DNA of 64,000 nucleotides from positions 372,001-436,000 of the forward strand of contig JACMJZ010000012.1 of assembly GCA_014380365.1 (NCBI GenBank). The letters are read 5' to 3'. Both the position numbers and the translations under genes were made by a program. Shown piece after piece: positions 1 to 64,000 of this stretch; position 1 is the first letter of the stretch, and each line of letters begins with the position of its first letter. The notes under the pieces were generated by a model that was given only the letters and a program-made list of their open reading frames with translations, had not been told where the DNA came from and did not search any database. Source of the stretch: Pyrinomonadaceae bacterium (lineage in GTDB: Bacteria > Acidobacteriota > Blastocatellia > Pyrinomonadales > Pyrinomonadaceae).

Positions 1-547
1 TCGGGCGGCCCTTGAGCCGGCCGACGATGGCGGCCGTCAGTTGCTTCTGCCGCGCGAGCTGCGCCGGCACGGCAGGTGTCGGATGGAAGAACGTCTTCAG
101 CCTCTGGCATTTGCTCGCCGCGCGGTTGGGCACGAGGACGGGCGGGAGCAGTTCCGGCACCTCCGGCTTCAGCGAACCCGGGTTCCCGTCGGGCGTCGCG
201 ATGGCGTGGAAATGGAAGATCGAGACCTGCACCCAGAAGTTCGACTGCTGCGCGCTGTCCACCAGGTCTTCGAGGTTTTTCAGGAAGGCTGGGTTGACGA
301 CGATCTGCGAGGGCGTGGTCGGAGTCTTCGCGAAGAGCGGGATGGCGCGGTTCGCCGGCAGGCCCTCCTTCCGCGAGTGCCTGAAGCAGATCACGCGGAC
401 GAGGTTGATTTTTCCAAGCTTTAATTCTTGGCGGATGGTCTTGAAGAAGTCGAGGCCGGCGGCGTTCTGGCGCCGCCCGAGCAACTTGTCAAAGCAAAGG
501 TTGTAGGCCCCGTAGCCCACCAGCCGTCGGGGAAGAGGTTCTGCCAT
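1..547 (-). CDS. Hypothetical protein, 3' end cut by the window edge
   Basis: An open frame reads leftward from an ATG at 545-547 to the window edge with no stop, giving about 182 residues. The start is preceded by a strong AAGGAGAT ribosome-binding site. The visible part has no signal peptide or membrane segment. Stretches such as NLVRVICFRHS and FWVQVSIFHFHAI look like alternating strands and helices of a TIM-barrel protein, and a glycosidase-like fold is possible, but I do not recognise the family with certainty. The stretch is visibly richer in G+C than its neighbours, which may mean transfer. Function unknown. Confidence 0.7.
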   Translation of the reverse strand, partial: MAEPLPRRLVGYGAYNLCFDKLLGRRQNAAGLDFFKTIRQELKLGKINLVRVICFRHSRKEGLPANRAIPLFAKTPTTPSQIVVNPAFLKNLEDLVDSAQQSNFWVQVSIFHFHAIATPDGNPGSLKPEVPELLPPVLVPNRAASKCQRLKTFFHPTPAVPAQLARQKQLTAAIVGRLKGRP

Positions 548-817
548 TTGGTTATCTCCTTCTGAGTAAGGGGTCGGCCTTCTGAAAATCTTGCGAAGCC
601 GACGGGTTGAGATCGTAGCCCAGCGGGCCGCGCCTTAGAAAAGACCCGACCGGGGACGCGCCGATGGGTTCAAACTCCAAGATCCAAGGGCCCGCCAGAG
701 CAATTCAACTAAACAACTAAACAGTATACGGCGGATCTGAGGCTTGGTACGAATTTGGCAGGATTATCCAAAGCCGTACTTGCACGCAGGCATTGCGGAT
801 GATATTCATCGCTGGCA

Positions 818-1717
818 ATGTCAGTGCTGCTTTTCTTTATTGATGGCCTGGGAATTGGGACGCGTGGCCCGCAGAACTCCCTCGATGGCCTTGAAGGCGC
901 GGAACCGCTGGCGATTTTTCAAGGTGAGGAACCGGCGACGATTTACGACGGAATTGTTGTTCCCACTGACGCATGCCTCGGAGTTGAAGGCCGGCCGCAG
1001 AGCGCGTCCGGACAAACGACGATCCTCACCGGGGTCAACGTGCCGGCGCGACTCGGTTATCACAAACAAGGCTTTCCCAACAGCGCCATGCTCGAGATAC
1101 TTCGTGAGCAGTCAATCTTCCGGCAACTGGCCAAAGCCGGAATCGAACCAATTACATTTGCGAACACGTACACTCAGAAGTTTTTTGATGAGCGTCCGCG
1201 CTGGGTTTCGGCAACGACGGCGGCACTGGAGGCGGCCGGGGTGCCCTTCCGAAGAGTTGCAGATCTAAAGGCTGGACGCGCTGTCTTCCATGATTTTACG
1301 AATGCGATGCTGATTGAGCGAAACGAGGACGTTGCGCCGCGGACCGCCGAGGAAGCTGCTGTCGTGCTCGCGAGTATTGCGGGGGAAAATCGCTTTACAC
1401 TCTACGAGTATTTCATCACCGATAAGGTCGGGCATTTGCAGGATATGCCTCTGGCTAAAGCTGTTCTGCTCAATCTCGCGAAGTTAGTTCGTGAGGTCTT
1501 GAAACGGATTGATTTGAGTCGCACTTCCGTTATACTGACCAGCGATCACGGCAACATCGAAGATTTATCTACACGCAATCACACGCTGAATAAAGTCCCA
1601 ACCATTATCTGGGGCGCGAATAAAGAAGTCATAGCGAAGCGTATCAGGACTCTCGCAGACATAACACCGGCCATAGTTACAGCATTGACGGAGAATGCTG
1701 CAGCGGCAGAATACTAG
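818..1717 (+). CDS. Alkaline-phosphatase-superfamily metalloenzyme (phosphoglycerate/phosphopento-mutase-like)
   Basis: 299 residues. The N-terminus LLFFIDGLGIG carries the first metal-binding Asp of the superfamily; SGQTT near residue 65 is the likely position of the phosphorylated Ser/Thr; TDKVGH and SDHGNIEDLSTRNHT near the C-terminus supply the remaining Asp/His metal ligands. The SDHGN block is typical of cofactor-independent phosphoglycerate mutases and phosphopentomutases, but the protein is far shorter than a full phosphoglycerate mutase (about 510 residues) and lacks its inserted transferase domain. It is probably a stand-alone metalloenzyme acting on phosphate esters; the substrate cannot be told. 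ATG at 818 chosen because the family motif begins 6 residues later. Confidence 0.8.
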   Translation: MSVLLFFIDGLGIGTRGPQNSLDGLEGAEPLAIFQGEEPATIYDGIVVPTDACLGVEGRPQSASGQTTILTGVNVPARLGYHKQGFPNSAMLEILREQSIFRQLAKAGIEPITFANTYTQKFFDERPRWVSATTAALEAAGVPFRRVADLKAGRAVFHDFTNAMLIERNEDVAPRTAEEAAVVLASIAGENRFTLYEYFITDKVGHLQDMPLAKAVLLNLAKLVREVLKRIDLSRTSVILTSDHGNIEDLSTRNHTLNKVPTIIWGANKEVIAKRIRTLADITPAIVTALTENAAAAEY

Positions 1718-1734
1718 TCCAGTGAGAAGTCGGC

Positions 1735-1796
1735 AGTTCAGAGTTCAGCCTTCAGGCTGCGATTGGCGCCGCAAGCTAAAGCTTGAACTCTAAACT
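1735..1796. repeat. Intergenic inverted repeat
   Basis: Imperfect palindrome with outer arms AGTTCAGAGTTCA and TGAACTCTAAACT around a middle containing two smaller near-palindromes (gccttcaggctg and aagctaaagctt). It lies in the gap between two co-directional genes and resembles the other short palindromes in the window. Confidence 0.6.
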
Positions 1797-1817
1797 ACCT
1801 GACTGCCAACCCGAGAT

Positions 1818-3218
1818 ATGACTACCCAACAAGATCAGCTACCCAACCCAAGACTCACGATCGACAAAAACAATCCACGCGAAGTCTTCGGTTGGAAGAT
1901 GTACGACTGGGCAAACTCCGCCTTTTCCACAACCATCGTCGGCGCGCTTTTCGGTCCTTATCTGACCGAAATTACGCAGCGCGCCGTTGGCGAAAACGGC
2001 GTGGTCCTGAATCTCGGCGCCCTGGGAGCGATTACGTCGAAGTCGTTCTTTCCCACCTGCGTGTCTGTCGCCGTGTTTCTGCAAATATTTCTCCTGCCGA
2101 TTCTCGGAAGCATTGCTGACTATTCAAACCTCAAAAAGCGGATGCTGGCTGTGTTCTGTTATCTCGCAGTTGTCGCCACCTGCTTGATGTTTTTCGTCGA
2201 CGGCAGTCTCTACTGGCTCGGCGGCTTTCTTTTCATTATCGCGAACCTGGGCTTCGGCGCTGCGCTCGTTTTCTACAACGGATTTCTTAACGAGATAACA
2301 ACGGAAGATCAGCGCGACAAAGTATCAAGCAGGGGTTTCGCCTACGGTTATCTGGGCGGTGGGCTCTTGCTCGCACTCAATTTCCTGCTGGTGAAGAGCG
2401 CACCCAGCCTGGGGATGGATCCGTATCTGGCGGTCCGGATTTCCTTCCTCTCGGCAGGAGTTTGGTGGGGAGGCTTTGCCCTGATCGCTTTCGCGAGGCT
2501 GAGAACGCGCGCCGCGGAGAAGTCTCTGCCGCCAGGAAAGAGTTACCTCACGATCGGCTTTTCGGAACTGGGCCGAACGTTTCGAGAGCTCGCCCGACTG
2601 CGGCACACGCTGCGGTATCTCATCGGCTATCTTTTCTTCAACGACGGTATTCAGACTGTCATTAGCATGGCGTCGGTCTTTATGGCGCAGGAACTCTTCA
2701 TCGCGCGGGGTCTTAAAACGGATCAGTCGTTTCTCCTGCTGATCTTTTTGTTGGTTCAGTTCATCGCCATCTTCGGCGCGCTGCTGTTTGAGCGGCTCGC
2801 CTACGCCATCAAGACCAAAAACGCGATTCTGGTTTCACTCGTACTGTGGTCGGGCGTGGTGATCTACTGCTACGCCTTTCTGCGTACGACAAGCGACGCG
2901 TGGTTAATAGGTGTCGTCATCGGGATCGTGCTGGGCGGCTCACAGGCTTTGTCGCGGTCGCTTTTCTCGCGGATGATTCCGGCGGGAAGGGAGGCGTCCT
3001 TCTTTGGTATTTATGAAGTCTCGGAGCGTGGCACCTCATGGCTCGGACCACTCGCCTTTGGGGTCGTCGTAGCCGCTACAGATTCCTACCGGCAGGCGTT
3101 GCTGTCACTAATCGTATTCTTCGTGGGGGGTGCGATTATTCTCTACCTCACTGACACTGACAAGGCTATTCATGAAGCTGGTAACTTGCTGCCGGAAGAA
3201 GCGGCAACGCTGAAGTGA
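1818..3218 (+). CDS. MFS transporter, UMF1 (Atg22-like) family
   Basis: 466 residues with about twelve hydrophobic segments. The N-terminal block GWKMYDWANSAFSTTI is the hallmark of the UMF1 family of major-facilitator permeases, as are GSIADYSNLKKRM after the second helix and GGSQALSRSLFSRMIP in the second half. Bacterial UMF1 proteins are related to the fungal vacuolar effluxer Atg22; their substrates in bacteria are not established. It follows the metalloenzyme by 100 bp on the same strand. The start is the first ATG before the conserved N-terminal motif; no strong ribosome-binding site is visible. Confidence 0.88.
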   Translation: MTTQQDQLPNPRLTIDKNNPREVFGWKMYDWANSAFSTTIVGALFGPYLTEITQRAVGENGVVLNLGALGAITSKSFFPTCVSVAVFLQIFLLPILGSIADYSNLKKRMLAVFCYLAVVATCLMFFVDGSLYWLGGFLFIIANLGFGAALVFYNGFLNEITTEDQRDKVSSRGFAYGYLGGGLLLALNFLLVKSAPSLGMDPYLAVRISFLSAGVWWGGFALIAFARLRTRAAEKSLPPGKSYLTIGFSELGRTFRELARLRHTLRYLIGYLFFNDGIQTVISMASVFMAQELFIARGLKTDQSFLLLIFLLVQFIAIFGALLFERLAYAIKTKNAILVSLVLWSGVVIYCYAFLRTTSDAWLIGVVIGIVLGGSQALSRSLFSRMIPAGREASFFGIYEVSERGTSWLGPLAFGVVVAATDSYRQALLSLIVFFVGGAIILYLTDTDKAIHEAGNLLPEEAATLK

Positions 3219-3221
3219 GTC

Positions 3222-3291
3222 CGACAAACTTCAGTTTGTCGATCTGAGCAGATTCTCCGTCGAAAGACAGACGACAAACTATAGTTTGTCG
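3222..3291. repeat. Pair of short perfect palindromes (CGACAAACT..AGTTTGTCG)
   Basis: Two 20-bp palindromes, CGACAAACTTCAGTTTGTCG at 3222-3241 and CGACAAACTATAGTTTGTCG at 3272-3291, lie between two convergent genes that end at 3218 and 3297. They may act as a two-way terminator; the paired layout is that of a bacterial interspersed mosaic element. Related palindromes with CGCAAACT arms are at 6651-6745. Confidence 0.75.
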
Positions 3292-3296
3292 AACAG

Positions 3297-3608
3297 TTAG
3301 CCGGCGATCTTTCTTTCCTTGCTGTCCGAAGGTTTCTCCAGGCACGCGCGCGAGCAGTAAGTCGATGCTCCAACCTGAGACCCGACTGCACGGTCGGCAG
3401 GCACCCATGTCCCACAGCTGACGCACCTAACCAACTTACTTTCGACGCGCGTCGCGGATCGTCTCGCCGATCCGCCCTGCGCCGACGAATCGACCATCGC
3501 ATTCAGGCTGCCGAGGATCTTTTTCAGGAAGGTGAGGTAAGGACGTACGCGTGAGTAAACGAGTATCAGAAGAAGCGTTAACAGTGCAGCAACGACTAGA
3601 TATTTCAA
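3297..3608 (-). CDS. Small membrane protein with C-terminal zinc ribbon (PP0621-like)
   Basis: About 103 residues from a TTG at 3606-3608, which has GGAG six bases upstream. An N-terminal transmembrane helix (KYLVVAALLTLLLILVYSRV) is followed by a charged linker and a zinc ribbon with Cys pairs in CVSCGTWVP and YCSRAC. This helix-plus-ribbon layout is that of the PP0621 family of unknown function. A longer reading frame opens upstream but overlaps the next gene in another frame, so I prefer the TTG. The stop lies just inside the paired palindromes. Confidence 0.7.
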   Translation of the reverse strand: MKYLVVAALLTLLLILVYSRVRPYLTFLKKILGSLNAMVDSSAQGGSARRSATRVESKLVRCVSCGTWVPADRAVGSQVGASTYCSRACLEKPSDSKERKIAG

Positions 3609-3636
3609 GACTGTCTCCGCTCGAGGCGCGCGCGAA

Positions 3637-3918
3637 CTAAGCGTTATCGTCGCCCGGCTTGGTACCAGCAGGCAAATAGGTGATGTCAACATTGCGGCGG
3701 CGCGGCGCTGGATCGGTCGTGCGGCGGCGCGGCGTTGATTCCCGGTTACGACGGTCCACACTGCCAGCCGGCAAGCCCTTGCCATGCACCGCCTCTTCCA
3801 GGATGCGTGTGATTTCCTGCGAGAGAGTTCGGTGCTCGGCCGCCGCGCGCCGGCGCAAAGACTCCTTCAAATGGTTGGGGACATACGCCCCGATGAAAAC
3901 CCCTTTACGATTCGCCAT
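3637..3918 (-). CDS. Ribbon-helix-helix (Arc/CopG-like) small DNA-binding protein
   Basis: 93 residues. Residues 1-45 (GAYVPNHLKESLRRRAAAEH then RTLSQEITRILEEAV) have the strand-helix-helix pattern of Arc/FitA-type repressors, often antitoxins. The rest is an Arg/Pro-rich basic tail. ATG at 3918 has a GGGAGAG site directly upstream. No toxin gene adjoins it: the next gene is a membrane zinc-ribbon protein. It could be an orphan antitoxin or a simple regulator. Confidence 0.7.
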   Translation of the reverse strand: MANRKGVFIGAYVPNHLKESLRRRAAAEHRTLSQEITRILEEAVHGKGLPAGSVDRRNRESTPRRRTTDPAPRRRNVDITYLPAGTKPGDDNA

Positions 3919-4007
3919 CTCTCCCGAGCCTCGCTTTCAACTATGGTTATAGAGCGTGAAGTCCTGGAATAAGGCTGGCAATATTGCCTAGCGATATGCC
4001 TAACAAA

Positions 4008-4569
4008 GAGAACAGGTCTATAAGCCGAATTCTGTTCTCCGATCTCAGATTTCAAATCTCAAATTTGAGATCCCAAATCTGAGATCTGAAAACTGAGACC
4101 GGAGTGGCGATCATTCATCTAGTCCAACTGTTGCCAGATTGGATCAAGCGATCTACCCGGAGGTCGTATCCCGATGTATCGGGATTCGGGCGGGCAGCCC
4201 TGGTGACGCCTCCCTATTTGATCTTGCACTGCGAGGAGTTTGCCTGGCCGTATATGTCACCACATACGCCGGTGCGCTCTTACTTTAAGCCCCGAAGGGC
4301 CGCACCGTTTCACCCATCACCGCGCGTTCGAATCCCGAATCTCTCAATCCGCGATTCTATTGAGATCTCAAAAGAAATCTCAAGAGCGTGGCTGGTCTGT
4401 TCTCTGTTGCACTTGTCGTCGTCCGATTGCTCGAACGCCCCGCCGTTAGCGGGCTCGCTGCCCTGTAGTGTTCGGACTTTCCTCTCCTGGGTAACTCAAG
4501 TCTGGTATTTCAGATGAATCCGAAAACTGACGATTTGAGATGCCAGCAGCGACCGCCCAACCTGTTCTC
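4008..4569 (-). ncRNA. rnpB: RNase P RNA, enlarged bacterial type A
   Basis: The minus strand carries the universal RNase P signatures: GAGGAAAGTCCGAAC at 4484-4470, then ACAGGGCAGCGAG, GTGCAACAGAGA, GGGTGAAACGGTGCGG, a GTAAGAGCGCACCG arm, and the 3' AGAATTCGGCTTATAGACC at 4033-4015. The ends are set by a perfect P1 helix, GAGAACAGG (4569-4561) with CCTGTTCTC (4016-4008). At 562 nt it exceeds the usual 350-420 nt. The extra length sits in the 5' P3 region, the P12 arm and a 3' arm around 4036-4103 built of GATCTCAAATTTGAGAT-like units. RNase P RNA is the catalytic subunit that trims tRNA 5' leaders. Confidence 0.95.
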
Positions 4570-4651
4570 TCCGCAAGGCTCGGGGAGTATACCAAAGCTA
4601 TGATCAACCCGTACAGCGGGTGAACATTTGAGTAGTGTCTTCAGTGGTGTG

Positions 4652-4740
4652 CCGGGGCATTAGCCCGACTGTAAGGGAGGGCTCCGGAATTTCCCAACCT
4701 TGAATCTGAGCCCTCCCTTACGGTCGGGCTAGTGCCCCGG
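4652..4740. repeat. Dispersed palindrome family F1, copy A
   Basis: Long hairpin with outer arms CCGGGGCATTAGCCCGACTG and CGGTCGGGCTAGTGCCCCGG and inner arms AAGGGAGGGCTC / GAGCCCTCCCTT. It lies between rnpB and the 3' end of the CPBP-like gene. Further copies are at 44017-44098 and 62690-62769, and a half-arm at 5456-5474. Confidence 0.9.
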
Positions 4741-4765
4741 TCCATGCTTTTGTGCCGGTTGGCGT

Positions 4766-5446
4766 TTAGCCGAAATACTTGAAGCCCACACGCAAACTGT
4801 TAAGCCAACCTGGAGAGATGGTCAACGCCATTGTGATAGAGACCGCCGCGTGCGAAATCGCCAGGGCAAATAGATTTGGCTGCCTCTGATATGCGGCAGC
4901 CCAAATGAGGCCTCCGATTAGCGTCACTACTGCGAGGAGCGGATTTGGCAGATGAAGCAAACTGAAAACAACCGCGACGAGGACAAGGCTCTTCGCGCCC
5001 TTCCCCAGCGCGAGCTGGGCGCGCCGGTTAATGAAGCCGTTTAATGCGTATTGCTGAAACAGCGCCCAGAAGGGCAACCAAAGAAAGCGCGGCCTGAAAC
5101 TCCCCGTAAGCAATGCGTGATTCATAAACCAACCTGCGACTGCGATCGAAATCACGGCCAAGGCAGTCGGCAGGAACAGCAAACGACAAGCCGCGAAGAA
5201 ATTGTCAGTGCGAAATCCGAGGTCTCTTAACGATTCGCCTCGCTCGCGATGAGAAAACAACATCAGGCCAACTGCCATCACAATGGGAACAGCGCCGATC
5301 AGTTTGCTTTGTCGCACAAACGCCAGCACCACCCATTCGGCGATCAGGCACGAGGTTGCTATCGAGACAATTTCCCACAACGCCACTGCTCTGGGAGTGC
5401 TCAGCGTATGCGACTCTTCTGGACTCATGGGTTGAGATTCCATCAT
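4766..5446 (-). CDS. CPBP-like multi-pass membrane protein with degenerate protease motif
   Basis: 226 residues with about six to seven membrane helices. The architecture matches CPBP intramembrane proteases: a first motif near residue 133, then FSLLH near 162 and a late membrane His in ISHAAV. In true CPBP proteases motif 1 is EExxxR; here it reads QQYALNG, so both Glu and the Arg are replaced. FxxxH and the last His remain. It is therefore probably a non-proteolytic member of the family. It starts with tandem ATGs after GGAAG and lies 15 bp downstream of the gene at 5462-5950, with which it likely forms an operon. Confidence 0.75.
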   Translation of the reverse strand: MMESQPMSPEESHTLSTPRAVALWEIVSIATSCLIAEWVVLAFVRQSKLIGAVPIVMAVGLMLFSHRERGESLRDLGFRTDNFFAACRLLFLPTALAVISIAVAGWFMNHALLTGSFRPRFLWLPFWALFQQYALNGFINRRAQLALGKGAKSLVLVAVVFSLLHLPNPLLAVVTLIGGLIWAAAYQRQPNLFALAISHAAVSITMALTISPGWLNSLRVGFKYFG

Positions 5447-5455
5447 CTTCCAAGC

Positions 5456-5474
5456 CGTCCCTCACGGTCGGGGT
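5456..5474. repeat. F1 palindrome half-arm overlapping a stop codon
   Basis: The sequence CCGTCCCTCACGGTCGGGG matches one arm of the F1 palindromes. On the minus strand it encodes the last residues and TGA of the 5462-5950 gene. Confidence 0.6.
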
Positions 5475-5950
5475 GCTGCTAGTTTCCCGTTTGGATCAAC
5501 TAAGAACGGAATTGGCTTTCCCAGAAGCTGCAGCGACTTTCGCGTCCCTTTTCCGCTGTCGTGCAAGGCGTAGACTCGCGCTTCGTGCCGACCAGTACTT
5601 AACGCGCTGACTGGAAACATGTAGCCATGCCATTCGTCTTTCGACCAACCTGCGGCGAGAACATCCGGCCGCGACTTGTTGGCGACGTTCTGCGCAATGA
5701 ATTGACCGTCGATGAACAGCTGGACCTCAACGCGATCCCACGGCGCGGCATTGTTGACAGCCCACCCTGAAATGCTCGTTTCAGTGACTTCACCCCAACC
5801 GTGAAAATACGGCGGCAGCACAGTCATGAAAGTGAACACCGCGAGCGCACCCACCAGCAGAGTCTCGGCAATAGACTTACCGACTAGAACGTGGACCAAC
5901 GATGTGGACGGTGTTTTCATTTTCTTATCGGAGCGCGCTAACTTGAGCAT
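5462..5950 (-). CDS. Membrane-anchored protein with extracytoplasmic beta domain
   Basis: 162 residues. A single hydrophobic helix (about residues 32-48, TLLVGALAVFTFMTVLP) precedes a domain rich in predicted strands: ISGWAVNN, VEVQLFIDGQFIAQN, and GRHEARVYAL with an aromatic WSKDEWHGY stretch. This pattern resembles an Ig-like or carbohydrate-binding-like sandwich, but I do not recognise a named family. It is the upstream partner of the CPBP-like protein. The last residues AAPRP and the stop fall in a fragment of the F1 palindrome, so the native C-terminus may have been replaced. ATG at 5950 or the one at 5920 could be the start. Confidence 0.6.
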   Translation of the reverse strand: MLKLARSDKKMKTPSTSLVHVLVGKSIAETLLVGALAVFTFMTVLPPYFHGWGEVTETSISGWAVNNAAPWDRVEVQLFIDGQFIAQNVANKSRPDVLAAGWSKDEWHGYMFPVSALSTGRHEARVYALHDSGKGTRKSLQLLGKPIPFLVDPNGKLAAPRP

Positions 5951-6002
5951 CGCCCGTACAACTGGGCACAGCTAGCCCTGCGGCGCTCTTTGTGTCCGCC
6001 TC

Positions 6003-6242
6003 TCAGTTCCGCTCGTATGCCTTCAGGAACTCGTCTCGCGGGATACCTGCCTGCCCACATATGGCGCGTAAGGTCGAACTTTTTATGCGAGCGTGATTCG
6101 GCATCGTGAGGGGCGTCTGCGTACCATCGGGATTGTCTCTCACCATTGAGACGTGCTCTCGCTCACGAACAATCCGAAAGCCGAGCAGTCCAAGCGCCTT
6201 TACAACTCGATTCTTAGGCGCATCAACAGGAAATTTGGGCAC
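6003..6242 (-). CDS. hicA: HicA-type toxin (mRNA interferase)
   Basis: 79 residues with the HicA fold: ALGLLGFRIVREREHVSMVR contains the conserved GF..R...H strand-turn with the catalytic His, followed by LTMPNHARIKSSTLRAI, the HicA C-terminal helix region. HicA is a double-stranded-RNA-binding-like ribonuclease that cuts mRNA. The GTG start shares one base with the stop of the preceding hicB gene (TAGTG), so the pair is translationally coupled. The antitoxin-first order is the less usual one for hic loci. Confidence 0.88.
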   Translation of the reverse strand: MPKFPVDAPKNRVVKALGLLGFRIVREREHVSMVRDNPDGTQTPLTMPNHARIKSSTLRAICGQAGIPRDEFLKAYERN

Positions 6243-6472
6243 TACGCCGCAACCCCGGTTTCAGCAATAAATGCTTCGAGGGCAGGTGGTTCATCATCGA
6301 AGATGTCTGGGCCAAAGGTCTCAATGTGGAAACCGATAGCAGACTTCACGTCAGCTAGAGCTTCTTCACAACTATCTCCCTCCCCCACAACCACGCCCTT
6401 AAGACCAAGTGGATAAGCCACGTACCCGTCAGAATGTTTTTCGATGATAATTTTTACCTGCCTCAGGTTCAT
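6242..6472 (-). CDS. hicB: HicB-type antitoxin
   Basis: 76 residues from an ATG at 6470-6472 preceded by GGAGGG. An earlier in-frame codon exists but the ribosome-binding site and the family N-terminus (VKIIIEKHSDGYVAYPLG) support this one. It has the HicB partial RNase-H-like fold: strand, DGYVAYP turn, GEGDSCEEALADVKSAIGFHIE helix. No added DNA-binding domain is present. It should neutralise the HicA encoded directly downstream. Confidence 0.88.
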   Translation of the reverse strand: MNLRQVKIIIEKHSDGYVAYPLGLKGVVVGEGDSCEEALADVKSAIGFHIETFGPDIFDDEPPALEAFIAETGVAA

Positions 6473-6650
6473 TCCACCCTCCAATAAACGAATCTTACCA
6501 TTTGGGAGCTGAAACTGGCGCCAACTTCCGCTGCTTCTGATAGCGGCAATATAACTCACCTTTCGCTGATTAACCCAAGTTGTCGTATGGAAGGGCACGA
6601 GCACTTTGGAAGGAATTCGGTTGGACGAAGCTGCGGGAGGTTAGTTGTAA

Positions 6651-6745
6651 CGCAAACTGTTAGTTTGCGGATGGTGTTAGGCTATCACCGCTGGTTGAAA
6701 TGAAAGTAGAAGGTTAATCAAGGAATCGCAAACTAACAGTTTGGG
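6651..6745. repeat. Pair of short palindromes (CGCAAACT..AGTTTGCG)
   Basis: CGCAAACTGTTAGTTTGCG at 6651-6669 and its reverse complement, slightly diverged, at 6727-6745. The pair lies between the hicBA promoter region and the 3' end of the SLBB gene. The arms share AAACT/AGTTT with the pair at 3222-3291. Confidence 0.75.
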
Positions 6746-6753
6746 TAACAAGC

Positions 6754-6783
6754 AAAAAGAGCGGCCTCGAAAAGCCGCTCTTG
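6754..6783 (-). terminator. Rho-independent terminator of the SLBB gene
   Basis: On the minus strand AAGAGCGGC, an 8-base loop and GCCGCTCTT form a 9-bp stem followed by TTTTTGCTT. It begins 24 bp after the stop codon of the SLBB gene. Confidence 0.9.
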
Positions 6784-6806
6784 GTCTAACCCGTTTGAGA
6801 CGTTTA

Positions 6807-7976
6807 TCAGCGATCCCCGGTAACCTGGATTCGATCGCCCTTTTGCAGAACGGGGTCGGGATTTTTCCCATCCTGGATTTTGCGCAGATTGTATTCCTCG
6901 GTCAGCAGTCGTCCATCTGCACCCTGTCTGGAAACGCGAACTTTGAAGCCCGCACCCCTAGTTAACCCCCCGCTCGCCAGAATCGCCTGGGTCAAAGTAA
7001 CCCCGGCGTGGTAAGGCTTCTGCCCCGGTGCGCTGATTTCGCCACCCACGAAGAAGAACTCGGTTGGCTCCGCGGCCATGCCCGACACTTTGATCGAGTC
7101 CCCCGGAAGCACTGGAGTAGACGCAAGATTTGAATCCTTGAGATTGACGATAATTGGCGCGTGACCTTGCCGTGTGATTGTTGCGCGCGCTGCTTCAGGC
7201 ATCATCAGGGCCTCGGCAAGCACCGTGTAAAGCGGGACTGCTTCGCGGCGAAGATTCTTCACTCCTGGCGCGGCGACAAAGCCCGTGATAGTCACTGGAT
7301 GACTGGCATAGTCGCGGACTTTGACCACGACCGCAGGGTTATCCAAAATCTTGATGCGCTGACGCAGGAGTGCGGCAACTTCCGAAGTTGTCATACCGGC
7401 AGCAGCGATAGAGCCACCGGCTAATGGATACTCAAGAATGCCCCCCTCCATCACCGTGAACAGCGTAGACTGCTTGCCCGATTGCCCAGACAACTGAACG
7501 TCCAACACATCGCGTACGCCGATGCGATAAACCTGGCTGGCGGCGGCGGAGACCGGCGCGACGGTGCCGGTGCTGGTGTTCGAGAGCGGAGCGACTGCGT
7601 TGTTGCCTGGCTTCTTAGCCGAATTATCGGAGACGGTCCGCGCGCGGTTAGCCGTGGTATTTGGCGAAGCCTTGTCGGTAGTGCTGGTCGTTCGAATCAG
7701 ATTTGTATTCGGAGGGAAATTGGAAACGGTTTTGGCGTGTGCCTGCAACGTCGGCCCGCCAGCCGCATTGCCGGCCGGTGATGTCTTGGCGTCCTGACCT
7801 GTGACGCGCGCCCGCGTCGCACTCGTGCGATTCGCCTGTGTCTGGTCTGTGGCTGGGGGCTTGGGCGCTGGCTGTTTATTTGCCGCGGCTACCGATTGCA
7901 CCTGACCATACGACGTGCCTGTCAGGATTATTAACGTCAAAGCCAGTACACAGCCGGCGAAAGCTAGGTTCCTCAT
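6807..7976 (-). CDS. Periplasmic polysaccharide-export protein with SLBB domains (Wza-like)
   Basis: 389 residues from the ATG at 7974-7976, which has GAGGA upstream and opens a clean signal peptide (RNLAFAGCVLALTLIILTG..). Residues about 25-150 are a Pro/Ala/Thr-rich low-complexity linker. Next comes a polysaccharide export domain (YRIGVRDVLDVQLSG ... GGILEYPLAGGSI ... SEVAALLRQRI), then two SLBB-like beta-grasp segments (VTITGFVAAPGV, FFFVGGEISAPGQ) and the closing LQKGDRIQVTGDR. Such proteins form outer-membrane or periplasmic channels for exopolysaccharide. No other export gene is adjacent. There is no lipobox, unlike Wza. Confidence 0.85.
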   Translation of the reverse strand: MRNLAFAGCVLALTLIILTGTSYGQVQSVAAANKQPAPKPPATDQTQANRTSATRARVTGQDAKTSPAGNAAGGPTLQAHAKTVSNFPPNTNLIRTTSTTDKASPNTTANRARTVSDNSAKKPGNNAVAPLSNTSTGTVAPVSAAASQVYRIGVRDVLDVQLSGQSGKQSTLFTVMEGGILEYPLAGGSIAAAGMTTSEVAALLRQRIKILDNPAVVVKVRDYASHPVTITGFVAAPGVKNLRREAVPLYTVLAEALMMPEAARATITRQGHAPIIVNLKDSNLASTPVLPGDSIKVSGMAAEPTEFFFVGGEISAPGQKPYHAGVTLTQAILASGGLTRGAGFKVRVSRQGADGRLLTEEYNLRKIQDGKNPDPVLQKGDRIQVTGDR

Positions 7977-8176
7977 AGTCGTCCTCGAATTCCTTCCTTT
8001 TGGGGCTCTTACCAGTCGGCATTCGGCTCGCAGGTTCACGAAACTTCGCGCCATTAGTGATAAACGCCCAAAGGGGTTGGTTTCTTAGAAGTTTCTGGCT
8101 TTTTTTGGTGATGGGGAGGCGGAACGAAGACCCTGAGGGCCCTTGCGCGGGCTGCGGGTGTGGCGTGGTGATAGCG

Positions 8177-8205
8177 ACCCGGTCGCTACCGCTCCCGGTT
8201 CTGAC
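8177..8205. repeat. Dispersed element F7, copy A, overlapping the ptsI stop
   Basis: The minus strand reads GTCAGAACCGGGAGCGGTAG followed by CGACCGGGT. A second copy is at 26514-26542. Here the element encodes the last residues (SQNRER) and the TAG of the EI gene. Confidence 0.75.
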
Positions 8206-9991
8206 TTAGTCGGGGCGCGGGCAGGCTTGCGGAAGGGAACAAATCCGGCCAGAGCGCGGTGAAACGCTCGCGCACCAGGTCTTCGACATCGTCTGCCGTC
8301 GAGCAGCTCAAGCAGTCTCGGGCGATGGCGCGGGCGTCCTCTGCACTGACGCCCGCCAGAACTCCGCGAACACGCGGTATTGCAGACGGAGTCATACTTA
8401 ACTCTGTAGCTCCGAGGCCGATTAGGAGTACCGCGTATGCCGGAGTGGAGGCCATCTCGCCGCAAACAATTGCCGGGATCCCGGCGGTACGGGCCGCGCT
8501 AAGGCTGCGCTCAATGCTGTGGAGAACGGCCGGGTGAAGCGTGCGAAACCAGTCGGCAACTTCATCATTGCCACGGTCGACCGCCAGTGTGTACTGCACC
8601 AGGTCGTTTGTGCCGAGTTCGAAGAAGTCCACTGCGCGGGCGATGCTTTCCGACATCAGGACCGCAGCGGGCACTTCAATCATCGCCCCCACTTTTACCT
8701 CTGCGAAGTCACGCCCCGCTTTCGCGAGTTTCGTGGCTTCGTCGTGAACGATCGCGCGGGCGCGACGGACATCGCTCAGGTCAGCGACCATCGGCAACAC
8801 GATCTGCAATCGTCCGGTCTTCGCTGCCAGCAGGATCGCGCGAACCTGCGTGCGCATTATTTCCTCGTTACGCAGGCTGAAACGGATGGCGCGTAAGCCA
8901 AGCGCAGGATTCTTTTCTGGTTCCGGAAATTGAGCAGTCCCTTCTCGCAACGTGGCGGCGCCCAAATCAAATAGCCGCACCACAGCGCCGTCGTCGCCGG
9001 CGAGTTTCGCTATCTCCTCGTAGGCCGCCCGCTGCACATCCTCCGAAACGAAAACGCCGCGGTGCGCCAGGAGAAACTCCGAGCGGTATAGGCCAACGCC
9101 GCGTGCGCCATACTTAGCGACGCCGGCAAATTCGCTGGGCACTTCAACATTGGCCCTTAAAATGATCTCGACGCCGTCCGTGGTGAGGAGTTCGCTTCGA
9201 GCTTGCAACCCTGTTGCCGGGCCGGGTTTCAGTGGTTGCGCAGTTTCCTCTTGATAGACATCGAGCGTCGCTTCAGAAGGATGGAGGATTACCTCATTGC
9301 GGTTTGAGTCAACAATGATCCTGTCGCCGGTCTTTGCGCGCCGATAAAAGTCGCGTAGCCCAACGACGGCCGGAATCCCTATGCCCCGGGCCAGAATCGC
9401 GGTGTGCGAAGTCCATCCTCCGGAATCCGTCGCCAGTGCGCGGGCGTGCCTGAGATCCAGCTCCGCCACCGCGGAAGGAAGTAGATCCTGAGCTACGATC
9501 ACAGCATCCTCGGAAAGATCTCGCGGCTCATCCCGCGCTCCGCTCAAGGCGACCAGGAGGCGCTGCATCACGTCTTCCACATCAGACACGCGCGCGCGGA
9601 GATAGTCGTCCTTAATCTCTGAATAAAGTGACAAGAGTCGATCGCCAACCACCTTTACTGCCCATTCGGCATTGGCGTGACCTACCGTGATCTCCCGTTC
9701 GATGTCCCCGGAAACGCGTTCATCGTCAAGCATGAGGAGGTGGGCGTCAAAGATGTAGGCGTGGTCCCGTCCCAACCTTTCTTCGGCATACGCTTTTGTA
9801 GCCTGCACTCGCTCACGCGCCAGATCGACGGCGGCGCGAAACCTTTGACGCTCGGCCTCGAGCCCGGTTGATGCAATTCTCCAGCGATAAACTTGTGGAG
9901 TGCCGTCGTGCAAGCGCATGACCTGTCCAATCACAACGCCTTCAGAGACGCCCAGACCTTTGCAACGAACCTCCTGAGGTTGCGCTGTCAC
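8186..9991 (-). CDS. ptsI: Phosphoenolpyruvate-protein phosphotransferase (PTS enzyme I)
   Basis: 601 residues, close to the usual 570-580. The phosphorylated His is in GGWTSHTAILARGIGIP (residues about 190-206), with Trp where most enzymes I have Arg before TSHT. The PEP-binding half shows GVGLYRSEFLL, the ELGTNDLVQYTLAVDRGN metal/PEP site and the catalytic Cys in CGEMAS. Enzyme I moves phosphate from PEP to HPr. The GTG start overlaps the HPr stop (GTGA). With HPr and a mannose-type EIIA but no EIIB/EIIC, a regulatory PTS is likely. The last six residues are encoded in a dispersed repeat. Confidence 0.95.
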   Translation of the reverse strand: MTAQPQEVRCKGLGVSEGVVIGQVMRLHDGTPQVYRWRIASTGLEAERQRFRAAVDLARERVQATKAYAEERLGRDHAYIFDAHLLMLDDERVSGDIEREITVGHANAEWAVKVVGDRLLSLYSEIKDDYLRARVSDVEDVMQRLLVALSGARDEPRDLSEDAVIVAQDLLPSAVAELDLRHARALATDSGGWTSHTAILARGIGIPAVVGLRDFYRRAKTGDRIIVDSNRNEVILHPSEATLDVYQEETAQPLKPGPATGLQARSELLTTDGVEIILRANVEVPSEFAGVAKYGARGVGLYRSEFLLAHRGVFVSEDVQRAAYEEIAKLAGDDGAVVRLFDLGAATLREGTAQFPEPEKNPALGLRAIRFSLRNEEIMRTQVRAILLAAKTGRLQIVLPMVADLSDVRRARAIVHDEATKLAKAGRDFAEVKVGAMIEVPAAVLMSESIARAVDFFELGTNDLVQYTLAVDRGNDEVADWFRTLHPAVLHSIERSLSAARTAGIPAIVCGEMASTPAYAVLLIGLGATELSMTPSAIPRVRGVLAGVSAEDARAIARDCLSCSTADDVEDLVRERFTALWPDLFPSASLPAPRLSQNRER

Positions 9992-10308
9992 TTCGCTGAC
10001 CCCTGTCCAGTTTCGCCAAACGACTCGGCAAAAAGCTCGTCGATCGCGTTTATCGCTGCATCTTCGTCAATGCCTTCGGCGCGCACCTCGAGCTGTGTCC
10101 CGCAAGTTGCCGCCAGCATCAGCACGCTCAGGATCGACTTGGCATCAACGCCCTGATCACTTGTGGCGCCAACGGGAGCGGCAGCACCACCGTCAGCACG
10201 TCGCAGTACGACTCTGCTTTGGAAACCACTGGCGACGCGGACGAGCCTGGCGGCAGCTCTCGCGTGCAAACCCAGGCGGGCCTTAACCAGAACTTGGCGC
10301 GCGATCAT
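9988..10308 (-). CDS. ptsH: HPr phosphocarrier protein with an insertion
   Basis: 106 residues against the usual 85-90. The active His is in ARLGLHARAAARLV and the regulatory Ser region is VDAKSILSVLML. Between them, after VVLRRADG, an Ala/Gly-rich insertion of roughly 12 residues (GAAAPVGATSDQG) extends the loop before the Ser-46 helix. HPr relays phosphate from enzyme I to EIIA. It overlaps both neighbours by four bases (ATGA with EIIA upstream, GTGA with EI downstream), so the three are translated together. Confidence 0.92.
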   Translation of the reverse strand: MIARQVLVKARLGLHARAAARLVRVASGFQSRVVLRRADGGAAAPVGATSDQGVDAKSILSVLMLAATCGTQLEVRAEGIDEDAAINAIDELFAESFGETGQGSAK

Positions 10309-10781
10309 CCTTTACCACTGCTTTTCGATGAATTGGGAGGAGGGGCCAGAAGGTCGCCGGCATGGTAAATACCCTGGCGGCCGAGATCGCAAACGCGGCG
10401 CGCGGTGTCGATCAGCGAGATGTTAGTCTGCTGGCTGGCCAGCTTGATAACCATCGGCAGGTTGACGCCGGTAACTACTTCGACGTTTCCTTCGTCCAGG
10501 AACATTGATGCGATGTTGGTGGGCGTGCCGCCAAACATGTCTGTCAGCAGTAGTACACCGGCGCCTTGAGAAACGCGAGTAATCGCGCGCTGCACCTCAT
10601 CGCGCGCGGCGTCGACGTCGTCGTGCCATCCAATCGAAACCGCGGTGATAAATGAGATTGGGCCGATAATCATTTCAGCCGCCGCTAATAATTCGCCGGC
10701 AAGATGGCCGTGCGTCACGATCACGCCCGCAATTCTGCGCGTCTCGTTCGTCGCTTCAGATTCTGGTGGCTTGGTACTCAT
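10305..10781 (-). CDS. PTS EIIA component, mannose/fructose type
   Basis: 158 residues. GVIVTHGHLAGELLAAAEMI holds the phospho-accepting His of the EIIA-Man family; LLLTDMFGGTPTNIAS is the second family signature. The C-terminal tail after GRQGIYHAGD is Pro/Ser/Lys-rich. No EIIB, EIIC or EIID follows, and HPr and EI are directly downstream, so phosphate probably ends on this protein and is used as a signal. It lies 58 bp downstream of rapZ. Confidence 0.92.
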   Translation of the reverse strand: MSTKPPESEATNETRRIAGVIVTHGHLAGELLAAAEMIIGPISFITAVSIGWHDDVDAARDEVQRAITRVSQGAGVLLLTDMFGGTPTNIASMFLDEGNVEVVTGVNLPMVIKLASQQTNISLIDTARRVCDLGRQGIYHAGDLLAPPPNSSKSSGKG

Positions 10782-10839
10782 TGACTAACTCCTAAATTAA
10801 ACACAGGACCCACCCGCTGACGCAGGCGATTCTGACAAG

Positions 10840-11760
10840 CTAGCGATGGCGACTTGCTTTCCTCACGTCGCGATGAACCACGTGGGCATCGAAGCCGCCA
10901 CGCCGCAGCCTGCGTCCCAGCGCGTTTGCAATCATCACCGAGCGATGGCGTCCGCCCGTACAGCCGATGCCCACCGTCACATACGATTTGCCTTCGCGTT
11001 TGTAGAGCGGCAGAAGATAGTCAAGCAGATCGTTGAAGCGGCGCAAAGTCTCCTCGACCTCTGGCTGCGCCCTTAAGTATTTTACGACGCGACTGTCATG
11101 TCCGGAGTAAGGCCTTAGGTCAGGTACGAAGTGGGGGTTGGGCAAGTGTCTGACGTCAAACAGCAATTCCAAATCTCCGGGGTTCCCGAACTTGTGACCA
11201 AAGCTGAGAACCTGGACTCGCATAGGTCGACCCTGACGATCGGGACTGAACCGTTCCAGAAGGTGATTGCGCAGCGTATGGACGGTGTGATCAGAGGTGT
11301 CGATTATTTGATCCGCGAGGGAACGTATGCCCGACATCGCCGTGCGTTCGGCGTTGATTGCCTGCAACAGGCTCTGCCCTTTTCGGGCTGGATGCGGCCG
11401 GCGGGTTTCGCTGAAACGATGCCGTAGAGAGTCGTCCGAAGCTTCGAGGAAAAGCACATAGACATTAAGCCCGGCCGCCCGCAGCGCTTTCAGTTGCTTT
11501 CCGAAGTCGGCGAGAAAGGTTCCTTCGCGAATGTCGATTACCAGGGCCGCGCGCTCGATTCCCTTTTCCGGGCCGCCGGCGGTGACCAGCCTCGCGAAAG
11601 TCGGCAGAAGCGTGATCGGCAAATTGTCCACGCAGAAATAGCCGAGGTCTTCAAACGCGTTCGTCGCAGACGACATTCCCGAACCGCTCAACCCGGTAAT
11701 AATTACGACATCGGGCGCGCCGTCACTTGTCTTGTGGCCTGTCTTTTTTGTTCGCCCCAT
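10840..11760 (-). CDS. rapZ: RapZ-family nucleotide-binding protein with altered Walker A
   Basis: 306 residues. The N-terminal P-loop domain begins VVIITGLSGSGMSSATNAF; most family members have GSGKS here, so the Walker A Lys is Met in this protein (codon ATG, + strand 11675-11677 region). The rest is canonical: DLGYFCVDNLP, RRPHPA, and the C-terminal SFGHKFG...HFVPDLRPYSGHD and GIGCTGGRHRSV blocks. In enterobacteria RapZ directs RNase E to the small RNA GlmZ; in other bacteria the role is less clear. It lies in the rpoN-hpf-rapZ-PTS cluster where this family is usually found. Confidence 0.93.
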   Translation of the reverse strand: MGRTKKTGHKTSDGAPDVVIITGLSGSGMSSATNAFEDLGYFCVDNLPITLLPTFARLVTAGGPEKGIERAALVIDIREGTFLADFGKQLKALRAAGLNVYVLFLEASDDSLRHRFSETRRPHPARKGQSLLQAINAERTAMSGIRSLADQIIDTSDHTVHTLRNHLLERFSPDRQGRPMRVQVLSFGHKFGNPGDLELLFDVRHLPNPHFVPDLRPYSGHDSRVVKYLRAQPEVEETLRRFNDLLDYLLPLYKREGKSYVTVGIGCTGGRHRSVMIANALGRRLRRGGFDAHVVHRDVRKASRHR

Positions 11761-11849
11761 AACTTATGTCGCCCGCGAGAACCTTGAGTTTGAGTTTACT
11801 ACAAACTACGTCTAGCTTCCCGAGCTGTCGAGGGTATCAGGGACAAAGG

Positions 11850-11914
11850 TAGGACAGGCATTCCTGCCTGTCTTTCTGTGATTTAGGAGGGACAGACAAG
11901 AATGTCTGTGCCTA
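11850..11914. repeat. Dispersed element F4, copy A
   Basis: Two facing arms, AGGACAGGCATTCCTGCCTG and GGGACAGACAAGAATGTCTG, between hpf and rapZ. The same unit occurs at 33706-33800. Confidence 0.75.
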
Positions 11915-11918
11915 CGAA

Positions 11919-12452
11919 TTACGGCTCAATAAGTCCATAGTTTCCATCAGAGCGTTTATACAGAACTCCAATCCGATCAGTGTCCGCATCGCGAAACACC
12001 AGAAACTGATCCGGATCGGCGGAGAGCCGCAGCGCTGCTTCTTCGGCGGTCATCGGCTTGATCGCATACCGGCGCGCGGCGATGATTCTCGGAGGACGAG
12101 GTGTAGCTTTGATTTGTCCATCGGGAGTTGGCGCGACTGCGGCGGTTCGACGAGCACCCTGTCTTCGGTCAACGATCTTTTGTTTCAGCTTGAGGGCCTG
12201 CTTCTCAATCTTTGCTATTGCGCGAGTCAGCGCGAGATACATGTCGGCGTTGATGTCCTTGGCGGTCAGCGTGTGGTCACGCCAATGGACAATCAACTCG
12301 GCGATCTGACGGTTTTTCTCTACGTCTATGACTACGTGGGCCCAGGCTGTCGTTCCATCAAAAATGTGCGCCAGCTTTTTGAAATGATCTTCGACGTGCC
12401 TGCGGATGGCAGCGGTAACTTCGACGTGACGACCCGTGTACTCAAACTTCAT
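11919..12452 (-). CDS. hpf: Ribosome hibernation promoting factor, long form
   Basis: 177 residues, the length of long HPF. Residues 1-100 form the ribosome-binding domain (KFEYTGRHVEVTAAIRRHVE, HVVIDVEKNRQIAELIVH, DMYLALTRAIAKIEKQ). A linker follows, then the C-terminal dimerisation domain (KPMTAEEAALRLSADPDQFL VFRD, IGVLYKRSDGNYGLIEP). Long HPF binds 30S and pairs ribosomes into inactive 100S dimers in stationary phase. It lies downstream of rpoN as in many bacteria. Confidence 0.95.
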   Translation of the reverse strand: MKFEYTGRHVEVTAAIRRHVEDHFKKLAHIFDGTTAWAHVVIDVEKNRQIAELIVHWRDHTLTAKDINADMYLALTRAIAKIEKQALKLKQKIVDRRQGARRTAAVAPTPDGQIKATPRPPRIIAARRYAIKPMTAEEAALRLSADPDQFLVFRDADTDRIGVLYKRSDGNYGLIEP

Positions 12453-12490
12453 GATTGCAGTTCCCCTCTCAAGATCAATATATGGTACTG

Positions 12491-12550
12491 GTTTGGAGTA
12501 CCCTTCATGCGCTTAGCTGGTAAAGCCCGCCTGAAGGCGGTACTCCAAAC
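12491..12550. repeat. Inverted repeat between rpoN and hpf
   Basis: Perfect 12-bp arms GTTTGGAGTACC and GGTACTCCAAAC enclose about 36 bp. It could weaken read-through from rpoN into hpf or be another mobile palindrome. Confidence 0.8.
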
Positions 12551-12575
12551 AACGGAGGGGGCGATTTCAATGTTA

Positions 12576-14177
12576 TCAAACTACGGCGCGTCGTTCGCGC
12601 GAGCCCGGAATGCTCATCTGGTCGCGGTACTTGGCAACGGTTCGTCGTGATAACTTTATTCCGTCTTTGATTAATATCTTCACTACCTGATCGTCCGTTA
12701 TCGGGCTGTGTGAATCTTCTTCTTCGATTAGTTTCTTTATCTTCAGCTTGATAATGCGTGTGGAGATCTCTTCGCCATCTTCGTTCATCATGCCTTCAGT
12801 AAAGAAGCGGCGCAGCTCGAGTACTCCCTGAGGAGTATGCGCATACTTGCGGTTAACCACACGAGAGACGGTTGAGAGGTGCATGCCGATATCCTCGGCA
12901 ATATCCTTCAACATCATGGGCTTGATGTGCTGCACACCATGGTCAAGGAAATCCTTCTGCCGGTGCACCATCGATTCCACCACTTTATAGATCGTCTGCC
13001 GCCGATGTTCGATGTTGCGCAACAGATCGACTGCGGAACGCATCTTCTCGCGAATGAAACTCTTGGTCTCATTGCTGACGTCGGTTTTGCCAAGCATCTG
13101 CTGATATTGCTGGCTCACGCGAAGTCGCGGGCTGCCGTCATCCGAGAAATAAATTACGTAGTCTTCATCGTCTTTATCGAGTTTCTCAATGTAAATCTCG
13201 GGGCTGATTAGCACTGGCTCTTCGGACGAATAGCGCCGCCCGGGATAGGGATCTAAGGTGCGAATAAACTCCAACTCCGTGAGCAGTGTATCGACGTCGC
13301 TGCCAATCTGTTTCGCCAGGTGCGGTAGCTTGTGTTGCTGCAGGTCAGCCAGATGGTTCTGAATCAGAGTTGCCGCCAGCCGGTCGTTTTCGCCAAGTAT
13401 TTCGATTTGCACCAGCAAACATTCGCGGACATCGCGAGCGCCACAGCCGACGGGATCGAGACGCATCACTTCCTGCCTGGCGACTTCGACGACCTCCACG
13501 GTCCAACCACCCATGGCGGCAATCTCTTCATTGGTGGCATTAAGTCGTCCATCCGCATCGAGGTTGCCGATGACGCTAATGGCCGCATTGCACACCTCGT
13601 CCTCAATCGGGCTCATATGGAGCTGCCATTCGAGATGATCGGCAAGCGACGGCGGCCTCGTCAGAAATTGCTCGAAGGTGGGCGCATCTTCCTTGTATTC
13701 GATCTCCTGCGTCTTGTAGCCGGGATCGAGATAGTCCTGAAACTCTCGTCCGAAATCTATTTCTTCAAAGGGGTCGCGCGGACCTTCATCACCGACATGA
13801 TCATCGCCCGCTTCATTCGACTCGCCCGTCGCGTATTCCGAGGCTTCACCCTCAGCCCCTGTACTCACCGTAGATAAATCCAACTCCCCGGAACCGTTAG
13901 ACGAAGGGCTTCCCATCTCTGATTCGCTCGCCTCGATGCGAGGCGCATCGGGCGCGGCGCCTTCGTCAGAACTGGCCAGGTGGTCGAGAATTTTCTCCGC
14001 GAGTTCGCCAACTTCTTCCTGAGAAGCAACCTCCTCAAGGACCGGATTTTCAAGCAGCTGTTGCTGAATGAGATCCGTGAGCTCGAGAGTGGTCATCTGC
14101 AACATCTCGATGCGTTGCCGAAGTTGCGGCGTCAGCACGAGTCGTTGAGAGAGGCTGGTAGTTAGTTTAAGAGACAT
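12576..14177 (-). CDS. rpoN: RNA polymerase sigma-54 factor
   Basis: 533 residues. The Gln-rich activator-interacting region I is [23 protein letters not shown]; an acidic region II (residues about 65-150) is longer than in E. coli RpoN (477). The core-binding domain, HTH ([20 protein letters not shown]) and the RpoN box ([13 protein letters not shown]) are intact. Sigma-54 reads -24/-12 promoters with AAA+ activators. It is part of the lptC-lptB-rpoN-hpf-rapZ-PTS arrangement common in diderm bacteria. Confidence 0.97.
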
Positions 14178-14292
14178 TTCTCAGATCAATGGACGCGTTA
14201 CTTATTATGCTGCTTATTGTTTTGCGACCAGTGGGCGCAGGGGGATTATACTCGATTCACTATCGATTGCGCGCGCCTGATTGCATTAGATA

Positions 14293-15114
14293 TTACATGC
14301 GGAACTTGTCACCGAGATAAAGTCGCCGGACTTCAGCATCTTCTGTCAAGTCGCGCGGAACGCCGGAAATAAAGATTTTACCGTCAGCCATAATGTAAGC
14401 GCGGTCGGTAACGCCCAACGTCTCGCGCACATTGTGGTCCGTTACCAGAATTCCGATCCTGCGATTGCGTAAATAAAGTATGACATTTTGAATGTCATCG
14501 ACAGCTTTTGGATCAATTCCGGCGAACGGTTCGTCGAGAAGAATAAACTGGGGGTCGGTCGCGAGCGCACGCGCGATTTCGGTTCGGCGTCGCTCTCCGC
14601 CCGAAAGCTCGTCGCCCCTCGTGTTGCGCACGTGGGCGATACCAAACTCCTCCAACAACTCTTCCAGTCTTGTCAGGCGCTCGCGTCTTCGGAGCCCCAT
14701 CGTCTCGAGCACTGCCAGGATATTTTGCGCCGCAGTCATCTTGCGAAAGATCGACGGCTCTTGTGGCAGATAACCAACGCCCAACCTGGCCCGTAGGTAC
14801 ATCGGCAACCTGGTAACGTCGCGATCACTCAGGCTTACCACCCCCGCATCAGGACGTTCAAGGCCAACGATCATGTAGAAGGTCGTCGTCTTCCCCGCGC
14901 CGTTTGCCCCCAGCAAGCCGACGACCTCGCCTCGTTCAACATGCAGACTGACATCATCAACTACTCGTCGTCCGCCGTAACTCTTTTGCAGGTGCGCACC
15001 CGCCAATGCAGTATCTGAGGGGTTTTGCGGGTGGCGTGTGGCAGGGGAGCTTTCGGCAACTAAAGTTTCTTTGGGACGCGCGGCGGTCTCTACATGTTCA
15101 GCATGTATTGTCAT
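14293..15114 (-). CDS. lptB: LPS export ABC transporter ATP-binding protein
   Basis: 273 residues; about 30 N-terminal residues exceed the family norm (about 241). Walker [17 protein letters not shown], signature [15 protein letters not shown], Walker [14 protein letters not shown] and H-loop TDHNVRE are all present, and the Q-loop [11 protein letters not shown] is of LptB type. LptB powers the extraction of lipopolysaccharide with LptFG. It lies between the lptC-like gene and rpoN, the standard place. No strong ribosome-binding site precedes the ATG, so a later start is possible. Confidence 0.95.
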
Positions 15115-15129
15115 AAGACTGAATTGGAC

Positions 15130-15195
15130 CGTTTAGAGGAGGGCACTGCCCGCCGGTGCTACATTGAGACGGCGGGCATTGCCCGCTTCTAAACG
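15130..15195. repeat. Inverted repeat between lptC and lptB
   Basis: Arms CGTTTAGAGGAGGGCACTGC and CGGCGGGCATTGCCCGCTTC / TAAACG pair over about 25 bp around a short loop. It occupies the gap between the two genes. Confidence 0.75.
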
Positions 15196-15225
15196 CTCCG
15201 AACTACTTGCTGTAGCCATTGTCAA

Positions 15226-17544
15226 TTATGGCTTCCTTACTTTGTGCACCGACCTAACGCGGCCCGGCGACTGTGGGCCTCTGCTGTCGTCGGCTGTCAC
15301 TCTACCGTCCTGCATATTGAGGGTCAAACGACCGCCTTCAGTGCTTCCCTTCTCCGCGTCTTCAACTCTTGCCGGATTGCCTTTGAGCACCGCAACTTTG
15401 CTAGCGGTGGTGTACTCGACCCAATCGCCCGTGCCTTTTCTGCCCGGCTGAGTGAGCACAACGCTTCGCTGGGCCACAGTCTTTTCGACTTCGCTCGAGT
15501 CCTTGCGAAGATAGACGTCCGCAACTCCGCCGGTAACCCTGTCGGTTTCCTGGCGAATGTCGACCTCACCTTCGTAGTGCAACGTGCGATTAGGATCGGA
15601 ATACGACATCGAGTTTGCTGTGGCGAACACCGGCACCACTGCGCTCCCGGCTCCTGTGTTTCGCGCGTTGTAGACCTGACTCTGCACGCGCCCGTTCGCA
15701 TCCATTTTCTTTTCGTTCATGTAGATCGTGAGTTTGTCGGCGCGAATGAAGTTGTCGTCCTGCCAGGCGCGCGCATTGCCGTTATAAATCGCCACGCCGC
15801 TGTCGCGATGAAACTCGCCTCGGTCGCTGACGATGTAAACAGGGCTCTTAACTTTTGAAAAAGGCACGGCCCCGTTTGTCTGTTCCTGGCTGTAATAGGT
15901 CGTCGCGGTTTTCCCCCGACTGTAGGAGACCTTGCTGGCCAGGTTGGAATCGAGTTCGATTGCTTTCGTCCGCGCGCGCGCGTCCCAGACAGTCGGCTCG
16001 CCGCCGCGCAGGCGAATCGTCTGGTCATCAGCGGTATATGAAATGTTATGAGCGATACCGTTGCGATCGTTCTCGTTAAACTTGGCATCGCCCTGCGCGT
16101 CGGTACGCTGGATGGCCTGTGTATCTTTGACAAAGACGGCAGTCATTTTCTGCGAGGTCAGAACGCGGGTTCCCCTATCCTGGACCTTTTGCACGGGCTC
16201 GATCACTGCCTTCGCCCCGCCGGTGGCGGCAAAGCTACGGGCGAGGTTCCCGGCTTCAAAGAAGTCGCAATCGATGCGCGGCGCCGTCAGCGTTTGGTTG
16301 TCAGCCTTTTCGTTCTTTACCACCGGTTCGACAAATAACTCGGCGTTGCCCACGGCTTCGGCCTTGTCGAGATCGCGACCATTCGTGCGCCAGATTAGTT
16401 TGACTGCATCCGCGGTGAGCCGCTTGTTAGTGGCTCGAGGGTCGCTGGCTTTGGATTTGGGCGCGGAGAGATTAATCACAGAGCGGCCTTCAGTTCGCAT
16501 CTGTTTCATCAAACTGCGCTCACCCTGCGCTTGAAACAAGACTTCAATCATGCTCGCCCCGGTTAGTTGCAAATCAGAATCCGAGTCCAGGGTTCTCGCC
16601 GACGCATCACGCATCGCATAGCCCTTCTCCAGTTGCTGATCCTTATCAAAAAAGAAATCCATGTCGGCGGACCTTACTTCAGCGGCGCGCCCTTCCTGCA
16701 TCGAGCGCAGATACGAGTTGCCGCGTATCTCCACCTTTTGCACCTGCTTCTTCTCGCTCAACGCTGCATAAAGGCTGTCGCCGCTCATGAGGTCGCGATC
16801 CTGTTCTGTCGTTACCCCACCCGAGAAAGATAGTTTCTTTCCTTCCTGCTCAAATAACGCGTGCGCTGCGCGGATGGTTACGGGACGCGCGCGCGATGAC
16901 GCCTTCGCCTTCGGATCCTTTAGCGCTTCGGGGGCCACCGTAATTTCAACATCTTTCTTGAGCTCCAGCTTCTTACTCTTCGACTCAACTACAGCGCCGG
17001 TTGAGTGGCCCGAAACGTTTTCGCGCTCGAAGGAAATCGCCGCATCTGTTTGCGCCACTTCGCTGTCCTTGATCGCGAAGTTATAGGCAATCGACTCCGT
17101 ATTTACCTTCAGGGCGTCCTTCGTTTCAATCTTGACGCTGCCCTGGAAAGTCAGAATGGAGTTAGCCTGATCGTAGATAGCTTTGTTGGCGCTAATTTGA
17201 TCCGGCTTATCGCCCTCGGAGGGATAAACGGAAAGATTGACTTGATCGAGCTCATGATGGCCGTCGGAGAAGGTGACGTCGCGCGCTGCGCGGATCCAAA
17301 GGTAAAGACGATCGCCCTTCATCATGCGCTGTTCGTAGCCTTCGATTACCCCGGTGATCTCCTTTGAGAGTTCCGGCGTTTCTGACTTGAGCCGGAACGG
17401 CGTGTTATTGCGCAGACGATAATAGGAGATCGCCACAAAGACGAGTGCGGCAATCAGAACCAGCACTGCGCCCGCGCGCGCTACGAGCGGAGCACGCGCA
17501 CGCAAGCCGATAGCGAAAGCTCGTTTTCTGTTGATCTCCTGCAT
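15226..17544 (-). CDS. lptC: LptC/OstA-like LPS export protein, very long
   Basis: About 772 residues from the ATG at 17542-17544; a GTG four codons earlier is equally in frame. A transmembrane anchor (AGAVLVLIAALVFVAISYY) is followed by an LptC-like segment (DRLYLWIRAARDVTFSDGHH, LDQVNLSVYP) and then several OstA-type beta-jellyroll repeats to the C-terminus, such as YSDPNRTLHYEGEVDIRQ and KGTGDWVEYTTASKVAVLKG. LptC is about 190 and LptA about 185 residues in E. coli, so this looks like one polypeptide giving LptC plus an extended LptA-like bridge. It sits before lptB. Confidence 0.85.
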   Translation of the reverse strand: MQEINRKRAFAIGLRARAPLVARAGAVLVLIAALVFVAISYYRLRNNTPFRLKSETPELSKEITGVIEGYEQRMMKGDRLYLWIRAARDVTFSDGHHELDQVNLSVYPSEGDKPDQISANKAIYDQANSILTFQGSVKIETKDALKVNTESIAYNFAIKDSEVAQTDAAISFERENVSGHSTGAVVESKSKKLELKKDVEITVAPEALKDPKAKASSRARPVTIRAAHALFEQEGKKLSFSGGVTTEQDRDLMSGDSLYAALSEKKQVQKVEIRGNSYLRSMQEGRAAEVRSADMDFFFDKDQQLEKGYAMRDASARTLDSDSDLQLTGASMIEVLFQAQGERSLMKQMRTEGRSVINLSAPKSKASDPRATNKRLTADAVKLIWRTNGRDLDKAEAVGNAELFVEPVVKNEKADNQTLTAPRIDCDFFEAGNLARSFAATGGAKAVIEPVQKVQDRGTRVLTSQKMTAVFVKDTQAIQRTDAQGDAKFNENDRNGIAHNISYTADDQTIRLRGGEPTVWDARARTKAIELDSNLASKVSYSRGKTATTYYSQEQTNGAVPFSKVKSPVYIVSDRGEFHRDSGVAIYNGNARAWQDDNFIRADKLTIYMNEKKMDANGRVQSQVYNARNTGAGSAVVPVFATANSMSYSDPNRTLHYEGEVDIRQETDRVTGGVADVYLRKDSSEVEKTVAQRSVVLTQPGRKGTGDWVEYTTASKVAVLKGNPARVEDAEKGSTEGGRLTLNMQDGRVTADDSRGPQSPGRVRSVHKVRKP

Positions 17545-17643
17545 AAGTACTACCACCGGTGACCGCGGACCGGCGACCGTTCAGTCGCGAACCTCGCGTG
17601 CGCTGCGGAGTCACCAATCATGGGTTGCCTCATCGGTCGCCCG

Positions 17644-18195
17644 TCATCGATCTTCCGTCGTCGCTCTTACATCCTGGACCGACAACTGCAAAAACGTTCC
17701 GCCGCCCCAGTTGCTGGTTTCAATCGTGTAAAGCCATGTCGATGCGGCCTTTCAAAACGTTCGCGTGTTCCGCGCCGTTCCACCAAATAGTCTCTAACGG
17801 ACGGCGCTGCGGTCCAGCGACAGTCATCTTCAGATGCCGTTGTCCAATTAAACGTGGTTCCGAGAGGATGCACAAGTGGCGGGCCTGAAAAATTGGCCGG
17901 GGATTGACGGCAGTCCCGGTCGTACCGTCCACGTCGTAGTCGCCATATACGAGGATTGGTCCCCAGCATCAATCGCCCGCAACAAACGCGCGACCGCCTC
18001 GCTCATCCCCAGCATGAGATATGGATCTTGAAGTTGATCGTGGGAAGCATTAAGAGAGTTTTGCGCGGAATGCTCATCGATGCAGTCGCGCGAAATGAGC
18101 AGCGATGCGACGACTGGGGAAACGCGCAAAACGCAAGCGAGCGCAGCGACTTGTTGAGCGTCCTGCTCGCGCCGAATCCAACGTTTGGAGTTCAT
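17644..18195 (-). pseudogene. recJ: recJ pseudogene: both ends kept, middle deleted, frameshifted
   Basis: The minus strand from 18195 begins like RecJ (SKRWIRREQDAQQVAALACV, then a DPYLMLGMSEAVARLLRAID stretch). After DAGDQ the reading frame breaks; one base later the catalytic motif YGDYDVDGTTGTAV continues in another frame. It then jumps straight to the RecJ C-terminal region (RHLKMTVAG, WWNGAEHANVLKGRIDM), breaks again at 17722, and ends FLQLSVQDVRATTEDR with TGA at 17644. The DHHA1 and most of the DHH domain, some 350-400 residues, are missing. RecJ is a 5'-3' single-strand DNA exonuclease. The position next to lptC fits a once-intact gene. Confidence 0.88.
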
Positions 18196-18233
18196 GTGAG
18201 GCCTGGGAATTCGTTCACATTATTTCGCAAAGA

Positions 18234-18560
18234 TTATTCAGCAAACCAGCCGTCTTCATCGAGTAGCTTAACACCAATACGCCGGCGGCCATCAAGTTGA
18301 TCAGTCCACGCGCCGTTGACTTCCGCGTCGAGCTCGCGCCCAAACGGAGGGGTCAATTTCACCCTGGCTCCGACTGCAACCTCGGCGTCGAGAATAATCG
18401 TAGCACCGCCGCGGCTGATCTTAATCGCATGTGCCTTAACGCTGAAGGACTCACCTGCCAGCGTTTTTCCCTCCACCTCGAGCGCAAACTCGACGGGCAC
18501 GCGGGGGTTGCGCGGCCGCTGGGAAGGCACAGTCGCACTCCGGGGATCTTTGTCATTCAT
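18234..18560 (-). CDS. PilZ domain protein
   Basis: 108 residues from the ATG at 18558-18560 (GTG three codons earlier possible). The PilZ fold is seen as RNPRVPVEFALEVEG, a strand pair, KISRGGATIILDAEVAVGAR (the D/NxSxxG-type motif is SRGG) and RRRIGVKLLDED. PilZ domains often bind cyclic di-GMP, but the leading RxxxR motif here is weak (RNPRVP), so binding is not certain. It is upstream of the recJ remnant. Confidence 0.85.
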   Translation of the reverse strand: MNDKDPRSATVPSQRPRNPRVPVEFALEVEGKTLAGESFSVKAHAIKISRGGATIILDAEVAVGARVKLTPPFGRELDAEVNGAWTDQLDGRRRIGVKLLDEDGWFAE

Positions 18561-18720
18561 TAAACTCACCGCCCTTTATGTTTAGCAATTTTATGAGTTG
18601 ACCCAATTCGGGCCGGGGAGGAAGAGGGGCAAGACCCAGTTTACCCGAAGCGGGAAAGCTTTTGGTAGCGGTTTTATTCTGGAACCATTGCGCGCCGCTT
18701 CCAGAGAAACGGCGTGTCAC

Positions 18721-18807
18721 CTTTGCGGTTCTTTGCGGTATTCTTTGCGCTCTTTGCGGTTAAGTTCTTTCTGTCCGCTGAATCCGAACCGCAAAGGGCG
18801 CAAAGAA
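18721..18807. repeat. Inverted repeat abutting the uppP stop (CCGCAAAG type)
   Basis: CTTTGCGCTCTTTGCGGTT on the left faces AACCGCAAAGGGCGCAAAGAA on the right, with an extra CTTTGCGGTTCTTTGCGG unit further left. The right arm ends one base before the uppP stop codon. Confidence 0.75.
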
Positions 18808-19695
18808 TTACCCGGCGTCTGCGGTGATGTAACCGCCGAGCAAGGCGAAGATAATTGCAGCGCCTACTACCAAACGATAAACGACAAAAACGCCAGTGGA
18901 ATGCGTTCGCAGAAATCTCAGTAGAAACCAAATCGACGCGTAGCCCACCAAACCTGAAACGATGGTTGCCACGATCAGCGGAAGATAGGTTCCGTCCGGA
19001 AGCTTGTGTATTGCTTCCCGCAGTTCCAGCAATCCGCTGGCAGCAATTGCCGGAATGGATAGCAAAAATGAAAACCTTGCCGCTGTCTCGCGCGTGAGTC
19101 CGGCAAAGAGTCCGCCCATAATCGTGGATCCCGAACGGCTGGAGCCTGGGATCAACGCCAGCACCTGGGCAAAACCGACGGCCAGTGCGTCGCCAAGGCC
19201 CAGCTCGTTCATCGATCGCCCTCTCTTACCCACCCATTCAGCGAGAGCCAGCAGCAGTCCAACGACAATCATCATCGTCGCGATGACCCAAAGATTTTTC
19301 GTGAAGGTGCCTTCGATCTGTTTCTTAAAGACAAGACCGACCACTGCAACCGGAACTGAACCGATGATGACCAGCCATCCTAACCACGCTTCTGGGGAGA
19401 GCCGCCTACTTCCATCCGTCCGATTTTTTCCGGTGAGGATCGCAAGATGATCCCGCACAAACCCACGAGTGATGTTCGTGATATCTCGCGCGAAATAGAT
19501 CAGAACCGCGAGCAGCGTGCCGAGTTGAATCACAGCAATCGTTGCGGTTGTTTGCTCGGCTTTGAGCGTGGGCTCGATGAAGTTGTAAAGGCCAACGAGG
19601 CGTGCGGCAAAAACCAGGTGCGCGGTGGAGCTGACCGGAATGAATTCGGTTAATCCCTGGACGATGCCCAGGATAATTGCTTGAAAAATGGTCAT
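18808..19695 (-). CDS. uppP: Undecaprenyl-diphosphatase
   Basis: 295 residues with about eight membrane helices. The two BacA/UppP active-site motifs are present: QGLTEFIPVSSTAHLVF (E-rich motif, residues 13-29) and PGSSRSGSTIMGGLFAGLTR (PGxSRSG, about 180-199). The enzyme hydrolyses undecaprenyl diphosphate to recycle the lipid carrier for peptidoglycan and O-antigen. Monocistronic by appearance, flanked by repeats on both sides. Confidence 0.96.
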   Translation of the reverse strand: MTIFQAIILGIVQGLTEFIPVSSTAHLVFAARLVGLYNFIEPTLKAEQTTATIAVIQLGTLLAVLIYFARDITNITRGFVRDHLAILTGKNRTDGSRRLSPEAWLGWLVIIGSVPVAVVGLVFKKQIEGTFTKNLWVIATMMIVVGLLLALAEWVGKRGRSMNELGLGDALAVGFAQVLALIPGSSRSGSTIMGGLFAGLTRETAARFSFLLSIPAIAASGLLELREAIHKLPDGTYLPLIVATIVSGLVGYASIWFLLRFLRTHSTGVFVVYRLVVGAAIIFALLGGYITADAG

Positions 19696-19702
19696 TGATT
19701 AG

Positions 19703-19824
19703 TCGTCAGTGGTCGGTTGTCAGTGGGCAGTTATTCGTTGTCATGTTGTTCGTCGTCAATTTTTCATTACTACCGCTACTCCCTACTGATCACCGACCAC
19801 TGATCACTGACCACTGACCACTGC
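19703..19824. repeat. CAGTGGTCAGTG-type repeat tract
   Basis: Short direct units (GTCAGTGGTCGGTTGTCAGTG; then GATCACCGACCACTGATCACTGACCACTGACC in the opposite sense) flank a central spacer, giving an inverted arrangement between uppP and the dehydrogenase gene. A similar tract is at 61451-61500. Confidence 0.7.
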
Positions 19825-19829
19825 CAAAG

Positions 19830-20603
19830 CTATTCTCTAAACGAATTCTTTCGCGAAATCCGATCGTACATCCAAATCGGCATAATCATTCCCGCGCGCA
19901 CGATCGTCGCCAGTTGCCAGGGAAACGAATACGTCTTCTTCCTCTTCTCGATCGCCCGGACAATCTTCTTCACGGCGTCGTCAAGCTCCATCAGAAAAGG
20001 GAGTTGCGCATGACGGCCAGACGTCAACGCCGTCTTGATGAAACCGGGATGAATAATGGTGACGTTAATTCCACGCGGTTCCAGGTCCAAACGAAAGCTC
20101 TCGAAGAACGCGGACACCGCCGCCTTGCTGGCGCAATACGCCGCGGACTTTGGCAGGCCGCGGTAAGCGGCGAGGCTGGAGATGACAACCAGATGTCCCT
20201 GCCCACGCGTGGCCATTTGCGGCACCACGGCCGTGGCGCTATTTGCGGCGCCAATCACGTTGATGTTGATTACCTCGGCAACTTCCTCGCCGCGCAACTC
20301 CGCCGCATGCTTCGTTGGCCCAATTCCGGCATTCGCAATCAGGACATCGATCGGCCCCAACTCGGCGGTCAAACTCTCAACTACCTCACCAAGCGACCTC
20401 GAATTTTGCACATCGGACGGGAAAGCAACCGCCTTTCCACCGAGCGCCTCAATCTCACCGACCACTTCGTCGAGAGCCTCAACCCGGCGCGCGACTAAAC
20501 CCAATTTTGCACCGCGACGCGCAAGCTCTACCGCCAGCCCGCGCCCGATGCCAGACGACGCGCCCGTGATCATCACCACCTTGTCAGTCCAAAAGGGTTT
20601 CAA
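19830..20603 (-). CDS. Short-chain dehydrogenase/reductase
   Basis: About 257 residues from a TTG at 20601-20603. The Rossmann motif is TGASSGIGRG, NAG at IANAGIG, and the catalytic Ser-Tyr-Lys is SSLAAYRG then AAYCASKAAV. The C-terminal region has a hydrophobic helix typical of membrane-associated DltE/YqjQ-like dehydrogenases. An upstream TTG (20622) also opens the frame, but the residues between the two (KLGTRN) are encoded by a dispersed TTGAAACTCGGAACTCG repeat, so the shorter form is favoured. Substrate unknown. Confidence 0.85.
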   Translation of the reverse strand: MKPFWTDKVVMITGASSGIGRGLAVELARRGAKLGLVARRVEALDEVVGEIEALGGKAVAFPSDVQNSRSLGEVVESLTAELGPIDVLIANAGIGPTKHAAELRGEEVAEVININVIGAANSATAVVPQMATRGQGHLVVISSLAAYRGLPKSAAYCASKAAVSAFFESFRLDLEPRGINVTIIHPGFIKTALTSGRHAQLPFLMELDDAVKKIVRAIEKRKKTYSFPWQLATIVRAGMIMPIWMYDRISRKNSFRE

Positions 20604-20627
20604 GTTTCGAGTTCCGAGTTTCAAGTC
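20599..20627. repeat. GAAACTTG/GAACTCG repeat, copy A
   Basis: Minus strand ACTTGAAACTCGGAACTCG then AAACTTGAAA. A second copy is at 21086-21115, so the pair brackets the four-helix-bundle gene. Confidence 0.7.
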
Positions 20628-20697
20628 GGTTGGCTAACTTTCTTGAACTTTGTCCCCCTGATTCCTGAGGTTCGCAAGTAGCCCATTAGACCGCTGA

Positions 20698-21027
20698 TCA
20701 TCCGCCAATTTCCGCTACGTTGCTGGAGGCCATTTCGAATGCTTCCTTGGGTAGGTATCGCTGATCTAGGGCTACATAAAGCTGGGACCGAACCTCACCG
20801 GCTGACCCTTTGGCGATCGAAAGGAATTGCATGAATTCGCCTGTACCGCTCCTTTCAAAACCTTCAGCAATGTTGGACATGACTGAAACAGAAGCCCTTC
20901 TTATTTGATCCTTCAGCCCATAGTCTTTCGCAAAGTCGCCCTTAGCAGTCAAGGAATAGACTTGCTTGGTTAGTTCCCGTGATTTCTGCCATACGTCAAT
21001 TTGCTCAAAATTCTTGAATGTTGCCAT
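20698..21027 (-). CDS. Four-helix-bundle protein (23S rRNA IVS-like), C-terminus frameshifted
   Basis: 109 residues of the four-helix-bundle family first known from 23S rRNA intervening sequences: VWQKSRELTKQVYSL, QIRRASVSVMSNIAEGFERS, EFMQFLSIAKGSAGEVRSQL. The frame stops at a TGA after VAEIGG. Reading on after a one-base shift gives MISGLMGYLRTSG then IRGTKFK, which is the usual family C-terminus, ending at a TGA at the neighbouring repeat. The gene therefore appears to have lost its last helix by a single-base deletion. Function of the family is unknown. Confidence 0.8.
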   Translation of the reverse strand: MATFKNFEQIDVWQKSRELTKQVYSLTAKGDFAKDYGLKDQIRRASVSVMSNIAEGFERSGTGEFMQFLSIAKGSAGEVRSQLYVALDQRYLPKEAFEMASSNVAEIGG

Positions 21028-21085
21028 AGTGCACTCCGGGAGGATTGAGGATGATAAAGCCGTGTTCTAGGCGAAGGCTTGGAAA

Positions 21086-21115
21086 ACTTGAAACCTGAAA
21101 CTCGAAACTTGAAAC
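21086..21115. repeat. GAAACTTG/GAACTCG repeat, copy B
   Basis: ACTTGAAACCTGAAACTCG followed by AAACTTGAAACT, touching the TAG stop of the RNase J gene. Confidence 0.7.
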
Positions 21116-22776
21116 TATACCTGAACGACGACGGGCATGATTACCGGCTTTGCTCCGGTTAATTTCTGAATGAACCGCTTCAACTCCACCCGCACGTGTT
21201 CTTTGAGCAGGCCTTCGTCATCAAGCGTTTGCCGTGAAGCGCCGGCGATGGCGGCGGTGACTATGCGTTGCGCATCCTTCATCATGCCGTTTCCGGAGTC
21301 AAAACCGCGCACGCCCTGCTCAACAATCTCCGGCGGACTTTGCAGCTCTCCAGTTTGTTCGTTGATAGTTACGACAACGGTGAGCATGCCTTCCGAGGCA
21401 ATCTTCCGGCGCTCGCGTATGGTTGCGCTTTCAATCTCTTCAAAGCCACTGTCATCGATAAACGTTCGGCCGATTTCTCGTTTACCAACCACGACGGCGC
21501 GTTCACCATCGAGTTCGAGCACGTCACCGTTTTCAATCAGGACGATATTCTCTTCGGCATAGCCGAGATGGTTCTTCACAAACTCCTTATGCCGAAACAG
21601 CATGCGATACTCGCCATGGATTGGCACGACAAACTTTGGCCGCACCGCTTCAGTCATGATGCGAATGTCTTCCTGCGATGCATGGCCGCTCACGTGAACC
21701 AAACGGCGCTTCTCCTCGATGATGTTTGCGCCGCGTTTGTAGATCATTCCAATCATCCGTGAAATCAAACGCTCGTTACCCGGAATTATGCGCGCGGAAA
21801 GCACCACCGTGTCGCCCTCATCGATCATCAGTCCCTTATAACTCTGGCTGGCCATCTGCGACAGCGCAGCTCGCGACTCCCCTTGTGATCCGGTTACCAG
21901 AAACACCACGCGATGATCCTTCATCTGCTTGGCTTCGTTGAGATGAACCAGCAAACCGTCGGGTATGTCGAGGTACCCAAGCCGGTCAGCGATCTCCACA
22001 TTCTTAATCATCGACCGACCCAGCACGCAAACCTTACGATTAAATTGCTGCGCAATATCCAAAACGATCTGAAGACGATGAATCGACGACGCAAAGGCTG
22101 CGACGATGATCCGTCCTTTGGCTTCACCAAATATTTCTTCAAAAGCGGGGATCACCGCTCTTTCGGAAGGCGTTCGTCCGGGCACGGTCGCGTTGGTTGA
22201 ATCGGAGAGCAGCGCCAACACGCCTTCCTGACCCAGACGGCGGAAGGAGCGCAGGTCAATTGGTTCACCTATAACCGGAGTCTCATCAACTTTGTAATCG
22301 CCAGTGTGGATGATTGTGCCGACGGGCGTTTTGATCGCAAGGGAAAAGCAATCGATCAACGAGTGGGAAACGCGTATGAACTCAACGCTGAAGATCCCAA
22401 TCTCAACCACATCGCGGGGCTCCACACGATGCAGCAAAGTGTCGCCGAGCAAGTTGTGCTCATCGAGCTTGCTCTCGGCAAGTCCGGCAGTGAAGTGAGA
22501 ACAGTAGACTGGAACATTAAACTTCTTGAGCAGGTAAGGCAGCGCACCGAGATGGTCTTCGTGCCCGTGCGTGAGCACTATCGCCGTGATGTGATCGCGA
22601 TACTCTTCCAGGAAATCAAAGTTGGGGACACAAACGTCAACACCGTAAGCGGTCTCTTCAGGGAATCCCATGCCCGCGTCGAGAATCAGCATCTCGTCGC
22701 CAAAGCGCACAGCCATGCAATTCATCCCAAACTCGCCAATACCCCCGAGCGGGATAATCTCTAAGACATTACTCAC
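21115..22776 (-). CDS. rnj: Ribonuclease J
   Basis: 553 residues, the family length. The metallo-beta-lactamase motif is LTHGHEDHLGALPYLL (residues about 72-87); further zinc ligands are in HTGDYK and in the beta-CASP region (VHVSGHASQEDI). SDSTN and GSQGE are beta-CASP signatures. RNase J combines endonuclease and 5'-3' exonuclease activity in mRNA decay and rRNA maturation. The start is a GTG. The stop abuts a dispersed repeat. Confidence 0.96.
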   Translation of the reverse strand: MSNVLEIIPLGGIGEFGMNCMAVRFGDEMLILDAGMGFPEETAYGVDVCVPNFDFLEEYRDHITAIVLTHGHEDHLGALPYLLKKFNVPVYCSHFTAGLAESKLDEHNLLGDTLLHRVEPRDVVEIGIFSVEFIRVSHSLIDCFSLAIKTPVGTIIHTGDYKVDETPVIGEPIDLRSFRRLGQEGVLALLSDSTNATVPGRTPSERAVIPAFEEIFGEAKGRIIVAAFASSIHRLQIVLDIAQQFNRKVCVLGRSMIKNVEIADRLGYLDIPDGLLVHLNEAKQMKDHRVVFLVTGSQGESRAALSQMASQSYKGLMIDEGDTVVLSARIIPGNERLISRMIGMIYKRGANIIEEKRRLVHVSGHASQEDIRIMTEAVRPKFVVPIHGEYRMLFRHKEFVKNHLGYAEENIVLIENGDVLELDGERAVVVGKREIGRTFIDDSGFEEIESATIRERRKIASEGMLTVVVTINEQTGELQSPPEIVEQGVRGFDSGNGMMKDAQRIVTAAIAGASRQTLDDEGLLKEHVRVELKRFIQKLTGAKPVIMPVVVQV

Positions 22777-23009
22777 TTTTGGTTATTACTCAACTCTCCG
22801 GAGACACTTCACACGCACTATTTCTAGCAGTAATCGCGGGGGCTAAACAAGCAATGCAGTATAGCACGCCAAGTGGAAACCACGCCGCGCTGCTCACGGA
22901 GCCGGTGCTGAACATAGCATTGCGTCTGATGCGTCGCGTGCAACACCTATGTCGAGATTTACGCATGCAAGCTCCCACATCCGATGGATTGAGGGTTACA
23001 ATCCCCGCC

Positions 23010-24443
23010 ATGAAGAGTAACTTTCTTTCGGCGTTGATCCTGTTGGCATTCACAGTGGCGCTAGCCGCCCAAGTCAAAGGCGTGCCGCGAACGATGCGGC
23101 TCGACTACTACCACACCGGCGACGCTAGGCGGGAGTTCTTCAGTGTCGATCGCGTTGTGATTGAACCACTCCCATGGCCAGGCAATCTCGCTAAGAACAT
23201 CGACACCTCCAATCTCGGAAAGTACTTCTTCGAAGTGCGCGACCAAAAGACGAAGCGCGTACTTTACTCGCGCGGCTTTGCCTCAATCTATGGCGAATGG
23301 GAAACGACTGACGAAGCGGCGAAGATGTTGCGTACCTTCAATGAGTCGTTGCGCTTCCCTGCTCCTGACGCACCCGTCGATATAGTTCTCAAAAAAAGGG
23401 ACGCGAAAAACGGTTGGGTGAATATCTGGACAACTCCGCTCGACCCGAAAGATATTTTTATTGATCGTTCGATGAGTCGCGCGCCGGCGCCGTTAATTCC
23501 CATTCAGAAGATGGGTGATCCGGCGACGAAAGTTGACTTCCTGATTCTCGGCGATGGCTACACGGCTCGAGAGGCGAAGAAGTTTGAGGCCGACGCGCGC
23601 CGGTTAACAAAGGTGCTGTTCTCGACGTCGCCCTTCAAAGAACGTCAAAGCGATTTCAATGTCTGGGCGATCTGTCCTCCGGCTCTCGAAAGCGGCATCT
23701 CTCGCCCCTCGACCGGCATCTACCGCGACTCGCCGCTGGGTGCCACTTACGACGCTTTCGGCTCCGAACGTTATGTACTGACCTTCGACAATCGTGCTTT
23801 GCGCGAGACAGCCGCGTTCGCGCCTTATGAATTTATTGAGGTACTCGCCAACAATCGGACGTATGGCGGCGGGGGAATTTTCAATCTCTACAGCACCGTA
23901 GCCGCGGACAACGGTTTCGCAGACTACGTCTTCGTTCACGAGTTTGGCCATCACTTCGCGGGACTGGCCGACGAGTATTACACCTCGCCCGTCGCCTACG
24001 CGCCCGCGACGGAACGCATAGAACCCTGGGAAGAAAACGTCACCGCCTTACTCGATCCCTCAAAGCTTAAATGGAAGAACCTGGTCCTACCGGACACACC
24101 TCTGCCGACGCCCTGGAGTAAGGATACCTACGAAAAAGCTTCGCGCGATTATCAAAAGCGGCGCGCCCAGATTCGCAAAGACAACCGCCCGGAAAGTGAG
24201 ATGGAGGCGCTCTTCCGCGAAAACCTGATTCACGAGCAGGCGATGTTTCGAAAGGAAAAATACTGGGGACGCGTCGGCGCTTTTGAAGGCGCCATGTACG
24301 AATCGAAGGGTTACTACCGGCCAGAGGTTGATTGCATCATGTTTTCGCGCACTAACCATTTCTGCCACGTCTGCCGCCGCTCGATTGCGCGAGTGATTGA
24401 GATGTACGCGCGTCAAAGCGTGGCACGGGCGTCCCGCCCGTGA
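23010..24443 (+). CDS. Secreted M64-family metallopeptidase (IgA-peptidase-like)
   Basis: 477 residues from the ATG at 23010, which opens a signal peptide (SNFLSALILLAFTVALAAQ); earlier in-frame codons lack one. Residues about 20-150 are the M64 N-terminal domain; FLILGDGYTAREAKKF is the conserved entry to the catalytic domain, and VFVHEFGHHFAGLADEYY holds the zinc-binding HExxH. SRTNHFCHVCRRSI is the family C-terminal Cys motif. M64 peptidases are zinc endopeptidases of outer surfaces. The last residues VARASRP and the TGA are encoded inside a REP-like repeat. Confidence 0.9.
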   Translation: MKSNFLSALILLAFTVALAAQVKGVPRTMRLDYYHTGDARREFFSVDRVVIEPLPWPGNLAKNIDTSNLGKYFFEVRDQKTKRVLYSRGFASIYGEWETTDEAAKMLRTFNESLRFPAPDAPVDIVLKKRDAKNGWVNIWTTPLDPKDIFIDRSMSRAPAPLIPIQKMGDPATKVDFLILGDGYTAREAKKFEADARRLTKVLFSTSPFKERQSDFNVWAICPPALESGISRPSTGIYRDSPLGATYDAFGSERYVLTFDNRALRETAAFAPYEFIEVLANNRTYGGGGIFNLYSTVAADNGFADYVFVHEFGHHFAGLADEYYTSPVAYAPATERIEPWEENVTALLDPSKLKWKNLVLPDTPLPTPWSKDTYEKASRDYQKRRAQIRKDNRPESEMEALFRENLIHEQAMFRKEKYWGRVGAFEGAMYESKGYYRPEVDCIMFSRTNHFCHVCRRSIARVIEMYARQSVARASRP

Positions 24444-24479
24444 TTGAGTATTAACACGACGCGCAAGATGCGCGTGCCC
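24420..24479. repeat. REP-like family F3, copy 1
   Basis: GTGGCACGGGCGTCCCGCCC GTG and, facing it, CACGACGCGCAAGATGCGCGTGCC: two small hairpins in opposite orientation. It includes the M64 stop codon. It borders a RAYT transposase remnant; copy 2 borders the other side. Confidence 0.85.
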
Positions 24480-24544
24480 GATAGACGGTCGAATGCACTC
24501 TCCCACTGAACTAGCGATTAGCAAGCGCCGTGGCGCGTACCTGG

Positions 24545-24766
24545 CATCCTTCACTCATGGAAGTCTTTTCCGCGAATGAAGCTAGCAAGATATTGAATCG
24601 TTCTGGTGACTTCTGGCAGTCGGAGTATTATGACCACTTGATACGTGACGCGGCTGACTATGCTCATTGTGTCAACTACGTCTTAAAGAATCCGGCAATG
24701 GCTGGACTAAAAGATTGGAAGTGGGTGGGCCGTGGCACGGGCGCCCGGTCCGTAATAAGCGGGTAA
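24545..24766 (+). pseudogene. REP-associated tyrosine transposase (RAYT) remnant, C-terminal part
   Basis: About 70 codons matching the RAYT C-terminus: FSANEASKILNRSGDFWQSE, then YYDHLIRDAADYAHCVNYVL and KNPAMAGLKDWKWVG. The N-terminal half with the HUH motif and catalytic Tyr is absent. The fragment is framed on both sides by F3 repeats (24420-24479 and 24731-24793), and its last codons run into copy 2. This is the expected layout of a REP/RAYT unit that has decayed. Confidence 0.85.
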
Positions 24767-24793
24767 GACCACGCGCAGGATGCGCGTGCCACA
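24731..24793. repeat. REP-like family F3, copy 2
   Basis: CGTGGCACGGGCGCCCGG on the left and CCACGCGCAGGATGCGCGTG CCAC on the right, with about 20 bp between. Same two-hairpin plan as copy 1. Confidence 0.85.
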
Positions 24794-24806
24794 ACAAGAG
24801 GTCTCC

Positions 24807-25265
24807 ATGAATCTTCCGCTAAGACCTTGCATAGCAATCTGTATCGTTGCGGCTGTTTTGACCCAAACCCCGGGGCGCGAATCGCGGGAAGCGCGCGACC
24901 TCAAGGAACTCTCTCGACTCGAATCAGTCTGGAACGACGCACACCTGCGGGGCGACGCCGAAGCGCTGGACCAACTCTGGGCTGAAGATCTGATAGTGAC
25001 CGTCCCGGACATGCCGCTGATGGACAAGAACGAAGCGCTTTCGTTTGTCCGTTTAGGCAAGATGAAGTTTCGGCGTTATCAAACCTCCGACCTCCGCACG
25101 CGTGTCTACCGCGATACAGCGGTCGTCACGGGACAACTTGCCAGAGAGCGCGAGTCCGCCAGCAAAGAGTTTGAGGACGACTGGCGCTTCACGAAAGTAT
25201 ACGTTCGCCGCAAGGGCCGTTGGCAGGTCGTCGCCTGGCACGGTTCACACGTTGGCACGTCATAG
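24807..25265 (+). CDS. Secreted SnoaL/DUF4440-like protein
   Basis: 152 residues from the ATG at 24807 after AAGAGG. A short signal peptide (NLPLRPCIAICIVAAVLTQ) precedes a single NTF2-like cone domain: LSRLESVWNDAHLRGDAEAL, LWAEDLIVTVPD, and WRFTKVYVRRKGRWQVVAWH at the end, as in DUF4440 proteins. The fold is used as a small-molecule pocket, sometimes enzymatic. The P450 gene starts 10 bp downstream, so the two probably form an operon. Confidence 0.8.
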   Translation: MNLPLRPCIAICIVAAVLTQTPGRESREARDLKELSRLESVWNDAHLRGDAEALDQLWAEDLIVTVPDMPLMDKNEALSFVRLGKMKFRRYQTSDLRTRVYRDTAVVTGQLARERESASKEFEDDWRFTKVYVRRKGRWQVVAWHGSHVGTS

Positions 25266-25275
25266 GCTATTCCCT

Positions 25276-26457
25276 ATGTTCGTCAAAATGTCCGACCTCG
25301 CCCGTCCGAGTTTCAAGGCTGACCCCTATCCGTTCTACGCGCGTTTGCGCGCCGAAGCTCCCGTCTGTGCCACTGAACTGTTGGGCCAGCCGGGGTGGCT
25401 CGTTACTCGCTACACCGACGTGTTCGCGGTTCTGAAAGACGAGCGCTTGCTCAAAGATTGGCGGCCGGCGACGCGCTGGGTCCATCGCTTTGCCGGTGCG
25501 ATAACGCGCAACATGCTCAACCAGGACGGCCCGGACCACTTGCGGCTGCGCGCTCTCGTTCACAAGGCATTCACTCCGCATCTGGTCGAGCAACTGCGTT
25601 CACGCGTCGAAAGCGTTTGCGACGAGCTGCTGGAAAAGTTGGAAACTGACGGGCGTATGGATCTGATGAGCGGTTATGCGTTGCCGCTGCCGCTTACGGT
25701 CATATCGGAGTTACTGGGCATCCCTCCTGAGATCCGGGACCGCCTGCACGGCTTATCGCGCAGCACTTTTTCAGCTACGAACATTCTCGGCGTATTGCGT
25801 TCTCTCCCGGATCAGAGACTGCTGATTAGCCGCATTCGCAAGTTGGTGGCGGAGCGGCGGCGCGAACCGCGTGATGACCTGATTACGGCACTGGTGCAGG
25901 CGGAGGAGGCGGGCGACCGACTCAGCGAACCGGAACTAGTCGCTACCATTGCGCTGCTGCTCGTCGCTGGTTATGAGACAACGGTAAACCTGATCGGCAG
26001 TGGCGCATTAGCTCTCATCCAACATCCCGAGCAGCGCCAGAAGCTAATGCGGGAGCCGACGCTCGCGCCTTCCGCCATCGAAGAGGTGTTGCGTTACACC
26101 AGCCCGCTTGATATGGCGACACAGCGTTTTGCGCGCGAGGATATGACGCTTGATTCCGTGAAAATTTCCCAGGGTGAGTTGGTCCTCGCTGTGCTTGGAT
26201 CCGCCAATCATGACGAGACTCAGTTTGCCAATCCGGAAACTTTCGACATCATGCGACAACCAAACAAGCACTTGGCCTTTGGTCAGGGCGCGCACTTCTG
26301 CCTCGGCGCGCCCCTCGCGCGGCTCGAAGGTCAAATTGCATTGACGACGCTCTTCCGCCGCTTCCCTGACTTGCGCCTGGCGCAAGTGCGGGAAAGTTTG
26401 CGTTGGCGCAAGAGTCTGATCATCCGTGGCCTGGAAGAACTGCCAGTGGCTATTTAG
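25276..26457 (+). CDS. Cytochrome P450 (bacterial class I type)
   Basis: 393 residues, the normal size of soluble bacterial P450s. I-helix LLLVAGYETTVNLI (acid-alcohol pair ETT), K-helix EEVLR (ExxR) and haem-binding FGQGAHFCLGAPLARLEG with the Cys ligand are all present. The ATG at 25276 or one four codons later fits the family start (LARPSFKADPYPFYARLR). It should hydroxylate a small hydrophobic substrate with a ferredoxin partner; none is encoded nearby. It follows a DUF4440 protein by 10 bp. Confidence 0.93.
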   Translation: MFVKMSDLARPSFKADPYPFYARLRAEAPVCATELLGQPGWLVTRYTDVFAVLKDERLLKDWRPATRWVHRFAGAITRNMLNQDGPDHLRLRALVHKAFTPHLVEQLRSRVESVCDELLEKLETDGRMDLMSGYALPLPLTVISELLGIPPEIRDRLHGLSRSTFSATNILGVLRSLPDQRLLISRIRKLVAERRREPRDDLITALVQAEEAGDRLSEPELVATIALLLVAGYETTVNLIGSGALALIQHPEQRQKLMREPTLAPSAIEEVLRYTSPLDMATQRFAREDMTLDSVKISQGELVLAVLGSANHDETQFANPETFDIMRQPNKHLAFGQGAHFCLGAPLARLEGQIALTTLFRRFPDLRLAQVRESLRWRKSLIIRGLEELPVAI

Positions 26458-26513
26458 ATTCTCCCTACACTCGGTTAGCTCGGGGTTCGCGAATGATGCA
26501 TCGCTAAGACAAA

Positions 26514-26542
26514 GTCAGAACCGGGAGCGGTAGCGGCCGGGT
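26514..26542. repeat. Dispersed element F7, copy B
   Basis: GTCAGAACCGGGAGCGGTAG then CGGCCGGGT; differs from copy A (8177-8205) at one base. It is joined directly to F3 copy 3. Confidence 0.75.
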
Positions 26543-26543
26543 A

Positions 26544-26592
26544 GTGGCACGCGCATCTTGCGCGTGGTTCACTGGCGAGACGCCCGTGCTAC
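26544..26592. repeat. REP-like family F3, copy 3
   Basis: GTGGCACGCGCATCTTGCGC GTGG followed by the facing CGCCCGTGCTAC half. Inverted relative to copy 1. Confidence 0.8.
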
Positions 26593-26705
26593 TTCGCACA
26601 GTCATCCAAGGAACAAAGATGGGTTTGCAGCGTGATAACGAATTTCCCATCATCATTTCCGTTGTTGCGGCACTTCAGAAATTCTTCGTCAATGAAAGGA
26701 AAGCT

Positions 26706-27026
26706 ATGAAACGTACAATCCTCTTAACTCTATTGATTCTGGTTGCCGGATTCGCAGCAGGTATGAAAACAGCGGGCCAGGACGGCGCCGATGGAGAAAC
26801 CAAGCAGGCCGCCGCGAAGTGGGAGTATTTGGCTGTCGCTGGGCCGAGTAACGTGAACTTCACGCCGACGGGAAACCCACGCATGCGAAAGGAAGACAGT
26901 GGATTCGGGCGCGAGGCATTCGTGCTCGAACAACATCTCGACAAGCTCGGCGCAAAAGGATGGGAATTAGTTTCCGTCTCCGGGCCGCCCCTGGACCCAG
27001 CTTACTACTTCAAGCGCCGCAAGTGA
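26706..27026 (+). CDS. Small secreted DUF4177-like protein
   Basis: 106 residues from the ATG at 26706 after GAAAGGAAA. It opens with a signal peptide (KRTILLTLLILVAGFAAG). The mature part matches the DUF4177 pattern: KWEYLAVAG near the start, LDKLGAKGWELVSVSG, and a final AYYFKRRK. DUF4177 domains are small alpha/beta units of unknown function. A longer frame upstream overlaps the F3 repeat and lacks a signal peptide. Confidence 0.75.
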   Translation: MKRTILLTLLILVAGFAAGMKTAGQDGADGETKQAAAKWEYLAVAGPSNVNFTPTGNPRMRKEDSGFGREAFVLEQHLDKLGAKGWELVSVSGPPLDPAYYFKRRK

Positions 27027-27140
27027 CCTCAAGACATTTGCGGGTTGTCAGAACCCCGACGAGTCGGGGTAGCGGGCGGGCCTCACGCTGGTGGCGTGAA
27101 AGAACGGTCTGTGCAGGTCACCTTGCGTCCGGAGGATGCC

Positions 27141-27213
27141 GATCCACGAACCACACGAAATAACTCGAATTAAGAATCTCTTTTCGTGCAGCTTCGTGTG
27201 ATTTCGTGGATCG
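27141..27213. repeat. Dispersed palindrome family F2, copy A
   Basis: GATCCACGAACCACACGAAA faces CTTCGTGTGATTTCGTGGATC across about 30 bp. Other copies are at 42621-42698 and 56196-56265. Confidence 0.85.
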
Positions 27214-27504
27214 TTCTTAATTTTTCAGCAGCCTCTAGCTTCAGTTTGTCCGCGATCCCTCCTCGTTGGTCCCTGGCCATCTGCCCCACGGAACAGCTTC
27301 GACTTTTCGGAGTCTGAACCTGCATGTACGCAAGGAGGAACGTTCCCTGCGACCAGCTCTACTTCGCGAACCTTTGCGTACCCTTTGCGACCTTATCTCA
27401 TTTCTCATTGGGTTTTCGGACCCGGGAAGACCACCGATGGAAAATGAAACATCAATGGAAAATGAAATATGAAACATGAGAAATGGAAAATGTCTTCTTC
27501 TGGC

Positions 27505-27590
27505 TTCGTGCCAACTGCCCCTGCCATCTGCCCCTGCCGCCTACCACTTCCCCTGCTGACTGCTCCTGCCGACTGCTCCTGTTATACAAT
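27505..27590. repeat. Low-complexity CTGCC tract
   Basis: Degenerate direct repeats of ctgccatctgcccctgcc and ctgactgctcctgccgactg upstream of the acetyltransferase. A related tract with ccgtctgctcctgccgtctg is at 61519-61553. Confidence 0.6.
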
Positions 27591-27598
27591 CCGCCAAC

Positions 27599-28174
27599 AT
27601 GGACTGGCAACGCTTACCTACAATCGACACGAGCCGTCTCTTGCTGCGGAGAATCTCCGCAGCCGACGTTGATGATTTCTTTAAGATTTTTTCCGACCCG
27701 GAAGTGATGCGTTATTGGAGCACTCCACCGATCCCAAACAGAGACGCCGCAAGTAAACTCATCGGCGAAATCCACGCAGGGTTCGAACGTCGAGAGTCGT
27801 TGAAGTGGGGCATAGCGTTGCGCACTGACGATTCCCTTATAGGAAGCGTCACGCTCTTTCACCCAGACTTCACTCATCGTCGAGCCGAAATTGGTTACGC
27901 GTTGGGACGCGGCCATTGGGGACAGGGCTACATGCAGGAAACGCTGAAGGCAGTACTCACCTACGCTTTCGACGTGCTTAACTTTCATCGCCTTGAAGCT
28001 GATGTTGACCCGCGCAATGCCGCTTCGGTCCGGACGTTGGAGCGTTTGGGGTTTCAACGCGAAGGATATCTGCGGGAACGGTGGCACGTTAACGGTGAAA
28101 TCCAGGACGCCTTCTTTTACGGTTTGATTAGACCCGACTGGGACAAAGCGCATCCCTCAACCACCAACTCATAA
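27599..28174 (+). CDS. GNAT acetyltransferase, RimJ/RimL type
   Basis: 191 residues. SRLLLRRISAADVDDFFKIF is the RimJ/L start; the acetyl-CoA-binding motif A is RAEIGYALGRGHWGQGYMQE (Q/R-x-x-G-x-G/A form), and FHRLEADVDPRNAASVRTLE RLGF is the family motif B. Such enzymes acetylate ribosomal-protein N-termini or small amines. The ATG directly follows a CTGCCCCTGCC-type low-complexity tract. Confidence 0.9.
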   Translation: MDWQRLPTIDTSRLLLRRISAADVDDFFKIFSDPEVMRYWSTPPIPNRDAASKLIGEIHAGFERRESLKWGIALRTDDSLIGSVTLFHPDFTHRRAEIGYALGRGHWGQGYMQETLKAVLTYAFDVLNFHRLEADVDPRNAASVRTLERLGFQREGYLRERWHVNGEIQDAFFYGLIRPDWDKAHPSTTNS

Positions 28175-28340
28175 GCAGACTCGCGAAGCGCAATCAGACA
28201 CCTTGTACGGGTTCACTCTCTGAGCCAGCGGTTCACGGCAGACGATAAAGCTCAGAGTAGGGCTAAACCGTCTGGAATCTTCCAAAAGCTCCAAGGGGAG
28301 TCTCCTTTTTGTTAACTGATAAAGAATATGCCCAGAAGCG

Positions 28341-28785
28341 GATCATCACAGATTCTTTGGACGTTAATCGGGATCGACGCATTCCCGGATCCTTCTGGAG
28401 CTATCCTAACAAAGATCTGTTCCCTGCTAGGCTCCGCGAAACGATCACGATGGACTTAGCTCCGACTTCCACTGATATCAACGTGATCACAATAATTCTC
28501 AGTCCGGGCATAGTTAAATCCGCTTCTGTATGAGTCCGTACAACCACGATCTCAGTGGATTATCCCTAATCTCGATCGAGATCGAAGCGATCACGACAAG
28601 TTTCACGCTGATCACAGCAAAGATCAGAGTTCTTCCAACAACTTCGCTGCAATCTCATTTCTGATCGGAATAAACTCAGCGGTGATCGGGAGGATCTCAG
28701 TCGTCACTGATGCGAGGTTGTCTGTGATTAAACCGATCTCTCTCGGGATCGGAGTTACATCTACTGTGATCGAAACGATCAGAGT
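28341..28785. repeat. 21-bp degenerate minisatellite, very rich in GATC
   Basis: Nineteen GATC sites fall in about 440 bp, against fewer than two expected by chance. Many are spaced at multiples of 21: 28443/28485/28548; 28589/28610; 28663/28684/28747/28768; 28693/28735/28777. The unit thus encodes seven residues. On the plus strand it reads as Ile-rich heptads (AVIGRIS, SVIKPIS, TVIETIR), on the minus strand as TTEILPI, TAEFIPI and similar. No gene is convincing here; a minus-strand frame at 28624-28863 could be a relic of a repeat protein. Confidence 0.7.
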
Positions 28786-28959
28786 CAAAAATGGACGAGA
28801 GTCTCGTCCAATCCAGCCAGGAATCGCTTCGATTGTTTCCGTGAACGAAAGTTCGCTTGGCAAAACGCGAGCTATGCTACGCTGTACGCGTACCTACATC
28901 GCAAGAGCTTTATTTGTAAATCTCGTTTTGTATGGGAAATCCCGTCGCCCCAGGGGAAA

Positions 28960-29430
28960 ATGCCTGACCTGCTTGTAAATCTTTTGAAGCTGCCGGCGCT
29001 CGATGCCAGTTTGAGCGGATTGGAAAGTGACGGGATTGTGGTTCGTCGCGCCCAGCCTTTCGAGATCACGCGCACGCGCTTATTTATTGAGAGGTCCTTC
29101 TCCATCCCGTGGGCTGATGAGATCTCAGTTGGCTTCGCGAACAAGCCTGTTTCCGTCTACCTTGCGGTTGTCGAACGAGAGATCGTCGGCTTCGCTGGAT
29201 ACGAGTGCACGCGCAGGGGCTTCTTTGGGCCAAGCGGCGTGATTGAAAACATGCAGGGCCGCGGCGTTGGCAAAGCGTTGTTGACTGCCAGCCTTTGGGG
29301 GTTGCGCGAGCTCGGATATGTCTATGCCATTATCGGGCGAGCTGGACCCATTGGATTTTACGAGAAGACAGTCGGAGCCATCGTGATCCCTGACAGCGAC
29401 CCGGGAATTTACACTAACCTTCTGAAGTAA
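28960..29430 (+). CDS. GNAT family N-acetyltransferase
   Basis: 156 residues from the ATG at 28960 after AGGGGAAA. An N-terminal lead (PDLLVNLLKLPALDAS) is followed by a GNAT fold: VYLAVVEREIVGFAGYECT, the acetyl-CoA motif NMQGRGVGKALLTASL, then GYVYAIIGRAGPIGFYEKTV and a C-terminal GIYTNLLK. The GRAGP..FYEK block is shared with a subfamily of uncharacterised acetyltransferases. Substrate unknown. The P450 gene follows 61 bp later. Confidence 0.85.
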   Translation: MPDLLVNLLKLPALDASLSGLESDGIVVRRAQPFEITRTRLFIERSFSIPWADEISVGFANKPVSVYLAVVEREIVGFAGYECTRRGFFGPSGVIENMQGRGVGKALLTASLWGLRELGYVYAIIGRAGPIGFYEKTVGAIVIPDSDPGIYTNLLK

Positions 29431-29491
29431 TGCCCACGATCTGACAGTTCGCGGCAACTTCTTTTTCGCTTCGCAGACCCGCGTCAAACAC

Positions 29492-30880
29492 ATGCAACAC
29501 TCCGGAGACCTTTCGACAGCGCTACCTGGGAAGAAGCGGCAGCCGCGTCCGCCCGGGCCGACAGGCACGCTGATCCAGGGCGTCATGCCGGAGTTCACCC
29601 GGGACAGTCTCGCCTTTATTACTCGTTGCCGAGACTACGGTGACGTGGTGCGCATGCGTTTCCTGTATCAGCGCGTCTATTTTCTCTACAACCCCAACGA
29701 TATCGAGTCGGTGCTTTCAATTAACGCCAAAAACTTCATCAAGGCGCGGACGCTGCGCACACCTTTTTTCCAGCGGCTAGTTGGCAATGGGTTGTTGACA
29801 AGCGAGGGCAACGACTGGCGACGTCAGCGCCGTTTGGCCCAACCAGCATTTCACCGGCAACGGATCAGCGGTTACGGGGATGTAATGGTGGAGTATGCCG
29901 AGCGCTTGATGACGCAATGGCGTACAGGAGAAGAGCGCGACATTTATCGCGACATGATGCGCCTCACTCTGGAGATTGCCGCTAAGACACTATTCAACGC
30001 TGACGTTTCCGGCGACGCAGACAAAGTAGGACAAGTGCTGTCGCGGATGGTGAAGCCGTTCGCATCGCAAGCAACGTTCAAATGGATTCTGGACAACCGG
30101 CTACCGACGCGGGCGCACAAAGAGTTCTTCTCCGCCGCGAACGAAATCGATGAGCTTATCTATAGAATCATCGGGGAACGCCGAGCGAGTGGTCGTGATG
30201 AAGGTGACCTACTGTCGATGCTCCTGGCCGCACATGACGAGGACGATGGCAGCCAGATGACGGACCGGCAGTTGCGCGACGAATTGATGACGATCTTTCT
30301 GGCGGGCCATGAAACCACCGCGCTGACGCTTTCCTGGACCTGGTATCTGCTGGCCCAGAACCCCGAAGTCGAGCATAAGTTTCACGCTGAACTGGATGAG
30401 GTGCTAGACGGAAGACTTCCAGCAGTCGCCGATCTGGGTCGTTTGAAATATACCGAGATGATCGCCAAGGAGTCGATGCGTCTCTACCCTCCTGCTTACG
30501 GTCTTGGACGCGAAGCGATTGAGGAATGCGAAATCGGCGGTTACCGGGTGCCCGCCAAGGCGCAGGTGTTCATGTTCCAATGGGCACTGCACCGCGACCC
30601 GCGTTACTTTGACGACCCGGCGCGCTTTGATCCGAACCGCTGGACCGAAGACTTCACGACCGCCCTCCCAAAGTATGCCTACTTCCCTTTCGGCGGCGGC
30701 CCACGTGCCTGCATTGGCAACTATTTCGCGATGATGGAGATTGTGCTGGCGCTGGCGACTATCGGCCAACGCTTCAGGTTCTCGCTCTCACCGGACCATG
30801 CGGTTAGCTTGCTCCCGGCGATGTCCCTGCGACCGAAGGATGGGATCAAGGTGCGGGTTGAGAAGCGCCGACCGAGGTAG
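29492..30880 (+). CDS. Cytochrome P450 (class E, CYP102/CYP4-like haem domain)
   Basis: 462 residues. N-terminal Pro-rich RQPRPPGPTG, C-helix WRRQRRLAQPAFH, I-helix FLAGHETTALTLSW, K-helix AKESMRLYPPA, PERF-like DPARFDPNRW and the haem loop FPFGGGPRACIGNYFA are all canonical. There is no transmembrane anchor and no fused reductase. This eukaryote-like class E type differs from the first P450 in the window. It probably acts on a lipophilic substrate with an unlinked reductase. Confidence 0.93.
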   Translation: MQHSGDLSTALPGKKRQPRPPGPTGTLIQGVMPEFTRDSLAFITRCRDYGDVVRMRFLYQRVYFLYNPNDIESVLSINAKNFIKARTLRTPFFQRLVGNGLLTSEGNDWRRQRRLAQPAFHRQRISGYGDVMVEYAERLMTQWRTGEERDIYRDMMRLTLEIAAKTLFNADVSGDADKVGQVLSRMVKPFASQATFKWILDNRLPTRAHKEFFSAANEIDELIYRIIGERRASGRDEGDLLSMLLAAHDEDDGSQMTDRQLRDELMTIFLAGHETTALTLSWTWYLLAQNPEVEHKFHAELDEVLDGRLPAVADLGRLKYTEMIAKESMRLYPPAYGLGREAIEECEIGGYRVPAKAQVFMFQWALHRDPRYFDDPARFDPNRWTEDFTTALPKYAYFPFGGGPRACIGNYFAMMEIVLALATIGQRFRFSLSPDHAVSLLPAMSLRPKDGIKVRVEKRRPR

Positions 30881-30917
30881 AAACCAACACTCTTGGCCGC
30901 TGCGGCTTACTCATTCT

Positions 30918-30979
30918 CACCCGGTTTCAACCGGGTGAACGTGCCGCCAATGGAATCTCTCCCAACCGTTTCAACGGTT
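30918..30979. repeat. Left palindrome pair of the Y1 transposase element (F6)
   Basis: Two perfect hairpins: CACCCGGTTTCAACCGGGTG at 30918-30937 and AACCGTTTCAACGGTT at 30964-30979. The inner one contains the transposase stop codon. The same two hairpins occur in inverted order at 31502-31563. Confidence 0.88.
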
Positions 30980-31423
30980 TTCCTCGTCGCGCCATTCCAG
31001 TCCATACCGCTTAACAAAAATCTCATACTCCTGCGCAAAACTTCTCTTTCGGTGGTGCTCCTCCTGACGAGCAATGTAGTTGGCGACTCTACTCACATCC
31101 GAATGCGAGACTGAGAAAGCCCCGTAGCCCCGGCCCCAGGCGAACCTACCTTTCATCAGATGGCGATGATTAATCCAATGTGAAGAGCTCCCCTTCAGAA
31201 GTTGTATCACTTGTTCGATCGTTAGATTTGTCGGAAGGTCAATGAGCGCGTGGGTGTGGTCCGCATTGAAGTAATTAGTCTTCATATAGATGCCTTTCTC
31301 ATGAGAATACTCTGACAGATTTACCGAAGCTTGTACCGCCGCTCGCTTATCCAGCATTGGTTCGCGGCGAAGAGTCTCCCAAATCAGGTGAAGCCAACAA
31401 CGAGAGTAAGAGTGGCTTGACAT
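30971..31423 (-). mobile_element. IS200/RAYT-like Y1 transposase gene, intact
   Basis: 150 residues with the Y1 (HUH) fold: HLIWETLRREPML, the HUH motif in NADHTHALIDLP, KGSSSHWINHRHL, WGRGYGAFSVS, and the helix VANYIARQEEHH with the likely catalytic Tyr. This family nicks single strands at hairpins. The gene is framed by inverted pairs of palindromes at 30918-30979 and 31502-31563, so the whole unit of about 646 bp looks like a mobile element or a REP-dispersing unit. ATG at 31423. The stop lies in the left inner hairpin. Confidence 0.85.
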
Positions 31424-31501
31424 TAACGGAGTTTCCTTTCTCTATCGGGTGTTAGAGGAACTCTGTCAGCATGGGCTTGCAGTGAGGCTGAATGGAAGGG
31501 A

Positions 31502-31563
31502 AACCGTTGAAACGGTTGTCTCAACGTATTGCCAATACTCTTGCACCCGGCTGAAGCCGTGTG
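31502..31563. repeat. Right palindrome pair of the Y1 transposase element (F6)
   Basis: AACCGTTGAAACGGTT at 31502-31517 and CACCCGGCTGAAGCCGTGTG at 31544-31563, the mirror image of the left pair. The spacers of the two pairs share GCCAAT-type sequence, which supports common origin. Confidence 0.85.
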
Positions 31564-31673
31564 TGAATGAGGGACGAAGCAGAAGCCCATGACGAAAGTG
31601 TCGAGTTACGGCGAGTGCTCGGGGATTCTCACCAGGAAGGTCCCCAGACTCTGTTAAGAGAAAAGATCAGCTG

Positions 31674-32522
31674 CTACTCAAGCGCGCGCGCGATGCGAGA
31701 CCACTCTGAAAGCGTGAGCGTTTCCGCGCGTCGCTGCAAATCAACTTCAGACTGACAAAGCACAACGCTGGCGCCGCCGTGACTCTTGACGACCTCCTGA
31801 AGCGGCGACGGCGCGTTGCGTAAGTTATTCAAAATCGTCTTCCGTCTCTGGGCAAATCCCGCGCTGACAATCTTCCACAGCAGTTTTTCATCCCGGACCT
31901 CCGCCGCAACGCGCTCGCGCAACTTCAATCTCAGCACGCTACTCCAGACTTTTGGAGCCGGACGAAACGCGTGTGGCGCGACATCAAACAGCTTCTCCGT
32001 CTCACAGTAGGCCTGGACAAAAACGGAAAGGTAGCCTCGCTCCGCCGAACCCGGCCCCGCGGTGATGCGCTCGCCAACCTCTTTCTGCAACATCAAGACC
32101 ATCTCGCTCACGCACTGGCGTTGCTCGATCAATCTTTGCAGAATTGCTGTGCCGATGTTGTAAGGAAGATTGGCGACCAGGCGAGCGCGCTTGGCCGGAT
32201 GAATCGCAGTGCAGACGTCGGTGACCAAGGCGTCGCCTTCGACGAGCGTGAAGTTCTTTTTGTGGCTGAAAGTGTCGATTAGGAGGGGGATTAGATTCCG
32301 GTCAAACTCGATTGCAACCAGACGCCCGGCCTTCTCCAGGAGAGGCGCCGTCAGCGCTCCCCTGCCCGGGCCAATTTCGAGAATTGTCTCGTCACCTGTT
32401 GGATCCAACGCCTCGACGATGCGTTGAATGACTCGTCTATCGGTTAGGAAGTTTTGACCAAAACGCTTTGAGGGACGATGGTCAACGGCGAGGGGATGAA
32501 TCGTAGACAACTTCCTATTCAT
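31674..32522 (-). CDS. rsmA: 16S rRNA (adenine1518/1519-N6)-dimethyltransferase
   Basis: 282 residues. RFGQNFLTDRRVIQRIVEAL is the KsgA start; the SAM motif is LEIGPGRGALTAPLL, the acidic loop LVAIEFDR, and the catalytic NLPYNIG. It dimethylates two adenines near the 3' end of 16S rRNA. The ribD gene ends 10 bp before its start, so the two are probably co-transcribed, with ribD first. Confidence 0.96.
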   Translation of the reverse strand: MNRKLSTIHPLAVDHRPSKRFGQNFLTDRRVIQRIVEALDPTGDETILEIGPGRGALTAPLLEKAGRLVAIEFDRNLIPLLIDTFSHKKNFTLVEGDALVTDVCTAIHPAKRARLVANLPYNIGTAILQRLIEQRQCVSEMVLMLQKEVGERITAGPGSAERGYLSVFVQAYCETEKLFDVAPHAFRPAPKVWSSVLRLKLRERVAAEVRDEKLLWKIVSAGFAQRRKTILNNLRNAPSPLQEVVKSHGGASVVLCQSEVDLQRRAETLTLSEWSRIARALE

Positions 32523-32532
32523 CCTTCAGCCC

Positions 32533-33720
32533 TCATCCTTCAGCCCTTCTCTTTGGGTAGCCGGTCACTTCAATGTCTCGCCCTCGAGTGATGACTTCGA
32601 CATCCTGAAGTTCGAGGGCATCGACTAACCTCTGAGCGCCTTGTCCGCCGATAGCGTTTGGCGCTTCGCTCCCTCCGATTACCACCGGCGCGAGGAAGAA
32701 TGAAATCTTATTGACCAACCCGGCGTCGAGGAAGGTTCCAGCAACATTCGCCCCGCCCTCAATCAAGACGCTCTGGAGTTCTCGGCGCCAGAGTTCGTCT
32801 AAAACTGCGCCGAGGTCTCGACCGCTCGCTCTATCACGCACAACTTCAACGCCGCGCGACTCAAGCTCATCACTCAAAGCTGAAGTAGGCGAACTTCCTG
32901 CAAATATCAAAACGGGCGCGTCTTTCGCGGTCATCGCGAGCTTGGATTCCGGCGCAATGGTGAGCTGCTCATCAAGTACGACGCGGACGAGTGGCCTTCG
33001 CCTTTTCCTGCCGGAGCGATCCGTCAGCAAAGGATCGTCTGCCAAAGCGGTTCCTGCACCGATGAGTATCGCATCATATTCGTGCCGCAATTCATGGGCT
33101 CGGGCTCGCGATTCAGTTCCGGTAATCCAGCGCGAATCTCCTGTGCGTGTCGCAATCTTTCCGTCCAGCGAAGTGGCCAGTTTGAGATGAACGAAAGGCC
33201 GCCCGGTGCGCATGAAATGGAAATATTTCTCGTTAAGCTTTTCGGCGTCGCGAGCCAGCAAGCCAACGGAAACTGCGAGGCCCGCGGCCCGCAGATGTTC
33301 AAAGCCCTTCCCTGAGACTTTCGGATTCGGATCTTGGGTCGGGGCAATCACGCAACTGACACCCGCAACGATCAACGCATCCGTGCAAGGCGGGGTGCGG
33401 CCGTGGTGGGCGTGTGGCTCGAGCGAGACGTAAGCAGTGGCACCCTTTGCCTTCGTACCAGCCTGCTCAAGAGCATAGGTCTCCGCGTGCTTTAGTTGTT
33501 CGTAAACATACAACCCTTCACCCACTATCTCACTGCCCTGAGCGATGACGCAGCCAACCAACGGCCCCGGGCTTACCTGGCCCACACCCTGAGCCGCCAG
33601 CGCGAGAGCACGTCGCATCAACCGGCGATCTGTCTCAGTCCATTCGCTCTCGAGGCCTTCAATTGTTTCCAACTTTGGCTGCAAAAAACTCCTCAACCTC
33701 TTTGCGTGTAGGACAGACAT
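32533..33720 (-). CDS. ribD: Bifunctional RibD: riboflavin deaminase/reductase
   Basis: Up to 395 residues. The deaminase domain shows ALALAAQGVGQVSPGPLVGC, LKHAETYAL (zinc His and catalytic Glu) and SLEPHAHHGRTPPCTDAL. The usual first zinc Cys (EPCSH) is His here; the second Cys (PPC) remains. The reductase domain has LKLATSLDGKIA and LIEGGANVAGTF. RibD performs two early steps of riboflavin synthesis. The ATG at 33720 falls in dispersed element F4, and later in-frame TTG/ATG codons could be the older start. Confidence 0.92.
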   Translation of the reverse strand: MSVLHAKRLRSFLQPKLETIEGLESEWTETDRRLMRRALALAAQGVGQVSPGPLVGCVIAQGSEIVGEGLYVYEQLKHAETYALEQAGTKAKGATAYVSLEPHAHHGRTPPCTDALIVAGVSCVIAPTQDPNPKVSGKGFEHLRAAGLAVSVGLLARDAEKLNEKYFHFMRTGRPFVHLKLATSLDGKIATRTGDSRWITGTESRARAHELRHEYDAILIGAGTALADDPLLTDRSGRKRRRPLVRVVLDEQLTIAPESKLAMTAKDAPVLIFAGSSPTSALSDELESRGVEVVRDRASGRDLGAVLDELWRRELQSVLIEGGANVAGTFLDAGLVNKISFFLAPVVIGGSEAPNAIGGQGAQRLVDALELQDVEVITRGRDIEVTGYPKRRAEG

Positions 33721-33800
33721 TCTTGTCTGTCTTCATTTCTGCGCTGTGCTCGTCGGGACATGAATTCCAACGAGGGACAGACAGGAATGTGTGTCCTACT
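33706..33800. repeat. Dispersed element F4, copy B, filling the ftsY-ribD junction
   Basis: GTAGGACAGACATTCTTGTC with GACAGACAGGAATGTGTGTC on the far side. Its left part contains the ribD ATG and its right edge the ftsY TAG. Confidence 0.82.
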
Positions 33801-35145
33801 CAAACAGTCCGTTCACGTATAGTTCCGGATCAAAGACGACCAGATCGTCGACTTTTTCTCCGATTCCCACATAGCGAATTGGCAATCCAAGCTCATTGGA
33901 AATGGCAACCGCGATCCCACCCTTCGCCGTGCCATCGAGTTTCGTCAACACTATTCCTGTCACTCCTGCGACTTTCAGAAACTGCCGCGCTTGTTCAAGG
34001 CCGTTCTGGCCAGTTATGGCATCCACCACCAGCAACGTCTCGTGCGGCGCTCCCTCGACTTCCCGCGCCGCCACGCGTTTCATTTTTTCCAACTCCGCCA
34101 TCAGGTTTGATTTGTTATGCAGTCGTCCGGCTGTGTCCACGATCAAGACGTCGGAACCGCGAGCCTTCGACGCCTTCAGCGAATCGAAAAGGACAGCCGC
34201 GGGATCAGTTCCCTGCTTCTGCTGGATCAAGGGGACGCCGGTGCGCTCGGCCCAGATCGCCAGTTGATCCGATGCTGCAGCGCGAAATGTGTCAGCAGCG
34301 CAGATCAGCACATCGTTACCTTCGGCCTTAATGCGCTGGGCCAGTTTGCCGATCGTAGTGGTCTTGCCGACGCCGTTTACGCCGACGATCATCATCACGT
34401 AAGGCGACACGCTTTCAGCGATGCTGGTTTCGGAAGCCACCCCATGCTTTTCTGACTGGCGCAGGATAGACAACAGCTCATTCTTGATCGCCTGTTTCAG
34501 CGCTTCGAGATCATTAATCTGTTTACGGGCGACACCACGCCGCACCGTTTCAAGAATGTGGTGCGTGGTGGCGACGCCGATGTCCGCGGCGATTAACGCT
34601 TCTTCAAGCTCATCGAGCAGATTCTCATCGATCTGTTTGAGTCCCTGAAAGACGGTGTCGAGTCGTTCAGATAGGGATTCGCGCGTGGCGGAAACCGCCC
34701 GACGAAACCGTGCCGAGAATTCCTGTTCGAGCGCCGCTTCCTGTGCTTGTAGTTCCTCAATGGAAAGATTCAGACCAAGAACTGACGTGGCAAACGGCGA
34801 TCGCGATGCCACGGGGCGTTGCTGTGAAACTTCAGTTGAAGATTCGGACAGCGGAGCTGGTCGCCTTCGCTCCTCGGCCGCCAGCGTAGGCACCGGACGT
34901 TCGATGGGAGCGGGAGTCGGGCCACCTCCGGTAGCCACTGGCTCGAGCACGGTTGCGGTTGCGGTCGAAGACTCGGCAACCGGCGCAGTGTCTGCAAGCG
35001 AGGAGGGCGGCGCTGCCTCGGCGTCGGAAGCAACTCGAGTGTCGGGGCTAGACTCCGCCGGCACCTCCACCTTCGCAGGCAGTGGCTCATTTAGTTTGAG
35101 CGAAACAAACTGATCGCCGCTCTTACGTTTCCAGAAAAGCCCCAT
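33796..35145 (-). CDS. ftsY: Signal recognition particle receptor FtsY
   Basis: 449 residues. An acidic, Pro/Ala-rich N-terminal domain (about residues 15-125) is followed by the NG domain: helical N part, then G1 [28 protein letters not shown]3 [12 protein letters not shown] and G4 [10 protein letters not shown]. FtsY is the membrane receptor GTPase for SRP-ribosome complexes. It is followed by ribD; the stop codon lies at the edge of a dispersed repeat. Confidence 0.96.
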
Positions 35146-35282
35146 AGGTTTGATCCAGCAACAATTAATGCAGATTACAGAAACGCCGATTATATGCGCA
35201 ACAGCCGCGTCCTAACAAAAAGGGCGCGGCTGGCGACTTGGCTGGCTGGTCTTTACGTCTCTTTTGGCTGTTGAATGACCTA

Positions 35283-37115
35283 CTAAACTGAAATGGACTC
35301 GCGTTCGGTCGAGGATTGCAATACTTGAACGCCCGCGGGAGGTTTCGTGGGCCGTTTCAATTTGACAGAGCCGGGACGGATTTGTCCCTCCTGGCAAGCG
35401 TCCACAAATGCATCAACTACAACAGAGTCATAACGCGTTCCCACGAAGCTCTGGATCCGCGCCACCGCGTCTTCAAACTTCATAGCCTGCTGGTAAGGAC
35501 GGTCGGTAGTCATGGCATCAAACGTGTCGGCCACGGCGACGATTTTCCCCATCAGCGGTATTTCATCGCCTTTCAAACCCTGGGGATAACCCTGACCGTT
35601 AACCATTTCATGATGCATATACATCCCAGGCAGAAACTCCTTCATTGCCGCTATCTGAGACATGATCTTGTAGCCCTTTTGCGGATGCTGCTTCATGATC
35701 ACATATTCGTCATCCGTTAACGCCGCTGGCTTCTTCAGGATATTGTCATCGATCGCAATCTTCCCTATATCGTGAAGCAAGGCGCTGATTCTGATCTTTT
35801 CACATTCGTCTTCTGGGAGTCCGAGACGTTGAGCGATGGCGACGGACAGTCTGGATACGCGCTCCGAATGGCCGCGCGTGTAAGGATCCTTGCCATCAAT
35901 CGCGGCGGCCAGTCCCTTCACTGTTCCGAGAAACAACTCCCGATTTTCCGCAGCGGAACGCTGCAAGTCGCTGATGTACGTCTCTAGTTGATCCGTCATC
36001 AAGTTAAACGAATCGCCCAGATGGCCTAGTTCAGTTCGACTCTTAACAACTATTCGCTGCGAAAAATCACCCGACGCAATGCGATGTGCCCCTATTGCCA
36101 ACTCCTGGACGGGCTGCGTCAGTTTCTTCGCGAAGAAAAACCCGATCGCCAGAGTGAGCAGTCCCGCCACCACGCTTATCAAAATTATCTGCTGCCGCAT
36201 CTCAGATACTGACGCCAGCGCGGCCGATTCATCTTGAATGGCTATCACTCCCAGCCGAAAATTTTTATCAAGTTCTGCACTCGCGTAAGAACCGAGCATC
36301 TCCACCTTGCGACCATCGCGCATAACGGTAAAGGGCGCCAACGCCGACTGCACTTGAGCTCCCGTCTCTTGCCAGTCCTGCACCACCTTGAGATCGGTCA
36401 TGGGCTTCTCCGAGAAGGCGACACTCGCTTCCGGGTGCGCCACCGCACGCCCATTTTGATCCACGACAAAAACAACCGGCAGCCCTGCGTCCAACAGCTC
36501 ACGCTCGCTCTTCGAGGTGGACTGATGCACAGCCTTGAAAACTTCCTGAAACGAAACTATCGCCACCACAGCGGCCACCACGTCCTGCCCGCTTTCACCA
36601 CCCATTACAGGGGCGGCGACAGTCAACGCCATTTCCTGTCCGGAACGAATGATCTGCGGACGACTTACTACAATTCCCCGTCCACTCATTTTCGCCAGCA
36701 CTTCACTGACTCGCTGATCGACTTCGTCTCGCTGAATGACATCGAGTTGAAACGCGCGATGCATTTCTCCGTTGACGGGCCAGATAGCTAAACCGATCAA
36801 GTTAGGGTCTTCTTCCAGAGTTTTCTGCAAACGAGAATCGTAACCCTCGTCGTTGAGGGCGGTGATTCCCCCGGCAATCTCGAATGCCCGTGCAAGTCCT
36901 GTAACCACGTCGCGATATCGCTGGCCGTAAAGTTCGATTTGTCTCGCCTTGTCTTGCACCAGCTGCGCTTGATATCGACCCTCAACCGACCTAAGTTGCT
37001 CCTCGCTCTTTCCAGACAGCAACGTACCGGCGAAGGCCAGCGGGAGCAGGCCGACCAGTAGCAATACACCGAGGACGATATAAAGAAGGCGAATTCGCCC
37101 TATCTTCTCAAGCAT
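35283..37115 (-). CDS. Membrane HD-GYP phosphodiesterase/sensor with cache and HAMP domains
   Basis: 610 residues. A first TM helix (LLYIVLGVLLLVGLLPLAF), an extracytoplasmic cache-like domain (about 30-300), a second TM (IILISVVAGLLTLAIGFFFA), a HAMP domain (PVQELAIGAHRIASGDFSQR) and a C-terminal HD-GYP domain. The last has GHSERVSRLSVAIAQRLG, LLHDIGKIAI, HHEMVNGQGYPQGL and ADTFDAMTTDRPY. HD-GYP enzymes hydrolyse cyclic di-GMP. In the GYP motif HHExxNGxGYP the Asp/Arg seen in many members are changed (MVN), but the HD ligands are kept. The sensed ligand is unknown. Confidence 0.92.
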   Translation of the reverse strand: MLEKIGRIRLLYIVLGVLLLVGLLPLAFAGTLLSGKSEEQLRSVEGRYQAQLVQDKARQIELYGQRYRDVVTGLARAFEIAGGITALNDEGYDSRLQKTLEEDPNLIGLAIWPVNGEMHRAFQLDVIQRDEVDQRVSEVLAKMSGRGIVVSRPQIIRSGQEMALTVAAPVMGGESGQDVVAAVVAIVSFQEVFKAVHQSTSKSERELLDAGLPVVFVVDQNGRAVAHPEASVAFSEKPMTDLKVVQDWQETGAQVQSALAPFTVMRDGRKVEMLGSYASAELDKNFRLGVIAIQDESAALASVSEMRQQIILISVVAGLLTLAIGFFFAKKLTQPVQELAIGAHRIASGDFSQRIVVKSRTELGHLGDSFNLMTDQLETYISDLQRSAAENRELFLGTVKGLAAAIDGKDPYTRGHSERVSRLSVAIAQRLGLPEDECEKIRISALLHDIGKIAIDDNILKKPAALTDDEYVIMKQHPQKGYKIMSQIAAMKEFLPGMYMHHEMVNGQGYPQGLKGDEIPLMGKIVAVADTFDAMTTDRPYQQAMKFEDAVARIQSFVGTRYDSVVVDAFVDACQEGQIRPGSVKLKRPTKPPAGVQVLQSSTERESISV

Positions 37116-37183
37116 TTAGCAGAACAATCGTTAGGGGCTGGTTTAGGAAATGAAGCTCTTCTCAGGTAGGCCGCGTGACAAGC

Positions 37184-37208
37184 GGTAGCGGCCAAAATGG
37201 CGGCTACC
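37184..37208. repeat. Short inverted repeat upstream of the HD-GYP gene
   Basis: GGTAGCGGCC and GGCGGCTACC around AAAAT, in the 256-bp gap between the divergent HD-GYP and sigma-factor genes. No convincing promoter elements are seen in the gap. Confidence 0.6.
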
Positions 37209-37371
37209 TCATTATGTCTAGTAAACTTGAGGGTGTCAACGCGATTGTTCAACTGAGTTGGCCGCGGCCGCGCAGACAATTCTAATTTCGTTCCCACCGC
37301 TGGCAAAACGGTTGATGAGGAATTATCTTAGGTTTTTATAGACTTAATTGCCTCGGATCACGTCTAAACTG

Positions 37372-38025
37372 ATGAGCCGCAACGCCCCACAGCTAGGTGG
37401 GAGCGACTCAAGCAAGGCCGGAACAACCCGGCGATATCAGACCGACAGGATAAAAGCTACGAGCGACGAGCAGATCGTACAGCGGGCTTTAACCGGCGAC
37501 GCAGAGGCTTTCGGCGAAATCGTAACGCGCTGGGAGCGGCGCATCTTTGCGCTTGCCTTTGGCATGCTGGGACGCGAAGAAGATGCTCGCGACGCGACCC
37601 AGGAGACCTTCCTGGCGGCGTTTCGAAACCTGCGCGCGTTCCGCGGCGACGCCAAAGTCTCGTCGTGGCTGCATCGCATCGCTATCAATCAGTGCATTAC
37701 GCGACAGCGAAGAGCGAAGGTAAGAAGCGAGAGCACTCTCGAGACGGAGGAGGAAAAGAGGCCAGCGAGTTTCGCCGCGCCACTTCGTTATTCCCCGGCG
37801 CGGGTCGTCGAAGGGATCGAAAGGACTGCCGCGGTTAGGAAAGCAGTGAATAGTTTGCCAATGGACCTGCGTCAGGTCGTGGTAATGAAAGAATTTGAGG
37901 AGCTGACGTTTCAGGAAATTTCTGACGCACTTGACTTGCCACTGAGCACTGTCAAGAGTCGACTTTACACCGCCCTGAGGCAACTGCAGATGCGACTGCA
38001 AAAATTTAGTAACGAAGCAGTCTGA
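37372..38025 (+). CDS. ECF RNA polymerase sigma factor (RpoE-like)
   Basis: 217 residues from the ATG at 37372; a TTG eight codons earlier is less likely. Region 2 is GDAEAFGEIVTRWERRIFAL then GREEDARDATQETFLAAFRN (core binding and -10 recognition); region 4 is LPMDLRQVVVMKEFEELTFQ and DALDLPLSTVKSRLYTALRQ. ECF factors switch on envelope-stress or similar regulons when freed from their anti-sigma. The next gene, 14 bp downstream, encodes a zinc-finger anti-sigma protein. Confidence 0.94.
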   Translation: MSRNAPQLGGSDSSKAGTTRRYQTDRIKATSDEQIVQRALTGDAEAFGEIVTRWERRIFALAFGMLGREEDARDATQETFLAAFRNLRAFRGDAKVSSWLHRIAINQCITRQRRAKVRSESTLETEEEKRPASFAAPLRYSPARVVEGIERTAAVRKAVNSLPMDLRQVVVMKEFEELTFQEISDALDLPLSTVKSRLYTALRQLQMRLQKFSNEAV

Positions 38026-38039
38026 GATGTGGGAGTGAG

Positions 38040-38762
38040 ATGATGGAAGAATTTAAGTCCCCAACTTGTGAACAAGAAAATGAATTGATCGCTTTTCTCT
38101 ACGGTGAATTGAGTGCTGTTGAGTCTCAAGCGTTTCAGCATCACATGCAGGATTGTAGTTCGTGCAGCGGTGAGCTGGCGGCGTTCAGCAATATTCGCAG
38201 CTCGCTGGTTGCCTGGCGGGACGAATCCCTCGGAAGTATTTCGTCTCCGGCTACAACGCCCTATGGTGCTTCGTTCGGAGTCGTTCGAAAGAAACCCTCA
38301 GCGCTGGCTGCCTGGCGAGAATTCTTCAATCTTTCGCCGCTGTGGATGAAGGGCGCAGTCGCTTTCGCCACACTCCTGTTCTGTCTATTTGCGGGACTGT
38401 CGGTGGCTCGCTTGCGTAACAATCCACCCGAGCCTCTGGCCCGCAATTCCGCGAGCCCCAAGGGAACTGCGTACTCTGATGATGAACTAAACGCCCTGGT
38501 CGAACGGCGCGTCCAGGATGAACTTCGGCGAATCAAGAATTCAACGGATGCGTCACCTGCGCCACAAATTGTTGCCGACCGTCCGTCGACCCACGTTCCC
38601 ATGCGGCGAATGGCCACGCGTGGCGACGCAGTGGCCACGAGCTCGCCGGGGCGACGTCCACTAACAAAGCTTGAGCGGGATCAACTAGCCGCTGATTTGA
38701 GGTTGGTGGCGGTAAACAACGACAGCGAGCTTGATTTGCTGGACGACCGAATCAATCAATAA
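38040..38762 (+). CDS. Anti-sigma factor with zf-HC2 domain
   Basis: 240 residues. The N-terminal zinc finger is LIAFLYGELSAVESQAFQHH then MQDCSSC (the HxxxCxxC form of ZAS proteins). One TM helix (WMKGAVAFATLLFCLFAGLS) near residues 100-120 separates it from a C-terminal extracytoplasmic, charged tail. Tandem ATGs follow GGGAGTGAG. It should hold the adjacent ECF sigma factor inactive at the membrane. Confidence 0.9.
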   Translation: MMEEFKSPTCEQENELIAFLYGELSAVESQAFQHHMQDCSSCSGELAAFSNIRSSLVAWRDESLGSISSPATTPYGASFGVVRKKPSALAAWREFFNLSPLWMKGAVAFATLLFCLFAGLSVARLRNNPPEPLARNSASPKGTAYSDDELNALVERRVQDELRRIKNSTDASPAPQIVADRPSTHVPMRRMATRGDAVATSSPGRRPLTKLERDQLAADLRLVAVNNDSELDLLDDRINQ

Positions 38763-38780
38763 CGGGTCATTGAGGTTCTT

Positions 38781-39359
38781 ATGAAACACAACAGAAACAT
38801 CTTCACGTCGTTCGCTGCCCTGGTCTTCATTTCGGCAATCGCGGCCTGCTCCGTGAGCTACGGCCAAGCGCAGCAGCAGCCTCCAGTTTCCGCTGAGCAT
38901 CAACAGGGCGCAGGCGGCGGTGACCCAATTCGTCAGTTAAATTTGACTCCCGCACAGCGCGAACAGATCCGCTCGATCCGGCAACAAACGAATATCGAGC
39001 GAGCGGCGATTAATCAACGGGTAGGTGACGCTAATCGGGCGCTCGAGGCCGCGCTGGATTCTGACAATCCAGACGAAGCCGCCGTCGAACAAAGGATGAA
39101 AGACCTGGCTGCTGCCCAGGCTGACGCCATGCGGATGAGGGTTTCGACGGAGGTCAAAATCAGGCGAGTCCTTACGGTGGAACAAAGAACCCTCTTGCGA
39201 TCGCTGCGACAGCAGGCGCGTGAGATGCAACGCGAGCGATTTGAGATGCGGGATCAAAGACAGAGACGCCGAGAAAACCTGCCAAATTTGCGGAATCAGC
39301 GTAACGGAGTGGCACCATTGTTTCCAAGGCAAGATATTCAACGCCGGACTCGCCCCTAG
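38781..39359 (+). CDS. Periplasmic Spy/CpxP-like (LTXXQ) protein
   Basis: 192 residues. After a signal peptide (SFAALVFISAIAACSVSYG) the chain has QLNLTPAQREQIRSIRQQ and VLTVEQRTLLRSL, two copies of the LTxxQ motif of CpxP/Spy proteins, in a helical Gln/Arg-rich body. A Cys at the end of the hydrophobic stretch (IAACS) may be a lipobox. It is the third gene of the sigma/anti-sigma set and could be a chaperone or the stress sensor of the module. Confidence 0.85.
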   Translation: MKHNRNIFTSFAALVFISAIAACSVSYGQAQQQPPVSAEHQQGAGGGDPIRQLNLTPAQREQIRSIRQQTNIERAAINQRVGDANRALEAALDSDNPDEAAVEQRMKDLAAAQADAMRMRVSTEVKIRRVLTVEQRTLLRSLRQQAREMQRERFEMRDQRQRRRENLPNLRNQRNGVAPLFPRQDIQRRTRP

Positions 39360-39381
39360 CCGGGCTACGCCTCTTTAGTAT

Positions 39382-39419
39382 TAGGGCCGGTCAAGCGACG
39401 CTTGATCGGCCCTATTCGC
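39382..39419 (+). terminator. Terminator-like hairpin after the ECF module
   Basis: AGGGCCGGTCAAGC, loop GAC, GCTTGATCGGCCCT: a 14-bp stem with one G-U pair, 24 bp after the stop. The following ATTCGCATTT is only mildly U-rich. The remaining 230 bp before mlaE show no gene. Confidence 0.7.
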
Positions 39420-39647
39420 ATTTACGCACCACTCTACGCGGCTAGCTGCTAATGCTTCCAGCTTGACGCACCGCTCAAATTTTGAGCATGATAAGCCGCT
39501 CTTTTCAAATCCAGTCATTGTCGCATTAAGAGTCTTCAAACAAGTTTCACGAGCAGGCCGCGAATGATGAATCTTCGGCCCTGCGCTTCGTCAAGCAGCC
39601 AGAGTCCCCGTCCAGGTTTGTGTTCTCAAGGCTGACCCAGCTCCATA

Positions 39648-40418
39648 ATGAACTTCGTTACGCGCGCTATCTTAGAGCTGCAAGAAACCACGTTGATGGC
39701 CGCGCGTGCTGCTCGTGGTTTCATACAAGGCCCCCGCTATATTTCTGAAACCATCACCCAGATGGATATCATCGGCGTGGGCTCGCTAACTATTATCCTG
39801 CTCACTGGTTTCTTCACGGGCGGCGTGTTGGCAGTCCAATCCTATCCAACGCTGGCGTACTGGGGCCAGCAAAGCAAGACTGGTCAACTCGTCGCTGTTT
39901 CACTGGTTCGCGAGCTGGGTCCAGTGCTCACGGCGTTGATGGTAACGGGACGCGTCGGCTCCGCCATCGCCGCCGAGCTGGGATCGATGACTGTTTCTCA
40001 GCAGATCGACGCGATGCGCGCGCTCGGTACCGACCCTATCCGCAAACTTGTAGCCCCGCGGCTCTTGGCCCTCCTGGTTGCGCTTCCCCTACTTACCGTG
40101 CTTGCCGACTGCGTCGGAATTGCCGGCGGAGCGTTCGCGGCCACCAGTCTCTACGGCTTGTCAGTCAACGAGTTTTTCACGTCCGCTCGTGATGGAATTA
40201 GCTCGGATGATATTATTGGTGGCGTAATCAAGCCGACGGCCTTCGCCCTGATCATTGGCACCATCGCGTGTTACAAAGGCCTGACTACAGATGGCGGCAC
40301 GGTTGGGGTCGGACGAGCCACGACGCGCGCCGTGGTCACCGCGTCGATCGTCGTCATTATTTCCGATTTCTTTCTTGCGCGTGCGCTCCAGTATCTGCTC
40401 GGGATGCCGGTGAATTAA
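39648..40418 (+). CDS. mlaE: MlaE-type ABC transporter permease
   Basis: 256 residues with about five membrane helices. The family block VSLVRELGPVLTALMVTGRV GSAIAAELGSM, with QQIDAMRALGTDP after it, is diagnostic of MlaE/TrgD4 permeases. With MlaF and MlaD it moves phospholipids between inner and outer membrane. First gene of a three-gene run; mlaF starts 13 bp after its stop. Confidence 0.95.
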   Translation: MNFVTRAILELQETTLMAARAARGFIQGPRYISETITQMDIIGVGSLTIILLTGFFTGGVLAVQSYPTLAYWGQQSKTGQLVAVSLVRELGPVLTALMVTGRVGSAIAAELGSMTVSQQIDAMRALGTDPIRKLVAPRLLALLVALPLLTVLADCVGIAGGAFAATSLYGLSVNEFFTSARDGISSDDIIGGVIKPTAFALIIGTIACYKGLTTDGGTVGVGRATTRAVVTASIVVIISDFFLARALQYLLGMPVN

Positions 40419-40431
40419 GAACCAATAACGA

Positions 40432-41337
40432 ATGGCCTTATCAACAACAGAATCGGATCAGATCCACTTCTCCGATCAGGTGAGCCAACGCGCCGCCGGT
40501 TCGACCTTCGCCGAGGTCGATGACCGGGAACGCGAGATTCCGGCCATCGAATTTCGCGACGTCGTCCTGGCCTTCGACGAGCGCGTTATCTTGAACAAGT
40601 TGAGCTTCAGTGTAAGAAAAGGTGAGACTAAGATCATTCTCGGTGGCTCGGGTGGCGGAAAGTCGACGATCATCAAACTTGTGCTGGGTCTTCTAAAGCC
40701 AGATGCGGGGCGCGTGCTGGTAGACGGCGAAGATATCACTGACTACAACGAAGCCCAGATGATCTCGGTGCGGAAAAAGATTGGCATGGTTTTTCAGGAG
40801 GGCGCGCTCTTCGATTCTCTTTCTGTCTACGATAATGTCGCTTATCGCCTGCATGAGCAGGGCCGGCCTGAAGAAGAGGTGGAACAGGAAGTGCGGCGCA
40901 TGCTGCGGTTCGTCAATCTCGAGGATGCAATCGACAAGATGCCTTCCGAGCTGTCCGGAGGCATGCGACGAAGGGTAGGCATCGCCCGGGCGCTCATCGG
41001 CGATCCGAAAATTGTACTCTTCGATGAGCCAACTGCCGGACTCGACCCTCCGACCGCCCGCACGATTTGCGAACTAGCAATGAAGCTTCGCGACCTCGAA
41101 GACGTCTCCTCGATATTCGTGACACATGAGATGAACAATCTCGATTATCTTTGCGCGGAGTATGCCGTCGTGGGAGATTCGGGTGAGGTCGTGTTTGAAC
41201 GTGAAGGTGAACGGCTTTGCCTGATTAATACGAAAGTGATGATGATGAAAGAAGGCAACATCATTTTTAGCGGCACGGACGAAAAACTTCGCCACTCCGA
41301 CGATGCATACATACAGAAATTTCTGCGCGGCCGCTGA
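40432..41337 (+). CDS. mlaF: MlaF-type ABC transporter ATP-binding protein
   Basis: 301 residues; about 30 N-terminal residues precede the ABC domain. Walker [15 protein letters not shown]-loop [13 protein letters not shown] (typical of MlaF), signature [15 protein letters not shown], Walker [15 protein letters not shown] and H-loop VTHEMNN are present. It drives the MlaE permease. It lies between mlaE and the MCE-domain gene. Confidence 0.95.
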
Positions 41338-41446
41338 GCAATGCTGAAACGAATGGAAGAAAGGACGCAGGATGAAGGCCAAAGGATGATGCGCTGAACC
41401 CGCGCGATCGTCCAGTCCATCTTCGCCTTCATTACGACTAAATGCT

Positions 41447-42592
41447 ATGCCCAGAACAACCAAGAGCGTAAGCTTAAACCAACTGCGAGTCGGCATATTC
41501 GTGCTGATCTCAATAGTGATCTTGATTTTTCTTATCCTTAATTCGTCCGGCGACTTGAATCCATTCGCAAAGAAACTTCACTTGAAAGCTCGTTTCGCTG
41601 ATGCAAATGGTCTGCGTGAGGGATCAGAAGTCAGACTGGCCGGCGTCCGCGTGGGGAAGGTCGACAAAATAACGTTACTACCGCCGAGTACTGAGCCTGG
41701 CGCAGCGCGCGTTGAAGCATTGATGATCATCGATTCGCAGATTGACGGCCGGCCGGCAACCGAACGTATCAGAAAAGATTCAACAGCTCAACAAGGCTCA
41801 CCCAGCCTGCTCGGAAACGAGATGTTGATTAACATCGGACCCGGCACCGCGCTGGGTCCACCCGTGAAAGACTACGACACCTTGCAATCCTCCAGCGCTA
41901 ACACGGTAAACGACTTCGCCACCTCCGGAACCGACCTGGCCCAACGCCTCAGCAAGCTTTCCGATCAGCTGACCATCATTGTGAAGGACGTCGAGGAGGG
42001 CAAAGGCACCGTCGGACGCTTGTTTAGCGACGAAGCTCTATATAACAATCTTAATTCGACTGTCCGTGAGGCAGACGAAGTAATGCGCCTGATAAGAACG
42101 GGAAACGGATCCGCCGGTAGGTTTGTCAACGATCCGGCGCTTTACAACAATGCCAATGAGATAGCTCTGCAGTTGAGGAAAATTTCCGAGGACCTGCGCG
42201 CGGGTCGCGGCACTGCCGGCAAGCTCCTGACAGACGACGAGCTCTACAACCGCATCAACCGCACCGCGGATAAGCTCGACCGTTCAGTGGAACAAATCAG
42301 TTCGATGATTGCGGACATCAATTCCGGTCAGGGAACACTCGGCAAACTGATCAAAGACGATCAGATCTATAACGACGCTCGCGCTGCGATCGCCCGCTTC
42401 AATACCACCGCCGAGCGAGTCGACAACATGGTTGCCGCCGCGCAACGCGGCGAAGGAACTGTCGGCAAGCTACTCACCGACGAAGCGCTTTATTCCAACG
42501 TCAACCAACTCTCATCAGAAGGCGTCAAGTTGATCTACGACTTCCGCCAGAATCCCAAGAAATATCTAACCATCAAATTTGAGTTGTTTTAG
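41447..42592 (+). CDS. mlaD: MCE-domain protein (MlaD-like) with coiled repeat tail
   Basis: 381 residues. An N-terminal TM helix (RVGIFVLISIVILIFLIL), then the MCE domain (KLHLKARFADANGLREGSEV RLAGVRVGKVD), then a long helical tail. The tail carries five repeats of a GxGTxGKLxxDxxLY unit, spaced 34, 34, 41 and 41 residues, so spacing differs by one heptad. E. coli MlaD is only about 183 residues; the longer tail suggests a longer bridge across the periplasm. It starts 109 bp after mlaF. Confidence 0.92.
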   Translation: MPRTTKSVSLNQLRVGIFVLISIVILIFLILNSSGDLNPFAKKLHLKARFADANGLREGSEVRLAGVRVGKVDKITLLPPSTEPGAARVEALMIIDSQIDGRPATERIRKDSTAQQGSPSLLGNEMLINIGPGTALGPPVKDYDTLQSSSANTVNDFATSGTDLAQRLSKLSDQLTIIVKDVEEGKGTVGRLFSDEALYNNLNSTVREADEVMRLIRTGNGSAGRFVNDPALYNNANEIALQLRKISEDLRAGRGTAGKLLTDDELYNRINRTADKLDRSVEQISSMIADINSGQGTLGKLIKDDQIYNDARAAIARFNTTAERVDNMVAAAQRGEGTVGKLLTDEALYSNVNQLSSEGVKLIYDFRQNPKKYLTIKFELF

Positions 42593-42620
42593 CCGACAAC
42601 TGACTGACTTGAACATAGGG

Positions 42621-42698
42621 CAATCCACGAAACCCACGAAGCGACGAAAAGCGCCCTTTAGTTGTTTCGCGTAATTTCGTGTTCGTTCGTGGATTGCA
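42621..42698. repeat. Dispersed palindrome family F2, copy B
   Basis: CAATCCACGAAACCCACGAA faces TTTCGTGTTCGTTCGTGGAT TG. It lies just after mlaD, between convergent genes, and may stop transcription from either side. Confidence 0.85.
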
Positions 42699-42767
42699 GT
42701 ATTCCTTCGGTGCGGGCGCCTCCAGCAAGCTTATCAGGCCCCAAAAATATTCAGGCAACCAGACTAG

Positions 42768-43280
42768 TCACCCAAACGGGTTCTCATCAGCTGATGGACC
42801 GTAGATTGACGGCACCGGGATGTCGTTCAGTCGCAGGTAGACGCCGAGCTGCGCGCGATGATGAATCAAGTGGTTCATCACGAAACTGCGCAGTACCGCA
42901 ATCTTTGGCATTGTCAGAATTGTGTTGCCGTTGGACATCAGAGTCCAAGGCTTGAATAATTCCGCATCGCTGACGCCGGCGATTGCGGCGCGGGCCTTCG
43001 CCGTGTTGGAGTCGAAGGTCGCCAACAGTTCCTCCTGCGACTTAGGCGGCTCCGCGGATGGCAGCGGTTCGCCGCCAGGCGCAAGGTCCAGTGAATCCTG
43101 ATCGATCGTGTAGTTCACCCAGGTCGGAATATTGCCGAGGTGCGTGGCCAAGTCGCCCATCCCCATAGATTTCTCGTGCGGCTTCCAATCAGACTTGTCA
43201 TGTGGAACGCGCTCAAGCGTCTTGCGCGTGTTCGCCATCTCATGGTCAAACTCCGGTAATATAGATTCGCTCAGTCCCAT
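42768..43280 (-). CDS. DinB-family protein
   Basis: 170 residues with the DinB four-helix bundle: FDHEMANTRKTLERVPHDKS, MGDLATHLGNIPTWV (first metal His), and FVMNHLIHHRAQLGVYLRL (HxxxH pair), ending SIYGPSADENPF. DinB/YfiT proteins use three His to hold a metal, usually in thiol-S-transferase or related reactions. No partner gene points to a substrate. Confidence 0.9.
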   Translation of the reverse strand: MGLSESILPEFDHEMANTRKTLERVPHDKSDWKPHEKSMGMGDLATHLGNIPTWVNYTIDQDSLDLAPGGEPLPSAEPPKSQEELLATFDSNTAKARAAIAGVSDAELFKPWTLMSNGNTILTMPKIAVLRSFVMNHLIHHRAQLGVYLRLNDIPVPSIYGPSADENPFG

Positions 43281-43323
43281 TTTTCCTCCATCTGTTTTCG
43301 ACTTGATTAATCAAATTATCCGC

Positions 43324-44001
43324 TTAGCGTTTCGGCGCAATACCAAAGGCCCGCACTGGAAAGGTACCAAATCCTCTTACTTTCACGGGCACTGCAAAAA
43401 ACTTGAAATTCTGATCCGGCAGTTTACTCAGTCGACAGAGATGCTCGACGATTGGGATTCCCTGCTTCAAGAGGATTGAATGAGCCGGGCGAGTTCCGCC
43501 CTTGGTGTCGTCAATATTATACGAATCGATCCCCACCAGCGCAGCGCCCGATTGCGCGAGGTGTTGCGCCGTCTCCTCCGTAACGAAGGGATGGGTTCCA
43601 TTGAAATACTCTTCGGTCCTCCAATGACGGTCCCAGCCTGTGTGGAAAAGCACTGCCTTGCCATTTAAATCCAAACCCGCTAGCTCCTCAACCAGAATGC
43701 TGCGTTCGGCATCAGCTCTACGGCGAACCACAATGCCCTCCAGGTTCGCAAGCGAGGAAAGGTTTAGTGCGGACAGGTCCGCGCCATCGGCGTAACGGTG
43801 AAATGGACTATCGAGATAGGTGCCGGTGTTCGCAACCATCTCGATCTTACCGATTTGAAACTCTGTGCCCGACGCGTAGACCTTTCTCGACTGTACTCGA
43901 GTGAGATGATCTGTAATCGACGGAGCCGGCAAACCTTTATAGGTAATCATGCCGTCCTCGACCGCGTGGCTAACGTCTATGAGTTCGTGCTCGGGCTCCA
44001 T
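43324..44001 (-). CDS. Cyclase-family (kynurenine-formamidase-like) protein, altered metal motif
   Basis: 225 residues. The family motif HxGTHxDxPxH appears as NTGTYLDSPFHRY, so the first two His are Asn and Tyr while Asp and the third His are kept. Other blocks are intact: IDVSHAVEDGMITYKGLP at the start, VLFHTGWDRHW, and GIDSYNIDDTKGG. Whether it keeps hydrolase activity is open; a subfamily with this pattern exists to my knowledge. F1 copy B separates it from the methyltransferase gene. Confidence 0.82.
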   Translation of the reverse strand: MEPEHELIDVSHAVEDGMITYKGLPAPSITDHLTRVQSRKVYASGTEFQIGKIEMVANTGTYLDSPFHRYADGADLSALNLSSLANLEGIVVRRRADAERSILVEELAGLDLNGKAVLFHTGWDRHWRTEEYFNGTHPFVTEETAQHLAQSGAALVGIDSYNIDDTKGGTRPAHSILLKQGIPIVEHLCRLSKLPDQNFKFFAVPVKVRGFGTFPVRAFGIAPKR

Positions 44002-44016
44002 TAGTCCTCCATGTCG

Positions 44017-44098
44017 GAAGCCCGACCGTCAGGGAGGGCTCCTGTTAATAATCAGGCACTCGGAAATTAATCAGAGCCCTCCCTCACGGTCGGGCTTC
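44017..44098. repeat. Dispersed palindrome family F1, copy B
   Basis: GAAGCCCGACCGTCAGGGAG and GAGCCCTCCCTCACGGTCGG as arms, about 35 bp apart. The right arm encodes the C-terminal residues KPDREGGL and TGA of the MidA-type gene. Confidence 0.9.
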
Positions 44099-45207
44099 TG
44101 CTTCTTCTGCACCAACACCTGAAAGTGCGCGCCCATTCGGGTGGGCAAGATCATTTCCAGAGCCGCGTTGCTAAGGCGTAGGTTTTCTGCTTCACCCTCC
44201 TGACGTTTCGTTTTAACTTCCAACTGTTCCAGCAAGCCGGCGGCCAGCAGAAACTTGTCCTGACGCTCGAATTCGAAAACTTCGAAGCCAAGTTGTTCGC
44301 CTACATCTCTAACGAAACTCCAGTTCACACTCGTCGTCAGGTCCTGTTCACCGGGGCCGGACAAGACGTCGTCGATGATTTGGTGCCGCTGAAAACTTCG
44401 CAGCGTTCCAAAGTAGCGCGGGTCGTCTGCGCTTGAAGGATAGAGCTCCGCTGCTTCAGCGCCGTAGTCCACGGTGATCACGTAACCACTCCTGAGATTC
44501 CCTGCCACCCTCTTCAGCCATGGCTCGATTTCGAGATTGACCTCGGCTACCTGTCCTTCTCCAAGCTCGACGCCACACTTCTCAAAATACTCCGCCAGAC
44601 TCTTGGTGGAGGGTGCGGCCAGCAACCACTCAAACTCTCCACCAGCGGATACATTCACGTAAAACTCGCGTAGCTGTCCGGCCTCCATCTTCACGCGATG
44701 GACGGGAAACGCATCAAGCAATTCGTTTGAAAAGACAATTCCGAAGTCAATCTGAACATTGCCCACACTTTCAAACGAGACGCGATCCGCGAAGGCTCCC
44801 AACCGCTTTAGGGCCTGTGACTGGGAGTTGGGGCTAATCTCGTCGATCACGTAACGGGTAGCAGCGAGAACGCCTGGGAAGTAAAGCTGGAGGGTTTCAA
44901 GCAAGGCGACTGCAAAGCTGCCGTCGCCGCCGCCAGATTCGGTGATAGTCAACGGCGACGGCTGCGCGGATTCTTCATAAAGTTTGACAATGTAGCGAGC
45001 CAGCGTCGCACCAAACAGCGAACTCCGCTCGGGACTGGTTCGGTAGTCTCCTTCCCTACCCCACTTGTTTCGATCAACGCGACAGTAATACCCATTCACA
45101 GGATCGTAGAGGGCTGCGCTCATCCACTCACGGAAGGTGATAGGCCCATCGCGTCGAATGCGTTCGCGAAGTTGTTCGGCTAGTTTGCTGGTTGAGACGG
45201 CTATCAT
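44071..45207 (-). CDS. MidA/NDUFAF7-type SAM-dependent methyltransferase
   Basis: About 378 residues from the ATG at 45205-45207; a GTG at 45249 overlapping the previous stop is an alternative. GPITFREWMSAALYDPVNGY Y is the family start, the SAM motif is ITESGGGDGSFAVALLE, and FSNELLDAFPVHRVK is the conserved catalytic-pocket block. Eukaryotic NDUFAF7 methylates a complex I subunit; bacterial substrates are not known. The end of the protein is encoded in an F1 palindrome arm. Confidence 0.88.
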   Translation of the reverse strand: MIAVSTSKLAEQLRERIRRDGPITFREWMSAALYDPVNGYYCRVDRNKWGREGDYRTSPERSSLFGATLARYIVKLYEESAQPSPLTITESGGGDGSFAVALLETLQLYFPGVLAATRYVIDEISPNSQSQALKRLGAFADRVSFESVGNVQIDFGIVFSNELLDAFPVHRVKMEAGQLREFYVNVSAGGEFEWLLAAPSTKSLAEYFEKCGVELGEGQVAEVNLEIEPWLKRVAGNLRSGYVITVDYGAEAAELYPSSADDPRYFGTLRSFQRHQIIDDVLSGPGEQDLTTSVNWSFVRDVGEQLGFEVFEFERQDKFLLAAGLLEQLEVKTKRQEGEAENLRLSNAALEMILPTRMGAHFQVLVQKKQKPDREGGL

Positions 45208-45245
45208 CCTGACTTCAAACGGAAGAAGGGGGGGCGGAAAGGACT

Positions 45246-45797
45246 TCACCTGTTGCTGGGATCTTCCTTGTCGAGCAGCCGCGTTGTGTTTTCGGTAACG
45301 CTGGGTGGGCGAATCAACTCAGAGGTCGTAGGGCGTGGTCTCCAGCTTGACGTGGTGTTGACCGAGGCAGGTGGCAGTCCAACGTTGCGAGCCGTTTGGT
45401 CAAATTGAGCTGACGATGGGGGCGCGTATGCATTCATCTGGTTGCTTTCCATTGGAGGGTACGCGTCTTCCATCATCAGTGCGTAAAGCAACCGCAGCAG
45501 ACCGCCAACAAAACAGGTGACAGCAGCGAGCCCGACAAAAGCTCCCGGACCGTTTAGAACCCCGACGATGATAATTGCCATCACGGGCACTACGAAGAGC
45601 GTACTCAGCATCATCATTGCACCCTGTCTGACGCCTTTGCTGCGCGGCGATAGCGGCCGAGCACCAGGTTGAATATAGCGAGGCGCCATTCCCCCGGCGG
45701 CCAACACGGCGGTGACAGCCTCCAAAAGGAAGCCACATCTTGAACAATACCTAACCTGGTCGGAAATCTGTTGTTGCCCGCATTGTGGACAGTACAT
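45246..45797 (-). CDS. Zinc-ribbon membrane protein
   Basis: 183 residues. A classic N-terminal zinc ribbon (YCPQCG ... RYCSRCGFLL, two CxxC pairs) is followed by two adjacent TM helices (STLFVVPVMAIIIVGVL; AFVGLAAVTCFVGGLLRLLY) and a disordered Ser/Thr/Pro-rich C-terminus. No family name is certain; such proteins are common and unassigned. It ends at the start of the methyltransferase gene, so the two may be co-transcribed. Confidence 0.85.
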   Translation of the reverse strand: MYCPQCGQQQISDQVRYCSRCGFLLEAVTAVLAAGGMAPRYIQPGARPLSPRSKGVRQGAMMMLSTLFVVPVMAIIIVGVLNGPGAFVGLAAVTCFVGGLLRLLYALMMEDAYPPMESNQMNAYAPPSSAQFDQTARNVGLPPASVNTTSSWRPRPTTSELIRPPSVTENTTRLLDKEDPSNR

Positions 45798-45888
45798 GCC
45801 GGTTAACCTCGCGTTGCGATTAGATTCCTAAACGCTCGCCGCTCGAAGATCATGAAATCTGCAGAACGAACTCTCGCCGAAGATCAAA

Positions 45889-46416
45889 CTAGATAATAAA
45901 CCCCACAGTGCTGATACCGGAAAGATTCTTAAGCGTAGCGGCGGCCTGACTCTGAAAGAAGCTCGCCCGAACCAGGGTATCGAGGAGCAATCCGATCAGT
46001 GGGTTCGTGTCCTGAGATGGCGTTGCGACGCGTTTTAGGAGGCAGCCGTCGTCCGCGAAACTGCTGAACGCGCGCCGGCGTACAGCTTCAACCTCCTCGA
46101 GGTGATCGACAACTTTGACTGGCGTGGATAGATATTCCGGCAGGGTCCATTCAAAGGGATCGTCCCAGAGGTTTGAGGTGATCCCACCGAACGTTTGTTC
46201 AATCGCCGCCGCCGAACGCAACACACTTTCGCCAACCGAACGCGATGCATTGCCACGAGATTCGGGATCGTTCTCTCCGCCGCTCGCGTAGAGAATATCG
46301 GCTGGAGTACTTTCGATTATTGTCCGGGAGCGCAAATGCAAACGCGCAAACTCTCGGTCAAGACTGTCAACTATCACATGCTTGCCGCGAGTCTGCGCGT
46401 TGGTCGTGTCGTCCAT
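45889..46416 (-). CDS. Hypothetical protein
   Basis: 175 residues, no signal peptide or membrane span. I do not recognise it. The chain looks mainly helical (SVGESVLRSAAAIEQTFGG, KVVDHLEEVEAVRRRAFSSF) and ends with a more hydrophobic stretch. A four-helix DinB-like fold is possible but no metal His set is evident. It stands alone between the zinc-ribbon gene and a lipoprotein gene. Confidence 0.65.
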   Translation of the reverse strand: MDDTTNAQTRGKHVIVDSLDREFARLHLRSRTIIESTPADILYASGGENDPESRGNASRSVGESVLRSAAAIEQTFGGITSNLWDDPFEWTLPEYLSTPVKVVDHLEEVEAVRRRAFSSFADDGCLLKRVATPSQDTNPLIGLLLDTLVRASFFQSQAAATLKNLSGISTVGFII

Positions 46417-46450
46417 AGCTGACCGAAGTCAAAGCGTTGGAGCTATAAGG

Positions 46451-46804
46451 TTACTTTTCTTTCGAGCGCCGATCGGTTTCTTCCAGGACGGTGCCGAAGT
46501 TTCGACCGCCAAAGTTGAACCCCGTGTAGACTCGCCCTTTGGCGCCGACGCGCGCGCCACGCGATGGCACCCCGCGTTTGGTCACCACCCAAAGCCTGCC
46601 CGTACCATCATCAATTTCGTAGGCTCCATTGCCTAGGACGCCGTAGCTGTCCCTCACCGTGCCAACAATGGCAACCTCTTTGTTTCGATAGCGGGCTGGG
46701 TCAGCGTTAATTTTGGAAATTGTTGTCTGGCTGGGACAAGCTGTAAATAGGACAACCGATGCCAGCAGCAACGATGCGCCCCCGAGTCTCTTGCTTAAGT
46801 GCAT
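46451..46804 (-). CDS. Small OB-fold-like lipoprotein
   Basis: 117 residues from the ATG at 46802-46804 behind AAAAGGAGA. The signal ends in VVLFTACPS, an acceptable lipobox with Cys near residue 24. The mature part, ISKINADPARYRNKEVAIVG, GAYEIDDGTGRLWVVTKRG and VGAKGRVYTGF, has the strand order of a nucleic-acid-like OB fold as found in YgiW/DUF-type periplasmic proteins. Function unknown; it is probably anchored in the outer membrane. Confidence 0.78.
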   Translation of the reverse strand: MHLSKRLGGASLLLASVVLFTACPSQTTISKINADPARYRNKEVAIVGTVRDSYGVLGNGAYEIDDGTGRLWVVTKRGVPSRGARVGAKGRVYTGFNFGGRNFGTVLEETDRRSKEK

Positions 46805-47064
46805 ACGCGTCTCCTTTTCGATCCAGTTTAATTCGAGGGAGAGCGCCGCCATCGGAACTGCGAACAGCGGAACTTACAACGTGCGGCACCTACATGATGC
46901 CGAGAATGTCCAAACGGTTTTCTCATTAAGTGCATAACATCCCCATTGTCCCAAACCGCAGTTGATTCGAGGCAACTAAGAGCGATGCTATACTCAGTGG
47001 GCCACAAAATCCAGTGACCGAGTGAGCTATTGACCGTTTTGAGAACTGGAATTACTGTTGCTCC

Positions 47065-47253
47065 GTGAAAGTGCGAGACATCGTCAAGCTGATTGAACAA
47101 GACGGGTGGTATTGGGTGAGAACTAAAGGCAGTCATCATCAATACAAGCATCAGATGAAGCCGGGTTTGGTCACCGTTCCCGGCAGACCCGGTGACGATG
47201 TTGCCCAAGGTACCTTGAATAACATCTTGAAGCAGGCAGGTCTAAAGCCATGA
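47065..47253 (+). CDS. hicA: HicA-type toxin
   Basis: 62 residues from a GTG at 47065. KVRDIVKLIEQDGWYWVRTK GSHHQYKH contains the HicA G-W..R..GSHH core with the catalytic His, followed by VTVPGRPGDDVAQGTLNNIL KQAG. It is a compact mRNA interferase. Its stop overlaps the antitoxin ATG (ATGA), and the toxin-first order is the common one, opposite to the first hic locus in the window. Confidence 0.92.
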   Translation: MKVRDIVKLIEQDGWYWVRTKGSHHQYKHQMKPGLVTVPGRPGDDVAQGTLNNILKQAGLKP

Positions 47254-47465
47254 AGAAATATCTAATCATCGTTGAAGAAACAACCTCAGGCTATTCCGCA
47301 TTCTCACCTGATGTGCCCGGCTGCGGCTCGACTGGAAAAACCAAAGAGGAAGTCGAGCGAAACATCCAGGAGGCAATTGAGTTTCACCTTGAGGGCTTGC
47401 GCGAAGAAGGTTACGAAATCCCAGAGCCAAGCACTTATTCCTCTTACATCGACGTTGCCGCTTGA
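47250..47465 (+). CDS. hicB: HicB-type antitoxin
   Basis: 71 residues: KKYLIIVEETTSGYSAFSPD, VPGCGSTGKTKEEVERNIQE AIEFHLEGL and a PEPSTYSSYIDV tail. This is the HicB core with no DNA-binding extension. Coupled by ATGA to the toxin gene. The 260 bp after it hold no gene that I can support. Confidence 0.92.
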   Translation: MKKYLIIVEETTSGYSAFSPDVPGCGSTGKTKEEVERNIQEAIEFHLEGLREEGYEIPEPSTYSSYIDVAA

Positions 47466-47724
47466 GAGGTTGTTTCTCCGAGTTTTATCTCAGCGGACAA
47501 AAAAACAACATTCGGAGAATAGCGATGGCCGGCCCCGATTTTCCACCTAAGGTACGCGAACTAATCGCGTTTCGCGCGAGCCTCATCTGTAGCAACCCTT
47601 GATGCGCAACCATTACGGTCGGCCCATCTGATGCTCAGGGAACGCTGGCGCTCAAGCGGGGTGAGGCCGTTCACATCCATGCTCCTAACGGTCAACGCGC
47701 ACATCCAGACAACGGAATTAGCCC

Positions 47725-49233
47725 TTATTTCCCAAACCAGCCGATTGGCTTGCCTGACAAATCCACCCAGACGCTCTTCACGTGCGTGTACATATCGAGC
47801 GCATGTTTGCCCATCTCCCGGCCATAGCCTGACTGTTTGTAACCGCCGAACGGAGAAGCGGCATTGAACATGTTGTAGGTATTGATCCAAATGACGCCGG
47901 CATGGATCGCTTTCGCGAAACGATGAGCGCGCGTGATGTTGCTCGTCCAAATTCCAGCCGACAAACCGTAGATGGTGTCGTTGGCCTGCTTAATCAAATC
48001 ATCCTCGTCCTTGAACGAGATCACCGAAACGACCGGGCCGAAAACCTCTTCCTGGGCAATGCGCATCTGGTTCTTCACGTCTGAGAAGATGGTGGGCTGG
48101 AAGAAGTAACCCTTTTGAAAAGCCGCGGCGAGCTCCGGTGATTTACCGCCGGCGAGAACTGTCGCGCCTTCCTCCTGCGCCACATCGCAGTAACCCTGGA
48201 TTCGGCTCAGTTGTTCCGCAGAAACCTGAGGCCCCATGTGCGTTCCTTGATCCATCGGGTCGCCGACGACAATATTCGCCGATTTTGCTTGCAGCCTTTC
48301 GAGAAACTGGTCCTTGACTCCTTCTTCAACAAACAGGCGCGAGCCGGCACAACAGACCTGGCCCTGATTGAAGAAGATTCCCATCATTGCGCCGCTCACG
48401 GCCTGCTCAATGTCAGCGTCAGCAAACACGATGTTTGGAGCTTTGCCGCCCAGTTCGAGCGAAACCTTCGTTAGATTTTCGGCTGCGGCCTTCGCAACCA
48501 ACTTACCCACTTCGGTGGAACCTGTGAACGCAACTTTGTCGATGCCGGGGTGTGCCGCCAGGGCCGCGCCCGCAGTTTCGCCGTAACCGGGGACGATATT
48601 TACAACACCGTCGGGAAACCCGGCTTCCTGAATGAGCTTCCCGAGTTCCATCGCATTGACGGGCGTCTGCTCGGCAGGCTTGAGCACTATGGTGTTGCCC
48701 GCCGCCAGCGCCGGGGCGAGTTTCCAGGCAGCCATCAACAAGGGAAAGTTCCAGGGAATTATTTGCCCGCAAACTCCTACTGGCTCTCGCAGAGTGTAAT
48801 TAAACATCTGCCCCGGCACCGGAATCGTTTCACCTTCAATCTTCGTGGCCCAGCCGGCGAAGTACTCAAAGTTCTCGGCAACTTGCGGCAAATCCACATA
48901 GGTTGATTCCTTGATCGGCTTGCCATTGTCGGAGGTTTCCAACGCCGCTAACTCCGGCGTGCGTTCCTCGATCAACTGTGACAGCTTATAGAGCATGCGG
49001 CCACGGTCGCGCGCGCTGACTTTCGACCACTTCCCTTCAAACGCTTTGCGGGCAGCGGCCACTGCCTTATCAATATCAGCCTGGTCGCCTTCAGCGACCT
49101 CGGCAAGAATTTCACCGGTCGCTGGATTGGGAGTGGTGAATGTTTTGCCCGACTCCGCATCGACCCACTTTCCGTCAATCATCAACTGGTATTTGCGAGG
49201 GCTGGTTTCGGCTGGTTGTACAGATGACATCAT
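47725..49233 (-). CDS. Aldehyde dehydrogenase
   Basis: 502 residues. NAD-binding FTGSTEVGKLVAKAAAE, catalytic Glu in VSLELGGKAPNIVF, catalytic Cys in FFNQGQVCCAGSRLFVEEG, and the C-terminal PFGGYKQSGYGREMGKHALD are all present. It oxidises an aldehyde to the acid, and resembles broad-substrate betaine/retinal-type enzymes. The tandem ATG at 49233 follows GAGGAGTTT. Single gene. Confidence 0.95.
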   Translation of the reverse strand: MMSSVQPAETSPRKYQLMIDGKWVDAESGKTFTTPNPATGEILAEVAEGDQADIDKAVAAARKAFEGKWSKVSARDRGRMLYKLSQLIEERTPELAALETSDNGKPIKESTYVDLPQVAENFEYFAGWATKIEGETIPVPGQMFNYTLREPVGVCGQIIPWNFPLLMAAWKLAPALAAGNTIVLKPAEQTPVNAMELGKLIQEAGFPDGVVNIVPGYGETAGAALAAHPGIDKVAFTGSTEVGKLVAKAAAENLTKVSLELGGKAPNIVFADADIEQAVSGAMMGIFFNQGQVCCAGSRLFVEEGVKDQFLERLQAKSANIVVGDPMDQGTHMGPQVSAEQLSRIQGYCDVAQEEGATVLAGGKSPELAAAFQKGYFFQPTIFSDVKNQMRIAQEEVFGPVVSVISFKDEDDLIKQANDTIYGLSAGIWTSNITRAHRFAKAIHAGVIWINTYNMFNAASPFGGYKQSGYGREMGKHALDMYTHVKSVWVDLSGKPIGWFGK

Positions 49234-49260
49234 AAACTCCTCTGTTTAGTGGTCACCGTG

Positions 49261-49349
49261 CAACCTCTGTGTCCTCTGTGTCTCTGTGGTGAATGCTTGT
49301 TATCTAAGTTCACCACAGAGACACAGAGGACGCAGAGGACGCACAGAGA
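49261..49349. repeat. Inverted repeat of the CCACAGAGACACAGAG type
   Basis: TGTCCTCTGTGTCTCTGTGG and CCACAGAGACACAGAGGACG flank about 25 bp, with a further GCAGAGGACGCACAGAGAC direct unit that ends 2 bp before the aconitase stop. Confidence 0.8.
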
Positions 49350-49351
49350 CA

Positions 49352-52240
49352 TCAAAAATCCGTAGTGCCGGCAAGCAGTTGCCTCAGCACATAAGGAAGA
49401 ATTCCCCCGTGCTGGTAGTAATCAATCTCGATTGGGGTGTCGATGCGTAGTATCACTGCGACTTCTTCTGTTTCGCCCGAGGCTCGATGTATCACAAGCG
49501 TCAAATCCTGTCGCGGGCTAACCCCACTCTCCAGCCCGGTGACATCGAAAGTTTCCGTTCCATCCAATCCTAACGAAGCAGCGTTCGTCCCGTCTTTAAA
49601 CTGACAAGGCAGGACACCCATGCCAACCAAATTACTTCGGTGGATACGTTCGAAGCTTTGCGCGATCACCGCCTTCACACCGAGTAGACGCGTGCCCTTA
49701 GCCGCCCAGTCGCGCGAGCTGCCCGTTCCATATTCCTGACCGCAAAGTACGACGAGCGGCACGCCTTCCTGGCTGTACTTCATCGCGGCATCGTAGATGC
49801 TGACGCGCTCCCCATCCGGCTGGTGCAGCGTGACCCCACCTTCCACGCCGGGCACAATCAGGTTTCTGATACGCACATTCGCAAACGTACCACGCACCAT
49901 CACCTCATGATTGCCGCGCCGCGCCCCATAGCTGTTGAAGTCCTCTATGCTCACGCCTTTCTCTTGCAGGTACATCCCCGCAGGTGAACTCGATTTGATT
50001 GCGCCGGCGGGACTGATGTGGTCCGTCGTAACTGAGTCGCCGAAGATCGCAAGAGGCCGCGCGCCGCGAACATCACGCCATTCCCCGACAGCGTTACTAA
50101 AGTTTTCAAAGTATGGCGGTTCCTGAATGTAAGTCGACTGAGTGTCCCATTCATAGACACTGCCGGTGCTGGTAGGGATTTCGTTCCATAAAGGATTCTG
50201 CGCTTCGAAGTCGCGATAAAGGCTCCGGTATGTTTCGGGATCAAGCGCGGCGCTCAACAAATTGTTGATCTCCTGGAGGCTCGGCCACACATCGCGCAGG
50301 TAAACTTCCGTCCCATCGCTGCCCGTGCCAATCGGGTCACTTGAAAGATCAATGTCGATTCGACCCGCGATCGCAAACGCCACCACCAGCGGAGGACTCA
50401 TCAGGAAGTTTGCTTTTATGCTTTGATGAACGCGGGCTTCAAAGTTTCGGTTGCCGGACAGGACACTGGCGGCGATTAGATCGTGTTCTGTTAAGACATG
50501 TTCGATGTTTGGATCAAGCGGACCGGAATTGCCGATGCAGGTCGTACACCCGTAACCGACGAGATTGAAGCCAAGTTTATCGAGATACTCTTGTAACCCC
50601 GTCTTCTGCAGATACTCCGTCACAACTCGCGAACCGGGCGCCAGCGAGTTCTTCACCGAAGAGCGAACCGTCAATCCGCGTTCGACTGCCTTCTTCGCCA
50701 ATAGACCGGCGGCCAGCATCACGCTGGGATTCGAAGTGTTCGTGCAAGAGGTGATCGCCGCAATCAACACATCGCCGTGACCGAGGTCAACTTCAGCGTG
50801 CGGAAATTCGTCTGGATGGAGTTCTTCGAGGCGGTCCGGCGTAGGACGGTTGTTGACCATCTCCGTCTCACTCCAAACACTGGTGTTCTGTGGGGTAACA
50901 ACGCCACCCGCGGCAATGGGGACGGTGCTTGGGGCCTGCTCTCCACCGCCTGCCAATGCGGTCCTGGCGATATCTACCGTGCCGATCCTCGTAAAGATTC
51001 GAGCGTTGCAATCGTCGTCCGACTTTCCGTAGCCACCCTCCGCAACCGGTCTTCTCAGGAGCTCGCAGAACTGATCTTTTAAGTTTGATAACTCAATGCG
51101 ATCCTGCGGGCGTTTGGGACCCGCCACACTTGGCACAATGCTGCCAAGATCCAAATCGAGCAGCACGCTATACTCGCATTCGCCTGACTTGGGAATTCCA
51201 AACAACCCCTGCGCTTTGAAATAGCTGCGCACCGATTCAACCTGGGCGTCAGTGCGACCTGTGGCTTTCAAATAAACGCAAGTCTCTTCATCCACCGGGA
51301 AGAAGCCCATCGTTGCTCCATACTCCGGCGCCATGTTGGCGATGGTCGCGCGGTCAGTTACCGACAGACTCGTGGCGCCGCTGCCGTGAAACTCAACAAA
51401 CTTTCCCACCACTTTCGCCTTGCGCAGCATCTCCGTCACGCGCAACACCAGATCAGTGGCTGTAACACCGTCGCGCAAACTACCCGACATGTGGACGCCG
51501 ACAACATCCGGAGTTAGAAAGTAGACTGGTTGGCCCAACATGGCTGCTTCGGCTTCAATGCCGCCAACGCCCCAGCCCACTATCCCCAGTCCATTGATCA
51601 TAGTGGTGTGGGAATCCGTACCTACCAACGTATCCGGATAGTAAACTCCATTGCGCTCCCAAACACTCTTGGCGAGATACTCGAGATTCACTTGATGGCA
51701 GATGCCAATACCCGGAGGTATCACGCCAAAGCCGCTGAAAGCCTGCGTGCCCCATTTCAAGAACTGGTAGCGGGAGTTGTTGCGTTTGAACTCCATCGCC
51801 ATGTTTTTCTCAAAAGCGTCTTTGGTGCTGGAGAAGTCGACCTGTACCGAGTGGTCGATAACCAGATCGACAGGAACCAGCGGCTCAATGACTTCAGTGT
51901 TCTTGTGCAGACGGGCGACGGCGGAACGCATCGCCGCCAGATCGACGAGAAGCGGAACACCAGTGAAGTCTTGCAAAAGCACACGCGCCACTACAAAGGG
52001 AACCTCATCGGTCCGCTCGGCATTCGGCTGCCAGTTTGCGAGGGTACGCACGTCGTCTTCGGCAATCTTCTTGCCGTCGCAGTTGCGCAACACAGATTCC
52101 AGGACGATGCGAATGCTGACTGGGAGCTTCGAGATCGGGCCGACGCCCTCTTTTTCAAGCTGCGGCAGCGAATAGAACCGGCCCGTCTGGCCGGCGCCCG
52201 TGTCAAATGTTTGGATGGAATTAAATGGACCTTGTGGCAT
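49352..52240 (-). CDS. acnA: Aconitate hydratase A
   Basis: 962 residues from the ATG at 52238-52240; family length is about 890-900, so this is slightly long. Fe-S ligands are in [17 protein letters not shown] (first Cys) and [14 protein letters not shown] (two Cys). [20 protein letters not shown] is a conserved active-site block and [16 protein letters not shown] marks the swivel domain. It interconverts citrate and isocitrate. An in-frame extension upstream runs through an F3 repeat and is not likely to be translated. Confidence 0.96.
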
Positions 52241-52385
52241 AGAGATCAGGCCAGACTCGTAAGCAGCGAAGGCGCCGCAGCTCCGGTATTCACTTAAGAA
52301 AAGTTTAGATTTTGTAGCAAACTCCAGTTTAGAGTTCGCGCTGCTTATCGTCAAGGAAGGCTGATTTGTCAGTGTGAGGCTGAAA

Positions 52386-52435
52386 CGTGGCACGGGCATC
52401 CCGCTCGTGAATCACGCGCAAGATGCGCGAGCCAC
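52386..52435. repeat. REP-like family F3, copy 4
   Basis: CGTGGCACGGGCATCCCGCT CGTG then CACGCGCAAGATGCGCGAGC CAC, in the same order as copy 1, upstream of acnA. Confidence 0.82.
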
Positions 52436-52442
52436 AATGGAA

Positions 52443-52481
52443 CAGGCTAACGCGATTCCGGCCTTCGCCCGCGTTAGCCTG
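52443..52481 (-). terminator. Terminator-like hairpin after the 52530-53057 gene
   Basis: CAGGCTAACGCG and CGCGTTAGCCTG form a perfect 12-bp stem with a 15-base loop. There is no strong U run after it, so it may equally be one more palindromic repeat. Confidence 0.55.
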
Positions 52482-52529
52482 ACCTGAAGCCCGCCATTAT
52501 TTGTCGATCTGAATTATCAAAGCGGCCGA

Positions 52530-53057
52530 CTAGCCGCCCCCTTCTACCTGTATCTCGGGATCAACTTGAAATATCTTCCCTTTGCGCGTGGTAGTAACCT
52601 TGACCGTGCACTCGAAGTTCTGAGTCTTAGTCTCCGGAGCTACCGTGTAAGGGCCTATAATCGAATACAAGCCGATCACGTTGCAACCGGCGCTTTGGCC
52701 GGGCTGGCTGGATATCCCCTTGCCCGTTACCTTTATCGGACCCGTCGAATCGAAGGGGTTACGACCGCCGTGAAAGTCTACTTCGAAAGTCGTGACCTTT
52801 TGGGGCTTGTCTGCTGTATCAAACGCGGTGAAATAGAAGAGGCTGCCCGGTTCTACCTTTAGAGTGCTTTGGCCTTTCCCTTCCCAGACTCTTCCCGGAA
52901 ACTCTGAGAAACCATAGCCCATTGCGTAAATCGGCTGCTGGCCTTGTTTGGGAAGAGATCGGGTTGCAGATGAAAAAGCAACGTCGAGAGAATAACTTTT
53001 GGGAATAATGGGATCCGTCTTACTTTTCTTCGGGGCATCCTTCTTCTTACTTTTCAT
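52530..53057 (-). CDS. Hypothetical protein upstream-linked to a Ser/Thr kinase
   Basis: 175 residues. A Lys-rich, probably disordered start (about 20 residues) precedes a beta-rich domain: YSLDVAFSSATRSL, VEPGSLFYFTAFDT, TTFEVDFHGGRNPFDS, FECTVKVTTTRKGKIFQVDP. There is no signal peptide or membrane helix. I do not recognise the family. It follows the Ser/Thr kinase gene by 82 bp on the same strand; Thr/Ser-rich strands could make it a target, but that is a guess. Confidence 0.7.
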   Translation of the reverse strand: MKSKKKDAPKKSKTDPIIPKSYSLDVAFSSATRSLPKQGQQPIYAMGYGFSEFPGRVWEGKGQSTLKVEPGSLFYFTAFDTADKPQKVTTFEVDFHGGRNPFDSTGPIKVTGKGISSQPGQSAGCNVIGLYSIIGPYTVAPETKTQNFECTVKVTTTRKGKIFQVDPEIQVEGGG

Positions 53058-53139
53058 GGGGGCATCCTTTCTACTATTGTGGCGGTTGCCCTATGAGAGC
53101 CGAACCGCCTGTTGATAGAGCCGTTGCGGATTGCACCTC

Positions 53140-55380
53140 CTATTTACGAGGTTCGCCGGAAAGCGTCGCAACGAGCTTGTGAAAGCCGGGATCTTTTCTG
53201 AGTTCCAATAACTCCGGATCACGACCAAATTCGTCCATCGAGTAACCCGCTTTCAGAGCTGCCGTCATAGTGTCGAGCGCCTGACGTCGCTGCCCGCATA
53301 ACTCATAAACCGACACCAGCCGGGACAAAATCGAGGCGCTCATGTCGAGTGCCTCAACGGCCCTAGCCTCTGCCAAAGCCTGCTTGTTCTGGCCGCTTTT
53401 AGCCAGGCAGAGAGCGAGCCGGCTGCGCAGCTCACCGTCATTTCCTTTGCTCGATAGATCACTCTGAATCTTTTGTATGGCCGTTCGATAAGCCTCTTTA
53501 GCCTTGGCTTCTTTGCCGGGGGTCCACCGGTAAGCGTCGCCCAGGTTGGTCCAGTTCTGTGCGTTGTCCGCTCCCAACTCGACGGCTTTCTCCATTGCAA
53601 CGACGGACTGTTGGTAGAGCCCCTGAAAAAAGAGACTAGTGCCAAGATTCGAATAGGTGATGGCTGAAGGTCTAATCTGCAAAGCTTTTTGATATTCGGC
53701 GGAAGCGTCAGCAAAGCGGCCTTGCATATGGTAAACGCCTCCGAGATTGCGGTAGCCTATGTAGCAATCGGGGGCTAACTTGATAACTTCTCCAAAAGCC
53801 TGCTCGGCTTCGGCGTAGCGTGATGTGCGAAAATAAAAATTACCTAGGGCATGGCGCAGGTCCCAATCCTTCGGGCGGAGTTCGATTGCTTTCTTATAAA
53901 ACTTCTCCGCCTCTGCCCAATTCTTTCTGGCTCGCTCGACGTCGCCGAGCCCGCGGTGCACACCGGCATTCAACGGATCCACGGTCAGCGCCTGTTTGAA
54001 CTCCGCCTCGGCCTTGTCATACTCTCCCTTTTCAACCAACACACGTCCCAAGCTAATTCGGTTATCAGCGAGGTGCCCGTTAAGATCCACGGCCTGCTTG
54101 GCGTTTTCAAAAGCAGTATCAAGCAATTGCTTATCGCGGTTTGTCTGATACTTGACGAGGTAGGCCATGCCGAGTCCAGCATAGGCTGGCGCATACTTCT
54201 GGTCCTTCGCGAGGGCTGCTTGAAAAGCCTGAGTAGCGGCGTCGAGGTTTTCCTTCTTATCGTAGCGTTCCAAAAAAGCCATTCCTTGTTGGAAGAGTTC
54301 GTAGGTGCTCGCGTTGGCATCAAGTCTGGCTAAACCTGGGGCCGCGCCGGTGACCGCGACAGAGCGCCGCTTGAGGGCGATTGTGCCAACCGCACCCAGG
54401 ATGAGCAGAATCACCAGGGCGGAGGTAACCAGCGCCGCTCTCCTGTGCTCAAGCCTCCAGGTGCGGAACTGCCAGGCAATGTGGCGCAGTCCATGTATAG
54501 GCGAGGTCGCCAACATTGAAGACCGGGCGGTCCGCCGGGCATTAATCTCGCCTATGTCATTAATCAGTTGCTGCGCATTCGGCTGACGCTGCTCCTTTTT
54601 CTTTTGCAGGGAACGCATTACCAACGCGTCGAGTTCGACCGGGACCTCAGAACGTACTCGCCGCGGCGATGGTGGATTGCCGGCCACGACCGCCTGCATC
54701 ACCGCTGCCAGTGTCGCACCGGCAAAAGCGCGTTGACCGGTGAGCATCTCGTAAACGATTGCGCCGAAAGAAAAAATGTCGGCGCGCGCATCGACGTGTT
54801 CACCCATCGCTTGTTCTGGCGACATGTAGGCGGGAGTGCCGATGACCCCGCCGGCGATGGTCATGACGTGCAGCGTCGCTGCCTCCGTGTCGATCTCTTT
54901 GCCGCTATCCTGAAACTGTTTGGCCAGCCCAAAATCCAGAACTTTAACTAACCCTTCGGCAGTGACCTTGATGTTGGCGGGCTTAAGATCTCGATGAATG
55001 ATGCCCTTTTCATGAGCGGCCTTGAGTGCGTCGGCAATTTGTGAGGCGATTCTGAGAGTTTCTTCAATCGGAAGCGGTCCGCCCAGGAGGCGATCAGCCA
55101 GCGTTTCCCCGGCGGCTAGTTCCATGACCAGGAACAGTTTGCCTTCATGCTCTTCCAGGGCGTGGATGTGAGCAATGCTTGCGTGGTTGAGGGAAGCCAG
55201 CAGCTGCGCTTCGCGTTCGAAGCGCGCCAGCCGATGAGCATCGTTGGCCAGCGCTGCCGGTAAGAACTTGAGCGCAACCGCGCGGTTCAGTTTGAGATCG
55301 CGCGCGAGGTAAACCTCACCCATCGCGCCTTCGCCGAGTTTTTCAGTGATCCGATAATGCGAAAGGGTCAGGCCGATCAA
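53140..55380 (-). CDS. Ser/Thr protein kinase with TM segment and TPR tail
   Basis: 746 residues from a TTG at 55378-55380 behind CGGAGA. Kinase domain (about 8-270): LGEGAMGEVYLARD, VALKFLP (Lys), IIHRDLKPANIK, DFGLAKQ, GTPAYMSPEQA. One TM helix (ALVTSALVILLILGAVGTIA) near 320. The C-terminal half holds about nine TPR-like repeats (APAYAGLGMAYLVKYQT, AGVHRGLGDVERARKNWAEA, ITYSNLGTSLFFQGLYQQSV). This kinase-TM-TPR type is widespread in Acidobacteriota and Planctomycetota. It probably senses partner proteins outside the membrane through its TPRs. Confidence 0.95.
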   Translation of the reverse strand: MIGLTLSHYRITEKLGEGAMGEVYLARDLKLNRAVALKFLPAALANDAHRLARFEREAQLLASLNHASIAHIHALEEHEGKLFLVMELAAGETLADRLLGGPLPIEETLRIASQIADALKAAHEKGIIHRDLKPANIKVTAEGLVKVLDFGLAKQFQDSGKEIDTEAATLHVMTIAGGVIGTPAYMSPEQAMGEHVDARADIFSFGAIVYEMLTGQRAFAGATLAAVMQAVVAGNPPSPRRVRSEVPVELDALVMRSLQKKKEQRQPNAQQLINDIGEINARRTARSSMLATSPIHGLRHIAWQFRTWRLEHRRAALVTSALVILLILGAVGTIALKRRSVAVTGAAPGLARLDANASTYELFQQGMAFLERYDKKENLDAATQAFQAALAKDQKYAPAYAGLGMAYLVKYQTNRDKQLLDTAFENAKQAVDLNGHLADNRISLGRVLVEKGEYDKAEAEFKQALTVDPLNAGVHRGLGDVERARKNWAEAEKFYKKAIELRPKDWDLRHALGNFYFRTSRYAEAEQAFGEVIKLAPDCYIGYRNLGGVYHMQGRFADASAEYQKALQIRPSAITYSNLGTSLFFQGLYQQSVVAMEKAVELGADNAQNWTNLGDAYRWTPGKEAKAKEAYRTAIQKIQSDLSSKGNDGELRSRLALCLAKSGQNKQALAEARAVEALDMSASILSRLVSVYELCGQRRQALDTMTAALKAGYSMDEFGRDPELLELRKDPGFHKLVATLSGEPRK

Positions 55381-55748
55381 ACGTATCTCCGTTCGGGCTT
55401 AGCTGCTGGCTGTGGTCTGAACGACAACAGAAGTGGATTGCCGCGGACTCTACCAAATTAGTATGCGATTCTCAATAGAATACGGATCAGTAGGTCGTAG
55501 AGTCGCCCTTTAGAGTGAGCCTGTGCCCGCGCGCAAACAGAAACAGATTACCCGAACACATCGGTGGAGGCGTAGAGGATTGATTACGAAACCACCTGTC
55601 GAACCTGTTGGTGAGTTTTCGTTTGTTTTGTTATAGTCACCTATCCCCCGTCAATGAGCCCCTATCTTCCGGACCTTAAATCTGGACGGACTTTTTCAAT
55701 TGATTTCAGATTCCGTTAGTTTAGGGAATTGGGCTAAGGAGAGTTCAC
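55381..55748. other. 368-bp intergenic region between divergent genes
   Basis: No gene is supported. It should hold promoters for the kinase (leftward) and the DUF6335 gene (rightward). A TATAGT near 55634 could be a -10 box but no clear -35 partner is visible. The plus-strand gene has a good AAGGAGAG site at its start. Confidence 0.4.
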
Positions 55749-56147
55749 ATGCCAAAGAAACTTGCCGAAGAGTTTAATTACTTGAGCAATGATCCTGACT
55801 TCGTTCCCGATCCTGAAATCGAGGAGTTTATGGAAGAAGAGATCGCGCGTGCGCCAAAGGATCCTGAGCAGTTGGCCCAGCGGCTACGGAACAACACGGC
55901 TTCATCTCCGAAAGATGCAGGTGGCGACCTCGATGCGACGTGGGAAGACGTGAATGCCAGCGGGGAAGAATCCGTGGGCGGCGACAACCCTACGCCAGAC
56001 CAATCCATGGTGGAAGAAAATGCTAACGCGATGGGCGTGAATTTCGAAGACAATGAGGAGCTCGAGTTTATCGACAAGATCGAGCGGCGGGATCGCGACC
56101 GATACGAGTTGAACGAGAGCTCAAAAGGCGGCGAAGAAACAATCTGA
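55749..56147 (+). CDS. DUF6335-like acidic protein
   Basis: 132 residues, strongly acidic, no signal or membrane span. The central part GGDLDATWEDVNASGEESVG G, then NPTPDQSMVEENANAMGVNF and RRDRDRYELNESS, matches the pattern of DUF6335 proteins (GGDVDADW, GGxxPTPDQ, RDRxRWEL), best known from cyanobacteria. Function unknown. ATG at 55749 has AAGGAGAG eight bases upstream. Confidence 0.75.
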   Translation: MPKKLAEEFNYLSNDPDFVPDPEIEEFMEEEIARAPKDPEQLAQRLRNNTASSPKDAGGDLDATWEDVNASGEESVGGDNPTPDQSMVEENANAMGVNFEDNEELEFIDKIERRDRDRYELNESSKGGEETI

Positions 56148-56195
56148 CCTCGGCCCTTTCCCGGTGAACTGGAACAAAGTTTAGAACCTTAAGGG

Positions 56196-56265
56196 CGATC
56201 CACGAAGTCACACGAAATGACACTAAGAATTCTAACTCGAGTTATTTCGTGTTCTTTCGTGGATC
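56196..56265. repeat. Dispersed palindrome family F2, copy C
   Basis: GCGATCCACGAAGTCACACG and ATTTCGTGTTCTTTCGTGGA TCG arms, between the convergent DUF6335 and dtd genes. Confidence 0.87.
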
Positions 56266-56294
56266 GTATCTTATTGTAATTACAGAGCGACCAG

Positions 56295-56744
56295 CTAGAA
56301 CAACTTTCGGCTGTCCAGCAGTATTGTTACCGGCCCATCGTTGACTAACTCAACCTGCATGTTGCTGCGGAAACTTCCAGCTTCCACGCGCTCAACGCTC
56401 TCTCGCGCGCGCGTCAGGAAATATTCATATAGAGGCTCGGCAATCTCCGGTGCGGCCGCCTCAATCCACGAAGGTCGTAACCCGCGCCGCACATCGCCGT
56501 AAAGCGTGAACTGCGAGACCACCAGTAGGGCGCCGCCAACATCCTTGACGGAGCGATTCATTACACCTTCTTTGTCATCGAAAATCCTGAGTGCGGCAAT
56601 TTTCCCCGCCAGATAATCAGCATCAGTCTCTGAATCGTCTCGCGCAATACCTAATAAAACGACGAGACCGCGTTCGATCTCGCCGACTATTTGATTCTCA
56701 ACTGTAACCTGAGCGCGCGTAACGCGCTGAACCACAGCTCTCAT
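56295..56744 (-). CDS. dtd: D-aminoacyl-tRNA deacylase
   Basis: 149 residues, the family length. RAVVQRVTRAQVTVENQIVG is the DTD start; LLVVSQFTLYGDVRRGLRPS W carries the SQxT catalytic motif, and ELVNDGPVTILLDS the Gly-cisPro motif (NxGPVT). It removes D-amino acids, and glycine from tRNA-Ala. The upstream gene (56760-57503) ends 15 bp before its start. Confidence 0.96.
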   Translation of the reverse strand: MRAVVQRVTRAQVTVENQIVGEIERGLVVLLGIARDDSETDADYLAGKIAALRIFDDKEGVMNRSVKDVGGALLVVSQFTLYGDVRRGLRPSWIEAAAPEIAEPLYEYFLTRARESVERVEAGSFRSNMQVELVNDGPVTILLDSRKLF

Positions 56745-56759
56745 CTATCAGTGATCTTT

Positions 56760-57503
56760 CTACACCAATCGTGAATATCTAATGGAACGACGAGCGCCCT
56801 TGGCCTTGTGTTTAATCGCTAATCGGACCTCCGCTTTGAGATCGCCTTTGGCAAAGAAGGATGTATTAGTACGCTTCTGCGGGTCGTAATAACCTAAATA
56901 ACCGCCCGGGTTCACGCCAAACGATTGCAGCGTTTTGCCCTTGTAGCTCCGGCCCAGGAAATCGTTTCGCCCTCCCCGCTCGTCGCTGGAGGTGAAGTAG
57001 AGCGGCAGCACAAAATTCGAAACCATTACCCCATCCACTTCATAACTCTCGGCTTGCACTGCGTCACACATCTCGTACCAGTGGAACACCTTCTTTCGCC
57101 GATCGGTTGGGTTTGGCCCAACTACCAGGAGATTGGTTTCCGGATCGCCGATCAATTCCAGCGCTTCGTGTGAGAGCGTTACGCTCCACGGCTCTTCAAG
57201 CTCTTTTGACAAATCCGTGAAGACGAAGCCGTAGGGTATGCCGCGATCATTCTTGTCGTGATAACCAAGCGCGCCGTCTGCGTCGACTTCATTCCAGACG
57301 TAAAGCACGGCATCTCCTCGCATATCAGCCAGGCGTCGCTTGGTGGGCTTCTTTTCGCTTCTCCCTTCGAGTCTCAGTTCAGCCCCAAGGCTCCAGTAAG
57401 GCGTAAAGTCGTGGGCGATTTGACGATTGACCGCGCGAATTGCAACTTGCAATTCTTCATCACTGACTGCGCCGTTCGTATGATTAATAACTGAGATAAT
57501 CAT
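56760..57503 (-). CDS. Uncharacterised protein with HExxxE metallopeptidase-like motif
   Basis: 247 residues from the ATG at 57501-57503 behind GGAG. No signal peptide. The central block TLSHEALELIGDPETN followed 35 residues later by WYEMCDAVQAESYEVDGVMV SNFVLPLYF belongs to a family I know only as hypothetical, found singly in many genomes. The conserved SHEALE, DPE and EMCD acids and His look like a metal site, so a metal-dependent hydrolase is possible. Function not established. It probably shares a transcript with dtd. Confidence 0.75.
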   Translation of the reverse strand: MIISVINHTNGAVSDEELQVAIRAVNRQIAHDFTPYWSLGAELRLEGRSEKKPTKRRLADMRGDAVLYVWNEVDADGALGYHDKNDRGIPYGFVFTDLSKELEEPWSVTLSHEALELIGDPETNLLVVGPNPTDRRKKVFHWYEMCDAVQAESYEVDGVMVSNFVLPLYFTSSDERGGRNDFLGRSYKGKTLQSFGVNPGGYLGYYDPQKRTNTSFFAKGDLKAEVRLAIKHKAKGARRSIRYSRLV

Positions 57504-57646
57504 GGTGAGACTCCTTCTCATTGCTGCGTTGGTTGATCAAGATGGAGTTATCGGAATGTTGGTCAAACAAAGATTGGCCGAGCACGACCGAGAATAATAA
57601 CTTGGGCTGAGTCTTACAAGATTAGACTTGCTTTCAATGCCGTTTT

Positions 57647-58366
57647 CTACTTCTTGGGAGGCTTGCTGGGACGGATCTCCACGCGACTGACTAATGCCCG
57701 ATTGTCGTGACGAAGCAGATCGATAACGACTTGAGCGATATCTTCGGGACGCAGTTGCCAGTCCTGATCAGTCGTGGGCGTATCGCCGCCAAATTCTGTG
57801 TTTACCGAACCCGGCATGATGTAGCTGACTTTGATGCCGTCATGCCTTACCTCCTGCATCAGCGCTTCACTGAAACCGTTAAGACCAAACTTCGACGCGT
57901 TATACGCCGCCATCTTCGGATGCGCGTTTGTGCCGGCCAGCGAAGAGATGTTGATGATGTAGCCGCCGCCACGACTCCGCATCAACGGGATCGCTTCATG
58001 GCAACAATAAAAAACGCCGAACAGGTTCGTCTCGACTACCGAGCGAAAATCATCCGACGACATTTCTTCAACGGTCTGAAACATCCCTATGCCGGCGTTG
58101 TTCACCAGAATATCGAGACCACCGAAGTGTGAAGCTGTTAACTCAAACAGCGCCTGTATCTGAGTGTAGACGCGAACATCCGCGACGATACCCGTGACGC
58201 CGCCTCCTTTTAGCGCAGTCAACGCCAGCAACGCTTCGTCAATTTCTTTGCGGCTCCGCGCGCTCAGGCAAACATTCACTCCGGCTTTCACGAGCGCCTC
58301 GGCAATACCGAGGCCGATGCCCTTCGTACCGCCAGTTACGATTGCTGTCTTGCCGGTTAGCTCCAT
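57647..58366 (-). CDS. Short-chain dehydrogenase/reductase
   Basis: 239 residues from the ATG at 58364-58366, which has GGGGGAGG directly upstream. Cofactor motif IVTGGTKGIGLGIAEALV, NNAG in LVNNAGIGMF, catalytic Ser in ISSLAG and YNASKFG (YxxxK). The C-terminal half has PGSVNTEFGG and SxxEDIAQVV, as in 3-oxoacyl-ACP reductase-like members. NADP preference and substrate cannot be told. Confidence 0.92.
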   Translation of the reverse strand: MELTGKTAIVTGGTKGIGLGIAEALVKAGVNVCLSARSRKEIDEALLALTALKGGGVTGIVADVRVYTQIQALFELTASHFGGLDILVNNAGIGMFQTVEEMSSDDFRSVVETNLFGVFYCCHEAIPLMRSRGGGYIINISSLAGTNAHPKMAAYNASKFGLNGFSEALMQEVRHDGIKVSYIMPGSVNTEFGGDTPTTDQDWQLRPEDIAQVVIDLLRHDNRALVSRVEIRPSKPPKK

Positions 58367-58459
58367 AACCTCCCCCAGGTGTCCGACAAACTTCACCTTG
58401 TCGCATAGCAACGACAAGCTAAAAGCTTATCGCACATGAAAACCACCAACCGTCCTCGG

Positions 58460-59089
58460 TTAGCCGGCCCCAGGCACCATATCAAAGAAATCCACAACCC
58501 CAGTCTCCAGCGAGTACTCAGCGCCTACGACGACGAGCGCATCTTTCTTAATCATCTGTTCGAGAACTTCCGATCCGTGTCGCAGGTGATCTACCGATTC
58601 GCGGATGTTGGCCCGAACGGCGTGCTGTACCAACGCATCCGGGTCATGCTTTAGATCAGTTGCCAGCAACGCTTCCACGGACGGGCGAATCCGGTCGACG
58701 ATCGACCGCAGATTCCGCGACTGGTGATCACTCTGCTGTTGAAGTTGTTCCAGGGTTGCCAGAATGGCGCCACACTGGGAATGCCCCAGAACCACGACCA
58801 GCCGCGTGCCGTACTGCGCGGCGGCAAACTCCACGCTACCGACTTGAGAAGCAGCGACGATGTTCCCGGCCACCCGGATGACAAACAGGTCGCCCAGGCC
58901 CTGGTCGAACACCATCTCCGCCGGCACCCGCGAATCGGAGCAGCCGAGGATGATGGCGAACGGTTCCTGACCAGCCGCCAACTCGTTGCGCCGCGCCCGA
59001 CTCGAGAGGGAGTCGCCGCTCGGAGCCTCAGATACGAATCGGCGGTTCCCGGCTTGCAGGCGTTCGAGGGCTTCTCGCGCTGAAATCAT
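58460..59089 (-). CDS. Beta-class carbonic anhydrase
   Basis: 209 residues. Zinc ligands are in LGCSDSRVPAEMVFDQG (Cys, with the Asp-Arg dyad) and VVLGHSQCGAI (His and Cys). RVAGNIV and SVEFAAAQYGTRLV are further family blocks. It interconverts CO2 and bicarbonate. ATG at 59089. Standing alone, so probably housekeeping CO2 supply or pH balance. Confidence 0.95.
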   Translation of the reverse strand: MISAREALERLQAGNRRFVSEAPSGDSLSSRARRNELAAGQEPFAIILGCSDSRVPAEMVFDQGLGDLFVIRVAGNIVAASQVGSVEFAAAQYGTRLVVVLGHSQCGAILATLEQLQQQSDHQSRNLRSIVDRIRPSVEALLATDLKHDPDALVQHAVRANIRESVDHLRHGSEVLEQMIKKDALVVVGAEYSLETGVVDFFDMVPGAG

Positions 59090-59152
59090 CGACGCCTCAT
59101 TCTCCGTCCGACCGCCGGAACTCGCCTTCGGCGCACCGTTCGCCTTAATCGG

Positions 59153-59860
59153 CTATCTTGCAGCCGGCATCGTTACATTGCGGTTAAGGATGACGCCAAA
59201 CTCAGTACCCGACTTCACTTCAGCATCCTTTTCCTTCTCGTAGACTCGCGCGCCGGTTCCGAGTGCGCCGCCAATGATTGCACCAATGCCGGCCCCTTTG
59301 CCGCCACCCGCAATGGCGCCGATTATCGCGCCGGTGGCCGCGCCGCCGCCTATGAACACCGCGTCGCGGTTGCGGTTGCTGCGCCCTGTGACCGAGCCTT
59401 CGTTATCCGAGTTGACATCATCAGCCTGCAAGCTCGACAGCGAACCGTTGATTGCATAGCTGGTGCCTTTCGGCAACTGGACTGAATTGAAAGCAACCAG
59501 AATCTGACCCGGCGTGCGCCTTCCCGCTTGCTTCACTGAAGTTACGCGTCCCCAAACCTTGCTGCCCACCGGGATCACTTCCACACCGGCTCCGGCGTGA
59601 ACGGGCTCGGTGACGTTCGCCGAGAACCGGTCCCCAATTCTGGCGGTACGAGAACTCAGTTGCTGATTAAGGCGCACACGGATCACTGTGTCTGCCGGAA
59701 CTGTATAGGTGGGAATTACAACTCTGCGGACCGGAGTTCGTCTCACCGGTCGGCGTCGCCGTTGTGCGGAAACTTCGAACACACTGCCAGCCAATAGTAT
59801 CGCCAAAACAAAAAGCGTCATCGCTCGCACACCCAGCTTGCTGTTCATCTTTGTCATCAT
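59153..59860 (-). CDS. Secreted glycine-zipper protein
   Basis: 235 residues. A signal peptide (AMTLFVLAILLAGSVFEVSA) is followed by an Arg-rich stretch, a beta domain (PADTVIRVRLNQQLSSRTAR, VIPVGSKVWGRVTSVKQAGR, GQILVAFNSVQLPKG) and a glycine-zipper segment (GAATGAIIGAIAGGGKGAGI GAIIGGALG) likely to insert in or cross a membrane. Similar layouts occur in outer-membrane or periplasmic proteins of unknown role. ATG follows GGAGGATTGA. Confidence 0.78.
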   Translation of the reverse strand: MMTKMNSKLGVRAMTLFVLAILLAGSVFEVSAQRRRRPVRRTPVRRVVIPTYTVPADTVIRVRLNQQLSSRTARIGDRFSANVTEPVHAGAGVEVIPVGSKVWGRVTSVKQAGRRTPGQILVAFNSVQLPKGTSYAINGSLSSLQADDVNSDNEGSVTGRSNRNRDAVFIGGGAATGAIIGAIAGGGKGAGIGAIIGGALGTGARVYEKEKDAEVKSGTEFGVILNRNVTMPAAR

Positions 59861-59971
59861 TCAATCCTCCCGTAAACGACGCCCCGCGTCGCTTTAGATT
59901 CATTGCCCCGGATCTTCGTCAACTCGGAGCATAGTGTTTGTGTTTGCGGATTATACACCGCGGCAGGCGGG

Positions 59972-61447
59972 TTACAACGCCTGCAATTTCGTCTTCAATC
60001 TTTCGTTGACTACCTTTGGATTCGCTTTCCCCTGCGACGCCTTCATCACCTGCCCCACAAAGAAACCGAATAAACTCTCTTTGCCCGCCCTATAGCTTTC
60101 GAGTTGTTGCGGGTTCGCCGCCAACACTTGATCGATCAGACTCTCGATCTCGGTCGCGTCGCTGAGTTGCGCCATGCCCTGCTCTTCGATAATTGCCGCC
60201 GCGTTCTTGCCGGTTCGAAACATCTCGACCAGCACATCCTTGCCTTGCTTGCCACTAATCTTCCCCTCATCGATCAACTTGATGAACGCGCCCAGATCCG
60301 CCGCCGACACCGGTGACAAACTCGCCGAAAGCCCAGCGCTTTCCAGTTCGCGCAAGAGTTCGGAACGTATCCAATTGGCGGCGGTTCGCGGGTTCCCCGA
60401 AGTTTCTACTGCTTTCTCGTAGTAGTCAGCCAGCGAACGTTCTGAAGTCAGTTGCGACGCATCGCTAAACGAAAGCTGATACTGCTCCATGAAACGCCGT
60501 CGCCGCGCTTCCGGCAGTTCCGGCATGTCGGACCGCACTCCCTGCACAAATTCAGCCGAGACGATCAAAGGCGGCAGGTCAGGCTCCGGAAAATATCGAT
60601 AGTCATGCGCTTCCTCTTTGGAGCGCATCACCCGCGTTTCTCCAGCGCGTTCGTCCCACAGTCGCGTCTCCTGCTGCAAGCGGCCACCCGATTCAAGTAC
60701 TCCGATTTGACGGCGGACCTCAAACTCGATCGCGCGATGCATAAACCGGACAGAGTTGAGATTCTTCAATTCAACTTTGGTTCCCAGCTCTTCTCCAATT
60801 TTCCTGACGGACACATTTGCTTCGCAGCGCAGGTTTCCCTTTTCCATGTCCGCATCGGAAGCGCCAACCCACTGCAGTGCGCGCCTTACGTGATTGACGT
60901 AATCGTAGGCTTCCCAGGCGGTGCGGAAGTCCGGCTCGGTCACGATCTCAGCCAGCGGTGTGCCGGCTCGATTGAGATCGATGTAGGAGTAACGATCAAT
61001 ATCCGGCAGACCCTCATGCACGTTTTTGCCTGCATCTTCTTCAAGGTGAAGGCGTGTGATGGCAATCGTCTTCGGGACCCATTCAATCGGATGGCCAGCC
61101 TCGTCCCGTTCGGCTGTCATGATTTCGAGCTCGCCATTCGCGGAGAATGGCTTATCGAATTGCGAGATCTGATAGCCCTTCGGCAAATCGGGATAGAAAT
61201 AGTTCTTGCGCGAAAAAATCGACTGCTCGTTTATATGTAACCCGAGCGAAAGAGCGGCACGGGCGCCGAGTTCGACGGCGCGGCGATTCAGGACAGGCAA
61301 CGCACCTGGCAAACCCAGACAGACCGGGCAGGTATTGGAGTTAGGCTCATCGCCAAAGCGCGTCGAGCAGCCACAGAAGATTTTTGACTCAGTGCTCAAT
61401 TGAGCATGAATCTCTAATCCAATAATCGTTTCCCAGGCGTTAGTCAT
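59972..61447 (-). CDS. gatB: Aspartyl/glutamyl-tRNA amidotransferase subunit B
   Basis: 491 residues. IGLEIHAQLSTESKIFCGCS is the GatB start with zinc Cys; CPVCLGLPGALPVLN has the second pair, and KNYFYPDLPKGYQISQFD and RAGTPLAEIVTEP are conserved. The C-terminal YqeY-like helical domain ends KANPKVVNERLKTKL. GatB binds mischarged Glu-tRNA(Gln) or Asp-tRNA(Asn) in the GatCAB complex. gatA and gatC are not adjacent. Confidence 0.97.
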   Translation of the reverse strand: MTNAWETIIGLEIHAQLSTESKIFCGCSTRFGDEPNSNTCPVCLGLPGALPVLNRRAVELGARAALSLGLHINEQSIFSRKNYFYPDLPKGYQISQFDKPFSANGELEIMTAERDEAGHPIEWVPKTIAITRLHLEEDAGKNVHEGLPDIDRYSYIDLNRAGTPLAEIVTEPDFRTAWEAYDYVNHVRRALQWVGASDADMEKGNLRCEANVSVRKIGEELGTKVELKNLNSVRFMHRAIEFEVRRQIGVLESGGRLQQETRLWDERAGETRVMRSKEEAHDYRYFPEPDLPPLIVSAEFVQGVRSDMPELPEARRRRFMEQYQLSFSDASQLTSERSLADYYEKAVETSGNPRTAANWIRSELLRELESAGLSASLSPVSAADLGAFIKLIDEGKISGKQGKDVLVEMFRTGKNAAAIIEEQGMAQLSDATEIESLIDQVLAANPQQLESYRAGKESLFGFFVGQVMKASQGKANPKVVNERLKTKLQAL

Positions 61448-61450
61448 TGG

Positions 61451-61553
61451 TGTGTTGTCAGTGGTCAGTTGTCAGTGGCCAGTGGCCAGTTATCGGCGGT
61501 CGATGGGTCTCGCTTTGATCCGACTGCCGTCTGCTCCTGCCGTCTGCTCCGAC
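61451..61553. repeat. CAGTGGTCAGT / CTGCTCCTGCCGT repeat tract
   Basis: Short degenerate units TGTCAGTGGTCAGTTGTCAG and CCGTCTGCTCCTGCCGTCTG fill the gap between two genes. They recall the tracts at 19703-19824 and 27505-27590. Confidence 0.65.
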
Positions 61554-61555
61554 CT

Positions 61556-62572
61556 TCAGCGTCTCAGCCAGCCGGGCGACGCACCGGCGCGTCTCGCTTC
61601 GTCTTCCAGTTCTCTCCAGACGGCATTTAGACCGGCGCGGGCGGCAGCCAATTCATTGAACTGCGTAACCAGCGCACTTCGTTCGTAGGCATAATCGTAA
61701 GGCCGATCAAAAACCAGTGCGGTCGGAAATGCCACGTTTGAAGCGCCTCCAAATTGTCTTCGAAGCGGGAACCTACGCGGATTTAGAAAAATCGCGCCGG
61801 ACGGCAGGCCGCGACCAAAACCAACACGTCCGCTTATTTGCGCGCCCCGAGAGCCGAATACATTCGCACGACGCATCGCTGCCCTAGGGAACGAATGCCC
61901 GACGCCTACGTTTCCGGCGGAGATTAGTGGCAGGAAAATGCTAGCGCTGAAGGAGGATCCCGTCACGGTGCTAGCAGAGATTTCATCAAGCCGCGAGCGA
62001 AGGTAACTGAGCTCCGCATCGAGGGACGCCATTTCAGTTCTTAACGCAGAGGCCCGCGCCCGCCAGTAGACTTCTGACTCTCTATCGGTAATCAGTTTCT
62101 GTTCCAGCGCAGTTCCGGTCACATCCGGGATCGCCGCCGCGCGCTTTCTTGACTCCTCAAGGGTAGGCAGGCCAAGCTGCTTTCTCCTTATCTCGTAAGC
62201 CGCCTCACTTTCACGTCGCCGCCGCGAGGACGACTCGAGATCGCGATTCGTTATCGTGCGTGTCCTTATCGAAGCGGCCCGCGCTCCCGAATCTGCTTGC
62301 GTGCGTCTCAACAAGCTCCCTGGCTGTTCGTTATTAAGCTTCTCGGTAGCCGGAATATCGATGGCCGCCAGAGCTAACGTGATTTGAATTCCCGGCGAAA
62401 CTTCGTAAGTCAAGGTGTTTTGAGTCACGGCAAAACGCGAAGGAATCTCGACGCGTCGCCCGCCGCGCAGCACAATCGTGTATGCGCTCACCGTCGCGGC
62501 GAATAGAAACGTGAGGGTGAAAAGCGTGCCAATTCGCATCATGCCGCGCTTTAGCGTACTAATTCCCTCCAT
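61556..62572 (-). CDS. Secreted/periplasmic hypothetical protein
   Basis: 338 residues from the ATG at 62570-62572; an in-frame extension upstream runs through an F1 palindrome and is unlikely. A signal peptide (MRIGTLFTLTFLFAATVSAY) precedes a small strand-rich part (TIVLRGGRRVEIPSRFAVTQ, LTYEVSPGIQITLALAAID) of the kind that turns a gene name into a rule for display, then a charged helical/coiled region with RRRRESEAAYEIRRK and a Gly/Phe-rich C-terminal part. No named family. Possibly outer-membrane associated. Confidence 0.7.
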   Translation of the reverse strand: MEGISTLKRGMMRIGTLFTLTFLFAATVSAYTIVLRGGRRVEIPSRFAVTQNTLTYEVSPGIQITLALAAIDIPATEKLNNEQPGSLLRRTQADSGARAASIRTRTITNRDLESSSRRRRESEAAYEIRRKQLGLPTLEESRKRAAAIPDVTGTALEQKLITDRESEVYWRARASALRTEMASLDAELSYLRSRLDEISASTVTGSSFSASIFLPLISAGNVGVGHSFPRAAMRRANVFGSRGAQISGRVGFGRGLPSGAIFLNPRRFPLRRQFGGASNVAFPTALVFDRPYDYAYERSALVTQFNELAAARAGLNAVWRELEDEARRAGASPGWLRR

Positions 62573-62689
62573 CGTAATTCTCTCCTGAATCTCTCCAACC
62601 GAATCTACCGGGGATGAGTTGAGTATAACACTCAGCAAAAACAACTGAGAATCGGGTGCTAGGGTAGTTGGGTGTTGCCAATCGCGATG

Positions 62690-62769
62690 CGGGGCACTAG
62701 CCCGACCGTCAGGGAGGGCTCCATTCATGCACTTCGGAGCCCTCCCTGACGGTCGGGCTAATGCCCCGG
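62690..62769. repeat. Dispersed palindrome family F1, copy C
   Basis: CGGGGCACTAGCCCGACCGT and ACGGTCGGGCTAATGCCCCG as outer arms, inner arms CAGGGAGGGCTCC / GGAGCCCTCCCTG. Almost identical to copy A. Confidence 0.92.
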
Positions 62770-62916
62770 AGATTAGCAACTTACTTCTACCCCACTACCT
62801 GGAATCACATCCGCTCCTTCAGGCCTAAAAAACATTGCCACCGCTCCGCCAGTTTGATATACATCGCCCCATCAGTTCTGTTCTTAGCGACTCGTGGACC
62901 ATTTCGTATTAAAAGC

Positions 62917-62988
62917 TTCAGGTTGCAAGGACGAGTTCCATAAGCCGGCGCACTTGCGCCCACGAACCCGGTAACCTTGCAACCTGAA
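62917..62988. repeat. Nested hairpin after the TonB receptor gene
   Basis: Outer arms TTCAGGTTGCAAGG and CCTTGCAACCTGAA enclose a second hairpin, GGCGCA / TGCGCC. It lies 18 bp after the stop of the receptor gene and could end its transcript (minus-strand sequence continues GCTTTTAAT). Confidence 0.75.
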
Positions 62989-63005
62989 TTTTCGTGTCAG
63001 CAGCG

Positions 63006-64000
63006 CTAAAACTTCAAGCTGACCCCAGCCCTGCCGACGAACCCTGGCGCCAGGAATCCGTTTTCAAAGTAGCGCTGGTTGAGAATATTGTCCGCACCGG
63101 CGAACAGCACCGTAGTCCAACGCTCCGAAAGCTTCTTCTCATAACTTCCGAAAAGATCTGCTTTGGTGTAGCCCTCAAAAGTAAGTTCAGCCATGCGAAA
63201 CGGGAAATCATTTTCGAACAATGGTGCGATGTAGGAGCCCGTCCGATTCAGCTCGAGATTCAACGAGAATGCCCGGTAGCGCTGGTTGAAGTTGAATCCA
63301 AACACATGCATGGCAATCACGTATTCCGGCAGTAAGCCTCCGAAACTACCGGCGCGATCGCTATTGGTGAAAGTGTAGGAGGCGCGAACCTCAGTGCCTC
63401 TCGCGGGCGACACTTCGAAATAGCTTTCCAGCCCACGCGCCAATCCTCCGGGCCGGTTAGCGTAGCCGGCCACGCGTCGCAAGCCGAGGGGATCCGGCAT
63501 CAATCCCGTATATACGATGGCCCGCTGGAGCCGTGTATAAAAATAAGTTGCCCCGAGGCGCACGCGCTCCCCGGCCAGTCGCTGGTCAATCCCTCCATCC
63601 ACACTAATCGACTGTTCAGCTTTCAGTGTGGGGTCTCCAAACCTTCTTATAGACATTCCAAAGGTTCCAAAGCCAAATCTCTCGAATAGCGACGGAGCGC
63701 GAAATCCGTTTCCTACGTGCGCACGAATTTTTGTGTTAGACGACCTGAAGAAATAGGCAACGGAGCCGTCGCCAGTGATTGCAGACTTTGTATTGAGCGC
63801 CTGCAAAGGCCCGGGGCGGTCCGCGGCGTTGAGCCGGAAGAATTGTCCGCGGACTCCGATCGAGAGTTGGAGCCGGTCGTCCAGGAAAGACAACTGATCC
63901 TGTCCGAATATCGCAAAGGTTCGCTGCTTATCCGCGGGAGTGGGCACGGTAGAGAGCCCAAACTCCTGAACCGCTGATTCGTGCTCAAACTCGAATCCGG
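63006..64000 (-). CDS. TonB-dependent receptor, C-terminal part (gene cut by window edge)
   Basis: About 331 residues are visible; the frame stays open to 64000, so the plug and first strands lie outside. The visible part is a beta-barrel: GQDQLSFLDDRLQLSIGVRG, GNGFRAPSLFERFGFGTFGM (the FRAPSLxE TonB-box-distal signature), GATYFYTRLQRAIVYTG, and the last strand GRAGVSLKF with terminal Phe for BAM recognition. VLFAGADNILNQRYFENGFL is the usual penultimate loop-strand. BtuB/FhuE-like siderophore or vitamin uptake is likely; the ligand cannot be told. Confidence 0.93.
   Translation of the reverse strand, partial: GFEFEHESAVQEFGLSTVPTPADKQRTFAIFGQDQLSFLDDRLQLSIGVRGQFFRLNAADRPGPLQALNTKSAITGDGSVAYFFRSSNTKIRAHVGNGFRAPSLFERFGFGTFGMSIRRFGDPTLKAEQSISVDGGIDQRLAGERVRLGATYFYTRLQRAIVYTGLMPDPLGLRRVAGYANRPGGLARGLESYFEVSPARGTEVRASYTFTNSDRAGSFGGLLPEYVIAMHVFGFNFNQRYRAFSLNLELNRTGSYIAPLFENDFPFRMAELTFEGYTKADLFGSYEKKLSERWTTVLFAGADNILNQRYFENGFLAPGFVGRAGVSLKF

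Follow-up and report, generated by a model that had tools for sequence, protein, structure and literature searches.

RecJ, an ssDNA exonuclease with DHH, DHHA1 and RecJ_OB domains (TIGR00644), is one of the recombination genes regarded as nearly ubiquitous (PMC1193525); mycobacteria and mollicutes lack it (Rocha et al. 2005, PMC1193525). Mycobacteria possess both RecBCD and AdnAB (PMC12192639). For Wolbachia, a neutralised ruvA has been described (PMC4224334), a case of a redundant recombination gene decaying in part of a clade. A literature search returned no publication joining RecJ, AddAB and Acidobacteria.

The window analysed here, a stretch of 64,000 nucleotides from a Pyrinomonadaceae genome, carries on its minus strand, at about 17661-18195, a recJ pseudogene with pilZ on one side and a fused lptC-lptA gene on the other. 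We interpret this feature as marking the loss of the RecJ 5'-3' ssDNA exonuclease in this particular lineage, with a probability of roughly 0.93 that covers the pseudogene and the loss and excludes the replacement step considered further below; lineage-specific gene loss is an already known type of event. As in the RecJ-less mycobacteria and mollicutes (PMC1193525), RecJ is gone and RecO is kept; in contrast to those groups, the loss in the window genus is recent and repeated, and its remnants can still be read. The decay in part of a clade also recalls ruvA of Wolbachia, although Wolbachia is a reduced endosymbiont whereas the window genome measures 5 Mb (PMC4224334).

A recJ remnant between pilZ and lptCA

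Six-frame reading placed the RecJ N-terminus (MNSKRWIRREQDAQQV...) at an ATG at position 18195 of the minus strand. After a first frame change the reading continues as VYGDYDVDGTTGTAV, which is directly continuous with NPRPIFQARHLCIL...ETIWWNGAEH, corresponding to the RecJ C-terminus; a second frame change then returns the original frame, yielding YTIETSNWGGGTFLQLSVQDVRA, such that the remnant consists of three frame segments. The N-terminal part (17907-18195, minus strand) covers RecJ residues 1 to ~97 and includes motif I (YGDYDVDG), while the C-terminal part (17661-17906, minus strand) covers residues ~486-570 with the RecJ_OB domain. Through nucleotide alignment to the intact recJ genes of three congeners (G006, G012 and G004), we mapped a deletion of 1167 bp, of equal length against G006 and G012, which removes 389 codons without altering the frame and joins codon ~98 to codon ~487. 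Its junction (17907-17912, minus strand) lies at a microhomology of ~5 bp, TGCCG, present on both sides. The first frameshift is a 1-bp deletion somewhere within 17958-17970, and the second, seen by both six-frame reading and alignment, a 1-bp insertion at ~17733 (17732-17734) that restores the original frame. The deleted codons contain DHH motif III and the DHHA1 GGH motif. Together, the in-frame deletion at short homology and the two single-base indels have cost the gene its catalytic core and disrupted its reading frame; the flanking genes remain intact.

Homology of the remnant to RecJ was evident from tblastn searches with the intact RecJ of G004 (572 aa), which matched residues 1-79, 80-135 (partly spurious beyond the deletion point), 485-543 and 538-572 at E values of ~1e-26 to 1e-30, excluding chance similarity. 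From the separate pieces, Pfam and NCBIfam models recovered RecJ_OB and positions 2-54 of TIGR00644, the latter at 20-22 bits compared with a curated cut-off of 396.9 bits. Both ends of the remnant are colinear with the RecJ of congeners at the syntenic site, but the lack of the DHH/DHHA1 core and the two frameshifts render it non-functional. These results bear out most of what an initial annotation, made from the sequence alone, had described: a clear RecJ N-terminus, a one-base shift followed by direct passage into the C-terminus and a further shift, and some 350-400 missing residues, for which alignment to congeners gives the exact value of 389. Of the extent it proposed, 17644-18195, the start holds, whereas homology stops at ~17661. 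The neighbour it named as lptC proves to be an lptC-lptA fusion.

Both flanking genes adjoin recJ in congeners too: upstream an intact PilZ-domain protein (18234-18569, minus strand), and downstream the intact LptC-LptA fusion (15226-17556, minus strand), in which a single protein of 776 aa unites LptC and LptA. Profile matches and congener synteny also assign lptB (14293-15114, minus strand) and uppP (18808-19695, minus strand) to this conserved block, whose gene order, rnj-SDR-uppP-pilZ-recJ-lptCA-lptB, is maintained throughout the genus. The nearest named public record for the locus is a Pyrinomonadaceae metagenome-assembled genome.

The initial annotation had reasoned that, were this the only recJ, the organism would lack a conserved nuclease, and had suggested searching the rest of the genome. 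Searches of the 95%-complete draft (4.98 Mb, 34 contigs) with TIGR00644 found no second RecJ, the remnant alone matching (E 4.8e-4). The sole other DHH-domain protein measures 326 aa, carries DHH and GGGH motifs and is NrnA-like; a diverged RecJ disguised as another DHH protein was rejected on this basis. A displaced second copy in the missing ~5% of the genome is conceivable in the strict sense only; congeners carry just one recJ, always at the window's syntenic position. The genome retains RecO, RecQ and a complete AddAB-like pair.

Repeated erosion of recJ within the genus

Comparison with close relatives, also proposed at the outset, identified recJ at this locus in nine congeners, eight of them with an intact, full-length gene (G003, G004, G005, G006, G011, G012, G014 and G015). 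In the ninth (G008; L060, 2941-4601) recJ is split into two neighbouring parts that lie in different frames (RecJ 7-184 and 190-569), possibly reflecting a frameshift or sequencing error. Five further congeners (G002, G007, G009, G010 and G013), which constitute a separate clade, have lost recJ at the locus. The interval between pilZ and lptCA, ~1.8 kb in genomes with intact recJ, is 677 bp in the window and 757, 386, 300 and 162 bp in G009, G007, G013 and G002, respectively. Sensitive tblastn searches detected remnants in all but one of the five, and their internal gaps differ: RecJ residues 1-92, 150-187 and 463-567 in G009, 4-83 and 490-541 in G007, 4-42 and 471-508 in G013, and 455-537 in G010; no significant remnant was detected at the G002 locus. 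The differing shapes of these gaps indicate that separate deletions struck one and the same gene.

A genus tree reconstructed from five proteins (2144 columns) grouped the window genome with the RecJ-positive G006, G012 and G004 (99/99), and the five RecJ-negative congeners as their own clade (100/100). Parsimony on this tree requires two changes of RecJ state, and forcing the RecJ-less genomes into one group was 34 log units worse (p-AU 0.0002). A single shared loss was therefore rejected, both by the tree and by the unlike gap shapes, implying at least two losses of recJ in the genus. Further, substitutions private to the window are spread evenly over codon positions (15/13/13, versus 18/17/38 on intact branches; Fisher p 0.049, from a small sample), which fits relaxed selection on recJ in the window lineage.

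This comparative evidence also bears on two other readings of the locus. Since the genome is known here from a draft assembly of 34 contigs rather than from raw reads, an assembly or base-calling artefact might conceal an intact recJ. We regard this as very improbable: misassembly does not produce point decay, whereas the remnant displays, besides its long deletion and the two indels, substitutions spread over codon positions; five separately assembled congeners also lack recJ at the syntenic site (four with differently shaped remnants), other independent assemblies have it intact there, and the remnant is embedded in a 530 kb contig with conserved synteny. Judged from these features of the sequence, a collapsed or mis-assembled region at the recJ locus appears very unlikely. 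Also very improbable is a functional mini-RecJ restricted to the N-terminal domain, as might be proposed from the unbroken 115-aa open reading frame at 17848-18195; this frame runs out of register past the frameshift, retains only motif I of the catalytic motifs, yields no Pfam domain, and shows the even codon-position substitutions noted above. A recJ pseudogene, with colinear, lesion-bearing remnants at the orthologous position and no intact copy elsewhere in the 95%-complete genome, is thus the reading we retain.

A second AddAB-like pair and its distribution

In the window genome, the primary AddAB-like pair resides on contig C2 and a second on contig C34 (L066:4778-11607). The latter comprises two overlapping reading frames, referred to here as secB (1091 aa) and secA (1185 aa); these are labels for this pair only, unrelated to the Sec export proteins. 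Like AddA of Bacillus subtilis AddAB, secA possesses UvrD helicase domains, a Walker A motif and a PDDEXK nuclease, while secB, like AddB, lacks Walker A (a dead helicase) and carries a PDDEXK nuclease (PF12705, 113 bits) and iron-sulphur cysteines (C-x2-C-x5-C). The closest solved structures are those of AddAB (3u44). Contrary to B. subtilis AddAB, the second pair forms a separate branch in a genome that has another AddAB-like pair besides, and scores far below the NCBIfam equivalog cut-offs (TIGR02785/TIGR02773; 258 versus 708 bits and 40 versus 904 bits); it is therefore named AddAB-like only, and predicted to be a helicase-nuclease. An AdnAB identity was rejected, as AdnAB requires Walker A motors in both subunits. 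In-frame stops were observed in open frames of this second pair, inside the PDDEXK_1 match, at L069 (G043) and L068 (G013) (1 TAG, 2 TGA), possibly representing decay, frame overlap or sequencing error.

The class is taken to be Blastocatellia on the strength of the family name Pyrinomonadaceae. Among 83 of its genomes, each at least 93% complete, seven lack RecJ (G000, G009, G013, G043, G103, G104 and G054) and seven possess the second pair (the first six of these, and G069). The pair thus occurs in 6/7 RecJ-negative compared with 1/76 RecJ-positive genomes, and within the genus in 5/6 RecJ-negative compared with 0/7 RecJ-positive genomes tested. The two exceptions are G054, which has neither, and G069, which keeps RecJ alongside the second pair closest to that of the window. 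The association has p ~1e-7 when genomes are counted, and p ~0.002-0.004 when lineages are counted (hypergeometric; three shared of four and four), uncorrected for the four families tested; it amounts to about three independent coincidences, found after trying those four families. PDDEXK_1 proteins covary with RecJ absence. RecQ and RecO were each rejected as covariates, neither varying with RecJ.

Beyond the class, 70 of the 81 genomes with a secB relative (~30-47% identity) also have RecJ, so that enzymes of the secAB type are compatible with RecJ and no general exclusion exists. Across these 327 genomes of other classes, where the RecJ-negative set is the complement of the listed matches, no association of the second pair with RecJ loss was found (Fisher p 0.15, with the trend reversed). 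For the phylum as a whole, no RecJ match at E<=1e-10 was obtained for 69/395 genomes. By genus, 52/212 are without any RecJ match; some may be diverged or fragmented, and the rest suggest frequent loss. Four genomes of one family (f6; G044, G052, G101 and G102) each encode two full-length RecJ-type proteins, of ~590-620 aa and ~770-800 aa.

In the secB tree, the sequences from the class group in one clade. Within it, the window copy has as its sister the G069 copy, from another genus (84% identity), and not those of the congeneric RecJ-negative clade. This placement suggests horizontal movement of the pair, which appears to have spread in this manner. Its GC content is modestly higher (59.8% versus 55-57%) with ordinary GC3, so composition does not show a recent transfer. 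No secB relative was identified in plasmids at E<=1e-20, and tblastx of the pair's flanks recovered only short linked fragments.

How recJ may have become dispensable

Other enzymes may have come to perform gap widening and end resection, so relaxing selection on recJ. The second AddAB-like pair could, with less certainty, be the factor that made RecJ dispensable in the class, in which case RecO, presumably together with RecFR, might load RecA on the 3' tails that the pair would make. That the pair took over the role of RecJ is possible but doubtful. For Blastocatellia, the tentative scenario would be one in which a mobile second AddAB-like pair provides 5'-strand resection and gap widening, with recJ dying at each arrival; arrivals accompanied by recJ death might be placed, equally provisionally, in the window lineage, a sister clade and a second family. 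Given the 70/81 co-occurrence elsewhere and the many RecJ-less genomes that lack secAB, we consider the loss established and put forward replacement as a hypothesis only.

The main competing account, to which we give about an even chance, is plain drift, with recJ only mildly useful in these lineages and the second pair coincidental. RecJ is dispensable in Escherichia coli and B. subtilis, RecJ is widely missing in the phylum, most RecJ-less genomes outside the class also lack the second pair (52/63), and G054 has lost RecJ without it. Set against drift is the overlap within the class, 6/7 by genome and 3/4 by loss lineage, with the lineage-level p value given above before correction. Alternatively, an ancestor may have had both RecJ and the second pair, with descendants retaining either one, as the single class-wide secB clade and the persistence of both in G069 could indicate; this seems unlikely, as the pair is missing in 76/83 genomes, requiring many losses, and the window secB is nearest to G069 of another genus instead of to congeners. 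Replacement by the second pair we place between these two accounts.

With two helicase-nuclease systems, and with RecO and no RecJ, the window genome has a make-up similar to that of mycobacteria (RecBCD and AdnAB; PMC12192639), although its second system is AddAB-like, with one motor subunit, and not AdnAB; we take this resemblance as a lead and not as a test. A genus with at least two losses of recJ, remnants eroded to different degrees, and RecJ-positive close relatives represents a natural experiment, in which the covarying second AddAB-like pair offers a specific candidate for what replaces RecJ. Should the take-over prove true, it would parallel the situation in mycobacteria, which lack RecJ and have two helicase-nucleases.

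Follow-up and report, generated by a model that had tools for sequence, protein, structure and literature searches.

Plasmid iterons are direct repeats of about 17–22 bp that are spaced about two helical turns apart, and clusters of GATC sites, such as that of the E. coli oriC, are bound by SeqA. Intergenic tandem repeats of a heptamer, TAACTGA, are reportedly present in the Beggiatoaceae. The GGGAATC repeats of Xanthomonas are also intergenic heptamer tandem repeats, and the paper on them cites a proposal that heptamers may owe their length to the size of the polymerase active site, seven matching the DNA segment inside it (PMC4692102). The relevant part of the SPADE survey ranks heptamers first in abundance among the intergenic tandem repeats of prokaryotes, notes that nothing points clearly to their function, and says that repeat periods favour multiples of three even without protein repeats (PMC6344855).

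The window analysed here is a stretch of 64 kb, bases 372001–436000 of contig C20 in a 4.98 Mb draft genome of 34 contigs. It contains an array of 21 bp repeats, C20w. Like bacterial minisatellites and VNTR loci, this array and others in the genome are head-to-tail intergenic repeats of tens of bp with varied age and decay, and a tandem head-to-tail unit within the 10–100 bp or so of bacterial minisatellites is present beyond chance. They differ in that unrelated units have a single length, 21 bp, and in that one family is found at four loci. The heptamer repeats are similar in being non-coding, with one preferred length and many sequences, however the 21 bp arrays have no 7 bp sub-period, are longer and far more decayed, and were not found in the sampled parts of heptamer-rich relatives. 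As in plasmid iterons, direct repeats are spaced two helical turns apart, but these are chromosomal, at a dozen loci, with units unrelated between loci and no replication gene beside the arrays examined. Dense GATC sites in a genome with a Dam-family methylase recall clusters of the oriC type, from which the arrays differ in being intergenic beside ordinary genes and in that like arrays exist without GATC. The open-access literature searched held nothing on a class of 21 bp intergenic repeats, nor on GATC clusters with repeats that was to the point.

The array and its repeat unit

Array C20w occupies the middle of a 785 bp spacer between two acetyltransferase genes (Table 1). The sequence-only reading had recognised a 21 bp minisatellite with 19 GATC sites between 28341 and 28785, and both the period and the GATC excess are borne out. 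The 19 sites lie between 28341 and 28780, against a mean of 2.6 per 445 bp and a highest count outside the array, in the 64 kb, of 10; in simulated sequences with the dinucleotide content of the region itself this number was reached in 2 of 5000. Self-match at lags 21 and 42 is 0.354 and 0.357, respectively (mean over lags 0.249, sd 0.037), and the lag 21 value was reached in none of 5000 such simulations. Lags 7 (0.235) and 14 (0.232) do not rise above background.

The periodicity is not even along the array. Local lag 21 identity is only 0.22–0.32 before about 28460, therefore the first 150–200 bp are barely periodic, and it rises to 0.39–0.46 at about 28520–28760, with the strongest 21 bp period at about 28540–28790. 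Tandem Repeats Finder with a minimum score of 30 does not report the array, since it is too decayed. The mean column identity is 0.62 and the units are 60–70% identical to the consensus.

Table 1. Positions of the array, its units and neighbouring genes in the window, and of the related arrays on other contigs
Feature	Position	Strand	Remarks
Array C20w	28341..28788	.	degenerate 21-bp tandem array, 19 GATC, non-coding
Core with strongest period	28539..28788	.	local lag-21 identity up to 0.46
GNAT acetyltransferase (Acetyltransf_3), upstream neighbour	27599..28174	+	ends 166 bp before first GATC
GNAT-like acetyltransferase, downstream neighbour	28960..29430	+	
Unit	28364..28384	-	profile score 11.3 bits
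Unit	28468..28488	-	profile score 16.5 bits
Unit	28539..28559	+	profile score 15.1 bits
Unit	28572..28592	-	profile score 22.1 bits
Unit	28593..28613	-	profile score 12.6 bits
Unit	28634..28654	-	profile score 13.6 bits
Unit	28663..28683	+	profile score 15.0 bits
Unit nearest to consensus	28684..28704	+	profile score 23.3 bits
Unit	28726..28746	+	profile score 14.2 bits
Unit	28768..28788	+	profile score 21.4 bits
GATC-family array C3	near 20.9-21.2 kb of contig C3		between genes
GATC-family array on C5	near 21.2-21.7 kb of contig C5		between genes
GATC-family array C17	near 4.2-4.8 kb of contig C17		between genes

The consensus unit of the GATC family, GATCGGAACGATCTTAGTCGA, was derived from 47 units, 10 from the window and 37 from three other arrays. 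It contains two GATC, which accounts for the high GATC density of the array, and is made up of two near-inverted halves, GATCG and CGATC, with a further eight bases. Because of these halves the two strands look alike and the apparent heptads are seen on both. Both orientations of the unit occur within arrays, and many units have lost one or both GATC. The GATC sites had been placed in phases that are multiples of 21; the period is real, but the sites fall mainly on residues 7, 8, 16, 17 and 18 modulo 21. This spread over more than one phase is due to the presence of two GATC per unit, 9 and 12 bp apart, and to slips in the register. Intervals inside the array that depart from 21 bp are 29, 41, 54 and 83.

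Over 28341–28790 the six frames contain 10, 5, 4, 9, 13 and 6 stops, therefore C20w is not a gene. The suggestion that the unit encodes heptads on both strands holds for short pieces only. A scan of 25000–32000 against Rfam had no matches over the gathering score. The folding of the array beats that of shuffled sequences (z of -2.6 as RNA and -3.2 as DNA); a structured RNA, or selection for a hairpin, is not supported, as the paired positions of the palindrome do not covary.

Four loci with the GATC family

A pattern of three GATC with spacings of 9 and 12 has 11 matches in the genome and its reversed control has none. The matches correspond to three arrays on other contigs (Table 1) and two isolated matches. 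With a 42-position profile of the family at E≤1, the whole genome yields the four array loci and three isolated weak places, which have no array in their surroundings; a fifth array of the family was not found in this genome. The units are only slightly more alike within arrays (similarity 0.584) than between arrays (0.557), with none of 2000 label permutations giving as large a difference.

The four loci have this unit in common and no common flanks, as all of the significant blastn matches between them fall inside the arrays. A MITE or other mobile element as the carrier is not supported, there being no common flanks or terminal inverted repeats at all copies. The nearest called genes are ordinary, with Pfam assignments to GNAT, CNNM/CBS, histidine kinase, fn3, PfkB and dienelactone hydrolase (one neighbour only for C3).

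An excess of 21 bp arrays in non-coding DNA

Local self-match at lags of 5–129 was determined for 60 stretches of the genome, 1.26 Mb including the window. A simple codon-usage caller identified 810 genes, making 74% of the sample coding; it missed the GNAT gene at 27599, and the 'non-coding' labels are approximate. At z≥5 there are 77 non-coding periodic windows. Lag 7 accounts for 34 of them, lag 14 for 7, lag 21 for 8 and lag 42 for 3. The lags of the coding periodic windows are spread over multiples of 3. For lags of at least 15 and z≥7, multiples of 21 make up 10 of 12 non-coding windows (9 distinct arrays) versus 0 of 11 coding windows (Fisher p 7e-5), and at z≥5 they make up 11/26 and 12/100 respectively (p 0.001). 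The sample that gave this excess is also the one that first drew attention to it.

The catalogue of these arrays has 12 members, ten from the 1.26 Mb sample together with C3 and C17. Their consensus units are mostly unrelated in sequence. Matches at 13 or more of the 21 positions are seen only among the four GATC arrays and in one pair with A320; random pairs match at 9.7 positions on average and at 13 at most. In seven of the 12 arrays the consensus has no GATC. The regularity is therefore the length of 21 bp, and GATC belongs to one family.

Intervals between units are exact multiples of 21 in 130 of 147 cases. Mean column identity is 0.91 in A256, 0.87 in A258 and 0.81 in A297, compared with 0.62 in the window, which indicates that the arrays are of different ages. 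Array A297 (L297:2300-3000; 322.3-323 kb of contig C34) is young, with at least 23 units in perfect 21 bp register. It is directly upstream of a sodium:dicarboxylate symporter gene and is the best candidate for copy-number variation. Most arrays have uneven conservation along the unit. Selection is one possible cause, but founder units that were unequal would give the same picture. In nine of the 12 arrays every one of the six frames is interrupted by stops; A256, A258 and A254b each have at least one stop-free frame, which is no proof of translation.

Strand symmetry exceeds that of column-permuted controls in six arrays, C20w, C3, C17, A320, A254a and A254b (0–2 of 150 permutations as high). 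C5a is a borderline case (10 of 150), and by this test the other five have no such symmetry. A consensus-level test picks out another subset, with P below 0.02 for C5a, A320, A254a and A254b only, and values of 0.11 for C20w, 0.41 for C3 and 0.79 for C17. Over the 12 arrays the mean excess self-match is +0.269 at lag 21 and slightly negative at lags 7 (-0.007) and 14 (-0.010). On average there is no helical sub-period of 10–11 bp (excess -0.006 and -0.017).

Distribution in relatives and other bacteria

A DNA-level search with the array found matches at E≤0.01 in 3 of 59 genomes, one of them the genome itself; in the other two they cover 25–28 bp only. The profile matched 16 of the 59 at E≤0.1, again including its own, in a search with stricter filters and at most 109 candidates scored per genome, so that weak arrays could be missed. 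None of the 26 loci in relatives from this search (L073–L098) has an array; they have at most 5 profile sites per 300 bp, versus 9–18 in the arrays of this genome. The GATC family was thus not found at either level in the 58 other genomes, 15 of which are of the same genus. The spacer could not be followed by orthology, as the upstream GNAT gene is found in relatives, with the downstream gene beside it in 0 of 19 loci.

No non-coding 21 bp arrays were seen in the sampled parts of four relatives, G015 (340 kb), G017 (180 kb), G034 (180 kb) and G004 (100 kb). At the density of this genome, about 0.8 per 100 kb, these 800 kb should contain about 6. In the same scan 7 bp repeats were common in G004, G017, G034 and G043, and not in G015. 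The samples of other genomes yielded just three non-coding windows at lag 21 or 42: one at lag 42 in the 340 kb of G015 and one at lag 21 in 40 kb of G045, both repeat-coding-like by eye, and a third, with z 5.3, at lag 21 in the 200 kb from Nannocystis. A degenerate intergenic array of 31 bp, about three helical turns, is present in G004, of the same genus (L391:17701), and could parallel the 21 bp arrays.

The GATC-spacing pattern is more widely distributed, being present in 25 of 162 genomes of the class and in at least 120 stretches of a public genome collection. GATC at the 9 and 12 spacing is also what isoleucine heptads look like, and among the stretches listed most are inside long open frames. 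Coding heptads that use GATC imitate the array pattern at L219 (G064), L220 (G065), L159 and most other pattern loci. Viral contigs contain 66 stretches with the pattern; the 25 listed from these, which have the shortest covering frames, are all in open frames of at least 119 codons.

Non-coding 21 bp arrays with two GATC per unit also occur in another phylum, in two Myxococcota genomes: L203:20-160 of Nannocystis sp. RBIL2 and L184:1-420 of a Myxococcales MAG, where 21 bp units without GATC stand next to those with it. The two arrays match the family profile weakly, at best with 15.7 bits in L184 and 10.0 in L203. This likeness is treated as convergence because the search pattern itself selected for GATC.

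Origin of the arrays

The best explanation of C20w, with a probability of roughly 60%, is that it is an old, decayed, non-coding intergenic minisatellite, one of four GATC-family arrays and of at least 12 arrays of 21 bp, which was amplified locally in 21 bp steps and has then been decaying. Each array would have been born by local tandem amplification, through replication slippage or unequal exchange, in steps equal to about two turns of B-DNA. The step of 21 may come from the amplifying machinery, or from selection for spacing on one face of the helix. A short copied piece would have founded the GATC family at its four loci. Subsequent decay through point mutation would account for the copy in the window being faint when others are still 80–90% identical.

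Neutral amplification alone leaves unexplained the preference for 21 over 18, 24 and 28 and the dyad symmetry in about half of the arrays. Some constraint on spacing is somewhat favoured by the low error count, 17 of 147 intervals, in arrays that have diverged strongly, with the caveat that indel-rich arrays are harder to find. It is possible, and put forward tentatively, that a process in this lineage fixes non-coding arrays at exactly 21 bp whatever their sequence. This might be an enzyme-driven amplification in 21 bp steps, or the work of a protein that organises the chromosome and accepts many sequences provided that its sites are two helical turns apart. The GATC arrays would then be the family that has spread to several loci.

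A related but somewhat doubtful possibility is that the arrays are bound by protein as plasmid iterons or a centromere of the chromosome are. Binding would then be cooperative and on one face of the DNA, at sites of approximate dyad symmetry with a spacing of two helical turns, and the arrays would be kept for that reason. The exact 21 bp spacing of strongly diverged arrays in those 130 intervals, the strand symmetry of six arrays beyond permuted controls, and the uneven conservation along the unit are consistent with this. However, the consensus differs among arrays, which means that one sequence-specific protein cannot read them all. The average array has no 10–11 bp sub-period, dyad symmetry is absent from five and for C20w, C3 and C17 is not significant at the consensus level, and the lack of covariation between paired positions also argues against it. 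The neighbouring genes are ordinary, with no rep or par gene among those scanned beside the four GATC arrays (one neighbour for C3).

As 21 is three times 7, the arrays might instead be expanded and diverged copies of the 7 bp tandem repeats that are common in this genome. The non-coding periodic windows are mostly at lags 7 and 14, as noted above. This origin is nevertheless improbable, in that the excess self-match of the arrays at these two lags is slightly negative, non-coding lags in the 1.26 Mb sample include no 28, 35, 49 or 56, and the one 28 bp array found, in a smaller sample (L247), is plainly made of heptamers. The sampled parts of the heptamer-rich relatives G034, G017 and G004 also show no non-coding 21 bp arrays.

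Intergenic 7 bp (and 14 bp) tandem repeats of differing heptamers at 3981-4098, 17476-17668, 19641-19823, 27381-27581 and 61341-61490 are the other strong periodicities of the window, and are of a kind common throughout the genome. Some heptamer direct repeats occur as inverted pairs round a short loop, for example (GTCCAAA)n ... (TTTGGAC)n, with the heptamer varying by locus (L262:19156, L260:12796, L256:2011, L250:12811, L251:9811 and L244:18961). These pairs would form long intergenic hairpins.

The sequence-only reading also offered a clustered methylation or binding target, which is possible. The genome has one Dam-family N6-adenine methyltransferase (C8:218416-219150; TIGR00571, 182.6 bits against a cut-off of 114.85), for which the closest solved structures are DpnII methylase and E. 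coli Dam, and the GATC of the arrays may well be methylated. With the GATC run of C20w far over background, 19 methylated sites could in principle act as a local epigenetic or replication-timing mark. The same reading had named a similar GATC density across the genome, with no 21 bp period, as what would refute the repeat itself; the density is not similar elsewhere, GATC being slightly below Markov expectation in the 1.26 Mb (6979 observed and 7927 expected, a ratio of 0.88). The idea of such a mark is, however, highly improbable. A Dam-family match was present in 25 of 39 searched genomes, including this one, with 20 over the cut-off, and GATC arrays were seen in this genome only, thus array occurrence does not follow the presence of the methylase. 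Most of the 21 bp arrays have no GATC, and the loss of one or both sites from many units also counts against the mark. Since seven of the 12 arrays are without GATC and Dam is found in genomes without arrays, GATC is a property of one repeat family and does not explain why the arrays exist.

The other suggestion of the earlier reading, a repeat protein with isoleucine-rich heptads whose gene has decayed, was rejected as barely credible: 21 bp corresponds to seven codons, several frames of the unit are open, and elsewhere in bacteria GATC at this spacing is mostly inside long open frames among the matches listed, but all six frames have stops in C20w and in nine of the 12 arrays overall, spacings occur that are not multiples of 3, the column information in the isoleucine frame shows no pattern by codon position (5.3, 5.4 and 5.7 bits), units are in both orientations within arrays, and the 21 bp excess is in the non-coding periodicities, not the coding ones.

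Conclusions

A repeat unit can by itself give rise to a cluster of GATC in one window, which calls for caution in reading such clusters. In bacterial intergenic DNA the known example of a preferred repeat length is the heptamer, and its cause is still open according to the relevant part of the SPADE survey (PMC6344855). A second preferred length, of 21 bp, with unrelated units, no 7 bp sub-period and a patchy occurrence among relatives, would offer a way to separate a slippage step, a constraint on helical phase and binding from one another.
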